From NCBI RefSeq assembly GCF_023721715.1, contig NZ_JAMDLG010000001.1, forward strand, positions 2,271,784 to 2,335,783: 64,000 bases of DNA, in the 5' to 3' direction. The translations under genes were made by a program, and so were the position numbers. The notes under the pieces were generated by a model. It was not told the DNA's origin and made no database searches. It saw nothing but the letters and a program-made list of their open reading frames with translations. This document shows positions 1 through 64,000 of the stretch, piece by piece. Within the stretch, counting starts at the first letter, position 1, and each line of letters begins with the position of its first letter. The DNA is from Parasegetibacter sp. NRK P23 (GTDB lineage Bacteria; Bacteroidota; Bacteroidia; Chitinophagales; Chitinophagaceae).

Positions 1-2217
1 GCCTGATGCGGTGAGCTGCGCAGTGCTGTAACGGGTGATCTGTGTGCCGGGGTTAGCGGTGATGGAAACTCTGATTGGATTAATGATGACGCGGAAGGTG
101 CGTGAGAAGGTGTTCCTTCCCCCGTTGAGTGTTCCGCCGTTATCCGTGGCCACTACAGTTATAAACGTAGTATCCCTTCCGGTTCTGGCGCCTCTGCCGG
201 TAAATGTGATTTCAGAAGCTCCGTTATTTACAGTCGCCACATCCAACTGCCTTAATACACCTGACTTGCTGCTCATTACCGTAAGCGCTACATTCTGCCA
301 GGCTTCAACACCAGGCGTAATGGAAGTAACGGGGATCGTATATTGCTTTGATGCGCTACAGGTCATGGTATCCGCGATCACATCGAAAGAGGGCGCTGTA
401 TTCTGCCCAAGTGTCACGGCATTGGCGATATTCGAATAGAAGGAAGTACCTGCGGCGTTGATCGCCCGGATACGGTACCAGAAGCGTGTGGCAACGGTAA
501 GTGCCGCATCCTGGTCGAGGTATTCGGTGACATCAGCATTTACGGTGGCGATGCGGGAGAAAAGCGTACCATTAGCGGAACGTTCAATCTCAAAATTTGT
601 CTCATTCGCGGAGCGGTCGCTCCAGTTGATCCGGATAGAATTTTCAGACAAGGGGGTGGCCGTTAAGTCACGCGGGGTAAGCGGAAGTGCGGGATCCCAG
701 TCGGTTGTAACACTGATGGTATCGGTCCAAACGGAATTCGTCGGTTGCCCTTTGGAGCGGATGCGGTACCAGTATTGGGTGCCACCATAAAGATCGGCAT
801 CTGTATAGGTTGTTGCTCCTGCTGCCGAGGATCCTACAACGGCGAAACTTGTTCCGTTTTCAGAACGCTGAATATCCACACCGGCTGTTCCGGCGCTGTT
901 CCATGCCAATGCAACAGTAGTAATCGTTTTACCCGTTATACGGAAACTGGTGGGAACGATAGGCGCATTGGGGTTGATGCCCCAGATTCTCCATTCCGAC
1001 ATCTGGAAAGAAGCCACTGTGTTTGTGGAGCCATTGTTTTGCGTTACGAAAAGACGGAAAAACTTGAAGGCTTCAGAAGTGGTTAAAGGAACAAAGAGTT
1101 CAAAGTTCCTTTGCGGAATGGAAACATTCGTTTTCGTATCCAACACCGTCCAGTTCTGTCCGTCATTGGAGCCTTCAAATCTCCATGTCCTGGGATCACG
1201 ATCTGTGGCATCGTTACCGGTTACAATGGTATAGGCTGATGGTATGTAGGCCGCTGTGGCTTCATATTGCATCCACAAGCCTGTGGCCGGGAATGGTGAA
1301 TTATAAGGGAGATACTTGGTAGAATTATTATTGTCTATCAACTTGGAAGATCCCTCACCTGAGGCTGCTCCACTGCTGTGTTCAAGCAATACGGTGAGTT
1401 TTCCGCCATCCTGTGTGATGCTTTTCAATTCGCTGCTGATATTCCGCGTTTGTAATGTGAGCACATTGGAGGGAGCGGAGTTACCGTATTTGTTGCCTGA
1501 CCTTACACGGAACTGATAAGTGGTGCCGGGTTGCAGATCGATAACGGAAAATGAGGATGGCGTGGGGCTTGTTGTGCCCGCAACTACGAAGTTGGTACCA
1601 TCTGTTGATTTTTCGATCACCGCTGTAACATCGTTGTTGGCATTGCGTTTCCAGGCCAGGTTAATATTTGCTCCGGAGAGTACGGTGCCGGTAAGTTCGG
1701 TAGGCGCTACGGGCACTTTGGCTTCAAACAGCCTCCATTCCGCCAGTTGGAAGAGTGGATCACCATTAACGGATGTGATGGTAACACGGTAAAACTTATA
1801 TTCCGCAGGTGTGGCGATATCAAATATCCTTGTTTGCCCGCGGCCGGAAAAGGTTTGGTTGGTACGTGAATCGAGCAGGGTCCAGTCAGTGCCGTTGGAT
1901 GAGCCTTCCAGGCGCCAGTCTTTGGGATCACGGCCTGGGGCATCCCCGCCAGAAGTTAATGAATATTGGGCGGCTGTAGCTGGAGCAGTGCATTCGAACT
2001 GCATCCACAAAGGGTTTACGAACGGGTTGATGAGGAATTTGGAGCTGGTATTATTGTCTACCACTTTCAAGGATCCTTCTCCAGCGTTTGGTCCTCCTGA
2101 GTTGTCCCTGTTTACGGTGAGTGTTCCTCCCAGCGCCGTAATATCCTGCGCCATGCTGTGGTTAAATACACCCAGCAGCAGAAGAATGCAAAGTGCTTTT
2201 GATATAAATGATTTCAT
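1..2217 (-). CDS. Secreted discoidin/fibronectin type III multidomain protein, partial (3' end outside window)
   Basis: The reading frame starts at the ATG complementary to 2215-2217 and stays open for 739 codons to the left edge, so the C-terminus is missing. It begins with a signal peptide (about residues 1-24, ending SMAQ). Two discoidin-like (F5/8 type C) modules follow at roughly 25-170 and 260-410; both carry the pattern D-x-x-x-WR-x-EGS-x-DG-x-x-WT-x-LD. Fibronectin type III-like units lie between and after them (about 170-255, 415-500 and 515-605), then an Ig/cadherin-like beta segment. Such modules usually bind carbohydrate or space out a catalytic domain. It lies directly downstream of SusD (27 bases), so it is probably a surface or secreted partner of that uptake system. 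Any catalytic domain would be outside the window. The substrate is unknown. Confidence 0.85.
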   Translation of the reverse strand, partial: MKSFISKALCILLLLGVFNHSMAQDITALGGTLTVNRDNSGGPNAGEGSLKVVDNNTSSKFLINPFVNPLWMQFECTAPATAAQYSLTSGGDAPGRDPKDWRLEGSSNGTDWTLLDSRTNQTFSGRGQTRIFDIATPAEYKFYRVTITSVNGDPLFQLAEWRLFEAKVPVAPTELTGTVLSGANINLAWKRNANNDVTAVIEKSTDGTNFVVAGTTSPTPSSFSVIDLQPGTTYQFRVRSGNKYGNSAPSNVLTLQTRNISSELKSITQDGGKLTVLLEHSSGAASGEGSSKLIDNNNSTKYLPYNSPFPATGLWMQYEATAAYIPSAYTIVTGNDATDRDPRTWRFEGSNDGQNWTVLDTKTNVSIPQRNFELFVPLTTSEAFKFFRLFVTQNNGSTNTVASFQMSEWRIWGINPNAPIVPTSFRITGKTITTVALAWNSAGTAGVDIQRSENGTSFAVVGSSAAGATTYTDADLYGGTQYWYRIRSKGQPTNSVWTDTISVTTDWDPALPLTPRDLTATPLSENSIRINWSDRSANETNFEIERSANGTLFSRIATVNADVTEYLDQDAALTVATRFWYRIRAINAAGTSFYSNIANAVTLGQNTAPSFDVIADTMTCSASKQYTIPVTSITPGVEAWQNVALTVMSSKSGVLRQLDVATVNNGASEITFTGRGARTGRDTTFITVVATDNGGTLNGGRNTFSRTFRVIINPIRVSITANPGTQITRYSTAQLTASG

Positions 2218-2244
2218 TTTATTTTTTTAGGGTTATGAGAGGAG

Positions 2245-4092
2245 TTACCATCCGGTGTTTTGTACCAATTGGGTATTGATGTTCATCTCACTTTGAGGAA
2301 GAGGAAACAGATAATGTTTCTTTTCAAAAACTCTGGTCTCAAATGTTACCACGTTATAAAACTGCGTGCCGTCGCCATTGATGTTTAGTCCTTTAAAGGC
2401 TCCTTTATCAGTTGTTTCGGCAATTTTCCACCTACGGGTATCGAAATACCTGCTGCTTTCAAAAGCGAGTTCCACCCTTCTTTCTTTCCTTATCGCCTCA
2501 CGAATGGCTGCCTGTCCTGCAGGTACCGGCAGCGCGTCGGGGCTGCTGCCACCATATTGCGGAACGCCTGCTCTTTCCCTGATCATGTTCAGGTAGGTCA
2601 TTACTTCATTTGCGTTGCTCGCGCTGTATTCGTTCAACGCCTCACAGTAGTTGAGGAAAAGCTGCGCAAGGCGGATCATTGGTATCGCACGGGAGGCGGA
2701 GTTTCTGCTTCCGGGTATAACATTTTTCCTGACAACGTATCCTGTAGGACTAAAATCACTTGCGGTGGCCTTAACACCTGAATTACCAGAACTTTCAAGA
2801 TTGGTAACCAGTTCACCATAGTCTCTGGTAAGCCAGAGGCTGTTGTTGTAAGTAACGCCCACATAAAACCTGGGCTCTCTGCCTACCCACTGGTTATAAG
2901 TTTGACGTGGCGCTATGTCTCCAGGAGCCTGGAAGTTGGAAAACCCTGTATTCATGTAGCCGGATGAGGGATCATCGATGCTGCGGCCATTGGCCATAAA
3001 ATAAGCGTCTACCATGGTTTGCGTAACCCCCAGCGCGCCACCACCTTTCACATCGATCTGAGCTGTTTGCGCATGGTTGGGCGTTCTTTCATATTGCGTG
3101 CTTCCCATGTTTGAACCGGGACGGGCCACGATCCATTCTTTGTTGGTGCTTGAAATTCCCCAATCAGTGAGCATCACATTTCTGCAGGAAAGGTATGCGC
3201 TGAATTGGTTTGTAGTAGGATCGTTCTCTTTATAAAGCGCAAAGGTACCGGATACTACATACTGATTGATAAAATCTTTGGCGGCATCCGCTGCTTTTTT
3301 CCATTTTTCAGCATCATACTGCTGACTGATCAGTTGTTTGCCATCCTTATTTTTCAAGTCGGCGTAGTCTGTATTCCCATTAAATAGCGGGCTTGCATTT
3401 AGCAGCAGCACTTCTACTTTATAAGCCATGGCCACCGCTTTGTTCACGCGGCCATACTGGTCGTTGGAAATGGGAACCAAAGGAAGTTGCGCGACGCACG
3501 CATCCAATTCGTTTACGATGTAATTAACACATTCATCCATGGAACTTCTTGGAAGCGCAAGTTCATCAGCCGTAGCGTCTATGGAAAGCATCTGGTCGCC
3601 CAGCATTACCACCGGACCGTAAGTTCTTACCAGGTAGAAATAGTAAATCGCCCTCAGGGCCCTAGCTTCATGTTTGTACTGATTACGGAGTTCTGCTGGA
3701 AGGTCGAGACATTTGTCCACATTCTGGATAAAGTACGTAGCGTTCCTGATTCCCATGTAATAGTTCCGCCAGTAAGCCCGTACAATACTTGAAGTAGGGT
3801 TCCAGGAACCATTGTTGAAATTATTCGCCTGTACGAAGGTCCAATTGTATTTAGCCTCATCCGATGCCGCGGTCCAGGGGCCGTTATTATTTGTCGGCGC
3901 GAAACGGCCATCCGATTCATCGGGCATCTGGCTGTAAACGTTGGCGAGAAATTGTTCCGTGGTATTGCGCTGCAGGAAGATCGCTTCTATAGTCAACCTG
4001 TCATCTGGCACCTGGTCCAGGAATCCTTTTGCGCAAGAACCAGCCCCGGTCGCCAAAGCTGCAATGATAAGTGCGTTGTATATGAATTTCAT
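2245..4092 (-). CDS. RagB/SusD family nutrient-uptake outer-membrane lipoprotein
   Basis: This 615-residue protein has a lipoprotein signal with the modified Cys at residue 20 (ATGAGSC). The next residues (KGFLDQVPDDRLT) are typical of SusD proteins. The C-terminal part has the usual SusD elements: an arginine-rich 'IRKERRVELAFE-S-RYFDTRRW' segment and an ending FPLPQSEMNIN-x-x-LVQN-x-GW. Family members are surface-exposed helical (TPR-like) lipoproteins that cap a SusC barrel and bind oligosaccharide or peptide ligands. The SusC gene lies 33 bases upstream on the same strand, so the two form one transcription unit and probably one complex. The ligand cannot be read from the sequence. Confidence 0.95.
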   Translation of the reverse strand: MKFIYNALIIAALATGAGSCAKGFLDQVPDDRLTIEAIFLQRNTTEQFLANVYSQMPDESDGRFAPTNNNGPWTAASDEAKYNWTFVQANNFNNGSWNPTSSIVRAYWRNYYMGIRNATYFIQNVDKCLDLPAELRNQYKHEARALRAIYYFYLVRTYGPVVMLGDQMLSIDATADELALPRSSMDECVNYIVNELDACVAQLPLVPISNDQYGRVNKAVAMAYKVEVLLLNASPLFNGNTDYADLKNKDGKQLISQQYDAEKWKKAADAAKDFINQYVVSGTFALYKENDPTTNQFSAYLSCRNVMLTDWGISSTNKEWIVARPGSNMGSTQYERTPNHAQTAQIDVKGGGALGVTQTMVDAYFMANGRSIDDPSSGYMNTGFSNFQAPGDIAPRQTYNQWVGREPRFYVGVTYNNSLWLTRDYGELVTNLESSGNSGVKATASDFSPTGYVVRKNVIPGSRNSASRAIPMIRLAQLFLNYCEALNEYSASNANEVMTYLNMIRERAGVPQYGGSSPDALPVPAGQAAIREAIRKERRVELAFESSRYFDTRRWKIAETTDKGAFKGLNINGDGTQFYNVVTFETRVFEKKHYLFPLPQSEMNINTQLVQNTGW

Positions 4093-4125
4093 TGATTCAA
4101 TTTTTTGGAATGTACTCAGGCCGCA

Positions 4126-7100
4126 TTAGAAGCTTGCCTGTAAACCGATAGATGCTGTTGTGATGTTGGGATAAATCGTACCGTTGTTGGTATTCAGTTC
4201 AGGATCCCACAGGTCAAATTTGCTGATGGTTAAAAGGTTAACACCCTGCAAATAAACACGTGCGCTTTTTATACCTATGCTGCTGAATGTTTTTTTAGGG
4301 ATATTATAACCGAGTTCAGCAGTTTTAAGGCGCACAAAACCTACGTCTTTCACCCACCATGAACTTGCTACGGCATTATTGGCGTTCTGTGTGCCCCAGC
4401 CCAGTCTTGGATACAGCGGATTCTCCTTAGGGTTATCCGGTGTCCAGCGGTCTACGGCTGCAGCAAAAAGGTTACTTCTGTCGGCACCGGTACTGTTGTT
4501 GAAGGGAATCACACCATCACCAGCAATCATCCTGTCGGCCAGCGCAGTGCCCTGAATAAACAGATCGATGTAAAAATCTTTCCAGGTGAGGCTCGTACCA
4601 AATCCATATACTATGGCGGGAACATCTCCGCGACCAATCCTTTGAATATCATCGGCGTTGATCACACCATCATTGTTCAAATCCTTGTATTTAATGTCGC
4701 CGGGTCTTGGAGTACTACCCACTTCCTGCTTCGGACTTTTTGCGATATCATCTTCATCTTTAAACAGCCCGAGAGCTGTGTAACCAAATCTTGACAAAGA
4801 ATTCCAGCCATACCTGTTCAACCAGGGATACTTCTGTTCGGGCTGGTCGTTGTCAATAATTTTGTCGATGGCATAGGTAAAATTACCTCTGAGGGTGAGT
4901 CTTGTTTTACCAATGTTGATACCCATCGCTTCCACCTGCCCGTCAATACCACGGTTCTCAATGATACCCACGTTAGCAGGCGGAACGTTCAGCAAACCAA
5001 CTATATCAGAAATGCTTCCACGGGCCAGGAACTCCCCTGTACGGCGCTCATGAAAACCATCTACAATAAAGGAGAGTTTATTATTCAGCACTTTGAATTC
5101 AAGCCCAAGGTTTCTTTTCCTTCCTTCCGCCCATTGCACGAAAGTTCCGTATTGCTCTATTGCTGCTCCTGAAGTGGAGGCACGCGCACCAGCTCCGCCA
5201 AAAGTGTAACCGGCAGCCGACTGTGTAACAAATGACAGGAAGGCAAAACGGTTCACGTTGCTTGAACCCACATAACCATCAGAATACCTGAATTTCAGGA
5301 ACTGAACATAATCTTTGATGTTGTCGAAAAACTTCTCGTTGGATACTACCCATCCCAGGCCAACCGAAGGGAAGAACCCATACCTGTTATCGGGGGCAAA
5401 GTTTTCCGAACCATTGTAACCCATGTTCAACTCAACAAAATACCTGCTGTCATAAGCATAGGTACCTCTTGCTGAAATACCCCTCGTTCTGTTTGGGATA
5501 GAGGCCTGCAGGTTGCCAGGTGTAAATGTGGTGGTATTATCCAACTGGCTGTACAATACCATACCGGTAATGTTACTGTTGCCAATATCTTTTGTATAGT
5601 TGATAGCGCTTTCTGTGTAGTATCTTTTGTTACCTCCAACGGCACTGCCAAAACCGAGCGTGTTGTTTCCTGCAAAGGTTCTGATCAGGTTAAGTGTGCC
5701 ATCAGGATTACGCGGCGTGGTCTGGTTTACGTACCAGGTATCTCTGCGTTTTGTTCTGGAAATGGTTTGAGAAACGAAATTATCGAACGAGAACATGCTG
5801 GTAAATGTAAGTCCGGGTGTTATGAAACCCAGGTCCTGGTTTACCCTCAGGTTAGTATACAACTGGGAGTTAGCTGTATTGCTGAAGCCTCTCTGCGTGA
5901 TATCTGCATAAGGGTTACGCTGGTCGCCCTGGGAACTTACGCCGGGAACAATGTTTCCAGGGTACATGATGGGGAACACTACCGGTGTAATTTGCATCGC
6001 TTGCGCGAAAGCGGAAGAAGAACTTTCGCCTGAATAGTTCGCGTTACTGATGTAACCCTGAACGCCCAATTCAAACTTTGTGGTTTTGGTAAGGTCCAGG
6101 TTCAGGTTAGAAGTGAAGTTATACCTTTTGAATCTTGTATCAGCATTGTATGATTGCAATCCATCAGTTTTAAGCAACCCTGTTTCATCATAATAGGTGA
6201 GTGAAACATAGTAGTTTGCGTTTTGCGCGCCTCCTCTGGCATTCAGGTTAAGTCGACGATTCTTCCCAAAATCGTTGAACAGCGCATCCATCCAGTCCAC
6301 ATTCGGATAAACGAACGGATCTTCACCTGTGGCCGTTCTGTCGATATAATCCTGGGAATACTTTACGGCTCCCGGCGCAAATCCGCTGGCGATCTGCGCT
6401 TCGTTCACCAGTTGCATATAGGTAACGCCATCGGCGAGCTTAGGCGTCATGGTAAATGCCGTCATCCCCTGATCGTAACGGGCGTTGAATTGCGGCTTAC
6501 CAGCCTTACCCGATTTTGTTTTAATCAGGATCACGCCGTTGGCGCCATTTACACCATACATCGCTACTGCGGCGGCATCTTTCAGCGTGGTTACCGATTC
6601 GATATCCTCGGGTTCAAGCATCCCGATTCCACGGTTGGGTACGCCATCCACATAAATCAGCGGACCGGAACGGGAAAACGACGCGATACCTCTGATCCAT
6701 ACGTCTGCGCCATCCCTACCTGGCTCACCGCTTCTTTGCACGCCCACCAAACCGGCGATTCTACCGGCCAGCATGGCAGAAACGTTGGCCACAGGTGTTT
6801 TTAATTCTTCAACATTTACGGTAGACTGGGCACTTACCAGGTTCAGCCTTTTTTGCTTACCATAAGCCACCACTACTACTTCGTTCATGTTCCCCTCTTT
6901 GCCATCCATCGTAATGTCGAGGTCAATTACGTTGTTGATGGCGTAGGTTAATGTTTTATAGTTGATGTGAGAAAGTTCCAATGTTCCTTTCGGATCAGCC
7001 TTAATGGAGAATTTTCCCATATCATCCGTAGCTACGCCCGTTGTGGAATCCGCTCCCACCACGCGTACGGTAACGCCGGAAATAGGTGTGCCCAACTTGT

Positions 7101-7281
7101 CGCGTACTGTTCCTCCGATGTACAACGAACTGGGCGGTTGCTGAAAATAGCCTTCCGGCGCGTACACCGAACGCCCTTCGGCCCTCGCGTCCGCATGCAT
7201 CAGAAGGGCGCTAAAGCTTAAAAGGCCTATTCCCAACACGGCACTGCCACCGCGAAGGGAAACGCTTCTTTTTTTACTCAT
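4126..7281 (-). CDS. SusC/RagA family TonB-linked outer-membrane protein
   Basis: This is a TonB-dependent outer-membrane transporter of about 1051 residues. I start it at the ATG complementary to 7279-7281 (MSKKRS), which puts a normal signal peptide (about 1-35) at the N-terminus; the frame stays open upstream to 7365, but that would overlap the preceding peptidase gene. The order is signal peptide, carboxypeptidase-regulatory-like domain (GTVRDKLGTPISGVTVRVVG), plug domain (LAGRIAGLVGVQRSGEPG, then VWIRG, then DAAAVAMYGVNGANGVI), and a long beta-barrel ending in -LQASF. It lacks the STN domain of the other SusC in this window, so it is not expected to signal through a FecR protein. The usual YGxRAANGV motif reads YGVNGANGV here. 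It works with the SusD encoded next to it. Confidence 0.95.
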   Translation of the reverse strand: MSKKRSVSLRGGSAVLGIGLLSFSALLMHADARAEGRSVYAPEGYFQQPPSSLYIGGTVRDKLGTPISGVTVRVVGADSTTGVATDDMGKFSIKADPKGTLELSHINYKTLTYAINNVIDLDITMDGKEGNMNEVVVVAYGKQKRLNLVSAQSTVNVEELKTPVANVSAMLAGRIAGLVGVQRSGEPGRDGADVWIRGIASFSRSGPLIYVDGVPNRGIGMLEPEDIESVTTLKDAAAVAMYGVNGANGVILIKTKSGKAGKPQFNARYDQGMTAFTMTPKLADGVTYMQLVNEAQIASGFAPGAVKYSQDYIDRTATGEDPFVYPNVDWMDALFNDFGKNRRLNLNARGGAQNANYYVSLTYYDETGLLKTDGLQSYNADTRFKRYNFTSNLNLDLTKTTKFELGVQGYISNANYSGESSSSAFAQAMQITPVVFPIMYPGNIVPGVSSQGDQRNPYADITQRGFSNTANSQLYTNLRVNQDLGFITPGLTFTSMFSFDNFVSQTISRTKRRDTWYVNQTTPRNPDGTLNLIRTFAGNNTLGFGSAVGGNKRYYTESAINYTKDIGNSNITGMVLYSQLDNTTTFTPGNLQASIPNRTRGISARGTYAYDSRYFVELNMGYNGSENFAPDNRYGFFPSVGLGWVVSNEKFFDNIKDYVQFLKFRYSDGYVGSSNVNRFAFLSFVTQSAAGYTFGGAGARASTSGAAIEQYGTFVQWAEGRKRNLGLEFKVLNNKLSFIVDGFHERRTGEFLARGSISDIVGLLNVPPANVGIIENRGIDGQVEAMGINIGKTRLTLRGNFTYAIDKIIDNDQPEQKYPWLNRYGWNSLSRFGYTALGLFKDEDDIAKSPKQEVGSTPRPGDIKYKDLNNDGVINADDIQRIGRGDVPAIVYGFGTSLTWKDFYIDLFIQGTALADRMIAGDGVIPFNNSTGADRSNLFAAAVDRWTPDNPKENPLYPRLGWGTQNANNAVASSWWVKDVGFVRLKTAELGYNIPKKTFSSIGIKSARVYLQGVNLLTISKFDLWDPELNTNNGTIYPNITTASIGLQASF

Positions 7282-7337
7282 AAACTGGTTTGTTTGGTTT
7301 GTAGAATTTGGCGAATCGTTGTATATGTGTTTGTTTT

Positions 7338-8261
7338 TTATTGTTCTGCGGCATACAGCTGCCACAATGCATCCAGCCCCATGCCCATCTTCTCTTCAAT
7401 CATGGCTTCATTGTAGCGCTCGCGCATCATGCGGTGGTGCAGGTAATCGTTGAACCCGGGCGATTGTACTTCCATCCAGTTCAGGAAACGGGCGGTAACC
7501 CGGTATGCATCCGTATAATTTCTTGTTTTGGTATCGGCAGGAAGCGGGAATGCTTCATGGGCGATCTTTTTGTAGGTGTGACGGATGTAATCGGCCATGC
7601 CTTCCACCAGCCAGCCGGGAACGCCACGCTGGTAATCTTTCTGCAACAGGTGAATCGCCTCATGGGTGAGTACACCAATATCATTAGGGTTCTTTTTGAA
7701 CCATTCGTTGCTGAAGGTAAGCTTGCCGTCGCTGGCGTAAGCGGGCACATTGGTGAGTTCCGGGTCGAAGCGCACATATACTTCCCAGCCTTCGTTGCCG
7801 CCGCGTTTGCCGTAACGCTCGTGGATCATGGGATATACTTCGTAGAAGAAAGCTTCCACCTTCTTGACCACGGGCACCAATACCGGGTCGTTGTTGAAAG
7901 TGATGTGTATCTTATATTTTTCGTGGTTCTTTTTGAATACCTGGAACCTTCTCCACAACTGCTGTTCGGTTTCTTTATAGGTATTCCACAATACGGGAGA
8001 AGGCGCTTCCTTCTTTTTCAAACGGGTGGAGAAAGAATCGACTACGGCTGTGTTCCAACTGGCCAGCCAGTCAATAAAAGCTTCGCCTTCCGCCTGGGAA
8101 GAGAGGTAAACCGGCTTATCGGTCTTTTGCGCGTCGTACCAACGGATCAGTTGCCGCGTAACTTCTGTAACATTGGGTTCTACCGGGAGCATTCCCGCCT
8201 GTACACTGGAAAAAGAAAGGCAAAGCGCTGCCTGGAGCAACAAAATCGTTGTTCTTCTCAT
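7338..8261 (-). CDS. Secreted BSP-family (basic secretory protein-like) metallopeptidase
   Basis: The 307-residue product starts with a signal peptide (about 1-22). It contains an HExxH-type zinc motif at 200-204 (HEAIH), followed by a conserved GWLVEGMADYIR segment with Glu220 and Asp224 as likely third ligand or catalytic neighbours. This combination is typical of the plant/bacterial basic secretory protein family, putative secreted zinc peptidases. It is the first gene of the minus-strand run leading into SusC (about 56 bases between stop and SusC start), which suggests that it processes proteinaceous or glycoprotein substrate for that transporter; this is inference. The antisense frame across the same region is open but has no family signature. 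Confidence 0.85.
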   Translation of the reverse strand: MRRTTILLLQAALCLSFSSVQAGMLPVEPNVTEVTRQLIRWYDAQKTDKPVYLSSQAEGEAFIDWLASWNTAVVDSFSTRLKKKEAPSPVLWNTYKETEQQLWRRFQVFKKNHEKYKIHITFNNDPVLVPVVKKVEAFFYEVYPMIHERYGKRGGNEGWEVYVRFDPELTNVPAYASDGKLTFSNEWFKKNPNDIGVLTHEAIHLLQKDYQRGVPGWLVEGMADYIRHTYKKIAHEAFPLPADTKTRNYTDAYRVTARFLNWMEVQSPGFNDYLHHRMMRERYNEAMIEEKMGMGLDALWQLYAAEQ

Positions 8262-8321
8262 AACAATTAGCCGGTTTTATTTATGTAGGCAAATTATTCA
8301 AGGGCGGCCCGGTTTGTTGTC

Positions 8322-8351
8322 AACGGAATTCAAACGGAATGTTAACGGATT
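8322..8351 (+). promoter_or_regulatory. Three 11-bp-phased AACGGAAT repeats, candidate response-regulator site
   Basis: AACGGAAT occurs at 8322-8329 and 8333-8340, and AACGGATT at 8344-8351. The repeat starts are exactly 11 bp apart. OmpR/PhoB-family regulators bind tandem direct repeats with 11-bp spacing, and the two genes downstream encode a histidine kinase and an OmpR-type regulator, so autoregulation is a reasonable inference. The site also lies upstream of the divergent peptidase/SusC operon and could control it. Confidence 0.45.
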
Positions 8352-8406
8352 TTAAATTTGAAGGCGCTCCGCGGAATTTGCCGTTACTTTAAACTCCGGA
8401 AAGGTT

Positions 8407-9834
8407 ATGAAACAATCCCTGAACACTTATCGGATCATCGCCATTATCAGCTTCCTGATTTTGGCCTGCGTACAGTTCTACCTGGTGTGGAACACTTACC
8501 AGTTGACCAATGAACGGTATTATTATTCGGAAAAAGGCATTCTGAAAGAAAAGTATGGACTGAGTGTACGCAACGATAAGGTTTTCCCCGGTGGCAGAAA
8601 GATCATTGATTCCATGCTGAACCCGAAGTTGTATTATATGGATTCCCTGCGGCAGTTCGCGCCGGCAAAGCTGAATCCTTATGTGGGCAAACTGGCCGAT
8701 TCCATTTTCCACGAACTGATCCGGAAAGAAAACATCGGACAACTGATCCAGGAGGTGAAGAAGCAAAACAACATCACCGATTCTCTCGAATATGCCTTAC
8801 GGATAGATGACATGCACATCGTGCTTTCCGATGTAAAATACCTCTCCGTTTACAACAAGAAATTCGTTTCGCCCTATATCTCAAAAAATATTCAGTCGCC
8901 CACGGGCATCCTGATCGGAGGTAACCTGAAGGACCTCAACAGCCAGAACAATGTATCGGCTTTCACGGTGAGCAGTCCTGAAGCATTTAATTACGGTGTT
9001 ACTTTTACGTTGTATGTGGATACGGTAAAAAGAAACATGGAGATCGTACGCCGCATGTTGTTAACACTTGGCCTGTCGCTGGGTTCTATCCTGATTATGC
9101 TGGTGCTGTTCTTCTTCACTTTCAGGAACTGGCTCCGCCAGAAGAAGCTGGCCGAAATGAAATCGGATTTCATCAATAACATCACCCACGAGTTCCATAC
9201 GCCGCTCTCCGCCATCATCGTCGCGAACAAGAACCTGCGCAACGAACGCATCATGGAGAAAAAGGAGAACATCGTTTCTTTGGCGGAAGTGATTGCAAGG
9301 CAGGCCGACAGGCTGAAAAGGTTGTTCAACCAGGTACTGGACATTACCCTGATGGAAAACAGGAATCTCGACAAAAAAGAATACCTGCTGCCCGAACTGA
9401 TCCAGGGCATCATTACGGATTACAGGCTGAAACTGGGTGATACACCCGTTAATATTATTTACAACAATACCTTAAAGCAGGAACGGGTATTACTGGATGA
9501 ATTCTACTTCACCACCATGGTGATGAACCTGTTCGACAACGCCATCAAATACAATGAAAGCGATGTAAAGGAACTGGTGATTGCCACGCGGGAAGAAGAA
9601 GGACACATGGTACTCTCTATACAAGACAACGGCATGGGTATGTCACCCAAAAACATCCGGCATATTTTTGAAAAATTTTACCGGGAAAAGAACAGCTATT
9701 CCCACCCGCTCCGTGGGCTTGGCCTGGGCCTGTTCTATGTAAAAGAATGCGTAGATGCCCACGGCTGGAAAATTTCCGTTTCCAGCGAACCCGGAACAGG
9801 CAGTATCTTTACCATAATGATCCCGCTTAAATAA
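8407..9834 (+). CDS. Two-component sensor histidine kinase
   Basis: This 475-residue inner-membrane kinase has a transmembrane helix near 10-28, an extracytoplasmic sensing region of about 185 residues, and a second helix near 217-239. A HisKA domain follows with the phosphoacceptor His261 (NNITHEFHTPLSA). The HATPase domain has its N box (LFDNAIKYNESD), G1 box (QDNGMGMS) and G2 box (GLGLGLFYVKECVDAHG). The periplasmic part resembles no sensor domain I can name. Its regulator is encoded 23 bases downstream, so the two are co-transcribed. Three 11-bp-spaced repeats lie about 55 bases upstream and may be bound by that regulator. The signal is unknown. Confidence 0.93.
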   Translation: MKQSLNTYRIIAIISFLILACVQFYLVWNTYQLTNERYYYSEKGILKEKYGLSVRNDKVFPGGRKIIDSMLNPKLYYMDSLRQFAPAKLNPYVGKLADSIFHELIRKENIGQLIQEVKKQNNITDSLEYALRIDDMHIVLSDVKYLSVYNKKFVSPYISKNIQSPTGILIGGNLKDLNSQNNVSAFTVSSPEAFNYGVTFTLYVDTVKRNMEIVRRMLLTLGLSLGSILIMLVLFFFTFRNWLRQKKLAEMKSDFINNITHEFHTPLSAIIVANKNLRNERIMEKKENIVSLAEVIARQADRLKRLFNQVLDITLMENRNLDKKEYLLPELIQGIITDYRLKLGDTPVNIIYNNTLKQERVLLDEFYFTTMVMNLFDNAIKYNESDVKELVIATREEEGHMVLSIQDNGMGMSPKNIRHIFEKFYREKNSYSHPLRGLGLGLFYVKECVDAHGWKISVSSEPGTGSIFTIMIPLK

Positions 9835-9857
9835 AACGGGTACAATAAATTTTAGTG

Positions 9858-10574
9858 ATGAAAGCGAAGGTTTTACTGATTGAAGACGAACACGATCTGG
9901 GGAACGTAGTAAAACAATACCTCGAAGTGATGGATTTTGAAGTGGCCTGGTGCAAAACCGGTTTGCAGGCCCTCGAAACCTTTAAGGCATCGCCCTACCA
10001 GTTCCATATCATCCTGATCGATATCCAGTTGCCGGAGATGAATGGTTTCGAGTTAGCGGAACGCATCGTGTCGATGAACACCAAGATACCGTTCCTTTTC
10101 CTCACGGCACGCGGGGAAAAAACCGACCGTATTGCGGGGTTAAAACTGGGCGCGGACGATTATATCACCAAACCCTTCGATATTGACGAACTCGTGCTCC
10201 GCATCCGGAACATCATCCGGAGGAACCAGTCGGGCGCCTTCCACGAAAAAAACGACGTGCTGGAAATGGGCAACCTCCGTTACCACAAGGACTCCCTCAA
10301 ATTAATCATCGACGGACAGAAAGAAGTAACGCTCACCCCAAGGGAGGCCGAACTCCTGGAATACCTGTTCAACCACCCCAACCGGGTGATCAAACGCGCG
10401 GAGATACTCACCCGGCTTTGGGGGCAGAACGATTATTTCCTGGGCAGAAGCCTGGACGTATTCATCTCCCGCATCCGCAAATACATCGGGAACAATCCCG
10501 ACATCAGCATCAGCAATATTTATGGGGTGGGATTTGTGTTTAAGGTGAATGAGGCGACGGTGAAAAGCAACTGA
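9858..10574 (+). CDS. OmpR/PhoB-family response regulator
   Basis: I start at the ATG at 9858 (MKAKVLLIEDE); a GTG just before it is a less likely alternative. The N-terminal receiver domain has the acidic pair Glu9/Asp10, phosphoacceptor Asp55 (ILIDIQLPEMNG), Thr in LFLTARG and Lys in ITKPFD. The C-terminal winged-helix domain (about 135-235) has the family pattern LTPREAELLEYL, RAEILTRLWG and SLDVFISRIRKYI. It is the DNA-binding partner of the kinase immediately upstream. Likely targets are its own operon, the adjacent permease gene, or the divergent peptidase/SusC operon; none is proven. Confidence 0.95.
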   Translation: MKAKVLLIEDEHDLGNVVKQYLEVMDFEVAWCKTGLQALETFKASPYQFHIILIDIQLPEMNGFELAERIVSMNTKIPFLFLTARGEKTDRIAGLKLGADDYITKPFDIDELVLRIRNIIRRNQSGAFHEKNDVLEMGNLRYHKDSLKLIIDGQKEVTLTPREAELLEYLFNHPNRVIKRAEILTRLWGQNDYFLGRSLDVFISRIRKYIGNNPDISISNIYGVGFVFKVNEATVKSN

Positions 10575-10641
10575 AAATACCGGCCTGGCACCGCTTATCC
10601 TTCAAATTTTAATATAAAATGCCCAAGTCCTATATTTGGGT

Positions 10642-11892
10642 ATGCTAAAAATCCTCGAAGTACTCTGGAGCAGCTTTAAAATGGCTTTACAGGAGTTGCG
10701 GGTAAACAAACTCCGCACCTTCCTTTCCCTTTTTGGCATTACCATCGGCATATTCTGCATCATCGGTGTACTGGCCACCATCAGTTCGCTGAAATACAAT
10801 ATCCAGGAGAGCGTATCCTCCATGGGCGCCAATACCATTTACATCCAGAAAGAACCCTGGGGCGACGATGGCGGTCCCAATTCCTGGTGGAAATACGCCA
10901 ACCGGCCAAACCCCAAATACGAAGAACTGGAATTCATCAAAAAAAGATCGTCCCTTGCGCAAAACGTGGCCTTTATCACGTTCAGCGGCTCTAACGTGGA
11001 ATACAAGGAATCTCAGCTGAACAACGTAACCTGGTATGCCGTTACCGAAGAATACAGCGATATCCAACCTATTGACGTGGCTTATGGCCGCTACCTGAGC
11101 GCCAATGATTTTCTCAGCGGCAGCAACGCCATGGTACTGGGCTATGCCAACGCTGAAAAACTCTTCGGCAACCCCGAAAGGGCCGTGGGCAAGGAAGTCA
11201 CCATCAAAGGCAGAAAAGTGCAGATTGTGGGCGTGATGAAAAAATACGGCCAGAGCAACTTCGGGGGATGGGATTTCGACAATATCCTGATCGTGCCCTA
11301 CCTGTTCGCCCGCGCGCTTATCAATGAAAAATACGCCGGCGGTATCCTGATGGCCAAAGGCGCCGAGGACCTGCCCGTTCAGGCCTTAAAAGAAGACCTG
11401 ACCGGTGTGATGCGCTCCATCCGGAAACTCTCTCCCACCCAGGAAGACAATTTTGCGCTCAACGAAATATCCGCCGCCAACGACTTCCTTGATTCCATCT
11501 TCGGTTCCATCAACGCCGGGGGCTGGGCCATCGCGGCATTATCGCTTATTGTAGGCGCCTTCGGCGTAGCCAATATCATGTTCGTGACCGTTAGGGAAAG
11601 AACCAGCCAGATCGGCCTGAAAAAAGCTATTGGGGCGAAAAAATCCATCATCCTCACCGAATTTCTATTGGAATCGGCTTTCCTCTGCATCATTGGTGGA
11701 CTGGTAGGTGTATTGCTCGTATTCATTTTGACCAAAATACTCAGCGCCGCCTTCGGCTTCGCCATCTTTGTTTCCATACAAAACCTGGCACTGGCCATCA
11801 GTATTTGTATATTGCTCGGCGTGCTTTCAGGTATCATTCCTGCCCGGACAGCCGCAAGGCTGGATCCGGTGGTGGCCATCAGAACGAAGTAA
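10642..11892 (+). CDS. MacB/FtsX-type ABC transporter permease
   Basis: The ATG at 10642 (MLKILEVLWSS) gives 416 residues; an in-frame TTG two codons earlier is less likely. One transmembrane helix lies near residues 20-45, followed by an extracytoplasmic MacB-like core domain of about 230 residues, then three helices in an FtsX domain (GGWAIAALSLIVGAFGVANIMFVTV, FLLESAFLCIIGGLVGVLLVFILTK, and a final helix before IIPARTAARLDPVVAIR). Such permeases couple cytoplasmic ATP hydrolysis to lipoprotein release, peptide export or cell-wall signalling. No ATPase gene is adjacent, so the partner must be encoded elsewhere. A TAnnTTTG element (10631-10638) ends three bases before the start codon, which would make the transcript nearly leaderless. 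Confidence 0.9.
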   Translation: MLKILEVLWSSFKMALQELRVNKLRTFLSLFGITIGIFCIIGVLATISSLKYNIQESVSSMGANTIYIQKEPWGDDGGPNSWWKYANRPNPKYEELEFIKKRSSLAQNVAFITFSGSNVEYKESQLNNVTWYAVTEEYSDIQPIDVAYGRYLSANDFLSGSNAMVLGYANAEKLFGNPERAVGKEVTIKGRKVQIVGVMKKYGQSNFGGWDFDNILIVPYLFARALINEKYAGGILMAKGAEDLPVQALKEDLTGVMRSIRKLSPTQEDNFALNEISAANDFLDSIFGSINAGGWAIAALSLIVGAFGVANIMFVTVRERTSQIGLKKAIGAKKSIILTEFLLESAFLCIIGGLVGVLLVFILTKILSAAFGFAIFVSIQNLALAISICILLGVLSGIIPARTAARLDPVVAIRTK

Positions 11893-11922
11893 TTTGTAAT
11901 TTCGCACATCAAACCTCCTCCA

Positions 11923-12924
11923 GTGCCCACCATACTCGCCATAGAATCTTCCTGCGATGAAACCTCCTCCGCCGTTTCGGTGGACGGGGTGATCCGTTCC
12001 AATTTTATCGCCAACCAAACCGTTCACGAAAAATATGGTGGCGTGGTGCCCGAACTCGCTTCCCGTGCCCACCTTCAGCACATCGTTCCCGTAGTGGACG
12101 CCGCGTTGAAAGAAGCCGGGGTGGAAATGCGTCAACTCGATGCCATCGCTTTCACGCAGGCACCCGGACTGATCGGCGCATTGCTCGTGGGCGCGCAGTT
12201 CGCCAAATCACTTGCCCTTGCACTGGACATTCCGCTTATCGCCGTGCACCACATGCAGGCGCATGTGCTCGCCAACCTGATCGATGACCCCAAACCGGCA
12301 TTCCCCTTCCTTTGCCTTACCGTAAGTGGCGGCCACACGCAGATCGTGCGCTGCGATGCGCCCAACCGCCTTACCGTAATCGGCGAAACCCTGGACGATG
12401 CCGCAGGTGAAGCATTTGACAAATCCGCAAAAATACTGGGACTGCCCTACCCCGGCGGCCCGCTCATCGATAAATACGCCAAACTGGGCGATCCGCTCAA
12501 ATTCCGGTTCCCTGAACCCCAGATACCCGGACTTAACTTCAGTTTCAGCGGACTGAAAACAGCCATACTTTATTTCGTGCAGGAACAACAGACCAAGGAC
12601 CCGGATTTCCTGGCCAATAACATGAATGATGTGTGCGCTTCCATCCAGCACAGGATCGTGAGCATCCTGCTGAATAAACTGGAAAAAGCGGCGAAAGAAA
12701 CAGGGATCAAAAACCTGTGCATCGCCGGTGGCGTATCCGCCAATTCCGGGCTGCGAAACGCGCTCACCGCCCTGGGTGAAAAGAAAAAATGGAACGTATT
12801 CATCCCCGCTTTTCAATATTGCACCGACAATGCCGGGATGATCGCCATTACAGCCCATTACAAATACCTGGATGGCGACTTCAGCGGCATGGACGTAACG
12901 CCTTCCGCAAGGGCCACCTGGTAA
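11923..12924 (+). CDS. tsaD: tRNA N6-adenosine threonylcarbamoyltransferase TsaD
   Basis: This enzyme transfers the threonylcarbamoyl group to A37 of ANN-decoding tRNAs (t6A synthesis), in complex with TsaB and TsaE. The 333-residue length is normal. It opens with the ASKHA phosphate motif ILAIESSCDETS and has the metal-binding HxxxH pair at His110/His114 (HHMQAH). Other family marks are SGGHTQIV, GEAFDKSAKILGLPYPGGP, NFSFSGLKTAI, CIAGGVSANSGLR and CTDNAGMIA. The start is a GTG at 11923. A TAATTTCG element at 11897-11904 resembles the Bacteroidota -7 box, so it may have its own promoter. It is not obviously linked in function to its neighbours. Confidence 0.97.
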   Translation: MPTILAIESSCDETSSAVSVDGVIRSNFIANQTVHEKYGGVVPELASRAHLQHIVPVVDAALKEAGVEMRQLDAIAFTQAPGLIGALLVGAQFAKSLALALDIPLIAVHHMQAHVLANLIDDPKPAFPFLCLTVSGGHTQIVRCDAPNRLTVIGETLDDAAGEAFDKSAKILGLPYPGGPLIDKYAKLGDPLKFRFPEPQIPGLNFSFSGLKTAILYFVQEQQTKDPDFLANNMNDVCASIQHRIVSILLNKLEKAAKETGIKNLCIAGGVSANSGLRNALTALGEKKKWNVFIPAFQYCTDNAGMIAITAHYKYLDGDFSGMDVTPSARATW

Positions 12925-13023
12925 ATCACACCGGGTTTCATTTTATCACACCGATAGGCAGGTTCATCACACCACCGTGGTAGAATACACGGAACTGCAA
13001 TATACTTGCGGAAAGTTTCCGAA

Positions 13024-14538
13024 ATGAACCTGCGAAAATTTGAATTCTGGCTCGTCACAAGTTGCCTTATCACTTACCTGCTCCTGCTGTCGTACCAGGG
13101 CATCACGGAGCCTTCCGGCTACTACCTGGAAATCCCCGCTGATGAGGACATGGGCCAGGCCGTCCGTTTTGATTACATCAAACACCTGATGGCCCCGCGC
13201 ATCCTGCAGGTACTGGCATCATATGTGGTTTTCCTTTTGTTGAATTACAGAACTTTTCCCGCACTCCAATCGGGTAAACAACCTTATTATGGTGTCCTCA
13301 CCATTTTCCTCAGCGGCCTTTTTCTGCTCACGATGTTCTTCTTCGCCTCTTATCTTTCCAATACACATTTCTTCATCAGTTCAGCTTCAAGAACCACCGC
13401 CAGGATATTGTGGCTGAAAAGCGCGTTCAGTTACAGCATTCTGGTGATGCTGGCCATTGGAAGCTATTACATCATAAAGACCTTCGTACAATGGATACAC
13501 AACGAACATCTCGCAGGTAAAAAGGAAGAGCAGAAAATCCTGAGAGAGATCACGGTTGCAGCCATGCTGTGGATGGGCCTTTCAGCCGTAATGCTCATTC
13601 TCTCCAACGGGCATCTTGGTGTGGTACAATTCTTCTTCATCTATGAAATTCCGGTATTCATTTTATTCTTTTTCCTTTGGGTGTACCGCATCATTCCCCG
13701 CTACAAACAACATGGCAAAAAACGAAAAGTATTTCTACCCTCTTTCTTTCTGCTGCTGGTATCACAACTGCCGATGATGTTCTATTTCATCGCCGTCCGT
13801 TTCCACCGAGAAGAGATCATTATGCTGCTTTTCATTTCAGCCGCTATTATCCCCGCCTTCATTATATGGCCACTCAGCAAATATTATTACAATATCAGAC
13901 AGGAGCAGCAATCAAAGGTGCATACACTGGAAACCGCGGTCAGCACCTCTTCCGCCAACCTGGATTTTCTCCGCTCACAGATCAACCCGCATTTCCTGTT
14001 CAACGCGCTGAATACCATTTACGGCACGGCACTCCAGGAAAACGCGGACCGTACCGCCGAAGGGGTGCAGAAACTGGGCGATATGATGCGCTTTATGTTA
14101 AAGGAAGATCAACATGAAAAAATTGCACTCGAAGAAGAAATTACTTATCTTCAACATTACATCGACCTCCAAAAACTTCGCACCGAACAATCGCCCGACA
14201 TCGACATCAACTTTACCGTTCACGAACAAGACTGTGACCACCAGATAGCGCCCATGCTGCTGATACCGTTCGTAGAGAACGCGTTCAAGCACGGGATCAG
14301 CCTGAAGGAAAGATCATGGATAAGAATCAACTTATCCTGTGATGCTCAACACGTGTATTTCGACGCCTACAACAGCATCCACAGGAAAGATGAATCCGAT
14401 CCCGAAAAGGACCGTTCCGGCATCGGGCTTGAAAATGTAAAACAACGTTTAAACCTATTATACCCGCAACACCATGCACTCAACATCCGACAAACCCCCG
14501 ATGAATTCTTCGTTCACCTCACCATCACAACCCGGTAA
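13024..14538 (+). CDS. LytS-type sensor histidine kinase (His_kinase family)
   Basis: The ATG at 13024 gives 504 residues. The N-terminal two thirds is membrane-embedded, with about seven hydrophobic helices between residues 10 and 285. The kinase core begins with the His_kinase signature SQINPHFLFNALNTIYG (phosphoacceptor His323 from this start) and ends in a HATPase domain (PFVENAFKHGI; GIGLENVKQRLNLLYP). Kinases of this class usually work with LytTR regulators, and one is encoded two genes downstream. The 3' end overlaps the DUF4407 gene, which suggests translational coupling of the three. The signal is unknown; with so much membrane-embedded sequence it may sense a membrane or lipid-soluble cue. 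Confidence 0.93.
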   Translation: MNLRKFEFWLVTSCLITYLLLLSYQGITEPSGYYLEIPADEDMGQAVRFDYIKHLMAPRILQVLASYVVFLLLNYRTFPALQSGKQPYYGVLTIFLSGLFLLTMFFFASYLSNTHFFISSASRTTARILWLKSAFSYSILVMLAIGSYYIIKTFVQWIHNEHLAGKKEEQKILREITVAAMLWMGLSAVMLILSNGHLGVVQFFFIYEIPVFILFFFLWVYRIIPRYKQHGKKRKVFLPSFFLLLVSQLPMMFYFIAVRFHREEIIMLLFISAAIIPAFIIWPLSKYYYNIRQEQQSKVHTLETAVSTSSANLDFLRSQINPHFLFNALNTIYGTALQENADRTAEGVQKLGDMMRFMLKEDQHEKIALEEEITYLQHYIDLQKLRTEQSPDIDINFTVHEQDCDHQIAPMLLIPFVENAFKHGISLKERSWIRINLSCDAQHVYFDAYNSIHRKDESDPEKDRSGIGLENVKQRLNLLYPQHHALNIRQTPDEFFVHLTITTR

Positions 14539-15697
14539 CGAAAATTCGGGCTGGGACCGCTTCCTCTGGTGGATGGCCGCCGCCGACCCCCAACTGATGA
14601 AAGATTGCGGCCCGGACAGGTTCCGCTATTCCATCATCGGGTACACGGTAATGGCTACCTGGATTTTCGCCACGCTGGCCTGGGGCTATTTCTTCTCCAC
14701 GCTGCTCACCGAATCACTGCTCATCATTCCGTGCGCATTGTTCTTCGGGTTCATCATCCTCACCATCGACCGGGGACTGATCGCAGGCATGAACAGCAAT
14801 GGGGGAAAGAACAAATTGTTGCCCCTGGCGTTCCGGATCGTGCTGGCGCTCACCATCGGTTTCTTTCTGTCGCAACCCGTTGTACTGTGGTTATTCGAAA
14901 AAGATGTGGATGCGCATTTGCCGGTGATCAAAGAGAAAAAAACTACGGCCTACCTCGCGCAGGTGCGCCAGGAAAACGCCATCACCCTGCAACAGGCCAA
15001 AACGGAAATTGAACGCATCAGGAATGAACAGAAAAGAAGAGAACAGGAGATCGCCGACCTGAAGAGCGGCTATATCCGCGAGACCGACGGCACCGGAGGC
15101 TCCGGCAAAATAGGCGAATACACCATCGCCAAAGTAAAAAAACTGGCCTGGCTGAAGGCCGAAGAAGACCTGATTGTATGGAAGCGGGAACAGCAACCCA
15201 TGCTGGACTCCGCCCTCGCTAAAGAAAAAAGAACGGAAGAACATATTGCCGCACGCATGGCCGAATTTGAAAAAGGGTTGAACGACGGATTCCTGATCCG
15301 CATTGAAACCCTGGACGACCTGATGCTGCTGCACCCCCCGGTTCAATACCGCTACCGGCTCGTGATCTTCCTCATCATGCTCATAGAACTGATGCCCCTG
15401 TTAACCAAGTTGATGATGCCCTCGGGTTTGTACGAAGAGAAACTGAACGACGCAGTGAACGCCCAACGCACCACCCTTCAACTGGAACGCGGCGCCAGGC
15501 AAGCCATGGAAAACAAGTTCTACGAACAGGCCGCCCAACAGGATCAACTCCTGCAGGAACAGGTACTGGCCGAGATAGACGCATGGCGCCGCGAACAGGC
15601 ATCCGAACAGTTCAGAGCATGGAAACAACAGCCCGGCCCTATCCGTAAATTCTGGAACAGCATCAAAACAAGCCTGTTCTATTTTCAGAAAAACTAG
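14474..15697 (+). CDS. DUF4407 domain membrane protein
   Basis: The 407-residue protein matches the DUF4407 pattern: WDRFLWWMAAADPQLMKDC near residues 27-45, then helices near 53-75, 78-98 and 119-142, a coiled-coil-like charged region about 160-200 and onward, a fourth helix near 294-313, and a basic, Gln-rich C-terminal coil. Function is unknown. It overlaps the end of the kinase gene by 65 bases, or by 38 if the second ATG (14501) is used, and ends six bases before the LytTR regulator gene. It is therefore probably made with that two-component pair and might be a sensing or output partner. Confidence 0.88.
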   Translation: MHSTSDKPPMNSSFTSPSQPGNENSGWDRFLWWMAAADPQLMKDCGPDRFRYSIIGYTVMATWIFATLAWGYFFSTLLTESLLIIPCALFFGFIILTIDRGLIAGMNSNGGKNKLLPLAFRIVLALTIGFFLSQPVVLWLFEKDVDAHLPVIKEKKTTAYLAQVRQENAITLQQAKTEIERIRNEQKRREQEIADLKSGYIRETDGTGGSGKIGEYTIAKVKKLAWLKAEEDLIVWKREQQPMLDSALAKEKRTEEHIAARMAEFEKGLNDGFLIRIETLDDLMLLHPPVQYRYRLVIFLIMLIELMPLLTKLMMPSGLYEEKLNDAVNAQRTTLQLERGARQAMENKFYEQAAQQDQLLQEQVLAEIDAWRREQASEQFRAWKQQPGPIRKFWNSIKTSLFYFQKN

Positions 15698-15703
15698 CAC
15701 AGT

Positions 15704-16414
15704 ATGCAAACGGCAGCAATTACCGCGATTTCAATAGACGATGAACCGATGGCCCTGGAAGTGATCAGGCAACTCGCTTCGAAAGTGCCGTTCCTGGAAC
15801 TGAAAGCCAGTTTCACCAACGCGCTGGAAGCCCTGCACCACATTCAGCAGGACCCGCCCGATATGCTGTTCCTGGACATCAAGATGCCCGATATTTCCGG
15901 GCTGGAACTGGTGAAATCCATGCAGTCGCCGCCCATGGTGGTATTCACCACCGCGTACAGCGAACATGCCGTGCAAAGTTTTGAACTCGACGCGATCGAC
16001 TACCTGCTGAAACCATTTTCGTTCGCGCGTTTCCTGAAATCCTGCAACAAAGCATTGCACCTGCATAAACTGCAACACCCTTCAAAAGAAGTACCTGAAG
16101 AGCAGCCCTACATATTCGTGAAGTCCGGCTACGACCAGATACGCATCCTTTTAGACGATCTTATCTACCTGCAAAGCGCCGGCAATTATGTGCATTTTCA
16201 CCTCCGTTCGCAGAAGATACTGGCCCGTCTTACCCTCCAGGAGGCGGAGCAACTACTGCCCGAAGGCCGGTTCGTGCGCATCCACCGCTCTTATATCGTG
16301 GCCGCGGCCAACATCAACCGCATCGAACGCACACAGGTATGGCTCAGCAACCAGGTCTCCCTGCCCGTTGGGCCGGGTTATGTAACAGAACTCGGGCAGA
16401 TTACCGGACGTTGA
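15704..16414 (+). CDS. LytTR-family response regulator
   Basis: This 236-residue regulator has a receiver domain with SIDDEP at the start, phosphoacceptor Asp58 (MLFLDIKMPDISG), the conserved Thr in VFTTAYSEHA and Lys in LLKPFSFARF. A LytTR DNA-binding domain fills about 130-236, with typical stretches IFVKSGYDQIRI, DLIYLQSAGNYVHFHL, FVRIHRSYIVA and the ending GPGYVTEL. It is the expected partner of the LytS-type kinase at 13024-14538, with a DUF4407 gene between them. Targets are not evident here; LytTR sites are paired 9-bp elements and I did not identify any. Confidence 0.95.
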   Translation: MQTAAITAISIDDEPMALEVIRQLASKVPFLELKASFTNALEALHHIQQDPPDMLFLDIKMPDISGLELVKSMQSPPMVVFTTAYSEHAVQSFELDAIDYLLKPFSFARFLKSCNKALHLHKLQHPSKEVPEEQPYIFVKSGYDQIRILLDDLIYLQSAGNYVHFHLRSQKILARLTLQEAEQLLPEGRFVRIHRSYIVAAANINRIERTQVWLSNQVSLPVGPGYVTELGQITGR

Positions 16415-16415
16415 T

Positions 16416-16423
16416 TACTTTTG
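16416..16423 (+). promoter_or_regulatory. Possible -7 element (TACTTTTG) for trmN6
   Basis: The octamer matches the known Bacteroidota primary-sigma -7 consensus TAnnTTTG and ends eight bases before the chosen start codon of trmN6. No clear -33 TTTG is visible. If it is real, the transcript would be nearly leaderless. Confidence 0.3.
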
Positions 16424-16431
16424 CCCTGCTT

Positions 16432-17142
16432 ATGGCAAACACCTGGTTCCAGTTCAAACAATTCCGCATAGAGCAAAGTAAATGCGCCATGAAGGTATGC
16501 ACAGACGCATGCATCCTGGGTGCATGGTTTGCCCGCAAAGTCCCGAATTACGCCACCATACTGGATATTGGCGCGGGAACCGGTCTGCAGATGCTGATGC
16601 TGGCGCAACAAACCAAAGCGCGTATACATGGCATTGAAATAGACCTGGACGCTTTCCGGCAACTGAAAGACAACGTGGACCATAGTCCCTGGAAAAGCAG
16701 CATCACCATCTTCCCCGGCGATGTACGGCGTTACCAGTTCCCCCATTCTTACGATTTCATCATTTCCAATCCACCTTTTTTTGAAGGCGATCTCGTGTCC
16801 GGCAATGCCGGTAAAGATGCTGCCAAACACAGTACCACATTAAGTTTGCAACAACTCCTGGAGACGATCGACCAGTGGCTCTCCGACTCCGGAAGTTTCG
16901 GTCTGCTCCTTCCCTTTCACCGTTTGCAAGAAGTAAAGGAAATAGCCGTGCCCCTGGGGTTTCACCTGCATGAAACATTATTGGTGCAACAAACCACCAC
17001 ACACAACTGGTTCCGGGCCATCGTGCAATTTTCGCGCACACCCGACCCCTCGCCTACAGAACATACCCTCTCCATCAAAGTGGACGGCGATTACACCCCC
17101 GAATTCCGGGAACTGCTGAAAGATTATTACCTGGCGTTTTAG
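16432..17142 (+). CDS. trmN6: tRNA1(Val) (adenine(37)-N6)-methyltransferase
   Basis: The start at 16432 (MANTWFQFKQF) gives 236 residues, typical of the YfiC/TrmN6 family; the frame extends upstream into the regulator gene but without family similarity. It shows the family N-terminus with FRIEQSKCAMKVCTDACILGAW, the SAM-binding motif I ILDIGAGTGLQMLMLA, acidic motif II IEIDLDAF, and the catalytic NPPF motif (FIISNPPFFEGD) used by adenine-N6 methyltransferases. The enzyme modifies A37 of tRNA1(Val). It lies just after the LytTR gene and before hscB, and probably has its own promoter. Confidence 0.93.
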   Translation: MANTWFQFKQFRIEQSKCAMKVCTDACILGAWFARKVPNYATILDIGAGTGLQMLMLAQQTKARIHGIEIDLDAFRQLKDNVDHSPWKSSITIFPGDVRRYQFPHSYDFIISNPPFFEGDLVSGNAGKDAAKHSTTLSLQQLLETIDQWLSDSGSFGLLLPFHRLQEVKEIAVPLGFHLHETLLVQQTTTHNWFRAIVQFSRTPDPSPTEHTLSIKVDGDYTPEFRELLKDYYLAF

Positions 17143-17157
17143 CTCATCGTTTCGTGC

Positions 17158-17165
17158 TACCTTTG
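17158..17165 (+). promoter_or_regulatory. Candidate -7 element (TACCTTTG) for hscB
   Basis: TACCTTTG followed by CACC fits the Bacteroidota TAnnTTTG box. It lies 17 bases before the hscB start and after the trmN6 stop. A T-rich stretch near 17137-17141 is at about the right distance for a weak -33 element. Confidence 0.4.
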
Positions 17166-17182
17166 CACCGAACAAATTCCTG

Positions 17183-17719
17183 ATGATGCAGTATTTCGAA
17201 TTGTTTGGCGAAAAACCATCCTTCAAAACGGATCCATCCTTATTGAAAAAGAAGTTCTACGCTTTGAGCCGTGAACTTCATCCCGACTTCAATACATCCG
17301 GATCGGAGGAAGAACAGATGGTTAACCTCGAAAAAGCCGCCCAACTCAACAAAGCGTACAAAACACTTCTTGATCCGGATGCGACCATCGGCTATATACT
17401 GGAATCCAAAGGATTGCTGGAAACAGAAAAACAAGCCCCCCTCCCGCCCGATTTCCTGATGGAAATGATGGACATCAACGAAGCGCTGGCGGATGCCGAA
17501 ATGGAAGGGAACACCGCCACAGTGGAGCAAACGGCGCAACAAATTACCACACTCGAAAAAACATTATATGAAACTGTTGAAAAAGATCTGGACGCTGACC
17601 CGGAAGATCCTGCTGCCGAAAAAGCGCTGCTGCGCGTAAAAGATTACTACCTGAAGAAAAAATACTTACAGCGGATTTTGGACAGAATAGCCGGAATCCG
17701 TAATATTGCTGCCCGTTGA
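17183..17719 (+). CDS. hscB: Fe-S cluster assembly co-chaperone HscB
   Basis: The 178-residue product has an N-terminal J-domain (YFELFGEKPSF at the start; HPD at about 33-35 in ELHPDFNT; NKAYKTLLDP) and a C-terminal helical domain (PDFLMEMMDINEALADAE) that in this family binds the scaffold IscU. HscB delivers IscU to the Hsp70 HscA and stimulates ATP hydrolysis during [2Fe-2S] transfer. No isc genes are adjacent, so it is a stand-alone gene here. Its stop lies six bases before tRNA-Leu, so the two are probably transcribed together. Confidence 0.93.
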   Translation: MMQYFELFGEKPSFKTDPSLLKKKFYALSRELHPDFNTSGSEEEQMVNLEKAAQLNKAYKTLLDPDATIGYILESKGLLETEKQAPLPPDFLMEMMDINEALADAEMEGNTATVEQTAQQITTLEKTLYETVEKDLDADPEDPAAEKALLRVKDYYLKKKYLQRILDRIAGIRNIAAR

Positions 17720-17725
17720 GCAAAA

Positions 17726-17809
17726 GCCCAGATGGCGGAATTGGTAGACGCGCTAGACTCAAAATCTGGTTTTCGAAAGGGAGTGCAGGTTCGATTCCTG
17801 TTCTGGGCA
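17726..17809 (+). tRNA. tRNA-Leu (anticodon CAA)
   Basis: A seven-base acceptor stem (GCCCAGA with TCTGGGC) closes the 84-base gene, with discriminator A at 17809 and no encoded CCA. The anticodon arm CTAGA-CTCAAAA-TCTGG gives anticodon CAA, reading UUG. A variable arm longer than five bases and the T-arm sequence GGTTCGATTCC fit a class II leucine tRNA. Confidence 0.95.
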
Positions 17810-17819
17810 CGAGAGTTAA

Positions 17820-17850
17820 AGGTTGGAGTTTTCTCCAGCCTTTTTTTTTT
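17820..17850 (+). terminator. Rho-independent terminator after tRNA-Leu
   Basis: A nine-base stem (AGGTTGGAG with CTCCAGCCT, one G-U pair) around a TTTT loop is followed by a run of ten T. It should end the hscB/tRNA-Leu transcript. Confidence 0.85.
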
Positions 17851-17916
17851 GCCGTCAACACAGTTTTTCCCATTATATATGTATCTTAAATGCTCAATTC
17901 AGCCCCCTTAACGTCT

Positions 17917-18585
17917 ATGAAGAGAAGTAGCCTTTTTCTATGCTCAGCACTTGTCGTAATGATTGCTGCCAGTTCTTGTGAAAAAAGTACGGAAACAGAA
18001 ATTATTTATGCCCCTGTTAAAGACACCACGTTGGTTATAACTGCTAAAGGCTGGAATGCCTTCAGTTTCCAAACGCTTGATTTGCTGGATTCAGGTTCCA
18101 CTACATACCACACCACAACCGAAGGAGTAAAAATCCACGGACAAAGCTACCGAAACGGTGCAAGACTGCAAACGAAAACTGCACTGCCCTTCAGTGGAAA
18201 ATCACTGTACTTTAAATGGAAAGGAAATGGCGGCGGCCAGTTTGCAGCTTTCGTTGTTCAGGTCAAATACAACCCATTGACCAACGATGGTACTCCTTCA
18301 ATACAAGGCGAAGATTTGACTTTTTTTACTACCAAAAATAGCTTCAATGGGTCTACACTCATGCAGGAAGATGTGTGGTATTACACGCGAATCACACCTG
18401 TTGCCAACACGGACGACTACATGGTTGTGACCGCAGCAAACAATTACAGCAATAATGGAGGAGTAGTGGTCGAAACTTCAGTGCATCCGATTTATACCAA
18501 ATCGGCCTACCTGGCATTCCGGATGGGAGACAATTACGCCACAAATGCTTACGGCATACTGGGAGAAGTTAAAATAGCAGATTAA
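17917..18585 (+). CDS. Predicted lipoprotein, function unknown
   Basis: The ATG at 17917 (MKRSSLF) gives 222 residues with a lipoprotein signal and Cys21 (MIAASSC); a longer start at 17890 would put extra residues before the signal. After the lipid anchor the protein is polar and beta-rich (for example WNAFSFQTLDLLD, KGNGGGQFAAFVVQVKY, AYLAFRMGDNYA), like a compact beta-sandwich. I do not recognise the family. It stands alone between the tRNA terminator and a convergent nitrilase gene, and its bases look somewhat more A/T-rich than those of nearby genes. Confidence 0.75.
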   Translation: MKRSSLFLCSALVVMIAASSCEKSTETEIIYAPVKDTTLVITAKGWNAFSFQTLDLLDSGSTTYHTTTEGVKIHGQSYRNGARLQTKTALPFSGKSLYFKWKGNGGGQFAAFVVQVKYNPLTNDGTPSIQGEDLTFFTTKNSFNGSTLMQEDVWYYTRITPVANTDDYMVVTAANNYSNNGGVVVETSVHPIYTKSAYLAFRMGDNYATNAYGILGEVKIAD

Positions 18586-18605
18586 ACGCTGAACATACTG
18601 TATAA

Positions 18606-18646
18606 GTTACTTCTTTGTGAAAAGCAAGCTTTGATAAAAAAGTAAC
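18606..18646. terminator. Inverted repeat between convergent genes
   Basis: GTTACTT (18606-18612) pairs with AAGTAAC (18640-18646), with T- and A-rich flanks inside the arms. It lies between the lipoprotein gene and the stop of the minus-strand nitrilase gene, so it may terminate both transcripts. Confidence 0.45.
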
Positions 18647-19429
18647 CTATGCCATCTTCCACCGCTTCGCCAACAAACCCGTCGCCTTCGAAAGATCAAT
18701 CTCCGCGACCAGCGCACCGGGCAATCCGTAGGGCTGATGCGCCATCAACCCACCGTCCGGCGCGATGATGGATGAGGCCGATTCAGGGAATTTTGTGGTG
18801 TAATTAGCGCTCGCGAAATAAATGGTATTCTCCAACGCGCGCATCATCATCGCCTTCTCGTAGTAAGGCTGCTCCATACTCCCCCACTGTTCCGGCTTTC
18901 TGCCCGAAATATCGCTGCCCGCAAAATGCGGATGGAACACGATATGGGCACCGTTAACAGCCGCCCAACGAACCGTCTCCGGATAACGAAACCCTTCATG
19001 GCAAATGGATATCCCAAACTTCAGCCCACCGGTCTCGAATAAACGCCGTTCCGTTCCCGGCACCCAGATATGATCTTCCGAAGGATCCAACTGCACTTTA
19101 GCCTGAAAACCGAGCCACTCCCCCGATGCGGAAATCACCTGCGCCACGTTCTGCAGGCCCGATTCCGAATACCAATCCATGGGAAGAATGATGGCGATTT
19201 GATACCGAAGCGCTGTTTTACAGGCAGTTTCAAGCGCCGATTCCAATTCCTGCTTATCCGGAGCCTGGTAGGGATCATCCGTTTTAAGTGGGTAACCCGG
19301 TATAAACGTTTCCGGAAAACAAATGATGGAAGCGCCTTGTCCGGCGGCGTCCATAGTGAGCTTTTCCATTTCAGCAAGAGCATGTGTTACAGACAAAGGA
19401 TAAACCGGGGAAGCGATGGCTATTTTCAT
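18647..19429 (-). CDS. Carbon-nitrogen hydrolase (nitrilase superfamily)
   Basis: The 260-residue protein has the catalytic triad of the superfamily: Glu40 (CFPETFIPGYP), Lys111 (FQAKVQLDPSEDHIW) and Cys143 (GISICHEGFRYPE). Members hydrolyse nitriles, amides or carbamyl compounds through a Cys thioester. There is no signal peptide, so it is cytoplasmic. It has no functional neighbours; the YjbR gene diverges from it. The substrate cannot be predicted, and it could be an amidase of the aliphatic or omega-amidase type. Confidence 0.88.
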   Translation of the reverse strand: MKIAIASPVYPLSVTHALAEMEKLTMDAAGQGASIICFPETFIPGYPLKTDDPYQAPDKQELESALETACKTALRYQIAIILPMDWYSESGLQNVAQVISASGEWLGFQAKVQLDPSEDHIWVPGTERRLFETGGLKFGISICHEGFRYPETVRWAAVNGAHIVFHPHFAGSDISGRKPEQWGSMEQPYYEKAMMMRALENTIYFASANYTTKFPESASSIIAPDGGLMAHQPYGLPGALVAEIDLSKATGLLAKRWKMA

Positions 19430-19543
19430 ACAAAATGGTTAATGAAGGCGGCTGAATTTTTATCCTGGTAAATTTAAGCAGCTTAGGGCAATGAAAGTAG
19501 CCGATACGAAGCATGGCAAAAGAGAATATTTTATCTTTACCCC

Positions 19544-19891
19544 ATGCACATCGAAGCGCTTCAGGCATACTGCCTTTCAAAACCAGGCACCGAAGAAACC
19601 CTCCCCTTCGGTCCGGATACACTTGTTTATAAAGTGGGCGGTAAAATTTACCTGCTCACCTCGCTCGACAGCGAGCAGTTCGGGTTCAATGTAAAATGCG
19701 ATCCCGATCTTGCCGTTGAGTTGAGGGAACGTTATCCCTGTATTACACCCGGTTACCACATGAACAAAAAACACTGGAACACCGTTACGCCCGATGGCTC
19801 AGTGCCGGACGCGGTATTGAAGGAATGGATCGATCACTCTTATGAACTGGTGGTAAAAAGTCTGCCGGCGAAACTAAGGGCTGCATTGTAA
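19544..19891 (+). CDS. MmcQ/YjbR-family protein
   Basis: This 115-residue cytoplasmic protein shows the YjbR pattern: an N-terminal LQAYCLSKPGTEETLPFGPDT, a central VYKVGGKIYLLTSLD followed by FNVKCDPDLAVELRERYP, then the conserved GYHMNKKHWNTV and a C-terminal helix pair with WIDHSYELVVKSLPAK. The family has a double-wing fold related to DNA-binding proteins, but its role is not established. Its stop is two bases from the stop of the convergent regulator gene. A TATCTTTA element about a dozen bases upstream may be its -7 box. Confidence 0.92.
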   Translation: MHIEALQAYCLSKPGTEETLPFGPDTLVYKVGGKIYLLTSLDSEQFGFNVKCDPDLAVELRERYPCITPGYHMNKKHWNTVTPDGSVPDAVLKEWIDHSYELVVKSLPAKLRAAL

Positions 19892-19893
19892 AC

Positions 19894-20541
19894 TTATTGC
19901 TGCCTGACCAGCAACCCCAGGTTGTAAGCGGCTTTCAGGAGCGCGGGTGTATTGTGTACATTCATTTTTTGCAGCATATTCTTCCTGTGCGTATCAATCG
20001 TGTAAATACTCAGGCAAAGTTTCTCCGCGATCTCCTGGCTGGAAAGTCCTTTATCGAGTAAGGATAGAATTTCTTTTTCCCGCCTGGTCAGCATGGGAAT
20101 CTGCTGCGGATTGATGTCCAGTTCCCGGAGTTGCTGGAGTATTTTATCGTTGGCCGCTTTACTCAGGTAAACGTCTCCGTCCAGCACTTTGTTGATGGCC
20201 GTAACCAGTTCCGTTTTTTCCATATCCTTGAGCAGGTAACCATTCGCTCCTTTGCGGATCATCTGGGAAATGATGCCCGCTTCGTTCACAGAAGTAAGGC
20301 AGATGATTTTTACAGAAGGATACAACCGCCTGATCTGTTCGCAGAGTTGAAGTCCATCGGTATCGGGCAGGTTAATGTCCAGCAATACAAGATCACATTC
20401 GGGGTGTTCCCCCAATATATTTAAGGCCTGCCTGCCCGTGCGGGCGGCGGCAATCACCTCCAGGTAGCACTCATCCTTCAGCATGGTGGCCACACCATCC
20501 ACCACCAGCGGGTGATCATCTATAATCATCAGTTTTACCAT
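19894..20541 (-). CDS. NarL/FixJ-type (LuxR HTH) response regulator
   Basis: I start at the ATG complementary to 20539-20541 (MVKLMIIDDHP), giving 215 residues. The receiver domain carries Asp8/Asp9, phosphoacceptor Asp55 (LVLLDINLPDTDG), the conserved Thr in ICLTSVNE and Lys in LLKDMEKTE. The C-terminal LuxR-type HTH spans about 150-210 (LTRREKEILSLLDKGLSSQEIAEKL, then SIYTIDTHRKNMLQKM). It is the output partner of the TPR-containing kinase encoded 25 bases upstream on the same strand. Confidence 0.95.
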   Translation of the reverse strand: MVKLMIIDDHPLVVDGVATMLKDECYLEVIAAARTGRQALNILGEHPECDLVLLDINLPDTDGLQLCEQIRRLYPSVKIICLTSVNEAGIISQMIRKGANGYLLKDMEKTELVTAINKVLDGDVYLSKAANDKILQQLRELDINPQQIPMLTRREKEILSLLDKGLSSQEIAEKLCLSIYTIDTHRKNMLQKMNVHNTPALLKAAYNLGLLVRQQ

Positions 20542-20566
20542 AAATTCAGCGATGGTCAAATGTACG

Positions 20567-22603
20567 TTATCGGTTCAAGGATTGCCCTTCGTCCAGTAAA
20601 ATATCGATCAATACAGTGGTCCCAACATTGGGCACGGAATCGATCGACAATTTCCCGTTCAGGTATTCCACACGGCTTTTTACGGTTGACAAGCCCATAC
20701 TCTGCGCCTCGCCGGTACCAGTGGTATCAAACCCTTTGCCATTGTCTTCCACCACGAGGCTGAGCCTGTCCCCTTCCCTGTTCAGTTGCACCAGCACACT
20801 GGTGGCGGCCGCGTGTTTGATAATGTTGTTCATCAGTTCCTGCACAATACGGTACAACATCACTTCTGTGGTGCGGTCGAGACGGTTTTCCAATCCGTAA
20901 GATTGAAAGTTAACGGATAACATTTTGCCTGCGCTGATGTTGTTGCTCATATCCCGGAGCGCTTCGGGAAGCCCTACTTTCAGCAATACTTCGGGCATCA
21001 TATTGTGCGCCACCCGTCTCAGTTCTTCAGAGGCGGCACCGATCAGTTCCCTGGTTTTTTTATACAGCGGATTGCCCGTTAAGCCGGGCACCTCTTCCTG
21101 TAGTGTACTGTAGTGCATCCGCACGGTGGAGAATAGTCCGCCAAGCCCATCATGCAGGTCCTTCGCGATGCGAGTGCGCTCCGCTTCCTGCCCGTTCACC
21201 ATCGATTGGAGCGAGATCACCTGTTGCTGCCCCTCCAGGAATTTGATTTCATCTTCTTTCAGTTTTCTATCTTTTTCGGCCAGTATTCTTCGTTGCCTGC
21301 CCGTTCTGTAAATCAGCAATACCAAAAGCAACAACAACAGGGCCACGCCCAAGGATACCAGCAGCCAGCGGTTCTTCTCCAGCACCTCCAGTTTCCGCAA
21401 CGCATTCTCTTTTTCCAGGGAAGAAATATGGGTCATGCGTTTTTCGTTCTGGTATTTGGCTTCCAGGAAATTCAGTTCCTTCAGTTTTTCATCTGTTTCC
21501 AGACTATCGCTCAGGCGGATGGCTTTTTCACGGTAATCCAGGGCTTGCTGAAACTGCTTTCTTCCCTTAAAAATATCGGCCAGGTAACCAGCCGCTCTCC
21601 GGGCATTAAACGTAAGTCCGGTGGCGACGCCGGCCTGGTATACTTCTTCGAACAACGGAATGGCTTTGGGAATCATGCCCGCCTCATAATAACTCGTAGC
21701 CAGGTTTTGCATGGCGGAAAGGCGGCTGCCTTCATTGTTCATTTCTGAAGCCGTTTTCAATGATTGTTCATGCGCGGCGATCGCTTTATCGTATGCCCTG
21801 AGGTAATCGCGGAAGAAATTCCCTTCCAGCTTATAATATTCATAACGGGTATCCAATGCCTGGTAAGGACTGAATTCTGCGGTTGCGATCAGGGTTTTCA
21901 TTTCTTTCAGTACGCGGTCTATACCAGCACTGTCTTTACGCACACTATAGAGTGAATGCAATTCGTACAAATAATCGAAATGATAAATCGGCTTCGCCTT
22001 TTTCACCTGGGGCTCGGCGCTCGCCAGGTATTCCGCGGCTTTGTCGAAAAGTTTCAACTGCCGGTATTCACTCGCAATGTTGCAATACACAATCACCAGG
22101 TTGTTAGGATCAGGCGTTTGCAGTTCCGCGAGTTCAAGGGATTTCAGGCGGTGCGATAAAGCCGTAGCGTAATCACCATTCCGGTTGTAGATACCCCCGA
22201 GGTTATTATGGGCCATCATGTGGGCACGGAGCCTGCGGAGACTGTCTTTCGAAGGTGATGGCTCAGTAAGAATAGCTTCATAAGTCCCGATCGCTTCCAG
22301 CCAGTTGTTCATCTTCACCGCGTAGTTGCCTTTTGCGATCAGCGACTGGCATATACCCGTATAATATTTCTCCTTCCGCGCAATATCCAGCGCCTGCCCA
22401 AGCAGGGAAAGGCCCGCCGTATCCTGCTTGTGCGTGAGCAGGTAGCCCCCCAGCCGGTTCAGGGCGTCCACCCGGGTGGTATCGTCCTTCGGTTTCCGGA
22501 TGATCTGCCAAAGGCTGTCTTCGTTCACTTTCTGTGCAAGAAGAACACCCGAAACCAGCACCAGTAGCAGAACAATACATATCTTTTTATACAAGAGCCG
22601 CAT
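20567..22603 (-). CDS. TPR-repeat sensor histidine kinase (HisKA_3)
   Basis: The start complementary to 22601-22603 gives about 678 residues. A signal sequence (about 1-23) is followed by a periplasmic array of tetratricopeptide repeats up to about residue 395 (for example AHNNLGGIYNRNGDYATALSHRLKSLELA and AMQNLATSYYEAGMIPKAIPLFEEVY). A coiled stretch, one transmembrane helix (LLVSLGVALLLLLLVLLIY) and a HisKA_3 domain follow, with phosphoacceptor His in AKDLHDGLGGLFSTVR and a HATPase domain (ELMNNIIKHAAAT, EDNGKGFD, GLSTVKSRVEYLNG). This architecture is common in Bacteroidota. It pairs with the NarL-type regulator downstream. The ligand is unknown. Confidence 0.93.
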   Translation of the reverse strand: MRLLYKKICIVLLLVLVSGVLLAQKVNEDSLWQIIRKPKDDTTRVDALNRLGGYLLTHKQDTAGLSLLGQALDIARKEKYYTGICQSLIAKGNYAVKMNNWLEAIGTYEAILTEPSPSKDSLRRLRAHMMAHNNLGGIYNRNGDYATALSHRLKSLELAELQTPDPNNLVIVYCNIASEYRQLKLFDKAAEYLASAEPQVKKAKPIYHFDYLYELHSLYSVRKDSAGIDRVLKEMKTLIATAEFSPYQALDTRYEYYKLEGNFFRDYLRAYDKAIAAHEQSLKTASEMNNEGSRLSAMQNLATSYYEAGMIPKAIPLFEEVYQAGVATGLTFNARRAAGYLADIFKGRKQFQQALDYREKAIRLSDSLETDEKLKELNFLEAKYQNEKRMTHISSLEKENALRKLEVLEKNRWLLVSLGVALLLLLLVLLIYRTGRQRRILAEKDRKLKEDEIKFLEGQQQVISLQSMVNGQEAERTRIAKDLHDGLGGLFSTVRMHYSTLQEEVPGLTGNPLYKKTRELIGAASEELRRVAHNMMPEVLLKVGLPEALRDMSNNISAGKMLSVNFQSYGLENRLDRTTEVMLYRIVQELMNNIIKHAAATSVLVQLNREGDRLSLVVEDNGKGFDTTGTGEAQSMGLSTVKSRVEYLNGKLSIDSVPNVGTTVLIDILLDEGQSLNR

Positions 22604-22802
22604 ACAATAAAGCATTAAATATTACGAATCATTGAACCTTGCACGATTCAGGCTTGAAAACTACTACAATCGCCGGTGACCCCAATACCAAATATCAGGT
22701 ATTTATCCCGCTGATTTTTCGCCAGGAACCGGTATATACTGAAGCCCCTTCACAACGGACATTTACAGGGAACAAAACCAACAGGAGTACATCCCCGCAA
22801 AT

Positions 22803-24029
22803 ATGCCTTTCATGCGACAACTATTCTTATTACCGCTACTGCTTCTTCCTTTCGCCGGATTCGCACAGGAAGAGGAAAGCAAGTCCGGACGATTATCACC
22901 GAAAGAATTCGCTATTCCTCCTTCTCCCGTATTCGACCTGATGGGCGTAACGCCTTCCCAGATCAACCGCACTTCTGATATCAAGGATTTTAAGGTAGAC
23001 TGGTCGTTCAAATCATGGCGCCTCAATCCAAATATCGCCATTCAATCGCAACCGGTCTGGGAATTGTTGTACCGGAGAAAAGACCTGAAAAAATACCAGC
23101 GCTCCGATTATTTCATGAGAAGACTGGCCTCACTCGATGTATCATTGGGAACGGTTCAGAACGAAGAAAGCGACCGGAGAATAGGCTTCGCTGGAAAAAT
23201 GAACATCTTAAAAGGCCGCGACCCTTTGATGGAGAAGGACCTTTATGAAGAAATTTCCATTCGTTTCCAGGAAGAGCAAACCACGCTGGAAGCACAATTA
23301 AAAGCCTTGCAGGAAAAGCTGGACACCAGTATCAGTATCATTGAAAGATCGGCCATCCGCACCGAAATCAGCAATACGAACGCTGAACTGCAAACCCTGA
23401 ACAGCCGGCGGAACACGGAAATAAATGAACGGGCCGCATTGTTCGTAGCGGAACATTGGAACGCCGCCTCGCTGGACGTTGCTTTTGGCCGCGTATACAC
23501 TTACCAGAGCGATAGCGCGGGATCATTGAACAAATTAAGACTGAACCGGAATACCGGATGGGGCATGTGGGTGAATGGCGGTGTTCCGTTGGGAAAACGA
23601 TGGCTGCTCTCCGGCCTGATCCGCACTACCTGGTATGAAGAAGAACTGAACTTCCTGTTAAGAGATAAAAATACCGGGGAAGAAACCCAACAATTGGCCG
23701 TAGCCGAAAACAAACTTTATTCCGCGGGTATCAACCTCCGTTATGGCGGACCACTCTATAGCTTTTTCGTGGAATTCCTCTATGAAAAGAAAGCGCTCAA
23801 AACACCCATAGAAGCACTGAGCGAAGCGTTTACCGCTCCGGCAGATGTGGAGATTGTTGAATCCTCCGTGAAGTGGACCACCGTTCATCCCAACGCCTTG
23901 AGCCTGGGTGGCGACTGGCGCATCAGCAGGAACGTGATCATCAACTACGGGATGCGCTGGATACTGGATAAAAACGGGAAGTCGCAGGCATTTATCCCCG
24001 TGGCGGGTATTTCCTGCATGATGCGGTAA
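22803..24029 (+). CDS. Exported predicted outer-membrane protein with central coiled coil
   Basis: The 408-residue product has a signal peptide (about 1-21, ending FAQ); a second ATG three codons later is an alternative start. Residues about 140-215 are charged, heptad-like and Glu/Gln-rich (EEQTTLEAQLKALQEKLDT and INERAALFVAEHW), predicting a coiled coil. The C-terminal half alternates aromatic and polar residues like beta-barrel strands (RNTGWGMWVNGGVPLGKRW, LYSAGINLRYGGPLYSFFVEF, NVIINYGMRW). I do not recognise a named family. It is the first of four exported proteins encoded in one direction with a lipase; the spacing to that gene is 26 bases, so they are probably co-transcribed. Confidence 0.75.
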   Translation: MPFMRQLFLLPLLLLPFAGFAQEEESKSGRLSPKEFAIPPSPVFDLMGVTPSQINRTSDIKDFKVDWSFKSWRLNPNIAIQSQPVWELLYRRKDLKKYQRSDYFMRRLASLDVSLGTVQNEESDRRIGFAGKMNILKGRDPLMEKDLYEEISIRFQEEQTTLEAQLKALQEKLDTSISIIERSAIRTEISNTNAELQTLNSRRNTEINERAALFVAEHWNAASLDVAFGRVYTYQSDSAGSLNKLRLNRNTGWGMWVNGGVPLGKRWLLSGLIRTTWYEEELNFLLRDKNTGEETQQLAVAENKLYSAGINLRYGGPLYSFFVEFLYEKKALKTPIEALSEAFTAPADVEIVESSVKWTTVHPNALSLGGDWRISRNVIINYGMRWILDKNGKSQAFIPVAGISCMMR

Positions 24030-24055
24030 TCTTTTCAATCCTCAATCACCATTAT

Positions 24056-25501
24056 ATGAAACGAGTATTAATGTTCATGCTGCTTTCATTCAGCATTTGC
24101 TTCAGCGCAAAAACACAGGTCCGGTTCTGTACCGACCCGCGTTTTGCCTTCGATATTCCTGAAAAGGAAAATAACTGTATGCAGTATTTCAATTACAACG
24201 AAACCGGCATGACGCCCGGGAACGCATTCATTCTCGCCAAGATGAGTGAACTGATTTACCCGGAAAGACTGTATTACCAAACGCGCTACCTTCAGAATGG
24301 CCAGCGTCCGGTCACTTCCATTTCCAGTACCGATTGGATCGAACAGAACAGCACGGTAAACAACAGTAATATTGAAGCCGTGTTTGCCGGGCGGTTCGCG
24401 CATTACTTCTTTGATGAACGGCAGCGACCGAAACGCCTAGCGCTCCTGGCCGTTCCGGTAAAGATGGTGCCCGAAGCGCAGAAGGTAACCAAATTACCTG
24501 CCAACATTAACCTCAGGCTGGATTCTTCGAAAAGCACCGTGCCTCCGAAAGCGAGTCAGCCGGTTGCCCGGAACTTCGAAGAAGATTCCATTGCCTGGGT
24601 GAACGAAAACACGGCGCAATTCAAATTTATCCGCCAGCGCAACGGGGTGAAGATACTGGGCATTGATGCGGGCTTCGATCCTGAACTCATGATGATAGAT
24701 GCGCCAAAAGCGAACTTCATCGTTTTCCGCGGCACCGATGCATATAAAGAAATCGGCAACAGAGGGGAATGGATCGGAACCGACTTTCTCGCCACGTTCA
24801 AGGATGGAACCGGTTCGCTGTCCGGCACAAAATTGCACAGTGGTTTTTACGAAAGTTACCTGCTCATCAGGCCCGAACTGATCGGCTTCCTGAATGCCAA
24901 CGGCGGGAAATCGAAAAAGATATGGCTCACCGGCCACAGCCTGGGTTCCGCCATGGCCGTGATCGCAGGGGTTGACCTGAAAGCCGCCGGATACAATGTA
25001 CAGTCCGTATACGGTTTCTCCGCACCAAGAGTACTGGGCAACGATGCCTTTAAAAACAAAGGAAATAGTTTATTGCCCAACCGCATCCACCGTTTTGAAT
25101 ACTATCTGGACCCGGTAAGTGTAGTAGGCGTTCCTTTCTACCATGCGCCGGGCAAACGCCACTGGTTCGACCATGTGGAATACGGCGATCTTCAGAAATA
25201 CACTACCGACGACGACCGCTACCTTTCCCTTAACCCCTGCGAATTCAACAAATGTCCGGGCGATAGCCGAAGCGACAACACCGTTCGTATCCTGAAAGCG
25301 AGAAAAAGCGGGGTAATGACCGATTTCATGGCTGAACCCACCAAACTGATGGGCCATAACCACAACCCGCAGTGGATGCTGCGGGGTATTTACAAACTGT
25401 TATCCGCAACCGAAAAAGCCCGTCTTCCTTCTATTGACGACAGCTTCCCCTTCCTCTATGCCAAAGGTCCAACCGATACCCCCATTCCCGGCACCCGCTA
25501 A
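24056..25501 (+). CDS. Exported class-3 lipase family protein
   Basis: The 481-residue protein starts with a signal peptide (about 1-20). A lipase_3 alpha/beta-hydrolase core occupies roughly 190-365: a strand and oxyanion segment FIVFRGTD, then the nucleophile elbow WLTGHSLGSAM with Ser295, then FSAPRVLGN, a likely catalytic Asp in YYLDPVSVV, and His residues in FYHAPGKRHWFDH. Class-3 lipases hydrolyse acylglycerols or phospholipids. The N-terminal 180 residues are not recognised, and Cys residues near the ends may form disulfides in the periplasm or outside. It sits in a run with three other exported proteins, including one that resembles a lipid-transfer protein. Confidence 0.85.
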   Translation: MKRVLMFMLLSFSICFSAKTQVRFCTDPRFAFDIPEKENNCMQYFNYNETGMTPGNAFILAKMSELIYPERLYYQTRYLQNGQRPVTSISSTDWIEQNSTVNNSNIEAVFAGRFAHYFFDERQRPKRLALLAVPVKMVPEAQKVTKLPANINLRLDSSKSTVPPKASQPVARNFEEDSIAWVNENTAQFKFIRQRNGVKILGIDAGFDPELMMIDAPKANFIVFRGTDAYKEIGNRGEWIGTDFLATFKDGTGSLSGTKLHSGFYESYLLIRPELIGFLNANGGKSKKIWLTGHSLGSAMAVIAGVDLKAAGYNVQSVYGFSAPRVLGNDAFKNKGNSLLPNRIHRFEYYLDPVSVVGVPFYHAPGKRHWFDHVEYGDLQKYTTDDDRYLSLNPCEFNKCPGDSRSDNTVRILKARKSGVMTDFMAEPTKLMGHNHNPQWMLRGIYKLLSATEKARLPSIDDSFPFLYAKGPTDTPIPGTR

Positions 25502-25528
25502 TATTCCTTCATCCCACAACATACAATT

Positions 25529-26998
25529 ATGAAAAAAGTATTCCTCCTCGCGGGCACCTCGTTCCTGCTCGCAAACAGTTCGATGGCCCAGAACAGGATC
25601 GTCATCGAAAACAGGCAGCCGGTCAGTTTCAGCGGCAAAACACCGGTCGCTTTTAAACGATTCGACCTTGCAGAAGCCAAAGTAAACGGGCAGCAAATGA
25701 AGCCTACCGACAAAATTAAAACCATCAGCGGAAAAGAAATCACGGTGGAAGAATACCTGGCGCGCGTCAATAAAATTGAACAGGAAATCAGCAAGCGGGG
25801 CTATTCCCTCCGGAAATATGAGATCGGTAAAACATCCCTCAAGTTCAAACCGGTCAACATTTCGAATACGGAAATCCTGCGCAAGAACCAGCTCATCAAT
25901 ACCGGGGTGAAAGCGCCTTTGGGCCGTCAGCAACGGGTAACCATGTTGTTTCCGCAAAAAAAGAGCACGGCAACGGCTTCGGCTACCACGCTCAACAAGA
26001 CTGCCAACAACGGATTGATTACACAGAAAAAACCGGTATCGAATGTAAACCTGGAAATCAAAAGAGAAGAAAAAAGAATTGAAGAAGAATACTCCATCGC
26101 GCAACTGCTGAAACCACTTACCGACCAGATACAGGAATCGATGGGCAACGATGGCGCTAACTTCAGCCTATCAAACGCCTCGCTCAAAGTTTCCAGTTAC
26201 GCCGTGAAGCCACTGGGCGGAAACGTGGAAAACGGCATGGGCACCACCGGCTCAGAATACAAAGTAGCGGTCAACTTCAACGCCAATGTCAGGGGGTCCT
26301 TCGGGCTGCCTTTCACCATCACTATTCCCATGGCCACCATGAACGGAGAGTTCACCGCCAAGGCCAACAACAACCAGGCCCATGAAAGAAAAGTGGTGGT
26401 AAACCTGATGGGCAGATCTTTTTTCAACAGAACCACCAATATTTCCAGCGCCACCTTTTCTGAAAGTGATGAGGAAGAATTGCAATTGAGTGAAATTATG
26501 CCCACCCGCACCTTCTCTTCCCTCAACTTTATGGACTGGCTTCCTTCCATCGGCATCAATACCACTTTCTCGCTGGGTGGATCTGTAGGATGCAGCTACG
26601 ACGTACAGATGGACAGAAACGGAGTTTCCGCACACATCGGCCCCACCTATGGCACGACCCTCCGCGTAGCCGCCTCTTATGGCATGGAAGATGTGCTGGA
26701 AGGCGGCATAGAAGGCATCATCACTTTAGTGAAAGGAGGACTGGGCTTCGGCGGCACTGCCGGTCTTGCGAGAGAAGAAGGTGTTTGGCGGCTGAAGAAC
26801 ATCTCTTCCGTAGAAGCCACACTGGAAGCGCTGAAAGGAGAGATCAATCTTTTTGTAAGATACCCTGACCTTTCCAACTGGAGTTGCTTCGCGCCCTGCA
26901 TTAAAAAAGAAACCATCCCCATTTATGAAACACCTGCCGCTTTCCGCCTGAATGGCACTTTGCTGGAATCCGACAAAGGCTTTAACCTGAACTGGTAA
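25529..26998 (+). CDS. Exported beta-rich protein, function unknown
   Basis: This 489-residue protein has a signal peptide (about 1-21, ending SMAQ). Residues about 50-210 are basic and helix-prone, with a charged EIKREEKRIEEEY stretch. From about 215 it becomes Gly- and beta-rich: a segment of alternating hydrophobic strands (KVAVNFNANVRGSFGLPFTI), then DWLPSIGINTTFSLGGSVG and GGIEGIITLVKGGLGFGGTAG, and a C-terminal EATLEALKGEINLFVRYP with a Trp/Cys cluster (LSNWSCFAPC). I do not recognise the family. It lies 27 bases after the lipase gene and four bases before the vitellogenin-like gene, so it probably belongs to the same unit. Confidence 0.75.
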   Translation: MKKVFLLAGTSFLLANSSMAQNRIVIENRQPVSFSGKTPVAFKRFDLAEAKVNGQQMKPTDKIKTISGKEITVEEYLARVNKIEQEISKRGYSLRKYEIGKTSLKFKPVNISNTEILRKNQLINTGVKAPLGRQQRVTMLFPQKKSTATASATTLNKTANNGLITQKKPVSNVNLEIKREEKRIEEEYSIAQLLKPLTDQIQESMGNDGANFSLSNASLKVSSYAVKPLGGNVENGMGTTGSEYKVAVNFNANVRGSFGLPFTITIPMATMNGEFTAKANNNQAHERKVVVNLMGRSFFNRTTNISSATFSESDEEELQLSEIMPTRTFSSLNFMDWLPSIGINTTFSLGGSVGCSYDVQMDRNGVSAHIGPTYGTTLRVAASYGMEDVLEGGIEGIITLVKGGLGFGGTAGLAREEGVWRLKNISSVEATLEALKGEINLFVRYPDLSNWSCFAPCIKKETIPIYETPAAFRLNGTLLESDKGFNLNW

Positions 26999-27002
26999 TT
27001 TT

Positions 27003-28814
27003 ATGACGACAGCGTATTTCCCGACACGGCTTCTTTCCTTCACCAAAACGGCAACCGTTTTTATTTACTGTCCCCTCATGGTCCTGCAAGGATATGCGCA
27101 GGAAAGAAAGCTGGTGTCCCGAGCGCCGGAAGCCTGGGAATACGCTGTCGTTTTTAACAGTGGTGTGCAAACAAACCTTTCCTTTTTTAATGCAGCGATC
27201 GCCGACACGCAACTGAATGCCGGAATGGAAGGACTGATAAATATCTCAGTACAAAAGGATAAGAATGGTTCGCATGTTTGCTGCCGGTTTACTTCCATCA
27301 GCAAACTCAATCTTCCCTTACCGGAATCTGTGAAAGAAGCAGTTAACAACAGCCTACTTGCAGGATTTTGTTTCACACGTCATTCAAATGGGTTGATCGA
27401 TAGCATCTTTTTTCCCGGAACACCAGGAGATGCGGCTGAACACCTCGTTGTCCAGTTTATTGAAGGATGGCAGTATTTCAATCCCGGAACTTCCAGGCAT
27501 AAACGGACAAACGAAATATATCTTTCAGATGGAAAGGTAAACGCGGTTTTTAACCACAACGGCCGCACCCTTGTAATGGATTCTCTGAATGCCGTGTATG
27601 AAAAATCCAGCCGGCATCCCGATCTCATTCCCCAACATACTGTTTACCACAGCCACCTTCGTTTTACGTTTGAAAAAGCAGCGGCGTTTCCTTCGGAAGT
27701 AAACGGCTTCATCAACCGGCAATCTTTCATCAGTCATCACCTGGCCAGTGCAATGAAGAACAGCTATGCTTACAGCAGGAAACAAATTTTAAAAAATAAT
27801 GCGGGCCACAGCTCCGATTCATACGCTTATAAACGACCATTTTATTACCCGCAACGGGTGCAGTTGCTGGAGCAGAAAAGAATACTGGCGCGCGCGGAAA
27901 ATATACGGTCCGCAGACCTGGAAGCGGCATTGGCCACCATTGAAGACAGCACCACCGAACTCCGGCAACAGCATATACTGGACGACCTGAAAGCCTTTCT
28001 GCTGGCGGAAAAGCCTCTATCGGAACAACTGGAAAACATTTTTTTGGAAACCAACCCTCGGACAGCCCGTTTCAAACTGATCAGGGCCGCATTGATTGGC
28101 GCCGCTACAACAGAGGCCCAGGCTATAATGGTAAAAATGATCAAAAAATACCGGCATGAGGAGGTGAACCTGCTTCGGTATATCGTGCCGTCGGTTGGTC
28201 TTATCCAAACACCTGGATATGCCTTACAATACGAACTGGAAGACATTGTAACGGACCCGAAAACACCTTCCGCCCGCAAATCATCCACCTTTCTTTCGTT
28301 GGGCAATATGGCCGGCGCGTTGAGTACAACCGATCGTTCACGCGCAGATTCACTGGTAGCACGATTGATCCACCTGCTAAAACCTATCAACGATCCCATG
28401 CTGTTGCTTTCCGTGCTGGGCAACGCCGGAACAAACAACGCTTTACCCGCCATTCTTCCCTACCTGAAAGACACTACTGAAACCATCAGTGGTATGGCCT
28501 GGTATGCCCTTCGGTTTGTTGAACATGAAAAGGTGGATCGTTTATACCTTGATGCAATTTCAAATGGCGCGGCATTTAACGAACCTGTACTTAGCACTAT
28601 ATTGGAAGCGATGTTCTATCGCCACTTCAGGCCGGAGGCGTTGCCACATCTTGAAAAAATACTACAAACAGGTTCAGAGAAATTACAGCTTCAGTGCCTG
28701 CAACTCCTTTGCCATTATTCTTACCACTATCCTTCTTTGCTGGAGTTGATCGGGCAAATCGCGGTTTCACATCCAAATGAGAAAGTCCGGGCCGCGGCAG
28801 CCGCCTTTCATTAG
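27003..28814 (+). CDS. Exported protein resembling the N-terminal module of large lipid-transfer proteins (vitellogenin/apoB/MTP-like)
   Basis: The 603-residue product has a plausible signal sequence ending near residue 32 (GYAQ). Residues about 40-180 are beta-rich and follow the course of a vitellogenin N-terminal barrel: YAVVFNSGVQTNLS, GLINISVQKD, CFTRHSNGLIDSIFF, and EHLVVQFIEGWQYF where these proteins have 'NIxRGILSLLQ'. Residues about 290-600 form a HEAT-like helical array: FKLIRAALIGAATTEAQAIMV, RKSSTFLSLGNMAGAL, and LLSVLGNAGTNNALPAILPYL followed by AWYALRF, matching the 'ALGNAGxxxxIPxLxxxL...ALR' pattern of lipovitellin helices. Family knowledge: this module binds lipid and assembles lipoproteins in animals. 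The assignment is by eye only; a generic HEAT-repeat protein is the main alternative. It is the last of four exported proteins encoded with a lipase. Confidence 0.7.
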   Translation: MTTAYFPTRLLSFTKTATVFIYCPLMVLQGYAQERKLVSRAPEAWEYAVVFNSGVQTNLSFFNAAIADTQLNAGMEGLINISVQKDKNGSHVCCRFTSISKLNLPLPESVKEAVNNSLLAGFCFTRHSNGLIDSIFFPGTPGDAAEHLVVQFIEGWQYFNPGTSRHKRTNEIYLSDGKVNAVFNHNGRTLVMDSLNAVYEKSSRHPDLIPQHTVYHSHLRFTFEKAAAFPSEVNGFINRQSFISHHLASAMKNSYAYSRKQILKNNAGHSSDSYAYKRPFYYPQRVQLLEQKRILARAENIRSADLEAALATIEDSTTELRQQHILDDLKAFLLAEKPLSEQLENIFLETNPRTARFKLIRAALIGAATTEAQAIMVKMIKKYRHEEVNLLRYIVPSVGLIQTPGYALQYELEDIVTDPKTPSARKSSTFLSLGNMAGALSTTDRSRADSLVARLIHLLKPINDPMLLLSVLGNAGTNNALPAILPYLKDTTETISGMAWYALRFVEHEKVDRLYLDAISNGAAFNEPVLSTILEAMFYRHFRPEALPHLEKILQTGSEKLQLQCLQLLCHYSYHYPSLLELIGQIAVSHPNEKVRAAAAAFH

Positions 28815-28831
28815 TTCCATAGTGCTTCTAT

Positions 28832-29770
28832 TTATAGTACGTTTCTCGACTTCATAAGCGTGAACAAATGATCGGCATCTTTTTTACGGCACAATGCCGT
28901 TCCCTCGTTCATTGTAGCCGCTGTTCCGCAAGCCACACCGTACCGGACGGCATCCTGAATGCTCCTGTTTTGCGCGATGCTCCACACCATACCGGCTACC
29001 ATACTATCGCCCGCGCCAACCGTACTCTTAATTTTTACTGCCGGAGGAAAGATGTGCTCCGCGATATCTTTCGTTACCACCATAGCGCCGGCAGCGCCCA
29101 TAGACACCACCATTACTTCGCAGTGGCCGCTTCTGATTACTTCCCTGGCCGCATCATCCACCAGTTCTATATCCAGGTCGTCTTTCTCCACGAGCGAAGC
29201 GAGTTCGCCGAGGTTGGGCTTTAAAAGATAAACACCCGCCTGAACAGTTTTCTTCAGGGCATCACCTGAAGTATCGATGATCAACCGGGCTTTGTTGCGT
29301 TGCGCGATGGCGCCTATCATCAGGTATACATCATCGGGAACGCCTTTTGGCAAACTGCCGCTAACTACGATAATATCCGCATCCTTTGCGAGTTCCAGTC
29401 CGTTCAGGCAATCACGCCATTCAGTCTCCGAAATTTCGGGCCCCGGCATTCCAAAACGGTATTGCTGCCCCGATGCCGATTCCAGTACGATAAAATTCTC
29501 CCTGGTATTTCCTGCAATAGGCGTAACCACCGATTCCACGCCCTCTGCTTTCAACAAATCCACAAACGCCTGCCCGGCATAACCGCCCGCCAGGTAAAAA
29601 GCCGTGGCCTCACCCCCGAGTTTTTTAATGGCCCTGGCCACATTGATGCCCCCGCCTCCCGGCTCGAATACCGGATCACCACATCTGAGTTTTTTCTCCG
29701 GCATTAACACCGGGACAGTGGTACTTTTATCGATCGCGGGATTGAAGGTTACGGTGATGATCTTCGGCAT
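28832..29770 (-). CDS. pfkB: 6-phosphofructokinase II / PfkB-family sugar-phosphate kinase
   Basis: I start at the ATG complementary to 29768-29770 (MPKIITVTFNPAID), giving 312 residues; the frame extends further upstream without similarity. The protein follows E. coli PfkB closely: EKKLRCGDPVFEPGGGGINVARAI, FGMPGPEI, VVSGSLPKGVP, LLKPNLGEL and the catalytic/anion-hole motif VGAGDSMVAGM with its Asp base. It phosphorylates fructose 6-phosphate to fructose 1,6-bisphosphate with ATP; a closely related 1-phosphofructokinase or tagatose-6-phosphate kinase role is possible, but the GGGGINVARA and KLRC segments favour PfkB. It is cytoplasmic. The next gene upstream on the minus strand is a phosphodiesterase-type protein, with no obvious metabolic link. 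Confidence 0.9.
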   Translation of the reverse strand: MPKIITVTFNPAIDKSTTVPVLMPEKKLRCGDPVFEPGGGGINVARAIKKLGGEATAFYLAGGYAGQAFVDLLKAEGVESVVTPIAGNTRENFIVLESASGQQYRFGMPGPEISETEWRDCLNGLELAKDADIIVVSGSLPKGVPDDVYLMIGAIAQRNKARLIIDTSGDALKKTVQAGVYLLKPNLGELASLVEKDDLDIELVDDAAREVIRSGHCEVMVVSMGAAGAMVVTKDIAEHIFPPAVKIKSTVGAGDSMVAGMVWSIAQNRSIQDAVRYGVACGTAATMNEGTALCRKKDADHLFTLMKSRNVL

Positions 29771-29867
29771 ACGAATGTTTTGTAGACCTGAATTTATTGA
29801 ATATTCAACTTCAGGAATTGAAAAACTTCTTTTTAGGTGTAATTGAATCCATCCACGCAAATGTTCT

Positions 29868-30827
29868 TCACACCCCGAACTCGGCCCAAAGCGGGAAATG
29901 ATCCGATATTCTGTAAGAAAGTTCCCTGGTGGTATAGTTTCGCTGTTTCAGCACTTTATCCCTGAAATCGTACACGCCGCCTGTTTTGTATTGAAGGGAA
30001 AGTGTATTGTTGAACCACGCGATCTGGTCGTAGTAAGAATAACTGTCTTTAAAGATGGTTCTGCTGAAGGATTCCAGTTCCTGCGGCACCTGTAACCCTG
30101 TGGACACAAAGGCTTCATAAGTAGGATCACCTCTTTTCACGATATTAAAATCGCCGAGCACCAGCAGCGTATGGTCCCAACTGTGTAATTCATCCGCCCA
30201 GTCTTTTACCCAGTTGGCGATGGCTTTCAGTTCGGGCACCCTGTCGGCGCTCCTGTCGCCATACAACACGTGCATGGTAAGTAGAACAAAAGTTCTTCCC
30301 CCAGACAAGAAACTAACGGCATAGGGTGTACGTACGAACTGCCTTTGCAGGGCATCGGCTCCAATCATGCGGTTGGCTTCCAGCACTTCATGGGGCACTA
30401 CGATTTCGCAGGCGAGGCCGGACAATTTCACTTTCCGCGTATCGTAAATGAACGCGAGCCTTTCATAATTTCCGGAACCTGAATTGTTGACATCCGTCAT
30501 CAGAAAGGCCCAATCGGAGCCGAGAAGCTTCATGGTATGGCGTAAGCATTTGAGGTTGGCCCTTACTTCCTGCACGGCGATGATATCGAACCGTTTTATT
30601 ATTTCCACGATAGCGAGGAGGGAATGAAGGTCGCGTTTGGGCGACTGATTCGGCCCGGCTTCCCAGGCTTCCGTGAAGTCACCGAAAGCACGGATGTTCC
30701 AAGTGGCGATGAGTATGTTGCGATCGAGTTGCTTGGCGGGAATGGAAAGTGAAAGATCAATCGACAAATCTGTCAACTCCTGCTGAATAAATGGCGGTGG
30801 CGTATCGAGGATGGATGGCATGAACAA
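29868..30827 (-). CDS. Endonuclease/exonuclease/phosphatase family protein
   Basis: The 319-residue protein carries the metal-dependent EEP core: ATWNIRAFGDF (first Asn), IIAVQEVRAN (catalytic Glu), VLLTMHVLYGD (the usual TxH), LGDFNIVKRGDPTYE (DxN), and the C-terminal catalytic ISDHFPLWAEF (Asp-His). Enzymes of this fold cleave phosphodiesters in DNA/RNA or phospholipid head groups. There is no signal peptide, so it probably acts in the cytoplasm on nucleic acid or nucleotides. The start could be the first ATG or the second, two codons later. A large hairpin (30845-30886) lies immediately upstream. Confidence 0.88.
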   Translation of the reverse strand: MFMPSILDTPPPFIQQELTDLSIDLSLSIPAKQLDRNILIATWNIRAFGDFTEAWEAGPNQSPKRDLHSLLAIVEIIKRFDIIAVQEVRANLKCLRHTMKLLGSDWAFLMTDVNNSGSGNYERLAFIYDTRKVKLSGLACEIVVPHEVLEANRMIGADALQRQFVRTPYAVSFLSGGRTFVLLTMHVLYGDRSADRVPELKAIANWVKDWADELHSWDHTLLVLGDFNIVKRGDPTYEAFVSTGLQVPQELESFSRTIFKDSYSYYDQIAWFNNTLSLQYKTGGVYDFRDKVLKQRNYTTRELSYRISDHFPLWAEFGV

Positions 30828-30844
30828 ATCGTTGGTTTCAGCAT

Positions 30845-30886
30845 GAATGTAGTGATTTTGTGATTGCGTTCAAAACCACTACATTC
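30845..30886. repeat. Long near-perfect inverted repeat (16-bp arms)
   Basis: GAATGTAGTGATTTTG (30845-30860) pairs with CAAAACCACTACATTC (30871-30886) with a single mismatch and a ten-base loop. On the minus strand it sits after the lipoprotein stop (30913) and just upstream of the phosphodiesterase start. It has no adjoining T run, so it may be an mRNA-processing hairpin or operator rather than a simple terminator. Confidence 0.6.
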
Positions 30887-30912
30887 TGTCAACACAAATT
30901 ACGCGGCGGTCA

Positions 30913-32829
30913 TTACAATGCCTTTACCCTGCCTGAGCGCATATTGCACTTGTTCATCAACTGTATCTCCCACTGGAAATCCGGGTATTGCTGCTGAAAA
31001 CCCTCCGCAACGGTTTTACCCGAAACACATAATCCATACCTCATGGAAACGCGTAGAACACCCTGGTTAACGGTTCCTGAAATGAGTTTTACATTATAGC
31101 TGTTGTGTCCTATCGACCAATCTGCACCAGGACTCTTAAAATAGAGCCTAACCGGATAACAGGTAGTGCTTGCATCGCATAACGCGGAATAAGACCCGTC
31201 AATCAGAATTCCCGGACCGTCGGCAGTGAACGGTACCAGAAAGGAAAGGGTTCCGGCAGTGCCATCGGAACAGGCAAGTGTGATATTGCCGATAACGGGT
31301 GCATGTACAATCGCGGGATCGCATTCCACCGATAACTTAAAATTCAGTTTGGCCACCTGTTCGCCTTTGTAAAGAATCGTTACATGAGTGGATTGATCGG
31401 TCTTCTCATTGGTGGACAACTTCAAACTAAAACCATCATCACCGGGGACCAACTGGTGGTTCACGAGACTGTTGCCCACCTCTCCGATGGTTACATCGCT
31501 GTAATGAATGTACAGTTGTCTGTTGTCTTTATTCACCAGTTTGAAATCCCGCGCCACATTGTTAAAAACGATGAAAGGCGTGGACAGAACGGGTGCGCCG
31601 TTCACTTCAACCACCTTCGGTTCCATGTAGGAAAGCGACAACGAATGCTCCAGCGGCTGCTGTCCTTCTCCCCCCACCAGTGTGCAGCGCGATTTCAGGC
31701 TTGAATAACTTTTATAGTTGGTGATCGTGTAGGGGTCAATCTGAAAAACGAGCAAGCCGTTTGCCGGAACAGAAGCTTTTGCGGTTTTATAAACGATGTT
31801 ACCGGAGGCGGACATCAGTTCAAAGTCGGCAAAAACAGGCTTTTTCGTAAAAGGAAGTTTCGTATCCGCATCGTTAACAACATAAGTGAACTTTGCGGTG
31901 ATATCGGTTACTTCATCATAATTCATATCCGATGCGGCGGGCACCAGCGCGAGTTCCAGTGAAGGTTCCGCTTTCAGTTTACGCAGTTGCTCTTCCAGGC
32001 TTTTCAGCAATCCGGACAATGCCGCGGATTCCCATTTGAGCCCTGACAATTTTCCGGTAACGGCTTTTAATACGGCGGAGAGTTTTGCCCTTGCATTTTC
32101 GAGCAGTTGTATCTTTTCCAGTTTGGGCTTATAGGCATCGAGAGATTTGATGGCATCCAGCGCTTCGGTGAACGCGTTCTTAATAGTTGAAAGCGCCGGA
32201 TAGCTGTCCCATGCGAGTCCGCCGCAGGCGTGGTATTGCAGGTGATTGTCGATGGTTTTGTCCAGGTCTTCCGCAGGCTGCGGCTGCGCGCAATTCCAGG
32301 GATCCGTTCCCTGTTGCTGGCGGAAAGCTGAATAGCCGGCGGCTTTCTCCCCATCATTAAAATAAGCGCTTTTCAACACCTCTGGTTCTCCCCCGCCTGT
32401 TTCGTCCAATACAGCGATCTCAAAGTTGTTGTTACCGAAAGCCCTTTCTTCCAATACCAGTCCATCGGATACACCGCCCGTTGTAGTGTAATAACGACTG
32501 CTTCCCGTAGCCGGGTTGATGTGGCATACATACGCATGCTGTCCGTTGTTGAAAGTGAGCACCGTTGCGGAAATAAAGGCCACGCGCCCCTGCGCGTCGG
32601 TACTGGCATAAGCCGCAAGGGTATCGTTACCGAACACCAGCTTCATGGCGAGTTGTGCTTCCTGACCGGGCAACAGGTCCGTTTCAAAATAAATATTTCC
32701 CAATCCGGGAACTTTTGCCGCATTGTATGCAGCATCGGCACTACGCTTTTCTTCAGGCGTAGGCGTGGCATCCTTTTTTCCACAATTTAAAAATGGAACC
32801 AGCAGCAATAGTAATATTACCTTCTTCAT
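30913..32829 (-). CDS. Large predicted lipoprotein, function unknown
   Basis: This 638-residue product has a lipoprotein signal with Cys16 (VPFLNC) followed by a Lys/Thr/Pro-rich linker. Residues about 40-190 look like beta-sandwich repeats (ATVLTFNNGQHAYVC); about 225-300 is a charged helical, probably coiled-coil region (KNAFTEALDAIKSLDAYKPKLEKIQLLEN, SLEEQLRKLKAEP); the C-terminal half is again beta-rich with several Cys residues (SVECDP, LACSDG, LCDASTTCYPVRLYF, YGLCVSG). I recognise no family. The anchor and layout suggest a surface or periplasmic scaffold. It is separated from the downstream phosphodiesterase gene by a long hairpin, so the two may not be one operon. Confidence 0.75.
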   Translation of the reverse strand: MKKVILLLLLVPFLNCGKKDATPTPEEKRSADAAYNAAKVPGLGNIYFETDLLPGQEAQLAMKLVFGNDTLAAYASTDAQGRVAFISATVLTFNNGQHAYVCHINPATGSSRYYTTTGGVSDGLVLEERAFGNNNFEIAVLDETGGGEPEVLKSAYFNDGEKAAGYSAFRQQQGTDPWNCAQPQPAEDLDKTIDNHLQYHACGGLAWDSYPALSTIKNAFTEALDAIKSLDAYKPKLEKIQLLENARAKLSAVLKAVTGKLSGLKWESAALSGLLKSLEEQLRKLKAEPSLELALVPAASDMNYDEVTDITAKFTYVVNDADTKLPFTKKPVFADFELMSASGNIVYKTAKASVPANGLLVFQIDPYTITNYKSYSSLKSRCTLVGGEGQQPLEHSLSLSYMEPKVVEVNGAPVLSTPFIVFNNVARDFKLVNKDNRQLYIHYSDVTIGEVGNSLVNHQLVPGDDGFSLKLSTNEKTDQSTHVTILYKGEQVAKLNFKLSVECDPAIVHAPVIGNITLACSDGTAGTLSFLVPFTADGPGILIDGSYSALCDASTTCYPVRLYFKSPGADWSIGHNSYNVKLISGTVNQGVLRVSMRYGLCVSGKTVAEGFQQQYPDFQWEIQLMNKCNMRSGRVKAL

Positions 32830-33141
32830 ACGGTAGAGATTATGTTTTTACCTGGGATATTGAGCAGAAGACGAACACCGCCTTCAGGCGGCAAATTACA
32901 ATAGGCGTTTATGGGAGACAATACCCATAAATAGGTACATAGCAGACCCTGCAATTAGAAAGAAACACATTTAATGAATCGTTCCACTACGATTGAAATA
33001 TGTTTCTGCCAGAAAAAATAACTGATCACTTTCAGTACTCGTAAGATGAGGTGAATTCCGACTACCACCAGCGAAATACACTCCGACCAGAAGAGGCTTA
33101 AACACGCGGGCCAGCACTGCGTTTTCTATAAAAAAAGGACT
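32830..33141. other. Intergenic region, no gene seen
   Basis: These 312 bases separate two minus-strand genes, ending at the stop of the aspartic-protease-like gene. I find no convincing coding frame. Short inverted repeats are present: GCCGCC/GGCGGC-like arms near 32879-32894, and TTTATGGG (32908-32915) with CCCATAAA (32924-32931). The region probably holds the promoter and leader of the large lipoprotein and the end of the upstream transcript. Confidence 0.5.
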
Positions 33142-34110
33142 TTATTTCAACTGGTCCAATATGGCGCATTTCATTCGTGTAAAATCCAGCACAAGTACTT
33201 TTTCCTGAAAGAATTCATTCCCGATCAAACCCAGCGTTCCCGCCTCCCTGAAGATATTGGTATGGAATTTATCCGGATCCGGGTGAATATAAAGTTTCGG
33301 CTGCTTGATCTCCATTTTACCGATGAATACTTTCTCTTTAAAAACACCGCCGGGCACATCGTGCGACTTTCCCCAGGTGGTGATGTTCCGAAGTGTATCG
33401 GTGTAATTTACAGCCGGAAGTTCACCAAGGAAGGACGCGGTGGATTTCAGCGGGAACAAACTCGCGCCGCTGTCGTAGAAGAAACGGAGTTTTTTTCCGC
33501 CCACGGTAACCGGAAGAATGATGCGGTTCTGATACAACATGAAATCCACCACATTGCGTTCCTTTTTAGCATAAAACGCCTCCTTTAACACTGATGTGAA
33601 TCCGATTTTATTGTCTTTGAAATTGATGACCAAAACCCCATCCCGGAACAGGTCAATGCCAATGGTTCCGATGGTAGCGGAAGCGCCCCTGCTTTCCAGA
33701 ATTACAGCAGGTTCCACCGCATTGCCATAATTTTCCATTACGCCCAACCGGTTTTTGGGCAATAACTTTCCGCTGATACGCACCAGTGGGTTCGCCACCT
33801 GGGTAAAGCCGTCCAGTCTCGTACTATCGGTAATGAAGAACCGTTTTCCCAGGTATGGATACGCTGCCACGAAGGAGTTCCAGAGTTTGCCATAGAAAAA
33901 AGTACGGGGCGAGCCCGTATCGAACTGCCAGCGGAAATTAAAGTCAATGGTATCAATTCGTGAACGAAGCATCATCGCGTCCCGGGGATATTGTTCATCC
34001 CCATCCCAATAGAAATCGTACCATAAAGTTCCGGGAAAAAGGAGTGTATCCTGCGCGGCCAGACGTTGACCGGAAAGAAGGACCACAAGGATCAGAAGTG
34101 TTTTTCTCAT
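33142..34110 (-). CDS. Exported aspartic-protease-like protein (retropepsin-type)
   Basis: This 322-residue protein has a signal peptide (about 1-20, ending LAAQ). It carries two Asp-Ser/Thr-Gly motifs: WQFDTGSPRTFF with Asp64, and FFYDSGASLFPL with Asp213. It also has a hydrophobic segment before a conserved Gly (GTIGIDLFRDGVLVINFK) and LGLIGNEFFQEKVLVLDF near the C-terminus, as in clan AA proteins where 'LGxxFLxxxxxxxDF' follows the active site. Having both lobes in one chain argues for a monomeric pepsin-like enzyme acting outside the cytoplasm. The substrate is unknown. It stands alone, more than 200 bases from katG, whose terminator lies in that gap. Confidence 0.75.
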   Translation of the reverse strand: MRKTLLILVVLLSGQRLAAQDTLLFPGTLWYDFYWDGDEQYPRDAMMLRSRIDTIDFNFRWQFDTGSPRTFFYGKLWNSFVAAYPYLGKRFFITDSTRLDGFTQVANPLVRISGKLLPKNRLGVMENYGNAVEPAVILESRGASATIGTIGIDLFRDGVLVINFKDNKIGFTSVLKEAFYAKKERNVVDFMLYQNRIILPVTVGGKKLRFFYDSGASLFPLKSTASFLGELPAVNYTDTLRNITTWGKSHDVPGGVFKEKVFIGKMEIKQPKLYIHPDPDKFHTNIFREAGTLGLIGNEFFQEKVLVLDFTRMKCAILDQLK

Positions 34111-34262
34111 GGGAAGTCAGTTTCCATATCAAAGTACTGATTTTAGATTTTTTTTCAAAATCGCTTCATGTTCGCGAAGGAGAACTTTGATAAGAACTGG
34201 TAACTTAAAAGTAAAAAAGGACGCTCAGCATCGCATAAGAGAAAATCATTCCCATAAGGACC

Positions 34263-34302
34263 CAAATAAAAAGAGGGCGCATCGCAAAATGGACACGCCC
34301 TC
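34263..34302 (-). terminator. Terminator downstream of katG
   Basis: GAGGGCG (34273-34279) pairs with CGCCCTC (34296-34302). Read on the minus strand, the hairpin is followed by TTTTTATTT, so it should terminate the katG transcript just after its stop codon. Confidence 0.75.
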
Positions 34303-34324
34303 GCGGTTCAATTTCTATTAACTG

Positions 34325-37225
<2,901 letters not shown>

Positions 37226-37909
37226 TCAGGCAACCGGTGCGTCCAAACTACTGAACACCATTTGTTCCAGGAAACGCACCACGCCAGCATCATCGGGCTC
37301 TTGCGCAAAATCGGTGAGTGAGGGCAGGTGGTGTTTAAAAAAGAACTGGTAATGCGCCAGCTCAAGGAGTGAACTGGAAAGTGAACGGGGATATTTATAG
37401 GAAGGGTTGTACGCTGTGAAAATATCGGCTATTCTTCCACAAAGATCTTTGTAAGGTTTAAAGAGGCGGTCGCGGTTGTCTTCTTCCACATGCTTGGTCA
37501 GGTAGGGTTTGCTTCCTTCCGTAATCGCCACTTCGTACAATCTTGTTTTGTCGATGTGCTCGAAAGTAAACTCATCCTTCAACCGGGACGTGAGCAGTTT
37601 GATGACCGTTAGCACTTTTTCGCGTGCGGAGCCCATGTTGTGGGTATGGTAAACGATCTGGTATTCGAGCCAGGTCCAGAACCAGGCGATAATATAAGTG
37701 AGCAGCCGGTGCTTGTTTTCGAAATATCTGTATATACTTGCTTCCGTGGTGCCGATTTCCTGGGCAAGTTTTTTAAACGTAAAATCTTCAAAACCCATTT
37801 TATGGATCATCAGAATACTATGCTGCACAATACTCCTGCCCAACGCCGATTGTTCGGGGTCGCGGAGGTAGAGCTTGGGGTTCATTTTAATCTGAATCTG
37901 GAAGTCCAT
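37226..37909 (-). CDS. TetR-family transcriptional regulator
   Basis: The 227-residue protein has an N-terminal TetR DNA-binding domain: a helix with IVQHSILMIHKMGFEDFTFKKLAQEIG, then the turn and recognition helix TTEASIYRYFENKHRLLTYI. The remaining 150 residues form a helical ligand-binding domain of no recognised subtype. It is transcribed divergently from a three-gene exporter operon, and the 130-base gap holds a palindrome and paired direct repeats. It therefore most likely represses that exporter and is released by a substrate or lipid-like ligand; this is inferred from position. The ATG eight codons downstream is an alternative start. Confidence 0.92.
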   Translation of the reverse strand: MDFQIQIKMNPKLYLRDPEQSALGRSIVQHSILMIHKMGFEDFTFKKLAQEIGTTEASIYRYFENKHRLLTYIIAWFWTWLEYQIVYHTHNMGSAREKVLTVIKLLTSRLKDEFTFEHIDKTRLYEVAITEGSKPYLTKHVEEDNRDRLFKPYKDLCGRIADIFTAYNPSYKYPRSLSSSLLELAHYQFFFKHHLPSLTDFAQEPDDAGVVRFLEQMVFSSLDAPVA

Positions 37910-37944
37910 AAGAACGAGATTAGAGCAAAATTAGAATATTATAA

Positions 37945-37975
37945 CTTTCATTAAATATATTTATCCTTTCATTAA
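37945..37975. promoter_or_regulatory. Paired direct repeats CTTTCATTAA, 21 bp apart
   Basis: CTTTCATTAA occurs at 37945-37954 and again at 37966-37975, two DNA turns apart, in the TetR/exporter divergent promoter region. This phasing suits a protein bound twice on one face of the helix. Confidence 0.4.
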
Positions 37976-37976
37976 C

Positions 37977-37991
37977 AATAGTAATACTATT
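37977..37991. promoter_or_regulatory. Palindrome AATAGTA-A-TACTATT, candidate TetR operator
   Basis: This perfect 15-bp palindrome lies between the divergent TetR and ABC exporter genes. A TAATTTTG element (38009-38016) that fits the Bacteroidota -7 box follows 17 bases later, so a repressor bound here would block exporter transcription. Confidence 0.5.
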
Positions 37992-38039
37992 ATTTAAGTT
38001 AGTAAATATAATTTTGTTCAGCAAAAAAGAAATACCCCT

Positions 38040-39695
38040 ATGCAGCAAAAAACTGCTTCCATGTCGGCCGCTATCCGTCAATTGAACCAGGTACTTTTCC
38101 CGGACCGGAAAGACGTGGTGGCCATGTACATATTCGCTTTGTTCGCGGGGTTGGTGCAACTTTCGCTGCCGCTTGGCATTCAGTCCATTATCAACTTCGT
38201 CATGGCGGGCACATTTTCAACCAGTATTGCCGTACTGATCGGGCTGGTGGTGTTCGGAGTATTTATCGCCGGCCTGTTACAGGTGCGTCAGTTGCAGTTG
38301 CTGGAGAAGGTGAAACAAAAAATATTCGTCCGGTATTCCCTTGAATACAGCGACCGTATCCCCAAACTCAACATCGAAAAGCTGGATGGCGAATACCTGC
38401 CTGAATTAACGAACCGCTATTTCGACACGGTTTCGCTTCAGAAATCAATGGACAAACTCCTGATTGATTTACCGGGGGCCATCATCCAGGTGACGCTCGG
38501 GCTACTTCTGCTGGCTTTCTACCACCCTATCTTTATAGGCTTCGGCCTGTTCCTGATGGTGACCGTGGCCAGTATCATCCGTTTTACGTCTCCACAGGGA
38601 CTGAGAACCGCGTTAAAAGCGAGTTCTTACAAATATAAAATGGCGGCCTGGTTGCAGGAGATCGCCCGGTCCATCAAATCATTCAAATACACCAAGGGTA
38701 CTTCCCTGCACATGAACAAAAGCGATGAAGTGGCCGGTAAATACCTGGAATCCCGTACCGGACATTTCCGTATCCTCCTTACCCAGTTCTGGAGCCTGAT
38801 CTCTTTCAGAATCGTGATTACGGCGGCCATGCTTATCATCGGCGCCTACCTGCTGGTGAACCAGCAGATCAACGTGGGACAATTCATCGCGGCGGATATC
38901 GTGATCATCGCGATCATCGCCTCTATTGAAAAGGTGATCACCAACCTCGACTCTATTTACGACGCACTGGTTTCCGTTGAAAAACTGAACGCCATCGCTG
39001 GCGCCGACCTGGAAGAATCCGGCACGGTGAAGCTTGCGCCCGAGAAAGAGGGCGTGGACATCAGCTTTAAAAACGTGCATTTCTCTTATGAAAACAGTGA
39101 CCAGGTGCTGCGGGGCGTTAACCTGGATATTCAAAAACAACAGATCGTTCAACTGAAAGGCGCATCCGGCTCCGGAAAATCCACCGTACTGCGCTTACTC
39201 ACCGGCGCGTTCTCTAACTTTACAGGCGATATTCTGCTGAACGGTGTGCCGCTATCAAATTATAGTGTGGAAAGTCTGCGTGCACAAACAGGCATCTTAC
39301 TCAGTGTACAGGACATTTTTGAAGGTTCACTCTGGGACAACATCACCATGGGCAATAAGTCCGTAACACTGGATCAGGTGTCGAAGCTCGCGGAACTTTG
39401 CGGCCTGCAGCAATTCATCCGTACCAGCCGTAACGGTTACGACAGCCAGTTGCTGCCGGTGGGCAATAAACTGTCGCGCAATGTAAGGAAGAACATCCTC
39501 CTGATGCGTGCACTCCTGGGTCCCAGCCGGCTGCTGTTACTGGAAGAACCGTTTGAGCACCTGCAGGAACCTTACCGGACGAATATGATCAATTACATCC
39601 GGCAGGAAAAAAATGCCACCATCGTAATTGCTTCAGAAGACGAAAGGCTCGCGCCGCATTGCGATAAAATTATTCAAATGGACAACCAACAGTAA
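38040..39695 (+). CDS. ABC exporter membrane/ATPase fusion with degenerate nucleotide-binding domain
   Basis: The 551-residue protein has an ABC transmembrane domain (about 20-310, with helices near 27-55, 62-82, 148-180, 255-295) and a C-terminal ATPase domain. Walker A is intact (GASGSGKST, Lys380). The signature LSGGQ is replaced by LSRNV (478-482). The Walker B acidic residue is Glu502 (LLLLEEP) instead of Asp, the D-loop reads EHLQ, and the H-loop His is replaced by Glu533 (IASEDE). It therefore binds nucleotide but may hydrolyse it poorly or differently. HlyD and TolC genes follow at 24- and 15-base spacing, making a tripartite type I secretion-like exporter. The substrate is unknown. 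Confidence 0.88.
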   Translation: MQQKTASMSAAIRQLNQVLFPDRKDVVAMYIFALFAGLVQLSLPLGIQSIINFVMAGTFSTSIAVLIGLVVFGVFIAGLLQVRQLQLLEKVKQKIFVRYSLEYSDRIPKLNIEKLDGEYLPELTNRYFDTVSLQKSMDKLLIDLPGAIIQVTLGLLLLAFYHPIFIGFGLFLMVTVASIIRFTSPQGLRTALKASSYKYKMAAWLQEIARSIKSFKYTKGTSLHMNKSDEVAGKYLESRTGHFRILLTQFWSLISFRIVITAAMLIIGAYLLVNQQINVGQFIAADIVIIAIIASIEKVITNLDSIYDALVSVEKLNAIAGADLEESGTVKLAPEKEGVDISFKNVHFSYENSDQVLRGVNLDIQKQQIVQLKGASGSGKSTVLRLLTGAFSNFTGDILLNGVPLSNYSVESLRAQTGILLSVQDIFEGSLWDNITMGNKSVTLDQVSKLAELCGLQQFIRTSRNGYDSQLLPVGNKLSRNVRKNILLMRALLGPSRLLLLEEPFEHLQEPYRTNMINYIRQEKNATIVIASEDERLAPHCDKIIQMDNQQ

Positions 39696-39719
39696 CAGCC
39701 ACAGGGAAAAACAACAACA

Positions 39720-41060
39720 ATGAACAACTACCTATACCAACCGATTGAAGCAGGAACTGAAAAGTGTCCGTCGGCTTTCGGAAAAATATACCGGATCGAC
39801 CGGAAAAGCCGGGCCAAACGCTGGCTCTTCGGCACCCTCTTCGTATTGCTGGTGTTCATGTTCCTTCCGTGGACACAGAACATCCGTGCAAGGGGTTCGG
39901 TGACCACGCTCCGGCAGGAACAGCGTCCGCAACAGATCAATACCGTGATCGCCGGTTCCGTGTCCAAATGGTACGTGAAAGAAGGAGATTTCGTGAAGGC
40001 CGGGGATACCATCCTGCAACTGGGGGAAGTGAAAGCCGAATACTTCGACAGCAACCTGCTCCAGAGAACCCAGCAGCAGATCGTCGCCAAACAACAAAGT
40101 ATTGATGGCTACCGCAACAAAGCCAACGCCAGCGAAGCGCAAATGGAAGCTTTGCGGGAAGCGAGGAAGTTCAAACTCGAAACATTAGACAACAAAATTA
40201 CCCAGCAACAATTAAAGATCAGAACCGAAGAGGCTGAACTGATTGCGGTAAAAAACGAACTGGACGCCTACCAAAGGCAGATTGACGCCGCAAAGGTACT
40301 GCTGGACAATGGCGCCATCTCCCTCACTGAATTTGAAAGAAGAAAAATTAACTTCCAGAACAGCACCGCAAAACTGAACAGCGCCACCAACAAACTGGAA
40401 CAAAGCAGGCAGGAACTGGTGAACCTCAGCATCGAAAAACAATCGGCCATACAGGAATATACGGACAAGATCGCCAAGGCACAGGGAGAAGGCTTCTCCT
40501 CTTTGTCCGAAGCGGCAACAGCGGAAGCCGAAGTGGCCAAACTCCAGAACGCCTATGCCAACTACGATGTAAGGAACAAATTGTATTATATACTGGCTCC
40601 GCAAAGCGGGCAGGTATCGAAGGCCAAAAAAGCGGGTATCGGCGAGTTCCTCAAAGAAGGTGAAATGATCGCTGAAATCGTACCCGATAAGGTACAGTTC
40701 GCGATAGAGCTTTTCGTTTCCCCCATGGACCTTCCCCTCATCAGCATCGGCCAGAAAGTGCGTTTCATATTCGACGGGTTCCCGGTAATCGTTTTCAGCG
40801 GATGGCCCGGCGGCAGCTACGGCACCTTTGGCGGAAGAATAATAGCCATCGAAAAATCGGTGAGCGTGAACGGCAAATTTCGTGTATTGGTAACCGAAGA
40901 CCCAGACGATAGAAAATGGCCCGAGCAACTGAGCATCGGCGGTGGCGCTGAAGGCATCGCCCTGCTCAAAGATGTGCGCATTTACTACGAAATATGGCGG
41001 CGCATCAATGGTTTCCCGCCGGAATATTATCAGGCTCAGGCTGCACCCGTTCAAAAATAA
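39720..41060 (+). CDS. HlyD-family membrane-fusion (adaptor) protein
   Basis: The 446-residue protein has one N-terminal transmembrane helix (about 36-52, LFGTLFVLLVFMFLPW). A biotinyl-lipoyl half follows (INTVIAGSVSKWYVKEGDFVKAGDTILQLGE), then a long coiled-coil hairpin (about 115-265, Glu/Gln/Lys-rich, with ITQQQLKIRTEEAELIAVKNEL), the second lipoyl half (ILAPQSGQVSKAKKAGIGEFLKEGE) and a beta-barrel domain (VQFAIELFVSPMDLPLISIGQKVRFIFDG). It links the inner-membrane ABC protein encoded before it to the TolC channel encoded after it. Confidence 0.93.
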   Translation: MNNYLYQPIEAGTEKCPSAFGKIYRIDRKSRAKRWLFGTLFVLLVFMFLPWTQNIRARGSVTTLRQEQRPQQINTVIAGSVSKWYVKEGDFVKAGDTILQLGEVKAEYFDSNLLQRTQQQIVAKQQSIDGYRNKANASEAQMEALREARKFKLETLDNKITQQQLKIRTEEAELIAVKNELDAYQRQIDAAKVLLDNGAISLTEFERRKINFQNSTAKLNSATNKLEQSRQELVNLSIEKQSAIQEYTDKIAKAQGEGFSSLSEAATAEAEVAKLQNAYANYDVRNKLYYILAPQSGQVSKAKKAGIGEFLKEGEMIAEIVPDKVQFAIELFVSPMDLPLISIGQKVRFIFDGFPVIVFSGWPGGSYGTFGGRIIAIEKSVSVNGKFRVLVTEDPDDRKWPEQLSIGGGAEGIALLKDVRIYYEIWRRINGFPPEYYQAQAAPVQK

Positions 41061-41075
41061 AAAGCGTCCTTACTG

Positions 41076-42476
41076 ATGAGAGCAAGTTCAATCTATACAT
41101 TTCTCCTGCTGGCGCTTTTTGGTGCGCGGGGCACGGCACAGGATACCGCCAACACGTTAAGCGTGACCCGTTTTATTGAACAGGTACGCACTTACCATCC
41201 TGTGGCCCGGCAGGCCAACCTGCTCACTGAAATGGCGGAAGCCAACCTGCTGGCCGCACGCGGCGCGTTTGATCCCGTAGCTGAACTGACCAACAACGCC
41301 AAATCGCTTGACGGTACCAATTATTACCGCAACACGAACCCGGAACTGCGCCTGCCTACAGCATTTGGCGTGGAACTGAAAACCGGTTTTGAAAGAAACG
41401 AAGGGGTATACCTTAACCCCGAACGCACCAAAGGAGTGGCTACGTACCTCGGTCTGGAAATCCCTGTATTGAACGGATTGCTCATCGATAAACGCAGGGC
41501 AGCTCTACAACAGGCGAAAATTATCAGCACCAGAAGCGAACAGGAAAGACTGGCCGCTTACAACAACCTGCTGTTTGACGCCTACACCACCTACTGGCAA
41601 TGGGCCGGCGCCCACCAGTTGCTGCAAGTATACCAGGAGTTTGAAGCCATCAGCGCGGAACGACTGGCCCTGGTGCGGCTCTTATTCGAAAACGGCGACC
41701 GCCCCATGGCCGATACCGTGGAAGCCCACAGCCAATTGCTCAACTACCGGTTGCTGGCCACTGCCGCGTTGCAGGAACGCAACAGGCAAGCCATTGAACT
41801 CTCCGGTTACCTGTGGTCCGAAGCGGGCAATCCTATGTTGTTACCTGAAAACGCCATACCCGACAGCCTCAGCACCAATCTGGAAGCACCTGAAGCATTG
41901 CAGGCGGAAGTCATGAACAACATCATCCTCAACCACCCGGAACTAAGGGCCTATCGTTTCAAACTACAGGAAATGGATGTGGAGCTCCGGCTCAAAAGAC
42001 AGGAACTGTTGCCTGTACTTAAACTGAAAGCGAACCTGCTGAGCAAAGAGTATTATGACTACAAGGAAATCAATCCCGCGTATTTCCGCAACAACCACCA
42101 GTGGGGACTTACCTTCAAAATGCCCCTGCTGCTGAGAGAAGCGCGAGGCGCCTACAGGAACGCGCAACTGAAAATAGAATCTGCCAACCTGGATATCGCA
42201 CGCAAATCCTTTCAGATCGAACAGAAAATTCTGCAATACCTCAACGAAGCGAAACTCCTCCGCTCCCAGTTGCAAACGGCCACTTCCATGTACAACGACC
42301 TGAGTTTTTTGCTGAAGACGGAAGAACTGAAATTCTCCCAGGGCGAAAGCGCTTTGTTCCTGATCAACAGCCGCGAAAGCAAGGTGATTGAAACACAACA
42401 AAAACTGGTGGAATTGCAGGTGAAATACCTGAAAGCGCTGTACGCCATTGAATGGGCCAGCGGCAGGATGCGGTAG
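41076..42476 (+). CDS. TolC-family outer-membrane efflux channel
   Basis: This 466-residue protein has a signal peptide (about 1-21, ending GTAQ). Two outer-membrane-efflux repeats follow, each mostly helical with short strands: TRFIEQVRTYHPVARQANLLTEMAEANLLAARGAFDPV opens the first, and NHPELRAYRFKLQEMDVELRLKRQELLPVLKLKANL the second. The end (GESALFLINSRESKVIETQQKLVELQVKYLKALYAIEWA) matches the family's last helix pair. It forms the exit duct of the exporter encoded with it, 15 bases after the adaptor gene. Confidence 0.93.
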   Translation: MRASSIYTFLLLALFGARGTAQDTANTLSVTRFIEQVRTYHPVARQANLLTEMAEANLLAARGAFDPVAELTNNAKSLDGTNYYRNTNPELRLPTAFGVELKTGFERNEGVYLNPERTKGVATYLGLEIPVLNGLLIDKRRAALQQAKIISTRSEQERLAAYNNLLFDAYTTYWQWAGAHQLLQVYQEFEAISAERLALVRLLFENGDRPMADTVEAHSQLLNYRLLATAALQERNRQAIELSGYLWSEAGNPMLLPENAIPDSLSTNLEAPEALQAEVMNNIILNHPELRAYRFKLQEMDVELRLKRQELLPVLKLKANLLSKEYYDYKEINPAYFRNNHQWGLTFKMPLLLREARGAYRNAQLKIESANLDIARKSFQIEQKILQYLNEAKLLRSQLQTATSMYNDLSFLLKTEELKFSQGESALFLINSRESKVIETQQKLVELQVKYLKALYAIEWASGRMR

Positions 42477-42610
42477 TGAACGAAACGGCTTAAAAAAGGA
42501 ATCTGAAAATTTTCTTACCTTCATCGCTCCTTAGAATCTATGCATTGAAAAACCTTATCAGCACAACTACGAAAACCAGTAGTTATTCCTTTCAATGCAA
42601 AAGATTCTTT

Positions 42611-43180
42611 ATGAAAAGAAAATTCAACGCCTCAATTGTTGCTGTTCTGGTCGCATGCTGCGCCATTTTTATCGGAAGTTGTTCTAAATCCGGGGATGAT
42701 GGCGGCTCCGGCGGTGATTACTATTTCAGGTTCAAAGCCAACGGCGCTACCGTAGATTACAGCAATACCATTAAGCAGGCTTATTATCCCGGTACCACTT
42801 CGGTGAACACCACCACTACCGGCGTTTCCGGATTTTCAGCCATTATTTCCGCCACCGCAGACATCAACCAGGTATTACGCAACGCGGTTTCCGTAGTAAT
42901 GAATGGCGACGCCGCATTCACCACGGGTATCGACTACACCACCGCCAGCAATTCACCACTCGCACTCATGAACTTTGGGTACTATGATAATTCCGGAAAA
43001 TTGTTTGTAATGTCGAAAAGCCTGAATATCGTGAACAATCCCGGCTCAGCTACAGTACGTTATTCGGTTATCAACGACGACATCATCCAGGGTGTTTTCT
43101 CCGCGCACCTTTATGACAACACCTTAAACGCCCACGTGCAGATTACGGAAGGCGAATTCCGGGTAAAGCGGAAACCATAG
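42611..43180 (+). CDS. Small predicted lipoprotein, function unknown
   Basis: I start at the ATG at 42611 (MKRKFNAS), which gives 189 residues and places the lipoprotein Cys at residue 24 (IFIGSC); the frame stays open to 42545 but without a signal. After a Gly/Ser-rich linker the mature part is beta-rich with many Thr and Asn (YYFRFKANGATVDYSN, INQVLRNAVSVVMNGD, VRYSVINDDIIQGVFSAHLYD, VQITEGEFRVKRK). The style resembles many uncharacterised Bacteroidota surface lipoproteins. It follows the exporter operon by 134 bases; whether it is linked to it is unclear. Confidence 0.78.
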   Translation: MKRKFNASIVAVLVACCAIFIGSCSKSGDDGGSGGDYYFRFKANGATVDYSNTIKQAYYPGTTSVNTTTTGVSGFSAIISATADINQVLRNAVSVVMNGDAAFTTGIDYTTASNSPLALMNFGYYDNSGKLFVMSKSLNIVNNPGSATVRYSVINDDIIQGVFSAHLYDNTLNAHVQITEGEFRVKRKP

Positions 43181-43256
43181 CAATATACGTGTTAGAGGGT
43201 ATGGTATAAGCGTTCCGCAGTTGTTATTATTGCGGGAAGGATCAACCCTGTTCCGT

Positions 43257-44249
43257 ATGAAACTGAAACAACTCTTTTACCTGCTTTCCCTGAGCCTGCT
43301 GGCGTGCTCGAAGAACACCACGCCAACCGAAGAGCCGTCACCCGGCAACACAACAGCGGCCTGGATCGCGGATGCGTCCTTTGAAAAAATAAATATCGCC
43401 GGAGAACGTGCCGTAAAAGACATCGTCTTCAACGAAGGAAACGCCGCCTACCTCGACGACCTGAACAGGATTTTCTTCTCCTACAGTAACGGAGCGGAAT
43501 GGAAAGAACAACTCAACATGAGCGGGAACACGATCCGGTGCATCGCCCTCCGGGCCGATGGCGAAAAACTCTTTCTCGGGGGGATCAGTCTGGACAATTA
43601 TACCTACGGCGCTAAGTTCTGGGTGTACAATACCCCGAAAAACACCGGGGCCACCCTGGATTATAACGGCGAAGCGCTGATCGCCAACCTCAACGACCCC
43701 ATCCAATGCGATTTCATGCGTGCCTCCTGGAACGGAGACGGATCGGTGTACGCCAGTTTCGGAAGAAGCACCATGAAAGACGGCTTCTTCGGCAATATCC
43801 GTCCCGATGGCAGAAAAATCTTCAACCAACGCACGCCTTCGCACACCTATGTAATGGGTAAGAACCCTACCTTCCTGAAAAATCATTGCGAAGGTTTTTA
43901 CATCGCGGGCAATACCGAACGCACCACACTTTGCGTGTACGAATATGTGCCCAGCGCCAACATGAATATTCTTATTCCGTATTACTCTGATCAGAAAGGC
44001 CATAACAACAGCTGGCTTCCTTTGGTAAGCTACTGGAAGGCCGGACTGGTATACCATATTGGGCAGGACAAAACAGGGCAACATGCCATTTACGTTTCAC
44101 AGGCCAACAGGCTTTTTTACAACGGACAGGAGGAGATTGCCTTTAAAGGTATCCAGGGAAACCTGCAATGCGCATCCATCGACAACAACAATTTCGTTTG
44201 GGTAGGAACGAGCGCGGGATTATTCAAAAGCCTGAAACCAATACTTTAA
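43257..44249 (+). CDS. Predicted lipoprotein, possibly beta-propeller-like
   Basis: The ATG at 43257 gives 330 residues with a lipoprotein signal and Cys17 (LSLLACSK). The mature part has repeated blade-like segments: DIVFNEGNAAYLDDLNRIFFSYSNGAEWKE, NTIRCIALRADGEKLFLGG, SWNGDGSVYASFGR, and a final NNFVWVGTSAGLFKSLKP, which resemble seven-bladed propellers used as sensors or scaffolds. I cannot assign a family. The neighbouring genes are also lipoproteins or exported proteins of unknown role. Confidence 0.75.
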   Translation: MKLKQLFYLLSLSLLACSKNTTPTEEPSPGNTTAAWIADASFEKINIAGERAVKDIVFNEGNAAYLDDLNRIFFSYSNGAEWKEQLNMSGNTIRCIALRADGEKLFLGGISLDNYTYGAKFWVYNTPKNTGATLDYNGEALIANLNDPIQCDFMRASWNGDGSVYASFGRSTMKDGFFGNIRPDGRKIFNQRTPSHTYVMGKNPTFLKNHCEGFYIAGNTERTTLCVYEYVPSANMNILIPYYSDQKGHNNSWLPLVSYWKAGLVYHIGQDKTGQHAIYVSQANRLFYNGQEEIAFKGIQGNLQCASIDNNNFVWVGTSAGLFKSLKPIL

Positions 44250-44288
44250 TTCCAATTCGATTCTTTCATTCTTATCAACTGATATTCA

Positions 44289-45848
44289 ATGAATCATATC
44301 CTTAAATCTATAGTATTACTGGCAAGTGTATGTTATGGAAATATACTGCTTTCCCAGGACCTTAAAATCAGCAGTCTGGGATTGGGATTCTACGGCCTGA
44401 CGGATCAACAAAATAATGAAGTGGTGAAACGGAAATACCATAAAATATATGACGCCCCCAAAGCCGGCTGCTTTATCGCGGAAGATAAAAACCATAAAGT
44501 GGAACTGCTTCACAGGCAAACAGGGAAAGTAATTAAAAAGGGGAAAGACTTAACCATGCTGCCTCAAGGGTACGCGGGCAGCAATTTTATGGTATTGGGT
44601 AAAAATGGAAAATACGCCTTGTATAATTTTGATTTTCAGCCATTCAGCAAAGAATACCATCAAATAAAAATAAACTACCATTACCCACAGTATGTGCTCT
44701 TCTTTGAAAATACGGACTGGGGCCTGATGAATGCTAAAGCCGAAATACTCATCCCGGCACAATACATGACGATGGACTTCGGACAGTTGAAAGACGATGG
44801 CATTTTTCATCCCACGCCGTACTTATTCCGGGTATCGCGACCCAATCAACAAACTATTTATGTGGACAGCACGAATACCATGGACATTGCCGCCACCGCT
44901 GCAAACTGCTGTTACCGCGGTGGTGGACTTGGCACCGATTACCTCGCTCAAAGAGCCTTCCTGCTGCAAAACCTCGACAAACTAAAAGGAGTAGGCAAAA
45001 CCGCTATCGCCAAAACCTACCACACCACACACGACAGCATCAACAACCTGGCAGAAGCCTACAAATGGTACAAAATGGGATGGCAAGAAGCCCCCTCTTC
45101 GTTATACGCAGGTTTAAGTCTGGCCGAATTCCTCCGCACAAAAACCGAGTTTCGTGACCTGGACTCCTCCCTCTCCTTCGCTCAACTGTTCAGGGCCGTA
45201 GCCGATATGATGCCGTATTACAATATTGAGATCGCAGCTCTTTTTATGAAGAACAATCCCGACAGCGCCCGTTTCTATTATGAGAAAGCCATTTCAAAAA
45301 CAAAGTTCAATAGCTATGCGCACCTCTACGCCAATATAGGCCTGGCCAAAATACATTATGCAAAGGGCGACAAAACGCTGGCGGCATCGCACCTGCTGAA
45401 AGCGAAAAGCGCGGCGGCTGCCAACCACACCCAGGTATATGCGCACCAGGTAGAAGAGCTTGCCGGGATGAAACTGGCCGCGGACGTACTTCAGTACGGA
45501 CAGGTGGTGCTATTCAATGGAAAAAAAGCAATGGTACTGCATACTTCGCTGAACGGCAGAAACCTCAGCAACGGCGATGTGATTCCGCCCACGGCCACCA
45601 ATTTTAAAATATTGAACGAAAGCAACGAACAGTTTTTTACCAGATGTCCCGAATGCGCCGGAACCGGCACCGTTACCAAAACCATCAAATCGCCCTATAC
45701 CTATTCTTATTCGATCAGCGAAAAACATACCGGCTCATCGGTTTCAGGTGACTATATCAAAACCACTACTTATACACCGCCAAGCACGTACAAAGGCGAG
45801 GTTACCTGTAGCCGTTGTTATGGCACGAAAAAGGTGGTGAAAAAATAA
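44289..45848 (+). CDS. Exported WG-repeat/TPR protein with C-terminal DnaJ-like zinc-finger motif
   Basis: The 519-residue product has a signal sequence (about 1-22). Residues 30-190 contain WG-type repeats (KYALYNFDFQPFSKEYHQI, and NTDWGLMNAKAEILIPAQY). Residues about 230-395 form a helical TPR/Sel1-like array (NNLAEAYKWYKMGWQEAP, AHLYANIGLAKIHYAKGDKTLAASHLLKA). The C-terminus has two CxxCxG-type motifs, RCPECAGTGTV and TCSRCYGTKKV, separated by a Ser/Thr/Tyr-rich loop, as in half of a DnaJ zinc-finger. A Cys zinc site in an exported protein is unusual. Function is unknown. Confidence 0.75.
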   Translation: MNHILKSIVLLASVCYGNILLSQDLKISSLGLGFYGLTDQQNNEVVKRKYHKIYDAPKAGCFIAEDKNHKVELLHRQTGKVIKKGKDLTMLPQGYAGSNFMVLGKNGKYALYNFDFQPFSKEYHQIKINYHYPQYVLFFENTDWGLMNAKAEILIPAQYMTMDFGQLKDDGIFHPTPYLFRVSRPNQQTIYVDSTNTMDIAATAANCCYRGGGLGTDYLAQRAFLLQNLDKLKGVGKTAIAKTYHTTHDSINNLAEAYKWYKMGWQEAPSSLYAGLSLAEFLRTKTEFRDLDSSLSFAQLFRAVADMMPYYNIEIAALFMKNNPDSARFYYEKAISKTKFNSYAHLYANIGLAKIHYAKGDKTLAASHLLKAKSAAAANHTQVYAHQVEELAGMKLAADVLQYGQVVLFNGKKAMVLHTSLNGRNLSNGDVIPPTATNFKILNESNEQFFTRCPECAGTGTVTKTIKSPYTYSYSISEKHTGSSVSGDYIKTTTYTPPSTYKGEVTCSRCYGTKKVVKK

Positions 45849-45849
45849 C

Positions 45850-45863
45850 CAGGAAAATTCCTG
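45850..45863. repeat. Short palindrome CAGGAAAATTCCTG
   Basis: A perfect inverted repeat (CAGGAA-AA-TTCCTG) directly follows the stop codon of the WG/TPR gene. It might be a weak transcription stop or a protein site for the hydrolase/sigma-factor operon that begins at 45913. Confidence 0.25.
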
Positions 45864-45912
45864 CCCTGTTGTAACATTCTGAAAGCCCGCGTATCTAATT
45901 CGAAAAAACAAT

Positions 45913-46866
45913 ATGCGGCAGGTTCAACCATTCATTCTTTTTACTTTTCTTATCGCCTTCAGCAGCTTTGCACAGGCGCAACAGCTTTATGTAAAAACCT
46001 TCGGGCCGGCTTCAGGAAAACCACTGCTCTTTTTACACGGTGGTCCGGGCGGAAGCACCCTCGATTTTGAACTGACCACCGCGCCGGAACTCGCGAAAAA
46101 AGGATTTTTTGTGATCGTGTACGACCGTCGTGGCGAAGGAAGGTCCATCTCCGATTCCGCGAAGTTTACTTTTGAAGAAACGTTCAATGATATCCATGGT
46201 ATCTACAAACAGTACAACATAAAATCTGCCGCCTTATTGGGTCACAGTTTCGGTGGTGTGGTGGCCGGTAAATTCGCTGCGCAATATCCTCAACAGGTTA
46301 ATCATCTTATTCTTGCGGGCGCGCCGCTTTCTCTTCAGCACATGTTCCGCACTATTCTTACCAACGTGCAAAACGCCAGCAAAGACTCCGGCCTTCTAAA
46401 GCAATTGCATGAAGTAAAAGGGTATGATACCGCTTCCATCCATTACAGTTCAGGCTGTTTTATGCTTGCCATGCAGGCGCGCCTTTACAACACCGGCAAT
46501 CCAACCCCGAAAGCACGGCAATTGTATAAGGAAATGATGGAACATGAAGCGATGAAACAATATACCGCTTCCCTCACCGCCACCAACTACAAAACCATGC
46601 TCAATCCTGTGATGGGCTTCTGGAAAAATGAAAAATACACCACACTGGACATTACCACTGCGCTGCATAAGGTCAGCAAGGAAAACATCCCCATCTATGG
46701 CATTTACGGCAAAGAAGATGGTTTGTTCAATCCCGCGCATATCAATACGCTACGCGGAATCATAGGAAATGAATCACGGGTTTTATATCTTGACAATTGT
46801 TCGCACGGCGTATTCATGGACCAGCAGGACATATTCATCGCATCTATAACCGATTGGCTGAAATGA
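45913..46866 (+). CDS. Exported alpha/beta hydrolase (proline iminopeptidase-like)
   Basis: This 317-residue protein has a signal peptide (about 1-23). It shows an oxyanion motif HGGPGG (42-47), the nucleophile elbow ALLGHSFGGVV with Ser112, and a catalytic His in the ending NCSHGVFMDQQD; the Asp is probably in YGKEDGLF. HGGPG is typical of proline iminopeptidases and related hydrolases. The last four bases of its coding frame (ATGA) overlap the start of the ECF sigma factor gene, so they are translationally coupled. Its substrate is unknown. Confidence 0.85.
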   Translation: MRQVQPFILFTFLIAFSSFAQAQQLYVKTFGPASGKPLLFLHGGPGGSTLDFELTTAPELAKKGFFVIVYDRRGEGRSISDSAKFTFEETFNDIHGIYKQYNIKSAALLGHSFGGVVAGKFAAQYPQQVNHLILAGAPLSLQHMFRTILTNVQNASKDSGLLKQLHEVKGYDTASIHYSSGCFMLAMQARLYNTGNPTPKARQLYKEMMEHEAMKQYTASLTATNYKTMLNPVMGFWKNEKYTTLDITTALHKVSKENIPIYGIYGKEDGLFNPAHINTLRGIIGNESRVLYLDNCSHGVFMDQQDIFIASITDWLK

Positions 46867-47339
46867 ACAATTTCGACGAGGTGTACCACCAATACTGGGA
46901 CAGGATTTTCCGGTTGTGCATGGGTTATGTAAATGACCACGACCTGGCACTCGACATGGCGCAGGAGACTTTCGTGATCGTATGGAAACAATTGCCAACC
47001 TTCAGGGGAGAAGCAGCCATCGGCACCTGGATTTACCGGATCGCTGTAAACCTGTGCCTGCGGCAGATCGAAAAAAACAACCGCGAATTCAGACTGAAGA
47101 AAGATGCTCCGCTGCACCACTACGACACGGAGCATGACCTGGAGCCACGCATCCGGTTGCTGTACCGGCTCATCTCCGAACTCCCGGAACTGGACCGCAT
47201 CATCATCTCCCTGGAACTGGAAGCGGTGAAACAAAGCGAGATCGCGCGCATCACCGGTATTTCCGACAGCAATGTGCGTGTGCGCATTCACCGCATTAAA
47301 GAAAAACTGACTAAAAAATTCAAGGAAAATGGATACTGA
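46863..47339 (+). CDS. ECF-type RNA polymerase sigma factor
   Basis: The start at 46863 (MNNFDEVYHQYWDRIF) overlaps the hydrolase stop by four bases and gives 158 residues; a longer frame would read through the hydrolase gene. Region 2 is seen in YWDRIFRLCMGYVNDHDLALDMAQETFVIVWKQLPTF and region 4 in ISELPELDRIIISLELEAVKQSEIARITGISDSNVRVRIHRIKEKL. ECF factors are usually held by a membrane anti-sigma factor; the next gene, overlapping by 11 bases, encodes a membrane protein that could serve this role. Confidence 0.92.
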   Translation: MNNFDEVYHQYWDRIFRLCMGYVNDHDLALDMAQETFVIVWKQLPTFRGEAAIGTWIYRIAVNLCLRQIEKNNREFRLKKDAPLHHYDTEHDLEPRIRLLYRLISELPELDRIIISLELEAVKQSEIARITGISDSNVRVRIHRIKEKLTKKFKENGY

Positions 47340-47922
47340 TATCAACTTCAGCGCCCTCTGGCAGGAACGGCCCACACCCAAAGCCGACAAAACGGCTGTC
47401 CTGAAAAGAATAGAAAAATTCAGGTCGCGGAGGATGAAGCGGATCGTACTCGTAAACCTGATGTTATTGGCCACCGCCGCGTTTATTGTGTGGATATGGG
47501 TGCATTACCAGCCGAAACTCATCTCCACGAAAGCAGGTATCGTATTGATCATTCTTGCAATTTCTCTTTTTTCAGTGGTATCGGGTAAAATGATCCCACT
47601 TTACCGGAACAACGATAACGGCAGCAACGGGCATGATTTCATCGAAAAAATGCGCGCCATCAAAAAAGGAGAACAGTTCCTGCATACCACCATCATGAAC
47701 TGCTATTTTGTATTGCTCACGGTGGGACTATGTCTTTACCTGTATGAATACACCTTGCGCATGAGCGGTACCGGTAAACTGATCACTTATGGTGCCACAC
47801 TGCTTTGGGTAGGATTCAATTGGTTTTACATCCGGCCCCGGCAGATCAGGAAGCAACAAAAGGCGTTGAATGAAGTGTTGGATAAGATAGAAGGGATAGA
47901 AAAACAATTCAGCGAAGCCTGA
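47329..47922 (+). CDS. Predicted membrane protein, possible anti-sigma factor
   Basis: This 197-residue protein starts inside the sigma factor gene (11-base overlap). It has a basic cytoplasmic N-terminus of about 40 residues (ALWQERPTPKADKTAVLKRIEKFRSRRMKR), then hydrophobic helices near 43-60, 67-84, 121-137 and 146-161, and a charged, helical C-terminus. It shows no zinc-binding HxxxCxxC motif. By position an anti-sigma role is plausible, but no known anti-sigma domain is visible, so this is inference. Confidence 0.75.
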   Translation: MDTDINFSALWQERPTPKADKTAVLKRIEKFRSRRMKRIVLVNLMLLATAAFIVWIWVHYQPKLISTKAGIVLIILAISLFSVVSGKMIPLYRNNDNGSNGHDFIEKMRAIKKGEQFLHTTIMNCYFVLLTVGLCLYLYEYTLRMSGTGKLITYGATLLWVGFNWFYIRPRQIRKQQKALNEVLDKIEGIEKQFSEA

Positions 47923-47934
47923 TGAAAAATGGTA

Positions 47935-47980
47935 AAAAGAAGTCGCCGCGGTAAGCATTATTACCGCGGCGACTTCTTTT
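47935..47980. terminator. Bidirectional terminator with perfect 20-bp stem
   Basis: Arms 47935-47954 and 47961-47980 are perfectly complementary around a six-base loop, with A-rich and T-rich ends on both strands. It lies between the plus-strand sigma-factor operon and the minus-strand TlpA gene, whose stop codon overlaps the arm, so it should end both transcripts. Confidence 0.92.
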
Positions 47981-49127
47981 AATGCAAAAGCTCTTTCAAC
48001 TTTTTACTGAGCGCTTCCCCTCTCAGGTGCGTCGCGATGATCTTCCCATCCGGACCGATGAGGTAGTTCATCGGGACACTGCTTACGCCATACAACTGAA
48101 CGGCGGCGCTGTTCCAGTATTGCAGGTCCGATACATGCGTCCAGGTGAGACCGTCTTTATGGATCGCGTCCAGCCAGGCCTGTTTGGCTTTTGGCCCGTC
48201 AAGTGATACAGCGAGTATGGTGAAATTTTTGTCTTTGAATTCGTTGTACGCTTTCACTACGGAAGGATTTTCATAACGACAGGGCGTACACCAGGAGGCC
48301 CAGAAATCAAGCAACACATATTTCCCTTTGAAGGACGACAGACTTACGGGATTCCCCAGGGTATCGTTCATGGTAAAGTCGGGCGCCATTTTCCCAGGAG
48401 CGATCCTTGCGGTCACTTCCAGTTTTTTCGCGATATCCTGTCCGGCCAGACTTTGTTTCATTTCCCGTGAAAACCTGTTAAACGAGGCTTCCACCTCGTC
48501 TCTGTTTTCCGCAAGCGCCTTCGGATTGGCACGTTCCTTCAACATATTAATGGCGACATAAGAGTTGGGATTGTTTTTAATGAAAGCCAGGTTCACACTA
48601 TCTTCCTGCTCCCGTATCCTATTCAGCTCCGCGATGGCGCGCGCCTTTCCGACTGAATCATTCGCTTCACGGAATGTGTTCATCTGAAGTACCGTTTCCA
48701 CCTGTTTTTCTTTAAAGGGTTTCAACGCGTTTTTAAGTGTAAGCAATTCCTTCGTGGATCTTCCGCCTTTTATTTGCGCCACCGACATCCCCTTCCCTTC
48801 CAGCAGAATGATTCCTTTTTCGAGGTACACATCCGCACGGTTAGGAGGTGGCCCCAGTAACTCGGCCAATGTGGCGGGCTTTGTAGTGGCCGCTTTCAGA
48901 AGAAGCGTTCCCTGCACAGGTTGCGCCACGGTGCCCTTAAAGTAGAAAGCCCCGTTTTCCAGCACCGTACTGTCTTTCCGGCTCTGTCCGGCATCGTTAT
49001 ACATGAGGTGAACTTTCGCGCCTTCCAGGGAAGGATCAGAGATTTTACCTTTTATTTCGAAGGATTGTTGCGCCTGCAGAACTGTGGCTGATAGTAATAA
49101 TGCGGAAATAATGATTGTATTTTTCAT
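47979..49127 (-). CDS. TlpA-type thioredoxin family protein with DUF4369 domain
   Basis: The 382-residue protein has a signal peptide (about 1-20, ending LQAQ). A DUF4369 beta-domain follows (FEIKGKISDPSLEGAKVHLMYN, then FKGTVAQPVQGTLLLKA), then a helical linker, and a thioredoxin-like domain (about 240-382) with the redox motif WASWCTPCRYENP and a cis-Pro segment SSVPMNYLIGPDG. Such proteins act in the periplasm as disulfide reductases or peroxidases. It is the last gene of the minus-strand locus that starts with the ECF sigma factor at 58768, a gene order often seen with PKD-like lipoproteins in Bacteroidota. Confidence 0.92.
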   Translation of the reverse strand: MKNTIIISALLLSATVLQAQQSFEIKGKISDPSLEGAKVHLMYNDAGQSRKDSTVLENGAFYFKGTVAQPVQGTLLLKAATTKPATLAELLGPPPNRADVYLEKGIILLEGKGMSVAQIKGGRSTKELLTLKNALKPFKEKQVETVLQMNTFREANDSVGKARAIAELNRIREQEDSVNLAFIKNNPNSYVAINMLKERANPKALAENRDEVEASFNRFSREMKQSLAGQDIAKKLEVTARIAPGKMAPDFTMNDTLGNPVSLSSFKGKYVLLDFWASWCTPCRYENPSVVKAYNEFKDKNFTILAVSLDGPKAKQAWLDAIHKDGLTWTHVSDLQYWNSAAVQLYGVSSVPMNYLIGPDGKIIATHLRGEALSKKLKELLH

Positions 49128-49133
49128 AATTGT

Positions 49134-49169
49134 GGGGCCTCACCCCGCCCCCTCTCCTGCAGAGAGGGG
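49134..49169. repeat. REP-like double hairpin
   Basis: Two adjacent small hairpins are visible: GGGG-CCTCA-CCCC (49134-49146) and CCCCTCTC-CTGCA-GAGAGGGG (49149-49169). On the minus strand they read ...GAGAGGGGGCGGGGTGAGGCCCC, a form that recurs between genes in many Bacteroidota genomes (general knowledge, not checked here). The first hairpin ends seven bases before the TlpA start codon and could affect its translation. Confidence 0.5.
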
Positions 49170-49241
49170 CAATGTTTTTTGGTAATCGAATTGTGTTTTC
49201 TTCAAAGAAATCAGCATAATCAAGCTGCTTTCACGTTGCGC

Positions 49242-49264
49242 CTGCGAGACTGCGAGACTGCGAG
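49242..49264. repeat. Tandem CTGCGAGA repeat, three copies
   Basis: CTGCGAGA at 49242-49249 and 49250-49257, then CTGCGAG at 49258-49264, stand in head-to-tail order in the 215-base gap between the PKD-like gene and the TlpA gene. The surrounding bases hold no coding frame. Confidence 0.7.
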
Positions 49265-49342
49265 GTACGAAGCAGGAAGCAGGCGCCGTCGCGGGAAAAA
49301 TTCCATGTATCATTTAATGAAAACAGTTCACCTTGCGCGCAA

Positions 49343-50884
49343 TCAGTTCACCGCCCTCCAGTTCATGTTTTTCACCTTCAGCAACCCACTCCAGGAAACG
49401 CCCGGCGTGAGCGCTACCACATTGGGATCGCTGCCCACAATGTAGCGGCGCAGTGTGCCCTTCGTTTGCGCATTGTAAGTTGCCACGTACAAGGCATTGG
49501 TAAGTTGATCCACCTGTGTATCGAATTTCAGCATCGTGATTTCGCCCGCATCAATATCAGGAAACTGGTATATTTTCTCGTTCCCGGTATTGTAATCGTA
49601 GGCGTATAATTTGTTGTTGGCAACATAAAACACCACGGTACGCCTGGAAGAGAAAGCATAAAAAGTCGCTTTATCGAAGTCGGTGGCCATGGGTTTTACG
49701 GTATAAAAACTCCGCTTTCCCGGAGCCGCGCCGTTCGCGTAGAACTTATAAATGAAAGCTTGGTTGGAATTGTCTTTCAGCACAGCGAAAGAGTTGCCGT
49801 TGGTGGAACCGCCATCAGTATTGCGTGTATTCTCCGCGTAAACCAGTTTGCGGCCCGTACCCGCCTGGTTCCACGGAAATATATCGCCAGGATTGTCTTT
49901 CATGGCTACGGAAGAAGTATTCAGCAGGAACGAACTGTAGTTCATGAACCGATCGTTATCGGTATCGTACCACACCATTGAGTTCATGCTTCCGATGGGA
50001 TACAACATATAGGGCGCGGCTTTGAGCATCACGTTCATTTTTGTGGCCTCGCGGTTAATGGGATTGGTATAAAAATCCCCGTTCAGGCCCAGGTAAGTAG
50101 CGAAGATATTCCCGTCGGAACACAACATGGCCCTGTTTGAAGTGCTGCTAACCGCGCCACCGATATCCCTGATTTGCGGTGCGATCAATATAGGATCCAA
50201 TCCATCTTTATTGATGGGATCTGTGGTATACACCAGTCGTCCGAACCTGTTGGACGCAGCCCCTCTCATGCTGAGGCGATCCAACTGGTAAGTTCCGGAG
50301 CCCGTCATCACCCAGAGTTTCATATAACTTGCGCTGCCGCCGGTATGTACCACACCGATGGGAGTTTTCAGCACGGGCAACCCGCTTTGGGAAAGGACGC
50401 CTTTTACGTGGGCGGTATCCACCACCATGGAGAGCATTTCAATTTCAGCATTACCGTTTTCATCTTCACCCATCAGCATCCAGCCTCTTGAATAGGGCGT
50501 TGCCACATTGAAGTTGGTCCTTGTTTTCCAGACCACACCCGTTGTTTGGTCCAGCACCCGGAAATGCAGACTGTAGTTATCGGGTGGAAGATTAATCGCA
50601 TAGTCCAGTGCGGCTTCGGTGCCGATGGTATCTATCACGGAAGTACCCTTGATCACGATCCATAAATAGCTGAATCGTTCCGGATCACCATTGCTCATGG
50701 TCATGGTGATGGTGGGTTCTATTTGCAACTTATCTACCCCTGTCATCCCGGCGTAAACAGCTTCTATTCCCGAGATCGTGATCTCATTGATCTCTTTATA
50801 ATCGTAGTTCCCCTTATCCTTGTAGCAGGCGGTTACACCCAATACGATGAGGGAAAGCAGTATGATGTTTTTTTTCATGCTCAA
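49343..50884 (-). CDS. PKD-like family lipoprotein
   Basis: This 513-residue protein has a lipoprotein signal with Cys20 (VLGVTACYKDKGNYDYK). The N-terminal 120 residues follow the PKD-like pattern of this Bacteroidota family (INEITISGIEAVYAGMTGVDKLQIEPTI, then YLWIVIKGTSVIDTIGTE and LHFRVLDQTTGVVWKT). The rest is beta-rich and propeller-like (WMLMGEDENGNAEIEML, MLCSDGNIFATYLG, VFYVANNKLYAYDYNTGNEKIYQF). These proteins are encoded with SusC, SusD and DUF4843 lipoproteins, as here, and are presumed surface-exposed accessory binding proteins. The start may be Met1 or Met3. Confidence 0.88.
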   Translation of the reverse strand: MSMKKNIILLSLIVLGVTACYKDKGNYDYKEINEITISGIEAVYAGMTGVDKLQIEPTITMTMSNGDPERFSYLWIVIKGTSVIDTIGTEAALDYAINLPPDNYSLHFRVLDQTTGVVWKTRTNFNVATPYSRGWMLMGEDENGNAEIEMLSMVVDTAHVKGVLSQSGLPVLKTPIGVVHTGGSASYMKLWVMTGSGTYQLDRLSMRGAASNRFGRLVYTTDPINKDGLDPILIAPQIRDIGGAVSSTSNRAMLCSDGNIFATYLGLNGDFYTNPINREATKMNVMLKAAPYMLYPIGSMNSMVWYDTDNDRFMNYSSFLLNTSSVAMKDNPGDIFPWNQAGTGRKLVYAENTRNTDGGSTNGNSFAVLKDNSNQAFIYKFYANGAAPGKRSFYTVKPMATDFDKATFYAFSSRRTVVFYVANNKLYAYDYNTGNEKIYQFPDIDAGEITMLKFDTQVDQLTNALYVATYNAQTKGTLRRYIVGSDPNVVALTPGVSWSGLLKVKNMNWRAVN

Positions 50885-50970
50885 ATGTTTTAGTCAGCTC
50901 CGGCAGCGGGGTACAGGCGACCTCCACCGGCCAGTTTTTATGAAGTTCGAAAAGTGGATCCGGCCCAAGT

Positions 50971-50997
50971 TCAGGGCCAGGCATCAGGGGCCAGGCA
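50971..50997. repeat. Tandem repeat overlapping the DUF4843 stop codon
   Basis: TCAGGGCCAGGCA (50971-50983) is followed directly by TCAGGGGCCAGGCA (50984-50997), two copies that differ by one G. The second copy contains the stop codon (complement of 50984-50986) and the last codons of the DUF4843 gene. Confidence 0.7.
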
Positions 50998-51847
50998 CCC
51001 AGGGTACGCCAATGTAGGAGGTCCAGGGAACGGCGCCCATGAACATCAGCCGGCCGTCATCTTCCAATACGGGATCCTTGGCGTTGTACCTTTCAATCAG
51101 GTAGTTACCGCCCTCAACGGCGATCAGCAGCGCCAATACAGTGGGCATGGTGGTCGTACTTCCAAAATCAGCGTAAGTCAGGTTGAAGAGACGGCACATC
51201 AGTTCTATTTTCTTTCTGGAGAAAGCGCCCCACAAACCGGACTCCATGTTTCCGGGCTGGATGGAACCGATCCACACCGCGGGTTGCACCATAAAATCGT
51301 TCACGTTGATCTTGTGCAGGCTGGCGTCGAATTTTTGCACGATACCCGTGGAACTGGCCGTATAGCCCGGTACCGCGTCCCATTCCGGGAAGGAAAGTTT
51401 GAAATGCTCATTGGGCAGCAGTTTCAGCCCGATACTTTTCGCCGAGGTCTGAAGGTCGTTGGTCCGTTTCAGGGTAACGGGCACATAAGCTTCCATTTTC
51501 CCTGCCGGCACCACCAGTTCCTTAGAAATGGTTTCAAAATGAACGCCCGCCTGCGCCGTGGTAGAATCGGGATCGATTTCCACCAGGAAAGGGCGGTCAT
51601 AATCTTTGGCAGGCCCGGTGATCATCACCTTTATGTTGATCGTCACCTCGTTGCCGGTAAGTTTTACAAATTCAACGTTGGTAAAAGGCTGGTAGGGCCA
51701 GGAACGTTCGTTTCCCCAGGAAGCGCCGTGCTGCACGGCGAAGTAAACGCCTTCCACCCCTTCATACTGCATCATATCCTTTTTGCAGGCGGTCATCGAC
51801 AGCAGGAAAAGCGATAAGAGGAGGACTATTTTATTGTTACGGAACAT
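50984..51847 (-). CDS. DUF4843 domain lipoprotein
   Basis: The 287-residue protein has a lipoprotein signal with Cys21 (LLSMTACKKD). The body follows the DUF4843 course: MMQYEGVEGVYFAVQHGASWGNERSW, a beta-sandwich like that of Calx-beta proteins (GPAKDYDRPFLVEIDPDSTTAQAGVHFE, VPAGKMEAYVPVTLKRT), and a C-terminal domain with MESGLWGAFSRKKIELMCRLFN. It is one of three lipoproteins encoded next to the SusC transporter and is probably a surface component of that uptake complex. Its last codons lie in a short tandem repeat. Confidence 0.88.
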   Translation of the reverse strand: MFRNNKIVLLLSLFLLSMTACKKDMMQYEGVEGVYFAVQHGASWGNERSWPYQPFTNVEFVKLTGNEVTINIKVMITGPAKDYDRPFLVEIDPDSTTAQAGVHFETISKELVVPAGKMEAYVPVTLKRTNDLQTSAKSIGLKLLPNEHFKLSFPEWDAVPGYTASSTGIVQKFDASLHKINVNDFMVQPAVWIGSIQPGNMESGLWGAFSRKKIELMCRLFNLTYADFGSTTTMPTVLALLIAVEGGNYLIERYNAKDPVLEDDGRLMFMGAVPWTSYIGVPWVPGP

Positions 51848-51873
51848 AATCTTTCTTTTTTGCTGATGAATAT

Positions 51874-53337
51874 TTATTTGCCACGCTGACTGATTTCACT
51901 GTCTGGCAGCGGCACCACATAATTTTCAAGCACCATTGTTTTCGTACCGGTAAGCGCGGCGTTGTTGGGAATGGTTTGGATGGCGTTGCGTTTGTAGTAG
52001 AAGAACATTTGTCCCTCTCCAATCATTTCGCGCCTGAACTCCGCGGTGATGGCCGCTTTCAGATCGGGTTCACCGGCGGGGGACACACTCACGCAGTTCC
52101 TCGCGGAACGCAGCGCGTTCAGGTAGGCGGTTCCCTCTTCCAGTGTACCACTGCATTCAGCGGCGATCAGCAGCAATTCGCTCAGGCGGATCAGCGGGAT
52201 CATATAACGACCAGGGGCATCCACAAAATCTTTGTACTTCTGGTTGGTAAGCAGTGTCGCATTATCCAGTGTAACGTTCTCCCATATACGCCTGCGGTAG
52301 TCGTTTTCATCGTTGTACATTTCGTTCACCCGCGCCATATCGGCGTTCCCGGCATTGAAGGATAGTCTTGCCCCGGGCTGAATGGCAGCCGAAAAAACAT
52401 TGTTGTAAATATTGATCCGGTTGCTGTTGTACAGGGCGAACATCACTTCCGTGGAGAACATACGGTCGGGCTTATCCGCACTGGTAGCGGCGGCGTTCGT
52501 TACATAAGGGAACACCGGTTTTGAAGGCGACTGCACTTCTTCCAATATCGCCTTAGCCTCCTGGAAAGCGGCGTTCTTTTCTTTCATCCAGCTGTAAGCC
52601 CGCGCCATCAATGCGCGCACGGCATAATAGTTCAGGCGGTACTGGCGGAAGAAGAGCTCGTTCGTTCCGGCAGGATTGGCGGCATTGCGTACGCCTTCCG
52701 TAAGCACCGGATCGGCTTCGCGCAGCAGGTCACGCGCGGCGGTGAGGTCTGCCAGCACCTGCTCCATCACCTGAGCCGAACTCAGCAACGGAGTCACTTC
52801 CGTTACCGAAGTGGTTTTGTAAGGAATAGCCGGCAGCGATTTTTTTTCTTCGGACCATATCGGCCCGAAAAGCCGCAGCATATCAAAATGCAACAGGGCA
52901 CGCAGCGCCAGCGCTTCGCCTTTCACGATACCGAAGTAGGGCGCGGGCAACAAAGCGTTTTGTTCCCCGCATTTTTCGATGAGCACATTACAATTGGCGA
53001 TCAGCTCATAGCTTTTCTTCCACATGTTGTCGAAACTCAGCTTTGTGTTGTCGGCCGTGTAGGTGAACATGGTGTAATTGTAATACGGATGGGTGGAAGA
53101 CACCATATAATAATACTGGGCCAACACATCTAGCACGGTGGCAGACATGTTCTGCCCGTATATCGAGTTATTCGTGAGTTCCACATAAACGCCGTTCAGC
53201 GCTTTCAGGTAACCATCGCGGGTAGCGAAAAGCATATCCTCCGATAAACGATCAGAAGGCTTTACATCGATCCACTTTTTACAGGAGACCGAAGTAACCG
53301 CGAATACCGCGCAGGTGATAAATATTTTAAGCTTCAT
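51874..53337 (-). CDS. RagB/SusD family outer-membrane lipoprotein
   Basis: This 487-residue protein carries a lipoprotein signal with Cys19 (VTSVSCKKWIDVKPSDRLSEDMLF), a beginning typical of SusD proteins. The middle has the helical features (LNGVYVELTNNSIYGQNMS, GEALALRALLHFDMLRLFGP, YAVRALMARAYSWMKEKN) and the end matches the family (ITAEFRREMIGEGQMFFYYKRN, then VPLPDSEISQR). It is 21 bases downstream of the STN-type SusC gene and should cap that transporter. The ligand is unknown. Confidence 0.94.
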   Translation of the reverse strand: MKLKIFITCAVFAVTSVSCKKWIDVKPSDRLSEDMLFATRDGYLKALNGVYVELTNNSIYGQNMSATVLDVLAQYYYMVSSTHPYYNYTMFTYTADNTKLSFDNMWKKSYELIANCNVLIEKCGEQNALLPAPYFGIVKGEALALRALLHFDMLRLFGPIWSEEKKSLPAIPYKTTSVTEVTPLLSSAQVMEQVLADLTAARDLLREADPVLTEGVRNAANPAGTNELFFRQYRLNYYAVRALMARAYSWMKEKNAAFQEAKAILEEVQSPSKPVFPYVTNAAATSADKPDRMFSTEVMFALYNSNRINIYNNVFSAAIQPGARLSFNAGNADMARVNEMYNDENDYRRRIWENVTLDNATLLTNQKYKDFVDAPGRYMIPLIRLSELLLIAAECSGTLEEGTAYLNALRSARNCVSVSPAGEPDLKAAITAEFRREMIGEGQMFFYYKRNAIQTIPNNAALTGTKTMVLENYVVPLPDSEISQRGK

Positions 53338-53358
53338 ACAAACTTGTTTGGAATGGTG

Positions 53359-56300
53359 TTAAAAACGGATACCCAGCGACAACGATACGGAACGGGCGAA
53401 AGGATAATCCAGTCCCCTTTCGTTGACCACGGTAGCGATACGGAAGATATCGTTCATGTACGCGCGCACATTCATGGACGAAGCGCCCATTTTATGCAGC
53501 CAGGCGGCGGTGGTGGTTTCATACCCCACCGAAATGGACTCTCCGGATATCAGGTTGTTGTTGGCGATGAACCGGGAAGAAATCGGCGTTACGTCGGAAG
53601 AAGAGATCGCCCGGAATACCGCGTTGTCTCCGGGATTTTTCCACCGGTCATACAAAGCGCGTTTATCCTGGTTCAGCGCGATATTGGCCATCGAAATATT
53701 CTCCACTTTTTCATAAAGGGTCTGCATGAATACCTGTCCGCCCAAACGGTACCGCAGGTTAATGGAAGCGGAGAAACCTTTGTAGCGGGCCGTTGTGCCG
53801 ATGATGCCTTCCAGGTCCGGATCGCTGTTGCCCACCACCCTTTCGTCGTTGTAATTGTGTACGAAGGTTTGCTTGTCGTTGCTGTTCAGGAACACTTCCC
53901 TTCCCGTAACGGGATCGATGCCCAATGAACGGACGGCCCAAAGATCGGAGGGGCTGCCACCATCATAGTATCGTACGAGGTTACGGCTCTTGTTCTCCTC
54001 ATTGAACTGATCCAGCGCATTGCCAATATTACGGTACTCCGATTTCCATTGGCGCATGTTCACATTCACAAGCCAGTTGAAATTTTTCCTGCGGAGGAAG
54101 GTATAATCGGCGATGACGGTGAACCCTTTTGTTAGTTGCTCTCCCATATTCTGGGGGATGCTGGTTACGCCGGAAGAAGAAGGCATGGCCACGAAAACCA
54201 GCAGTGGATCTGTGTTCTTGATGAAATAATCCGCGTTCACCCGCACGCGCCTGTCGAGCAGCACCACGTCCAGACCGATGTTCTTATCCAGTGTTTTCTG
54301 CCATTTCAGGTTGCTGTTGCCGAAATTATTGATCACCACACTGGAACCGAAAGGATTGCGGTTTTCATTGTTGTAGCGGTACACCCGCATGGAAATATAA
54401 TCACTGAAATTCTGGTTACCAGGATTCCCGATGGAGCCACGGAGTTTCAGCATATCGAACCAGTTCAGGCTTGAGTTCCGGATGAAGTCTTCGTTGTGAA
54501 GGTTCCAGCCCGCGCCGAACGACCAGATGGACGTAAACTGTTTGCTGGCGCCATACACGGAGGAACCATCGGAACGCAACGTGGCGTCGAACAGGAACCT
54601 GTCGTTGTACGCGTAGCCGGTATTGAGGAAGAAACTCGCGTTCCTGCGTTGCGCTTCTTGGTAAACCGATCTTTTTCCTTCAGGATAGCCAAAGGCAAAA
54701 GTGGGATTACTGAAATCATCGTCCACGAATCCACGCACTTCATAACCGCTCATTTCGGATTCCAACTGGTTCATCCTCACCCCCGCAACAGCGTTCAGCA
54801 TATGCTTTCCGTTCAGCAATTTGCCGTACGTGAAACTGAAATCGCCGTCGTAGTTCATCTCCTCCGAAATGTTCTCATTGTAGGAACCTTGTTGCAGCAC
54901 ATCCACGCCAAAGAATTCGGAATTGAACGGAGAGCGGAAAATTTCATCTCTGGCGGTGATCCTGCGCACGCTGGCGCGGCCCCTGGCCCGGAGTTCATCA
55001 AAGATGCGCCATTCTATTTCAAAGTTGTTGGTAAAGCCCTGCGAACGCGATTCGTCCACATTGTTGTTGCTCATATCATAGAGCGGATTGAACACATTCA
55101 TCGTTTGAACGGAAAACGTGCCGACATCCAGGTATTGAAAAGATTCCATCACCTTATCGATGCCGCCCTGCGCGTTGTATTTCCTGTGATAAGGATTCGC
55201 CCTGGAGAAACGGGAGAAAGGCACACTTTCACGGCTGGCGCTGGTATAATCGATACTCAGCGAGTTATTGAACGAGACTTTTCCTTTGCGGTAGATGAGC
55301 CGTATGTTGCCGCCGGTTACATCGCGGGAAGAGCCTTTCATCACCCCGTTGGTATTGCCGATGGTGAGCATGGCGCTGTAACGCAGGTTCGCGTCGCCGC
55401 CTTCGGCCATCAGCGTGTGTCGGAGCACGGGCGCGAAGCGGAGCGGTTCGTTGGGCCAGTAGGTATTCACACCGCGTTCCACTTCTTTTTTCCGGTCAAA
55501 ATATTTCTGCTCCTGCTCATAATTGGTGAGGTTGCCGTTCGCGTCGCGGGAACTGAAGAAACCGGAGAGCTTTTCGAATTCGAGTTTCTCCGCGGCGTTC
55601 ATCAGGTTATAATCTGAAAGATCGGCGAAAGAAAAGGAGGAGTTGAGGTTGTACGATACCCTGAGTTGGCCGGGCACAGGTCGTTTTGTTTCCACCACCA
55701 CCACACCGTTGGCGGCCCTGGAACCGTAGATGGCCGTGGCCGCGGCATCTTTGAGTACGGTGATGCTTTCCACGCGGTCCATGCTCAGGTCGCTGATGAT
55801 GGTAAGCGTGGTTTCAAAACCGTCCAATATAAACAAGGGTTGGTTGGGATTGGTGCCGTATTCTTCCGTTAAGCCGATCACACTGCTTTTGCCCCGGATT
55901 TCAATATCGGGCAGGCGGTTGGGATCGGAGCCGAAAATATTGTTATCGAGTACCGCGAACGAAGGGTCCAGTGTTTTCAGACTTTGAAGGATATTCTGGT
56001 TGCCGATGTTCTTCAGTTCTTTTGCGGTATAAGTAGAGGAAGAACCGGTAAAACTTTCTTTTTTGCGCTGATAGATACCCGTTACCACAAGATCGGTCAT
56101 GGCCGCGGCGGACACGATCATTTTTATCCGCAGCGGGCCGGAGCCATTCACTTTCACCAACTGGTTTTCATAACCAACATAGGACACCACCAGCGATTGC
56201 CCGCGTTCGGCTTCCATACTGAAGTTGCCCTGGGCATCGGCGCTCACCCCTTTGCGGGAACCTTTCACAACGATACTCGCCCCGGCAATGGGTTCGTCCT

Positions 56301-56784
56301 GTTCGGAAAGAATGGTTCCCGTTACACGAATCAGCGTATCGGCGCGTTGCACAGGATTTGCCGGTATTTTTTCGGCGGCAGGTTCTACAGAAACAATTTT
56401 ACGGGACAGCGTAACCGTTTTTCCATCCAGGCGGAACTGCAGGGGCTGGTCTTCCATCACCTTCCCGAGGAAAACTTCCAGCGGCATTTGCTTCGCGGAA
56501 ACATTCACCGGTTTAGTACCGGCCAGTAACCGCTGGTTGTAGAAGAATACCACCCCGGTTTGTTGCTCCACGAGGGAGAACAGTTTTTTCAACTGGATAC
56601 CCTTACCCGAGATGGTCACGTTCTGGGAACGGGAACTGGCCGACACGGTAAGGGAAGCGACGAACAGAAAAAAACTCAGCATTCTCATAGCTTTCAGAAT
56701 TGGTTTCCAGCGACCTTCCCTCCATAGCGGGAAAGCGCGTGGCGATCTGCCACACAGGGTAGCAGACACAGCAGTTTTTTGCAT
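53359..56784 (-). CDS. SusC/RagA TonB-linked outer-membrane protein with STN signalling domain
   Basis: The 1141-residue start includes a basic leader before the signal helix; such leaders occur in related STN-type SusC proteins, but an ATG complementary to 56686-56688 (MRMLSFFLF, 1109 residues) is an equally reasonable start. The order is signal helix, STN domain (VTISGKGIQLKKLFSLVEQQTGVVFFYNQ, then MPLEVFLGKVM), carboxypeptidase-regulatory-like domain (GTILSEQDEPIAGASIVVKGSRKGVSAD), plug (DLVVTGIYQR, VLKDAAATAIYGSRAANGVVVV) and a long barrel ending LSLGIRF. The STN domain would pass ligand occupancy to the FecR protein encoded upstream. Substrate is unknown. Confidence 0.94.
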   Translation of the reverse strand: MQKTAVSATLCGRSPRAFPLWREGRWKPILKAMRMLSFFLFVASLTVSASSRSQNVTISGKGIQLKKLFSLVEQQTGVVFFYNQRLLAGTKPVNVSAKQMPLEVFLGKVMEDQPLQFRLDGKTVTLSRKIVSVEPAAEKIPANPVQRADTLIRVTGTILSEQDEPIAGASIVVKGSRKGVSADAQGNFSMEAERGQSLVVSYVGYENQLVKVNGSGPLRIKMIVSAAAMTDLVVTGIYQRKKESFTGSSSTYTAKELKNIGNQNILQSLKTLDPSFAVLDNNIFGSDPNRLPDIEIRGKSSVIGLTEEYGTNPNQPLFILDGFETTLTIISDLSMDRVESITVLKDAAATAIYGSRAANGVVVVETKRPVPGQLRVSYNLNSSFSFADLSDYNLMNAAEKLEFEKLSGFFSSRDANGNLTNYEQEQKYFDRKKEVERGVNTYWPNEPLRFAPVLRHTLMAEGGDANLRYSAMLTIGNTNGVMKGSSRDVTGGNIRLIYRKGKVSFNNSLSIDYTSASRESVPFSRFSRANPYHRKYNAQGGIDKVMESFQYLDVGTFSVQTMNVFNPLYDMSNNNVDESRSQGFTNNFEIEWRIFDELRARGRASVRRITARDEIFRSPFNSEFFGVDVLQQGSYNENISEEMNYDGDFSFTYGKLLNGKHMLNAVAGVRMNQLESEMSGYEVRGFVDDDFSNPTFAFGYPEGKRSVYQEAQRRNASFFLNTGYAYNDRFLFDATLRSDGSSVYGASKQFTSIWSFGAGWNLHNEDFIRNSSLNWFDMLKLRGSIGNPGNQNFSDYISMRVYRYNNENRNPFGSSVVINNFGNSNLKWQKTLDKNIGLDVVLLDRRVRVNADYFIKNTDPLLVFVAMPSSSGVTSIPQNMGEQLTKGFTVIADYTFLRRKNFNWLVNVNMRQWKSEYRNIGNALDQFNEENKSRNLVRYYDGGSPSDLWAVRSLGIDPVTGREVFLNSNDKQTFVHNYNDERVVGNSDPDLEGIIGTTARYKGFSASINLRYRLGGQVFMQTLYEKVENISMANIALNQDKRALYDRWKNPGDNAVFRAISSSDVTPISSRFIANNNLISGESISVGYETTTAAWLHKMGASSMNVRAYMNDIFRIATVVNERGLDYPFARSVSLSLGIRF

Positions 56785-56850
56785 ACTTTTGTTGCAGTTT
56801 GGTTGTTAAGAAATATGCTTACAGCGCATTTTTATACCAGCCATCTTTTC

Positions 56851-56886
56851 GCCGGGGGTGTCGCAAGCACCTCCGGCTCTTTTTTG
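56851..56886. repeat. Hairpin between the FecR and SusC genes
   Basis: GCCGGGGGTG (56851-56860) pairs with CACCTCCGGC (about 56868-56877) with one mismatch and a seven-base loop; a TCTTTTTT run follows on the plus strand. The flanking genes are on the minus strand, where no T run follows, so it may be an RNA-processing or attenuation hairpin. Confidence 0.5.
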
Positions 56887-56933
56887 GCCGGTTCTTTCAC
56901 AGGTAGGTAATGGTTATATATTGATCTTCTTTT

Positions 56934-58118
56934 TTAAGGTAACACAATCAGGCGCCGCCCCTCCATCCGGAAATGCACCTCGGATTCTTCCAGCGATTTC
57001 AGCACACCTGATAAACTCACATCTTTCCGCAGTTTCCCCCCGAAAATGATATCCGGAATTCCTTTTTCGTACACCACTTCTATATCGTACCAGCGTTCCA
57101 GTTGCCGCATCACTTCTTCAATGCCCGCACCATCAAAATTGAACAAGCCGTTTTTCCAGGCCATCACTTTATCGGTATCTACTTCTGTTTCAAGCGCAAT
57201 ACTATTGGCATTGCTTACTGGCAGGCGTGCCTGCTGCCCCGGACGCAGCAACAGTTCCCCTTTTCCGACCGCCTTCATCTTCACCTTTCCTTCCAGCAGC
57301 GTAGTATAGATCGCCTTTTCATTGGTGTACGCGTTCACATTAAAACTGGTACCCAACACTTCCACTTCCGTTCCGGCGCCGATACTCACCCGGAAGGGCA
57401 TATCCGCATTGTGGGCCACTTCAAAATATACTTCTCCTGAAACCTGCACCCGGCGCTCGTTCCCGGAAAAAGCGGTGGGATAACGCAAACAACTTTCAGC
57501 GTTGAGCCAGGCCCTGGAGCCGTCGGGCAACAAGATGCTGAACTGGCGCCCCTTTGGCGTGGCAATACTGTTGTAAGCGACAGCGCCTTCCTTTTGCTGT
57601 GGTTCATACGCCACCAGTCCATCTTTCAGCACTACTCTGGTCCCGTTCTGGGTGGAGATCACCCCATTTCCCAGACTATCCAGCACCACCTTAGAACCAT
57701 CCGCGAGCGTAAGCACGGCCCCCTCTTTCCCGGGCTGAATTTCTGCCGGAGTAGTGGCTACCTGCGGTGTGTCTTTCCCTTGCTGTTGGGAGAACAACCA
57801 AACTGCCCCTGCCAGTACTACCATCGCGGCTGCGGCCCAACCCCAGTTGCGCAACCTCCGCACCTTAGCGGTTCCGGAACCAATTTCCGCTACCGGCGAA
57901 GCAGCCATGCGGGTTTGCAATTCCCTGTACCATTGTTCAATAGCTTCTTCTGCAAAATTATTTTCAGGGTTTTCTTTCAATTTCTCAGCGATCAGTGCTT
58001 CCCATTGCTCCGCACCTTCCTGGCGGTGAAGCAATTCCCTGAACCTTTTGATTTCCGATAAGGCCATCTTTCCTGCCAGGAATTTCTCCATTAATTGTTG
58101 CTGTTCAGTAGTATCCAT
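56934..58118 (-). CDS. FecR-family anti-sigma/transmembrane signalling protein
   Basis: This 394-residue protein has a cytoplasmic N-terminal anti-sigma region (LMEKFLAGKMALSEIKRFRELLHR), a single transmembrane helix (about 92-110, NWGWAAAAMVVLAGAVWLF), a FecR domain (about 175-275, with IATPKGRQFSILLPDGSRAWLNAESCLRYPTAFSG and the conserved RRVQVSGEVYFEVAHN), and a C-terminal DUF4974 domain (LFNFDGAGIEEVMRQLERWYDIEVVYE, ending FRMEGRRLIVLP). It would hold the ECF sigma factor encoded 62 bases upstream and respond to the STN domain of the SusC downstream. Confidence 0.94.
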   Translation of the reverse strand: MDTTEQQQLMEKFLAGKMALSEIKRFRELLHRQEGAEQWEALIAEKLKENPENNFAEEAIEQWYRELQTRMAASPVAEIGSGTAKVRRLRNWGWAAAAMVVLAGAVWLFSQQQGKDTPQVATTPAEIQPGKEGAVLTLADGSKVVLDSLGNGVISTQNGTRVVLKDGLVAYEPQQKEGAVAYNSIATPKGRQFSILLPDGSRAWLNAESCLRYPTAFSGNERRVQVSGEVYFEVAHNADMPFRVSIGAGTEVEVLGTSFNVNAYTNEKAIYTTLLEGKVKMKAVGKGELLLRPGQQARLPVSNANSIALETEVDTDKVMAWKNGLFNFDGAGIEEVMRQLERWYDIEVVYEKGIPDIIFGGKLRKDVSLSGVLKSLEESEVHFRMEGRRLIVLP

Positions 58119-58180
58119 AAGAAGTTGTTACGGTAAAGACACCGGTTCACCGCAGGGTAATGCGTTCGGCAGAAAAAAAA

Positions 58181-58768
58181 TTAACGGAGTTTCCAGAGCG
58201 CAAGCAGCAACACCAGCAACTGTTCTCCCTGCCCGGAAAGCTGCCTGCGGATGGCAATAAGGGCGCGGACCACATAACTTTTAGATGTGTTCTCCGAGAT
58301 ACCCAGTTTAGCAGCGATCTGCGCGTGGGTGAGCCCTTCGAACCTGCTGAGCCTGAAAACGGTCTGCATCTGGGCCGGCAAACCCGCTATGGTTTCCATT
58401 AAGCGCTTTTCGAGGTCCCTTGTTTCCGCCTGTTCCAGCGGTGTGGTGTCTTCGTACAGCAGGAATGACTCGAGGAACTCCCCGGAGCCGTTAAGCGGGA
58501 GCTGCTTTTTCAGGTCGTTGAAAATGCAGTTCCGGGCCACCACATAGAGGTAGGCTTCAAAATGTTCCACTTCGCGGAGTTTTTCCCTGTTGGTCCAGAT
58601 GCGGAAGAAAATATCCTGGGTGAGGTCTTTGGCGCGTTCGTGGTGTTTGGTAAAACGGAAGGCGTTGTTGAACATGGCGGGGGCATAGCGCTCGTAGATT
58701 TGTTTGAAAGCGCGCTGGTCGCCATCGGCGATTTGCTGGGTTAGTTTTGTATCGTGGTATTGCCCCAT
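58181..58768 (-). CDS. ECF-type RNA polymerase sigma factor
   Basis: The 195-residue product has region 2 (YERYAPAMFNNAFRFTKHHERAKDLTQDIFFRIWTN) and region 4 (IAGLPAQMQTVFRLSRFEGLTHAQIAAKLGISENTSKSYVVRAL) of Bacteroidota ECF factors. The gene order sigma, FecR, SusC (STN) is the Fec-type surface-signalling system, in which ligand binding at the outer membrane releases sigma to transcribe the uptake operon. It probably drives the SusC-to-TlpA operon downstream. Confidence 0.95.
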   Translation of the reverse strand: MGQYHDTKLTQQIADGDQRAFKQIYERYAPAMFNNAFRFTKHHERAKDLTQDIFFRIWTNREKLREVEHFEAYLYVVARNCIFNDLKKQLPLNGSGEFLESFLLYEDTTPLEQAETRDLEKRLMETIAGLPAQMQTVFRLSRFEGLTHAQIAAKLGISENTSKSYVVRALIAIRRQLSGQGEQLLVLLLALWKLR

Positions 58769-58916
58769 GGGAGATATGGGGCGAAACTAAAACAAAATTG
58801 GGAATGCGGGAGATTGCGCATTAGGGCTTCAGATACGCATGATATATTTTGCTTAAATTAGCCGTATTACAAATTTGAAGCGATAGTGGGTGTTACTGCA
58901 TCCTCCAACCTTAACT

Positions 58917-60827
58917 ATGACATATTCATTCAAAACGGCTTTGCTGTATAGCGCAATTTCACGCCTTGTAGCAGGCATCCTGCTGTGTTTCCCCACTACA
59001 GTAAAGGCCCAATCCAGTGTGAAAGGAACATTACAGATGGTGAAACGATCCGATACCACCATTACGCTTCTTTATTCACCTCCGTCATTGCTACGGTTAC
59101 CTGAAAACATCAGGGCTGCCGTAGTCTACAAACACGAAAACGACTACCATTATTGCGCTGCGCCACTCTTTAAAAATGGCGACAATTTCAAAAGCGTAGT
59201 AAAGCTGCCCGCTAAAGTTATTGCCGTAGTGGCAGCAGTAACTGATCAGAAAGGAATGGTTCTGGACAACAACGAAACAGGATACCGGCCATCTGTTTTT
59301 GAGAAAGGGGCAAGCATCCCCATGCAAACTTATGCTGAGACGGTAGAATTACTCAGTGACTACGCCTGGCGTATCTTAAAATTAAACCGAAAATCAGCAG
59401 AAGAAGCCATCATCAGTATATACCAGCAAGTATTTAAAGATTACCCTGAGTTGAAAAAAAACGACCCGGACTTCAGGTATTACTTAAGGTTAATGTATAG
59501 CCGCAACCAGGATTCCATGCGACCAGTCCTTTACCAACTTGCGGATTCACTTTCAACCTTGTCAAAAAATGAAAAAAACTGGGGAAACGCGCGATTCATT
59601 TATAAACTGCTGGGTGAAAAATATGCTTACGAGCAGCTGGAAAGAAAAACAATCACCCAATTTCCAAATGGAACTATTGCCCAGGATATTTTTCTGGATA
59701 GCCTGGAAAGAAGCACCAATGATACAGAAAGTACAGTTCTAGCAAAACTTCAATACTATATTCAAACGTTCCCGGACACATCGGAAAGAAAGAAATATGT
59801 TTTCTATAATAAGATTCTACACCTGCAACTTGATCAACTTCGAAGTGAAAAATTAATTGAATATGAGGAGCTGATCAATAAACCTGCTGTTGTAGCCAAC
59901 TCATACGAATATTATGCTGAAGCGTTATTAACACAGGAAAAACCATCGAAAAATAAAATACATTTTGCAGGCGTTCTCCTTCAACGTGCCATTCGAATGG
60001 TTGAAAAGCAGCTTCAAAATTCGCTTCCAGAACAAAACGATGGAACACTAAACACTTCATATCAAAAATTACTGTACCAATACGTCCAATACCACATTAG
60101 CGAAAAACGCTTTGACTCCGCATTTCATTTTGCAGAAAGCATGGCGGCAACGGGCATTCCGATGAATGAAGAAATGTACAACACCTACCTTACGGTAACA
60201 GAACAGGTAAAGAGCCCCGAATATGCTTACCAATTCCTGCTGCAGAACATCAACAACAATGAATATGCCCGGTTCAACCTTCAACACCTGAAGCGCCTTT
60301 CAGCCGTTCCTGGAAAATCCGGTAAAGAAGCCGACTCGCTGCGCGTTCTCCTCGTTCAAAAAATCAACCAGCAGCAACGAGATAAAGTGCTGAAACAAAT
60401 GGGAAACTTCCACATGCGGAAATTCGCACTTCAAAACCTAAACGGAGACAGCGTTACCACGAAGGCGCTGAAAGGAAAAACCATTGTGCTGGACTTCTGG
60501 GCAAGCTGGTGCCGCCCCTGCCTTGCCACTATACCAGCCATGAAGCAATACATTGACCAGTATGAAAATGACAGCACGGTGGCGATATTACTGATCGATA
60601 CATACGAATTCGATACACCGGAGAACACAATCGCCCAGGCGAAAAAAATAATAAATGACAAGAAATACTTCGGCCGTGTTTTAATTGACCAACAGCATAG
60701 AATAGCCAGGCTGTATCATATTGAATCCGTTCCGCAACAAATAGTAATTGCACCATCCGGAGAAATATTTTCAGTTGGAGAAACAGATGACCTGCGAACG
60801 TTGATTGAGGTTTCAAAAGGGATATGA
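58917..60827 (+). CDS. Exported TlpA-type thioredoxin family protein
   Basis: The ATG at 58917 (MTYSFKTALLY) gives 636 residues; the frame is open nine codons further upstream. A signal sequence (about 1-32, ending VKAQ) is followed by a long helical, TPR-like middle (for example ELLSDYAWRILKLNRKSAEEAIISIYQQVFKD and FHFAESMAATGIPMNEEMYNTY), and a C-terminal thioredoxin domain with the redox motif WASWCRPCLATIP and the cis-Pro segment SVPQQIVIAPSGE. It acts in the periplasm or at the surface, reducing or oxidising disulfides. Its DNA looks more A/T-rich than that of its neighbours. It is divergent from the sigma gene, 148 bases away. Confidence 0.9.
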   Translation: MTYSFKTALLYSAISRLVAGILLCFPTTVKAQSSVKGTLQMVKRSDTTITLLYSPPSLLRLPENIRAAVVYKHENDYHYCAAPLFKNGDNFKSVVKLPAKVIAVVAAVTDQKGMVLDNNETGYRPSVFEKGASIPMQTYAETVELLSDYAWRILKLNRKSAEEAIISIYQQVFKDYPELKKNDPDFRYYLRLMYSRNQDSMRPVLYQLADSLSTLSKNEKNWGNARFIYKLLGEKYAYEQLERKTITQFPNGTIAQDIFLDSLERSTNDTESTVLAKLQYYIQTFPDTSERKKYVFYNKILHLQLDQLRSEKLIEYEELINKPAVVANSYEYYAEALLTQEKPSKNKIHFAGVLLQRAIRMVEKQLQNSLPEQNDGTLNTSYQKLLYQYVQYHISEKRFDSAFHFAESMAATGIPMNEEMYNTYLTVTEQVKSPEYAYQFLLQNINNNEYARFNLQHLKRLSAVPGKSGKEADSLRVLLVQKINQQQRDKVLKQMGNFHMRKFALQNLNGDSVTTKALKGKTIVLDFWASWCRPCLATIPAMKQYIDQYENDSTVAILLIDTYEFDTPENTIAQAKKIINDKKYFGRVLIDQQHRIARLYHIESVPQQIVIAPSGEIFSVGETDDLRTLIEVSKGI

Positions 60828-60953
60828 GCCGGAGTAATAACGAAACACATTAAAATACTATCTGCCTCCAGTAATATCACATCAATACTTTTCAATTCCC
60901 TGATCTAACTTAGCATCAACAGTGTCATTTCTTCCAAAACGATCAGTTGCAAT

Positions 60954-62480
60954 ATGAAAAAACTATTCTTCCTGCATGCATATATCCTGCATTCTATTTG
61001 CGCCTTCTCCCAACATACATCCATAGATAGCACCCAATACCCATCTTTAAAAACTTTTACCGCGCAACAAGACCAGGCCAACATGATGGCGCAGTTGGGC
61101 ATCAAAACGCTGCGTCCCGGACCAAGTGCTAACGAAGCCGACCCCAACCATGCGAACTATGAGGAAGCGCTGGCGAACCCATGCCCGCAGTTGCCCGACC
61201 CATTCACATTAAAGAGCGGAAAGAAGATAACAACAGTACAGCAATGGTGGTCGCAGCGCAGGCCCGAAATCGTTGCGGATTTTGAAACTGAAGTGTATGG
61301 CAAGATCCCTGCTAACGCTCCCGCAATACAGTGGACCACAAAAATAACGGACCATGAATTCGTTGGCAGGATTCCGGTGATTGCCCGGCAGGTGATTGGC
61401 GTGGCCGACAATAGCACCTATCCGCTTATAGATGTGCGCATCAATATGGTGGTGGTGGTACCCCGGAACGTAAAAGGCCCCGTACCACTGCTCATTATGT
61501 TTGGGCGTCCTGCATTGCCCGCACCAGCACAACCATCGCCGGAAGACATGGAGAAAATCAATGCCGCGTTAAAAGAGTTGCTTTCAAAAAATAACCCGGA
61601 ACTGAAACAAATTTTTGACAAATACCCGGCCTACGCGCCCGCCACCCGGCTTCCGGGCCCGAACTTTTTCGCCCCACCGCCCAACGGCGACTCTCCACCC
61701 ACCGAACAACTGCTGGCCGCGGGATGGGGCTATTGCGTGCTGGATCCGTCGAGCATCCAGGCCGACAATGGCGCAGGGCTCACGCGCGGCATCATTGGCC
61801 TCACCAATAAGGGCCAGTCGCGCAAGCCCGATCAATGGGGCGCATTAAGGGCCTGGGGATGGGGCGCCTCGCGTGCACTCGACTTCTTCGAAAAAGATAC
61901 TTTGGTAGATGCGAAGAGAGTAGGGATAGAAGGTGTTTCCAGGTATGGCAAAGCGGCATTGGTTACCATGGCGTTCGACCAAAGGTTCGCCATCGCCCTC
62001 ATCGGTTCTTCGGGCAAAGGTGGCACTACGCTCCACAGGAGGATTTTCGGAGAAGCGGTGGAAAGTCTTGCCAACAGCGGCTCCTACCATTGGATGGCCG
62101 GAAACTACCTGAAATACGCCGCGGAAACAGCCGGTTTCGGAAGGAAAACAGGTTGCGATCTTCCTGTAGATTCCCACGAACTCATTGCGCTTTGCGCACC
62201 CCGACCCGTGTTCATCAGTTATGGCATCCCCGAAAAAGGTGACGCAAAATGGCTGGACCAGAACGGCAGTTTCAAAGCTACTGTTGCCGCGGGAGCCGTT
62301 TATAAATTGCTCGGGGCAACCGATCTGGGGCTTAGCAACGATGATCAAAAAGAAGCAATGCCTCCGGTATTGTCGGGGTTGATGGACGGGAAACTGGCAT
62401 GGCGCCAGCACGATGGCGGGCATACCGATGCGCCAAATTTCCAGTATTTTATTCCCTGGGCCAATAAAATACTGAAGTAA
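60954..62480 (+). CDS. CE15-like glucuronoyl methylesterase
   Basis: The 508-residue protein has a signal peptide (about 1-20). It carries the CE15 nucleophile motif in GIEGVSRYGKAALV (Ser329; the family usually has GCSRxGK, so Cys is Val here). Other marks are WGWGASRALDFFE before it, DSHELIALCAPRPVFIS after it with the acidic residue, and HDGGHTDAPNF near the end with the catalytic His. CE15 enzymes cut ester links between lignin alcohols and glucuronoyl groups of xylan. It would act outside the cell in plant-wall breakdown. The treZ gene follows 75 bases later. Confidence 0.88.
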   Translation: MKKLFFLHAYILHSICAFSQHTSIDSTQYPSLKTFTAQQDQANMMAQLGIKTLRPGPSANEADPNHANYEEALANPCPQLPDPFTLKSGKKITTVQQWWSQRRPEIVADFETEVYGKIPANAPAIQWTTKITDHEFVGRIPVIARQVIGVADNSTYPLIDVRINMVVVVPRNVKGPVPLLIMFGRPALPAPAQPSPEDMEKINAALKELLSKNNPELKQIFDKYPAYAPATRLPGPNFFAPPPNGDSPPTEQLLAAGWGYCVLDPSSIQADNGAGLTRGIIGLTNKGQSRKPDQWGALRAWGWGASRALDFFEKDTLVDAKRVGIEGVSRYGKAALVTMAFDQRFAIALIGSSGKGGTTLHRRIFGEAVESLANSGSYHWMAGNYLKYAAETAGFGRKTGCDLPVDSHELIALCAPRPVFISYGIPEKGDAKWLDQNGSFKATVAAGAVYKLLGATDLGLSNDDQKEAMPPVLSGLMDGKLAWRQHDGGHTDAPNFQYFIPWANKILK

Positions 62481-62555
62481 GATCCCCCATTACGGGCAAA
62501 AAAATGTACGCCTGCTCCCTATTCGCCGTGGCATAGCCTTTTCAGCCCGGAAGGT

Positions 62556-64000
62556 ATGGAACCGGCAAACAAATATCCTTTCGCGGGGGCTTTCGTGATG
62601 AATGATGGCCACTGCCTTTTCTCCGTATGGGCACCCCTTGCGGAAAATGTTCAACTTATTTTAGAAGACGATTACAGGGAAAAGGCTTTTCAGCTCGACA
62701 AAGATGATTCCGGCTACTGGCGCATTATCTTACCCGATATTCCCCCAGGCATGCATTACCGTTATAGTGTGGATGGCGCTGAAGCAATACCCGATCCCGC
62801 TTCCCGCAGGCAACCGGATGGCGTGCACGGCGCTTCAGAAGTGGTGGATCCGCATTTCACCTGGACCGACACCGAATGGAAAGGTATACCGCTCCATGAC
62901 ATGGTGATGTACGAATTGCATACCGGTTGCTTTACTCCTGAACATAGTTTCGAAGGCATCATAAAACGCCTGCCCTACCTCAGTTCTATCGGCATCAACA
63001 CCATTGAGCTGATGCCCGTGGCACAGTTTCCCGGGAAAAGAAACTGGGGATACGATGGGGTATTTCCTTTCGCTGTGCACCATACTTACGGCACACCCGA
63101 CCAGTTAAAGGCATTGGTAAACGCCGCGCACCTGCATGGCATCGCCGTTATACTGGATGTGGTATACAACCACCTGGGACCAGAAGGCAATTACCTCGAA
63201 CAATACGGCCCTTATTTTACAGAGAAATACAAAACACCTTGGGGAAAGGCGCTCAACTTTGACGATGCCTGGTGCGATGGCGTACGTTCTTTTTACATCA
63301 ACAACGCATTGATGTGGCTCAACGAATTCAGAATGGATGGATTGCGGATTGATGCCGTACACGCCATCTGGGATTGCGGCGCTACCCATTTTATGGAAGA
63401 ACTCGCCAACGCGGTGCAACAACTGGAAAGCATTTCCGGGAGAAAAAAAGTACTGATCGCGGAGATAGACTACAACGCGCCCCGTTATATTAAACCGGCC
63501 AACGAAGGCGGATACGGCCTCTCCGGACAATGGACCGATGAGTTTCACCATGCGCTCCACGCTTTACTCACCAATGAAACAAATGGTTATTACGCCGATT
63601 TCGGGAACGTGGCGCCGTTTGTAAAGAGTCTGCGTGAGTCCTATGTGTACACGGGTGAATACTCACAAGTGCGTAACCGGAAATTTGGAAGAAGTCCGGA
63701 ACAACTTCCCTACCACCAGTTCGTCGTTTTCACGCAAAACCACGACCAGATCGGTAACCGCTTAAAAGGAGAAAGGCTCAGCTCCCTGGTATCTTTCGAC
63801 GCACTGAAGCTGGCCGCGGCGGCCATGTTGCTCACCGCGCACACCCCAATGCTGTTTATGGGTGAAGAATACGGGGAAACAAATCCGTTCCTCTTCTTTA
63901 CGGACCATTCCGACCCTGAACTCATCAGTAACCTGAGAAAGGGAAGAAAAGAAGAGTTCAAAAGCTTCAACTGGGCAGACGAAGTGCCCGATCCACAATC
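62556..64000 (+). CDS. treZ: Malto-oligosyltrehalose trehalohydrolase, partial (3' end outside window)
   Basis: The frame opens at the ATG at 62556 (MEPANKYPFAGAF) and is still open at the right edge, giving 481 codons. An N-terminal E-set domain (FSVWAPLAENVQLIL) precedes a GH13 barrel: HTYGTPDQLKALVNAAHLHGIAVILDVVYNHLGPEG, the nucleophile Asp266 (FRMDGLRIDAVHAI), acid/base Glu303 (VLIAEID) and Asp397 (FTQNHDQIGN). The gap between strands and the NWGYDG motif match TreZ. It releases trehalose from maltooligosyl-trehalose made by TreY, whose gene could lie beyond the window. The C-terminus is not seen. Confidence 0.93.
   Translation, partial: MEPANKYPFAGAFVMNDGHCLFSVWAPLAENVQLILEDDYREKAFQLDKDDSGYWRIILPDIPPGMHYRYSVDGAEAIPDPASRRQPDGVHGASEVVDPHFTWTDTEWKGIPLHDMVMYELHTGCFTPEHSFEGIIKRLPYLSSIGINTIELMPVAQFPGKRNWGYDGVFPFAVHHTYGTPDQLKALVNAAHLHGIAVILDVVYNHLGPEGNYLEQYGPYFTEKYKTPWGKALNFDDAWCDGVRSFYINNALMWLNEFRMDGLRIDAVHAIWDCGATHFMEELANAVQQLESISGRKKVLIAEIDYNAPRYIKPANEGGYGLSGQWTDEFHHALHALLTNETNGYYADFGNVAPFVKSLRESYVYTGEYSQVRNRKFGRSPEQLPYHQFVVFTQNHDQIGNRLKGERLSSLVSFDALKLAAAAMLLTAHTPMLFMGEEYGETNPFLFFTDHSDPELISNLRKGRKEEFKSFNWADEVPDPQ

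Follow-up and report, generated by a model that had tools for sequence, protein, structure and literature searches.

Genes at the locus

The window, that is the whole stretch of 64,000 nucleotides that was analysed, contains a string of four same-strand genes separated by gaps of 26, 27 and 4 bases. The last gene of the string, hereafter the module, is the subject of this study. The genes discussed here are:

19894-20559, minus strand: LuxR-type response regulator, adjoining the histidine kinase
20567-22615, minus strand: TPR histidine kinase (Pfam), in divergent orientation, common to the window and the loci L038 and L039
22803-24029, plus strand: 408-aa protein, perhaps an outer-membrane protein (a guess from the sequence), with no Pfam family above the cut-off
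24056-25501, plus strand: class-3 lipase (Lipase_3, Pfam), with a GHSLG motif recognised by eye
25529-26998, plus strand: partner, 489 aa, 4 bases upstream of the module, with a start that by eye resembles a signal peptide
27003-28814, plus strand: module protein, 603 aa, an intact reading frame with an ATG start, probable homologue of the Vitellogenin_N / LLT module

The string is headed by a protein of 406-415 aa in the window (22803-24029) as well as at L038 (6410-7657) and L039 (4743-5963). The latter two loci belong to two other genera of the same family, and their copies share 73 and 68% identity with that of the window, whereas the modules there are just 45 and 16% identical. The first-pass annotation had placed the module beside a secreted lipase, and a lipase gene is indeed part of the string in the window. 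Pfam identified a lipase at two of eight loci, the window and L038, while none was seen in the ORF lists of the other six. The lipase was dropped as a defining part of the system because it was seen at two loci only, and the constant neighbour is instead the partner gene at 25529-26998. The lipase encoded at 24056-25501 also gave a weak match to the NCBIfam family XopAP (23 bits, cut-off 400), which probably reflects a shared lipase core. Downstream of the module, the minus strand encodes a 638-aa protein (30913-32829) for which no Pfam family was found above the cut-off.

All five segments quoted in the first-pass annotation (NGLIDSIFF, EHLVVQFIEGWQYF, RKSSTFLSLGNMAGAL, LLSVLGNAGTNNALPAILPYL and AWYALRF) are present in the intact 603-aa protein. 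The signal-peptide-like start recognised by eye suggests that the protein is probably exported. Its parts are:

27003-27098, plus strand: signal-peptide-like N-terminus, approximately aa 1-32, by eye
27108-27872, plus strand: N-terminal domain, approximately aa 36-290, putative counterpart of the LLT beta-barrel as judged from family-level matches to the lipovitellin barrel
27366-27485, plus strand: barrel motif FCFTRHSNGLIDSIFF...EHLVVQFIEGWQYFNP, aa 122-161, inside the stretch aligned to lipovitellin 76-156 by the family profile
27873-28811, plus strand: helical array, approximately aa 291-603, probably homologous to the LLT helical domain
28404-28466, plus strand: LLSVLGNAGTNNALPAILPYL motif of the helical array, aa 468-488

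Relatives of the module protein and their likeness to the LLT module

Animals are the best-known source of the barrel-plus-helix module found in vitellogenin, MTP and apoB, on which yolk formation and blood lipoproteins are based. Profile searches found eight members of the family of the window protein, itself included, in eight genomes of one bacterial class. The window protein, L035 (genome G1465) and L036 (G023) come from one family and L026 (G1190) from the same order, while L003 (G170), L016 (G772), L017 (G768) and L027 (G1354) belong to the same class; G170 shares its genus with G772 and G768. All eight chains have lengths of 550-614 aa. L035 is 45% identical to the window protein and the remaining six are 16-19% identical. 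The genome sets searched (395, 395, 149, 348, 346, 98 and 70 genomes) overlapped and were queried with differing profiles, and their counts are not prevalence figures. A search with the single window protein in 39 genomes returned its own genome only and missed G023, which was later found by the six-member profile. Among the 12 genomes listed for the genus g68, three had a true member, and a scan of named genomes with 102 pattern matches confirmed only two loci, those of Maribacter luteus and Maribacter polysaccharolyticus. Plasmids gave no match to the window, L027 or L026 protein at E<=1e-3.

The Pfam cut-off for Vitellogenin_N (24 bits) was passed by seven of the eight members, namely by L035 (29.7), L016 (36.7), L017 (42.0), L026 (43.7), L003 (46.7), L027 (55.5) and the window protein (24.5), and three HEAT-repeat proteins pass it as well. 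L036 gave no Pfam match and was weak in the six-member profile search (E 1.7e-6); its inclusion among the members rests on its immediate upstream neighbour, a gene homologous to the partner. HEAT_2 was just above its cut-off in L016 (29.1 bits) and L035 (29.8 bits), with one stretch each. In L003, L016, L017 and L027 a lipobox-like GC was recognised by eye after the hydrophobic start.

Searching 395 genomes of the phylum with Vitellogenin_N returned ten genomes at E<=1e-3, two of which hold true members (G000, the window genome, and G170). Several candidates were rejected in the course of the searches. L005, L007, L008 (by Pfam) and L009 (by eye) are HEAT-repeat proteins. Inspection by eye identified L004 as peptidase-like with HEAT repeats, L006 and L010 as cyclophilin-like with HEAT repeats, and L011 as a coiled-coil protein. 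The false positives of later profiles, likewise judged by eye, were L014 (peptidase-like), L018 (TPR-like) as well as L015 and L019 (cytochrome/TPR-like). Since L005, L007 and L008 exceed the Vitellogenin_N cut-off, automatic 'vitellogenin' labels in bacteria may often mislead.

The relation of the family to the LLT module became visible with profiles. When a profile of six members was compared with the PDB, lipovitellin (1LSH) appeared in the fourth row with E 8.3e-7, below three designed repeat proteins. Its best piece was the barrel, in which profile positions 115-197 were aligned to chain positions 76-156 (i-E 1.8e-4); a second, helical piece at 455-508 was weak (6.9 bits) and in the correct order. 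Profiles of the N-terminus only were made to remove the confusion by HEAT repeats. With the N-termini of the six members the lipovitellin barrel was the best PDB match (E 0.0015), followed by sestrin at 0.48. With the N-termini of five relatives, a set without the window protein and without HEAT repeats, the 1LSH barrel was the sole PDB match at E<=1 (E 0.003), the diversity of these five sequences being limited by two proteins that are 74% identical over their whole length. The N-termini alone gave no match to Vitellogenin_N in any of the eight members. In the complete proteins, the alignments of L003 (116-533 to profile 76-541) and L027 (114-520 to profile 75-526) extend well into the barrel part of this model, while the best stretches of other members begin later in it. 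Searched singly against the PDB, L026 found only two rows at E<=1, both MTP (E 0.046 and 0.048), by a match built from weak ordered pieces (barrel 4.9 bits, helix 8.3 bits), and L027 found no LLTP (best E 0.6).

A profile of all eight members matched MTP at 309-529 with E 1.4e-4, below 19 other rows that were nearly all designed repeat proteins; lipovitellin was missing from its 45 rows at E<=0.1. PMC10907164 places the N-terminal barrel of MTP at 18-297 and the start of the C-sheet at 604, hence the matched stretch covers most of the central helical domain. A control profile built from generic HEAT proteins had neither MTP nor lipovitellin among the best 60 of its 83 PDB rows. Collectively, these comparisons make distant homology probable between the bacterial module and the N-terminal barrel and helical superhelix of vitellogenin, MTP and apoB. 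The vitellogenin/apoB/MTP layout proposed in the first-pass annotation is thus supported at the level of the family, by the lipovitellin match for the barrel and the MTP match for the helical part, while the barrel of the window protein rests on its relatives.

The window protein and its predicted fold

For the window protein itself, the comparison with Vitellogenin_N (PF01347) proposed in the first-pass annotation gave a score just above the cut-off (24.5 against 24 bits). The match covers only residues 340-494, which lie in the helical part, and does not set the protein apart from HEAT proteins. Plain HEAT proteins of the same phylum reached 48.0 (L005), 40.1 (L008) and 36.5 bits (L007) and thus outscore the window protein on this model, hence its Pfam match alone proves nothing. 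HEAT_2 was found near the C-terminus as one stretch of 27.3 bits, under the cut-off of 27.7, compared with 175-218 bits and seven stretches each in the controls L005, L007 and L008. Judged by the criterion of the first-pass annotation, for which a confident match to nothing but generic HEAT repeats would speak against the proposal, the case of the window protein taken by itself would be undecided. At E<=1 the window protein showed no Pfam match to DUF1081 or VWD. As a single query against the PDB it gave chance-level matches only (best E 0.43) and no LLTP. In BLASTP it matched L003 over 359-511 with E 6e-10, a helical similarity beyond chance.

The N-terminus of the window protein gave no Pfam family match and was compared with the putative barrel of its relatives by means of profiles. 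The N-termini of the window protein and L035 together were aligned by hhalign to the five distant N-termini with a score of 25.8 (probability 4.4, E 0.0093); 200 column shuffles reached at most 24.1, with a mean of 13.8 and an SD of 2.6. The window N-terminus alone gave a weak hhalign result against the same five (probability 2.4, E 0.02), and its match with the profile of the relatives was equalled by 63 of 2000 shuffles. When this profile was run over 79 ORFs of the window, the module protein ranked fourth; the three ORFs above it, the best of which is the frame holding the partner (4.3 bits), were taken as noise. Over the whole genome the profile did not find the window protein at E<=10. 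Hence, a barrel is supported at the family level, and we infer it for the window protein from its relatives.

Two AlphaFold models with different first sequences, each calculated from a three-sequence alignment, agree that the helical half folds and that the chain is helical to its end, and in both the barrel part has a pLDDT of about 20-40. In the model of the window protein an all-helical array is predicted from about residue 290 to 603 with a pLDDT of mostly 60-90, decreasing to just 41-57 over approximately residues 471-530, the stretch holding LGNAG. Before residue 290 the pLDDT is 21-36, with predicted strands at 79-86, 89-96, 122-126 and 132-136 and a helix at 143-159. The structural check that had been suggested therefore recovered the predicted helical array of residues 290-603 and yielded no barrel suitable for superposition. 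In a structural comparison of the helical model, MTP came fourth by Z (13.5) with an rmsd of 7.8 over 314 residues, among helical-repeat proteins, the model range 235-595 being superposed onto MTP 154-613. This rank is compatible with an LLT relationship and is no proof of it, because repeat proteins can reach such a level by their common arrangement. Foldseek listed engineered or designed armadillo proteins on top and MTP as 47th among the best 50 listed. Lipovitellin was absent among the matches listed for the window model in both comparisons.

The partner gene and a possible two-gene lipid-handling system

A homologue of the partner is located directly upstream of the module on the same strand at all eight loci; its product has 478-579 aa and begins in a signal-like manner. 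The distance from the partner stop to the module start is 4 bases in the window, 1 base at L038 and at L039, 6 bases each at L023, L024 and L029, 24 at L012 and 28 at L028. The partners fall into two groups, the window's three and the other five, which hhalign connects with E 6E-17 over 401 columns, a value reached by none of 100 shuffles. Among 149 genomes searched with both proteins, the partner (E<=1e-4) occurred in exactly the three genomes with a true module. The pairwise identities of modules and partners correlate with r = 0.976 over 28 non-independent pairs, for which shared descent alone suffices as explanation. Neither the PDB (best E 0.28) nor Pfam (best E 0.081) yielded a significant match to the partner, hence there is no tie between it and the sheets of LLTP. 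Beta-type amphipathic stretches were above the level of shuffles in all eight partners, with modest z values of 1.3 to 3.3, and helical amphipathic stretches were not (z -1.6 to 1.3).

Comparison with known systems defines what the bacterial chain has and what it lacks. According to PMC10907164, MTP has a C-sheet at 604-717 and an A-sheet at 722-886 and pairs with PDI, whereas the bacterial neighbour is a protein without known family. By length, all eight bacterial chains end about where these lipid-binding sheets begin and are without the C- and A-sheets of a complete LLTP; they were therefore filed as module homologues and not as complete LLTPs. Hence, the proposal of the first-pass annotation that the window protein carries lipid does not follow, since the sheets that form the lipid cavity of MTP are not part of its chain. 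The likeness to the large subunit of MTP (6i7s, 8eoj) lies in the helical domain matched by the eight-member profile, and both would act together with a second protein. With lipovitellin/vitellogenin (PF01347, 1LSH) the family shares the barrel stretch and the weak helical piece in order, but the bacterial proteins differ by the missing C-terminal sheets and by the separate partner gene. PMC1783640 treats the LLT / Vitellogenin_N module as a marker of the animal LLTP superfamily, including apoB and apolipophorin II/I, and also lists a crustacean clotting protein. ApoB and apolipophorin II/I thus have the module in common with the bacterial family, whereas the window protein is without their DUF1081 and VWD domains as far as Pfam matches at E<=1 can tell. 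HEAT / PBS-lyase proteins resemble the window protein in the sub-threshold HEAT_2 match near its C-terminus, but the bacterial members have no long, strong HEAT array and possess an N-terminal domain and a constant partner gene. Among the literature matches listed, none concerned a bacterial form of the LLT module, most subscription journals lying outside the search.

The reading that we put forward as the best overall, with its chances evenly balanced, is that of a bacterial LLT-module homologue that provides the docking half of a lipid-handling system made up of two genes. As the chain ends before the lipid sheets and the partner is constant, the partner is the natural candidate to be the missing half or a client. 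Somewhat more tentatively, the two proteins might divide lipid handling between them. The module would then be the docking and chaperone half, to which the partner binds either within the periplasm or on the outer membrane. The partner, with its mild enrichment in beta-amphipathic stretches, would hold or receive lipid, and the module would load or protect it outside the inner membrane.

The main rival accepts a true homologue of the LLT module but assigns it to protein assembly only, as a periplasmic chaperone or outer-membrane anchor of the partner without lipid cargo. This is an appreciable possibility, though on balance unlikely. The missing lipid-cavity sheets and the constant and close partner gene would fit it, as would the sighting of a lipase at only two of eight loci and the lipobox-like GC of four members, which is expected of an anchored assembly factor. 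Lipid handling is favoured by the lipase within the same gene string at two loci and by the animal homologues of the module, which serve mostly lipid transport.

Two further explanations would remove the relationship to the LLT module or change its history. If the protein were an ordinary exported scaffold of HEAT repeats that carries an unrelated domain at its N-terminus, its vitellogenin likeness could stem from a general similarity of helical repeats. In line with this, the Vitellogenin_N match of the window protein is restricted to the helical part, generic HEAT proteins pass the same cut-off, the N-terminus of the window protein does not reach significance by itself, and designed HEAT or armadillo proteins lead the six- and eight-member profile lists and the Foldseek list. 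However, a single HEAT_2 stretch under the cut-off is far from the arrays of the controls, the HEAT-free N-terminal profile singles out the lipovitellin barrel, and the best rows of the HEAT control profile contained neither MTP nor lipovitellin; we therefore consider such a scaffold improbable. Recent acquisition of the gene from an animal could account for the patchy occurrence, as in g68, but is hardly credible. It would predict a clearly animal-like sequence, while the single-protein PDB searches with the window protein, L026 and L027 gave no or weak matches; moreover, identity between the window protein and all but one of the seven other members is only 16-19%, and the divergence of the module is paralleled by that of the partner gene.

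The proposed two-gene lipid-handling system points to an undescribed protein pair in one bacterial class, with a possible role in lipid handling beyond the inner membrane. If bacteria have a homologue accompanied by a constant partner, it would supply an outgroup for the vitellogenin/MTP/apoB family and make the origin of this family testable. One speculative, rather doubtful scenario is that bacteria possess a large lipid transfer machine of two genes, with the barrel-plus-helix module and the lipid-holding part as separate exported proteins; such a machine may stand near the origin of the animal family, in which these parts would have been fused later.

Regulation of the pair might involve the sensor kinases found nearby, which perhaps control both genes. 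A sensor kinase is encoded upstream of the pair within approximately 7 kb at all eight loci, which may be due to chance in genomes rich in such kinases; six loci were assigned by Pfam, L023 and L040 by reading of the sequence. At L023, L024 and L029, the interval that separates the sensor kinase from the pair encodes proteins that appear leucine-rich-repeat-like by eye.
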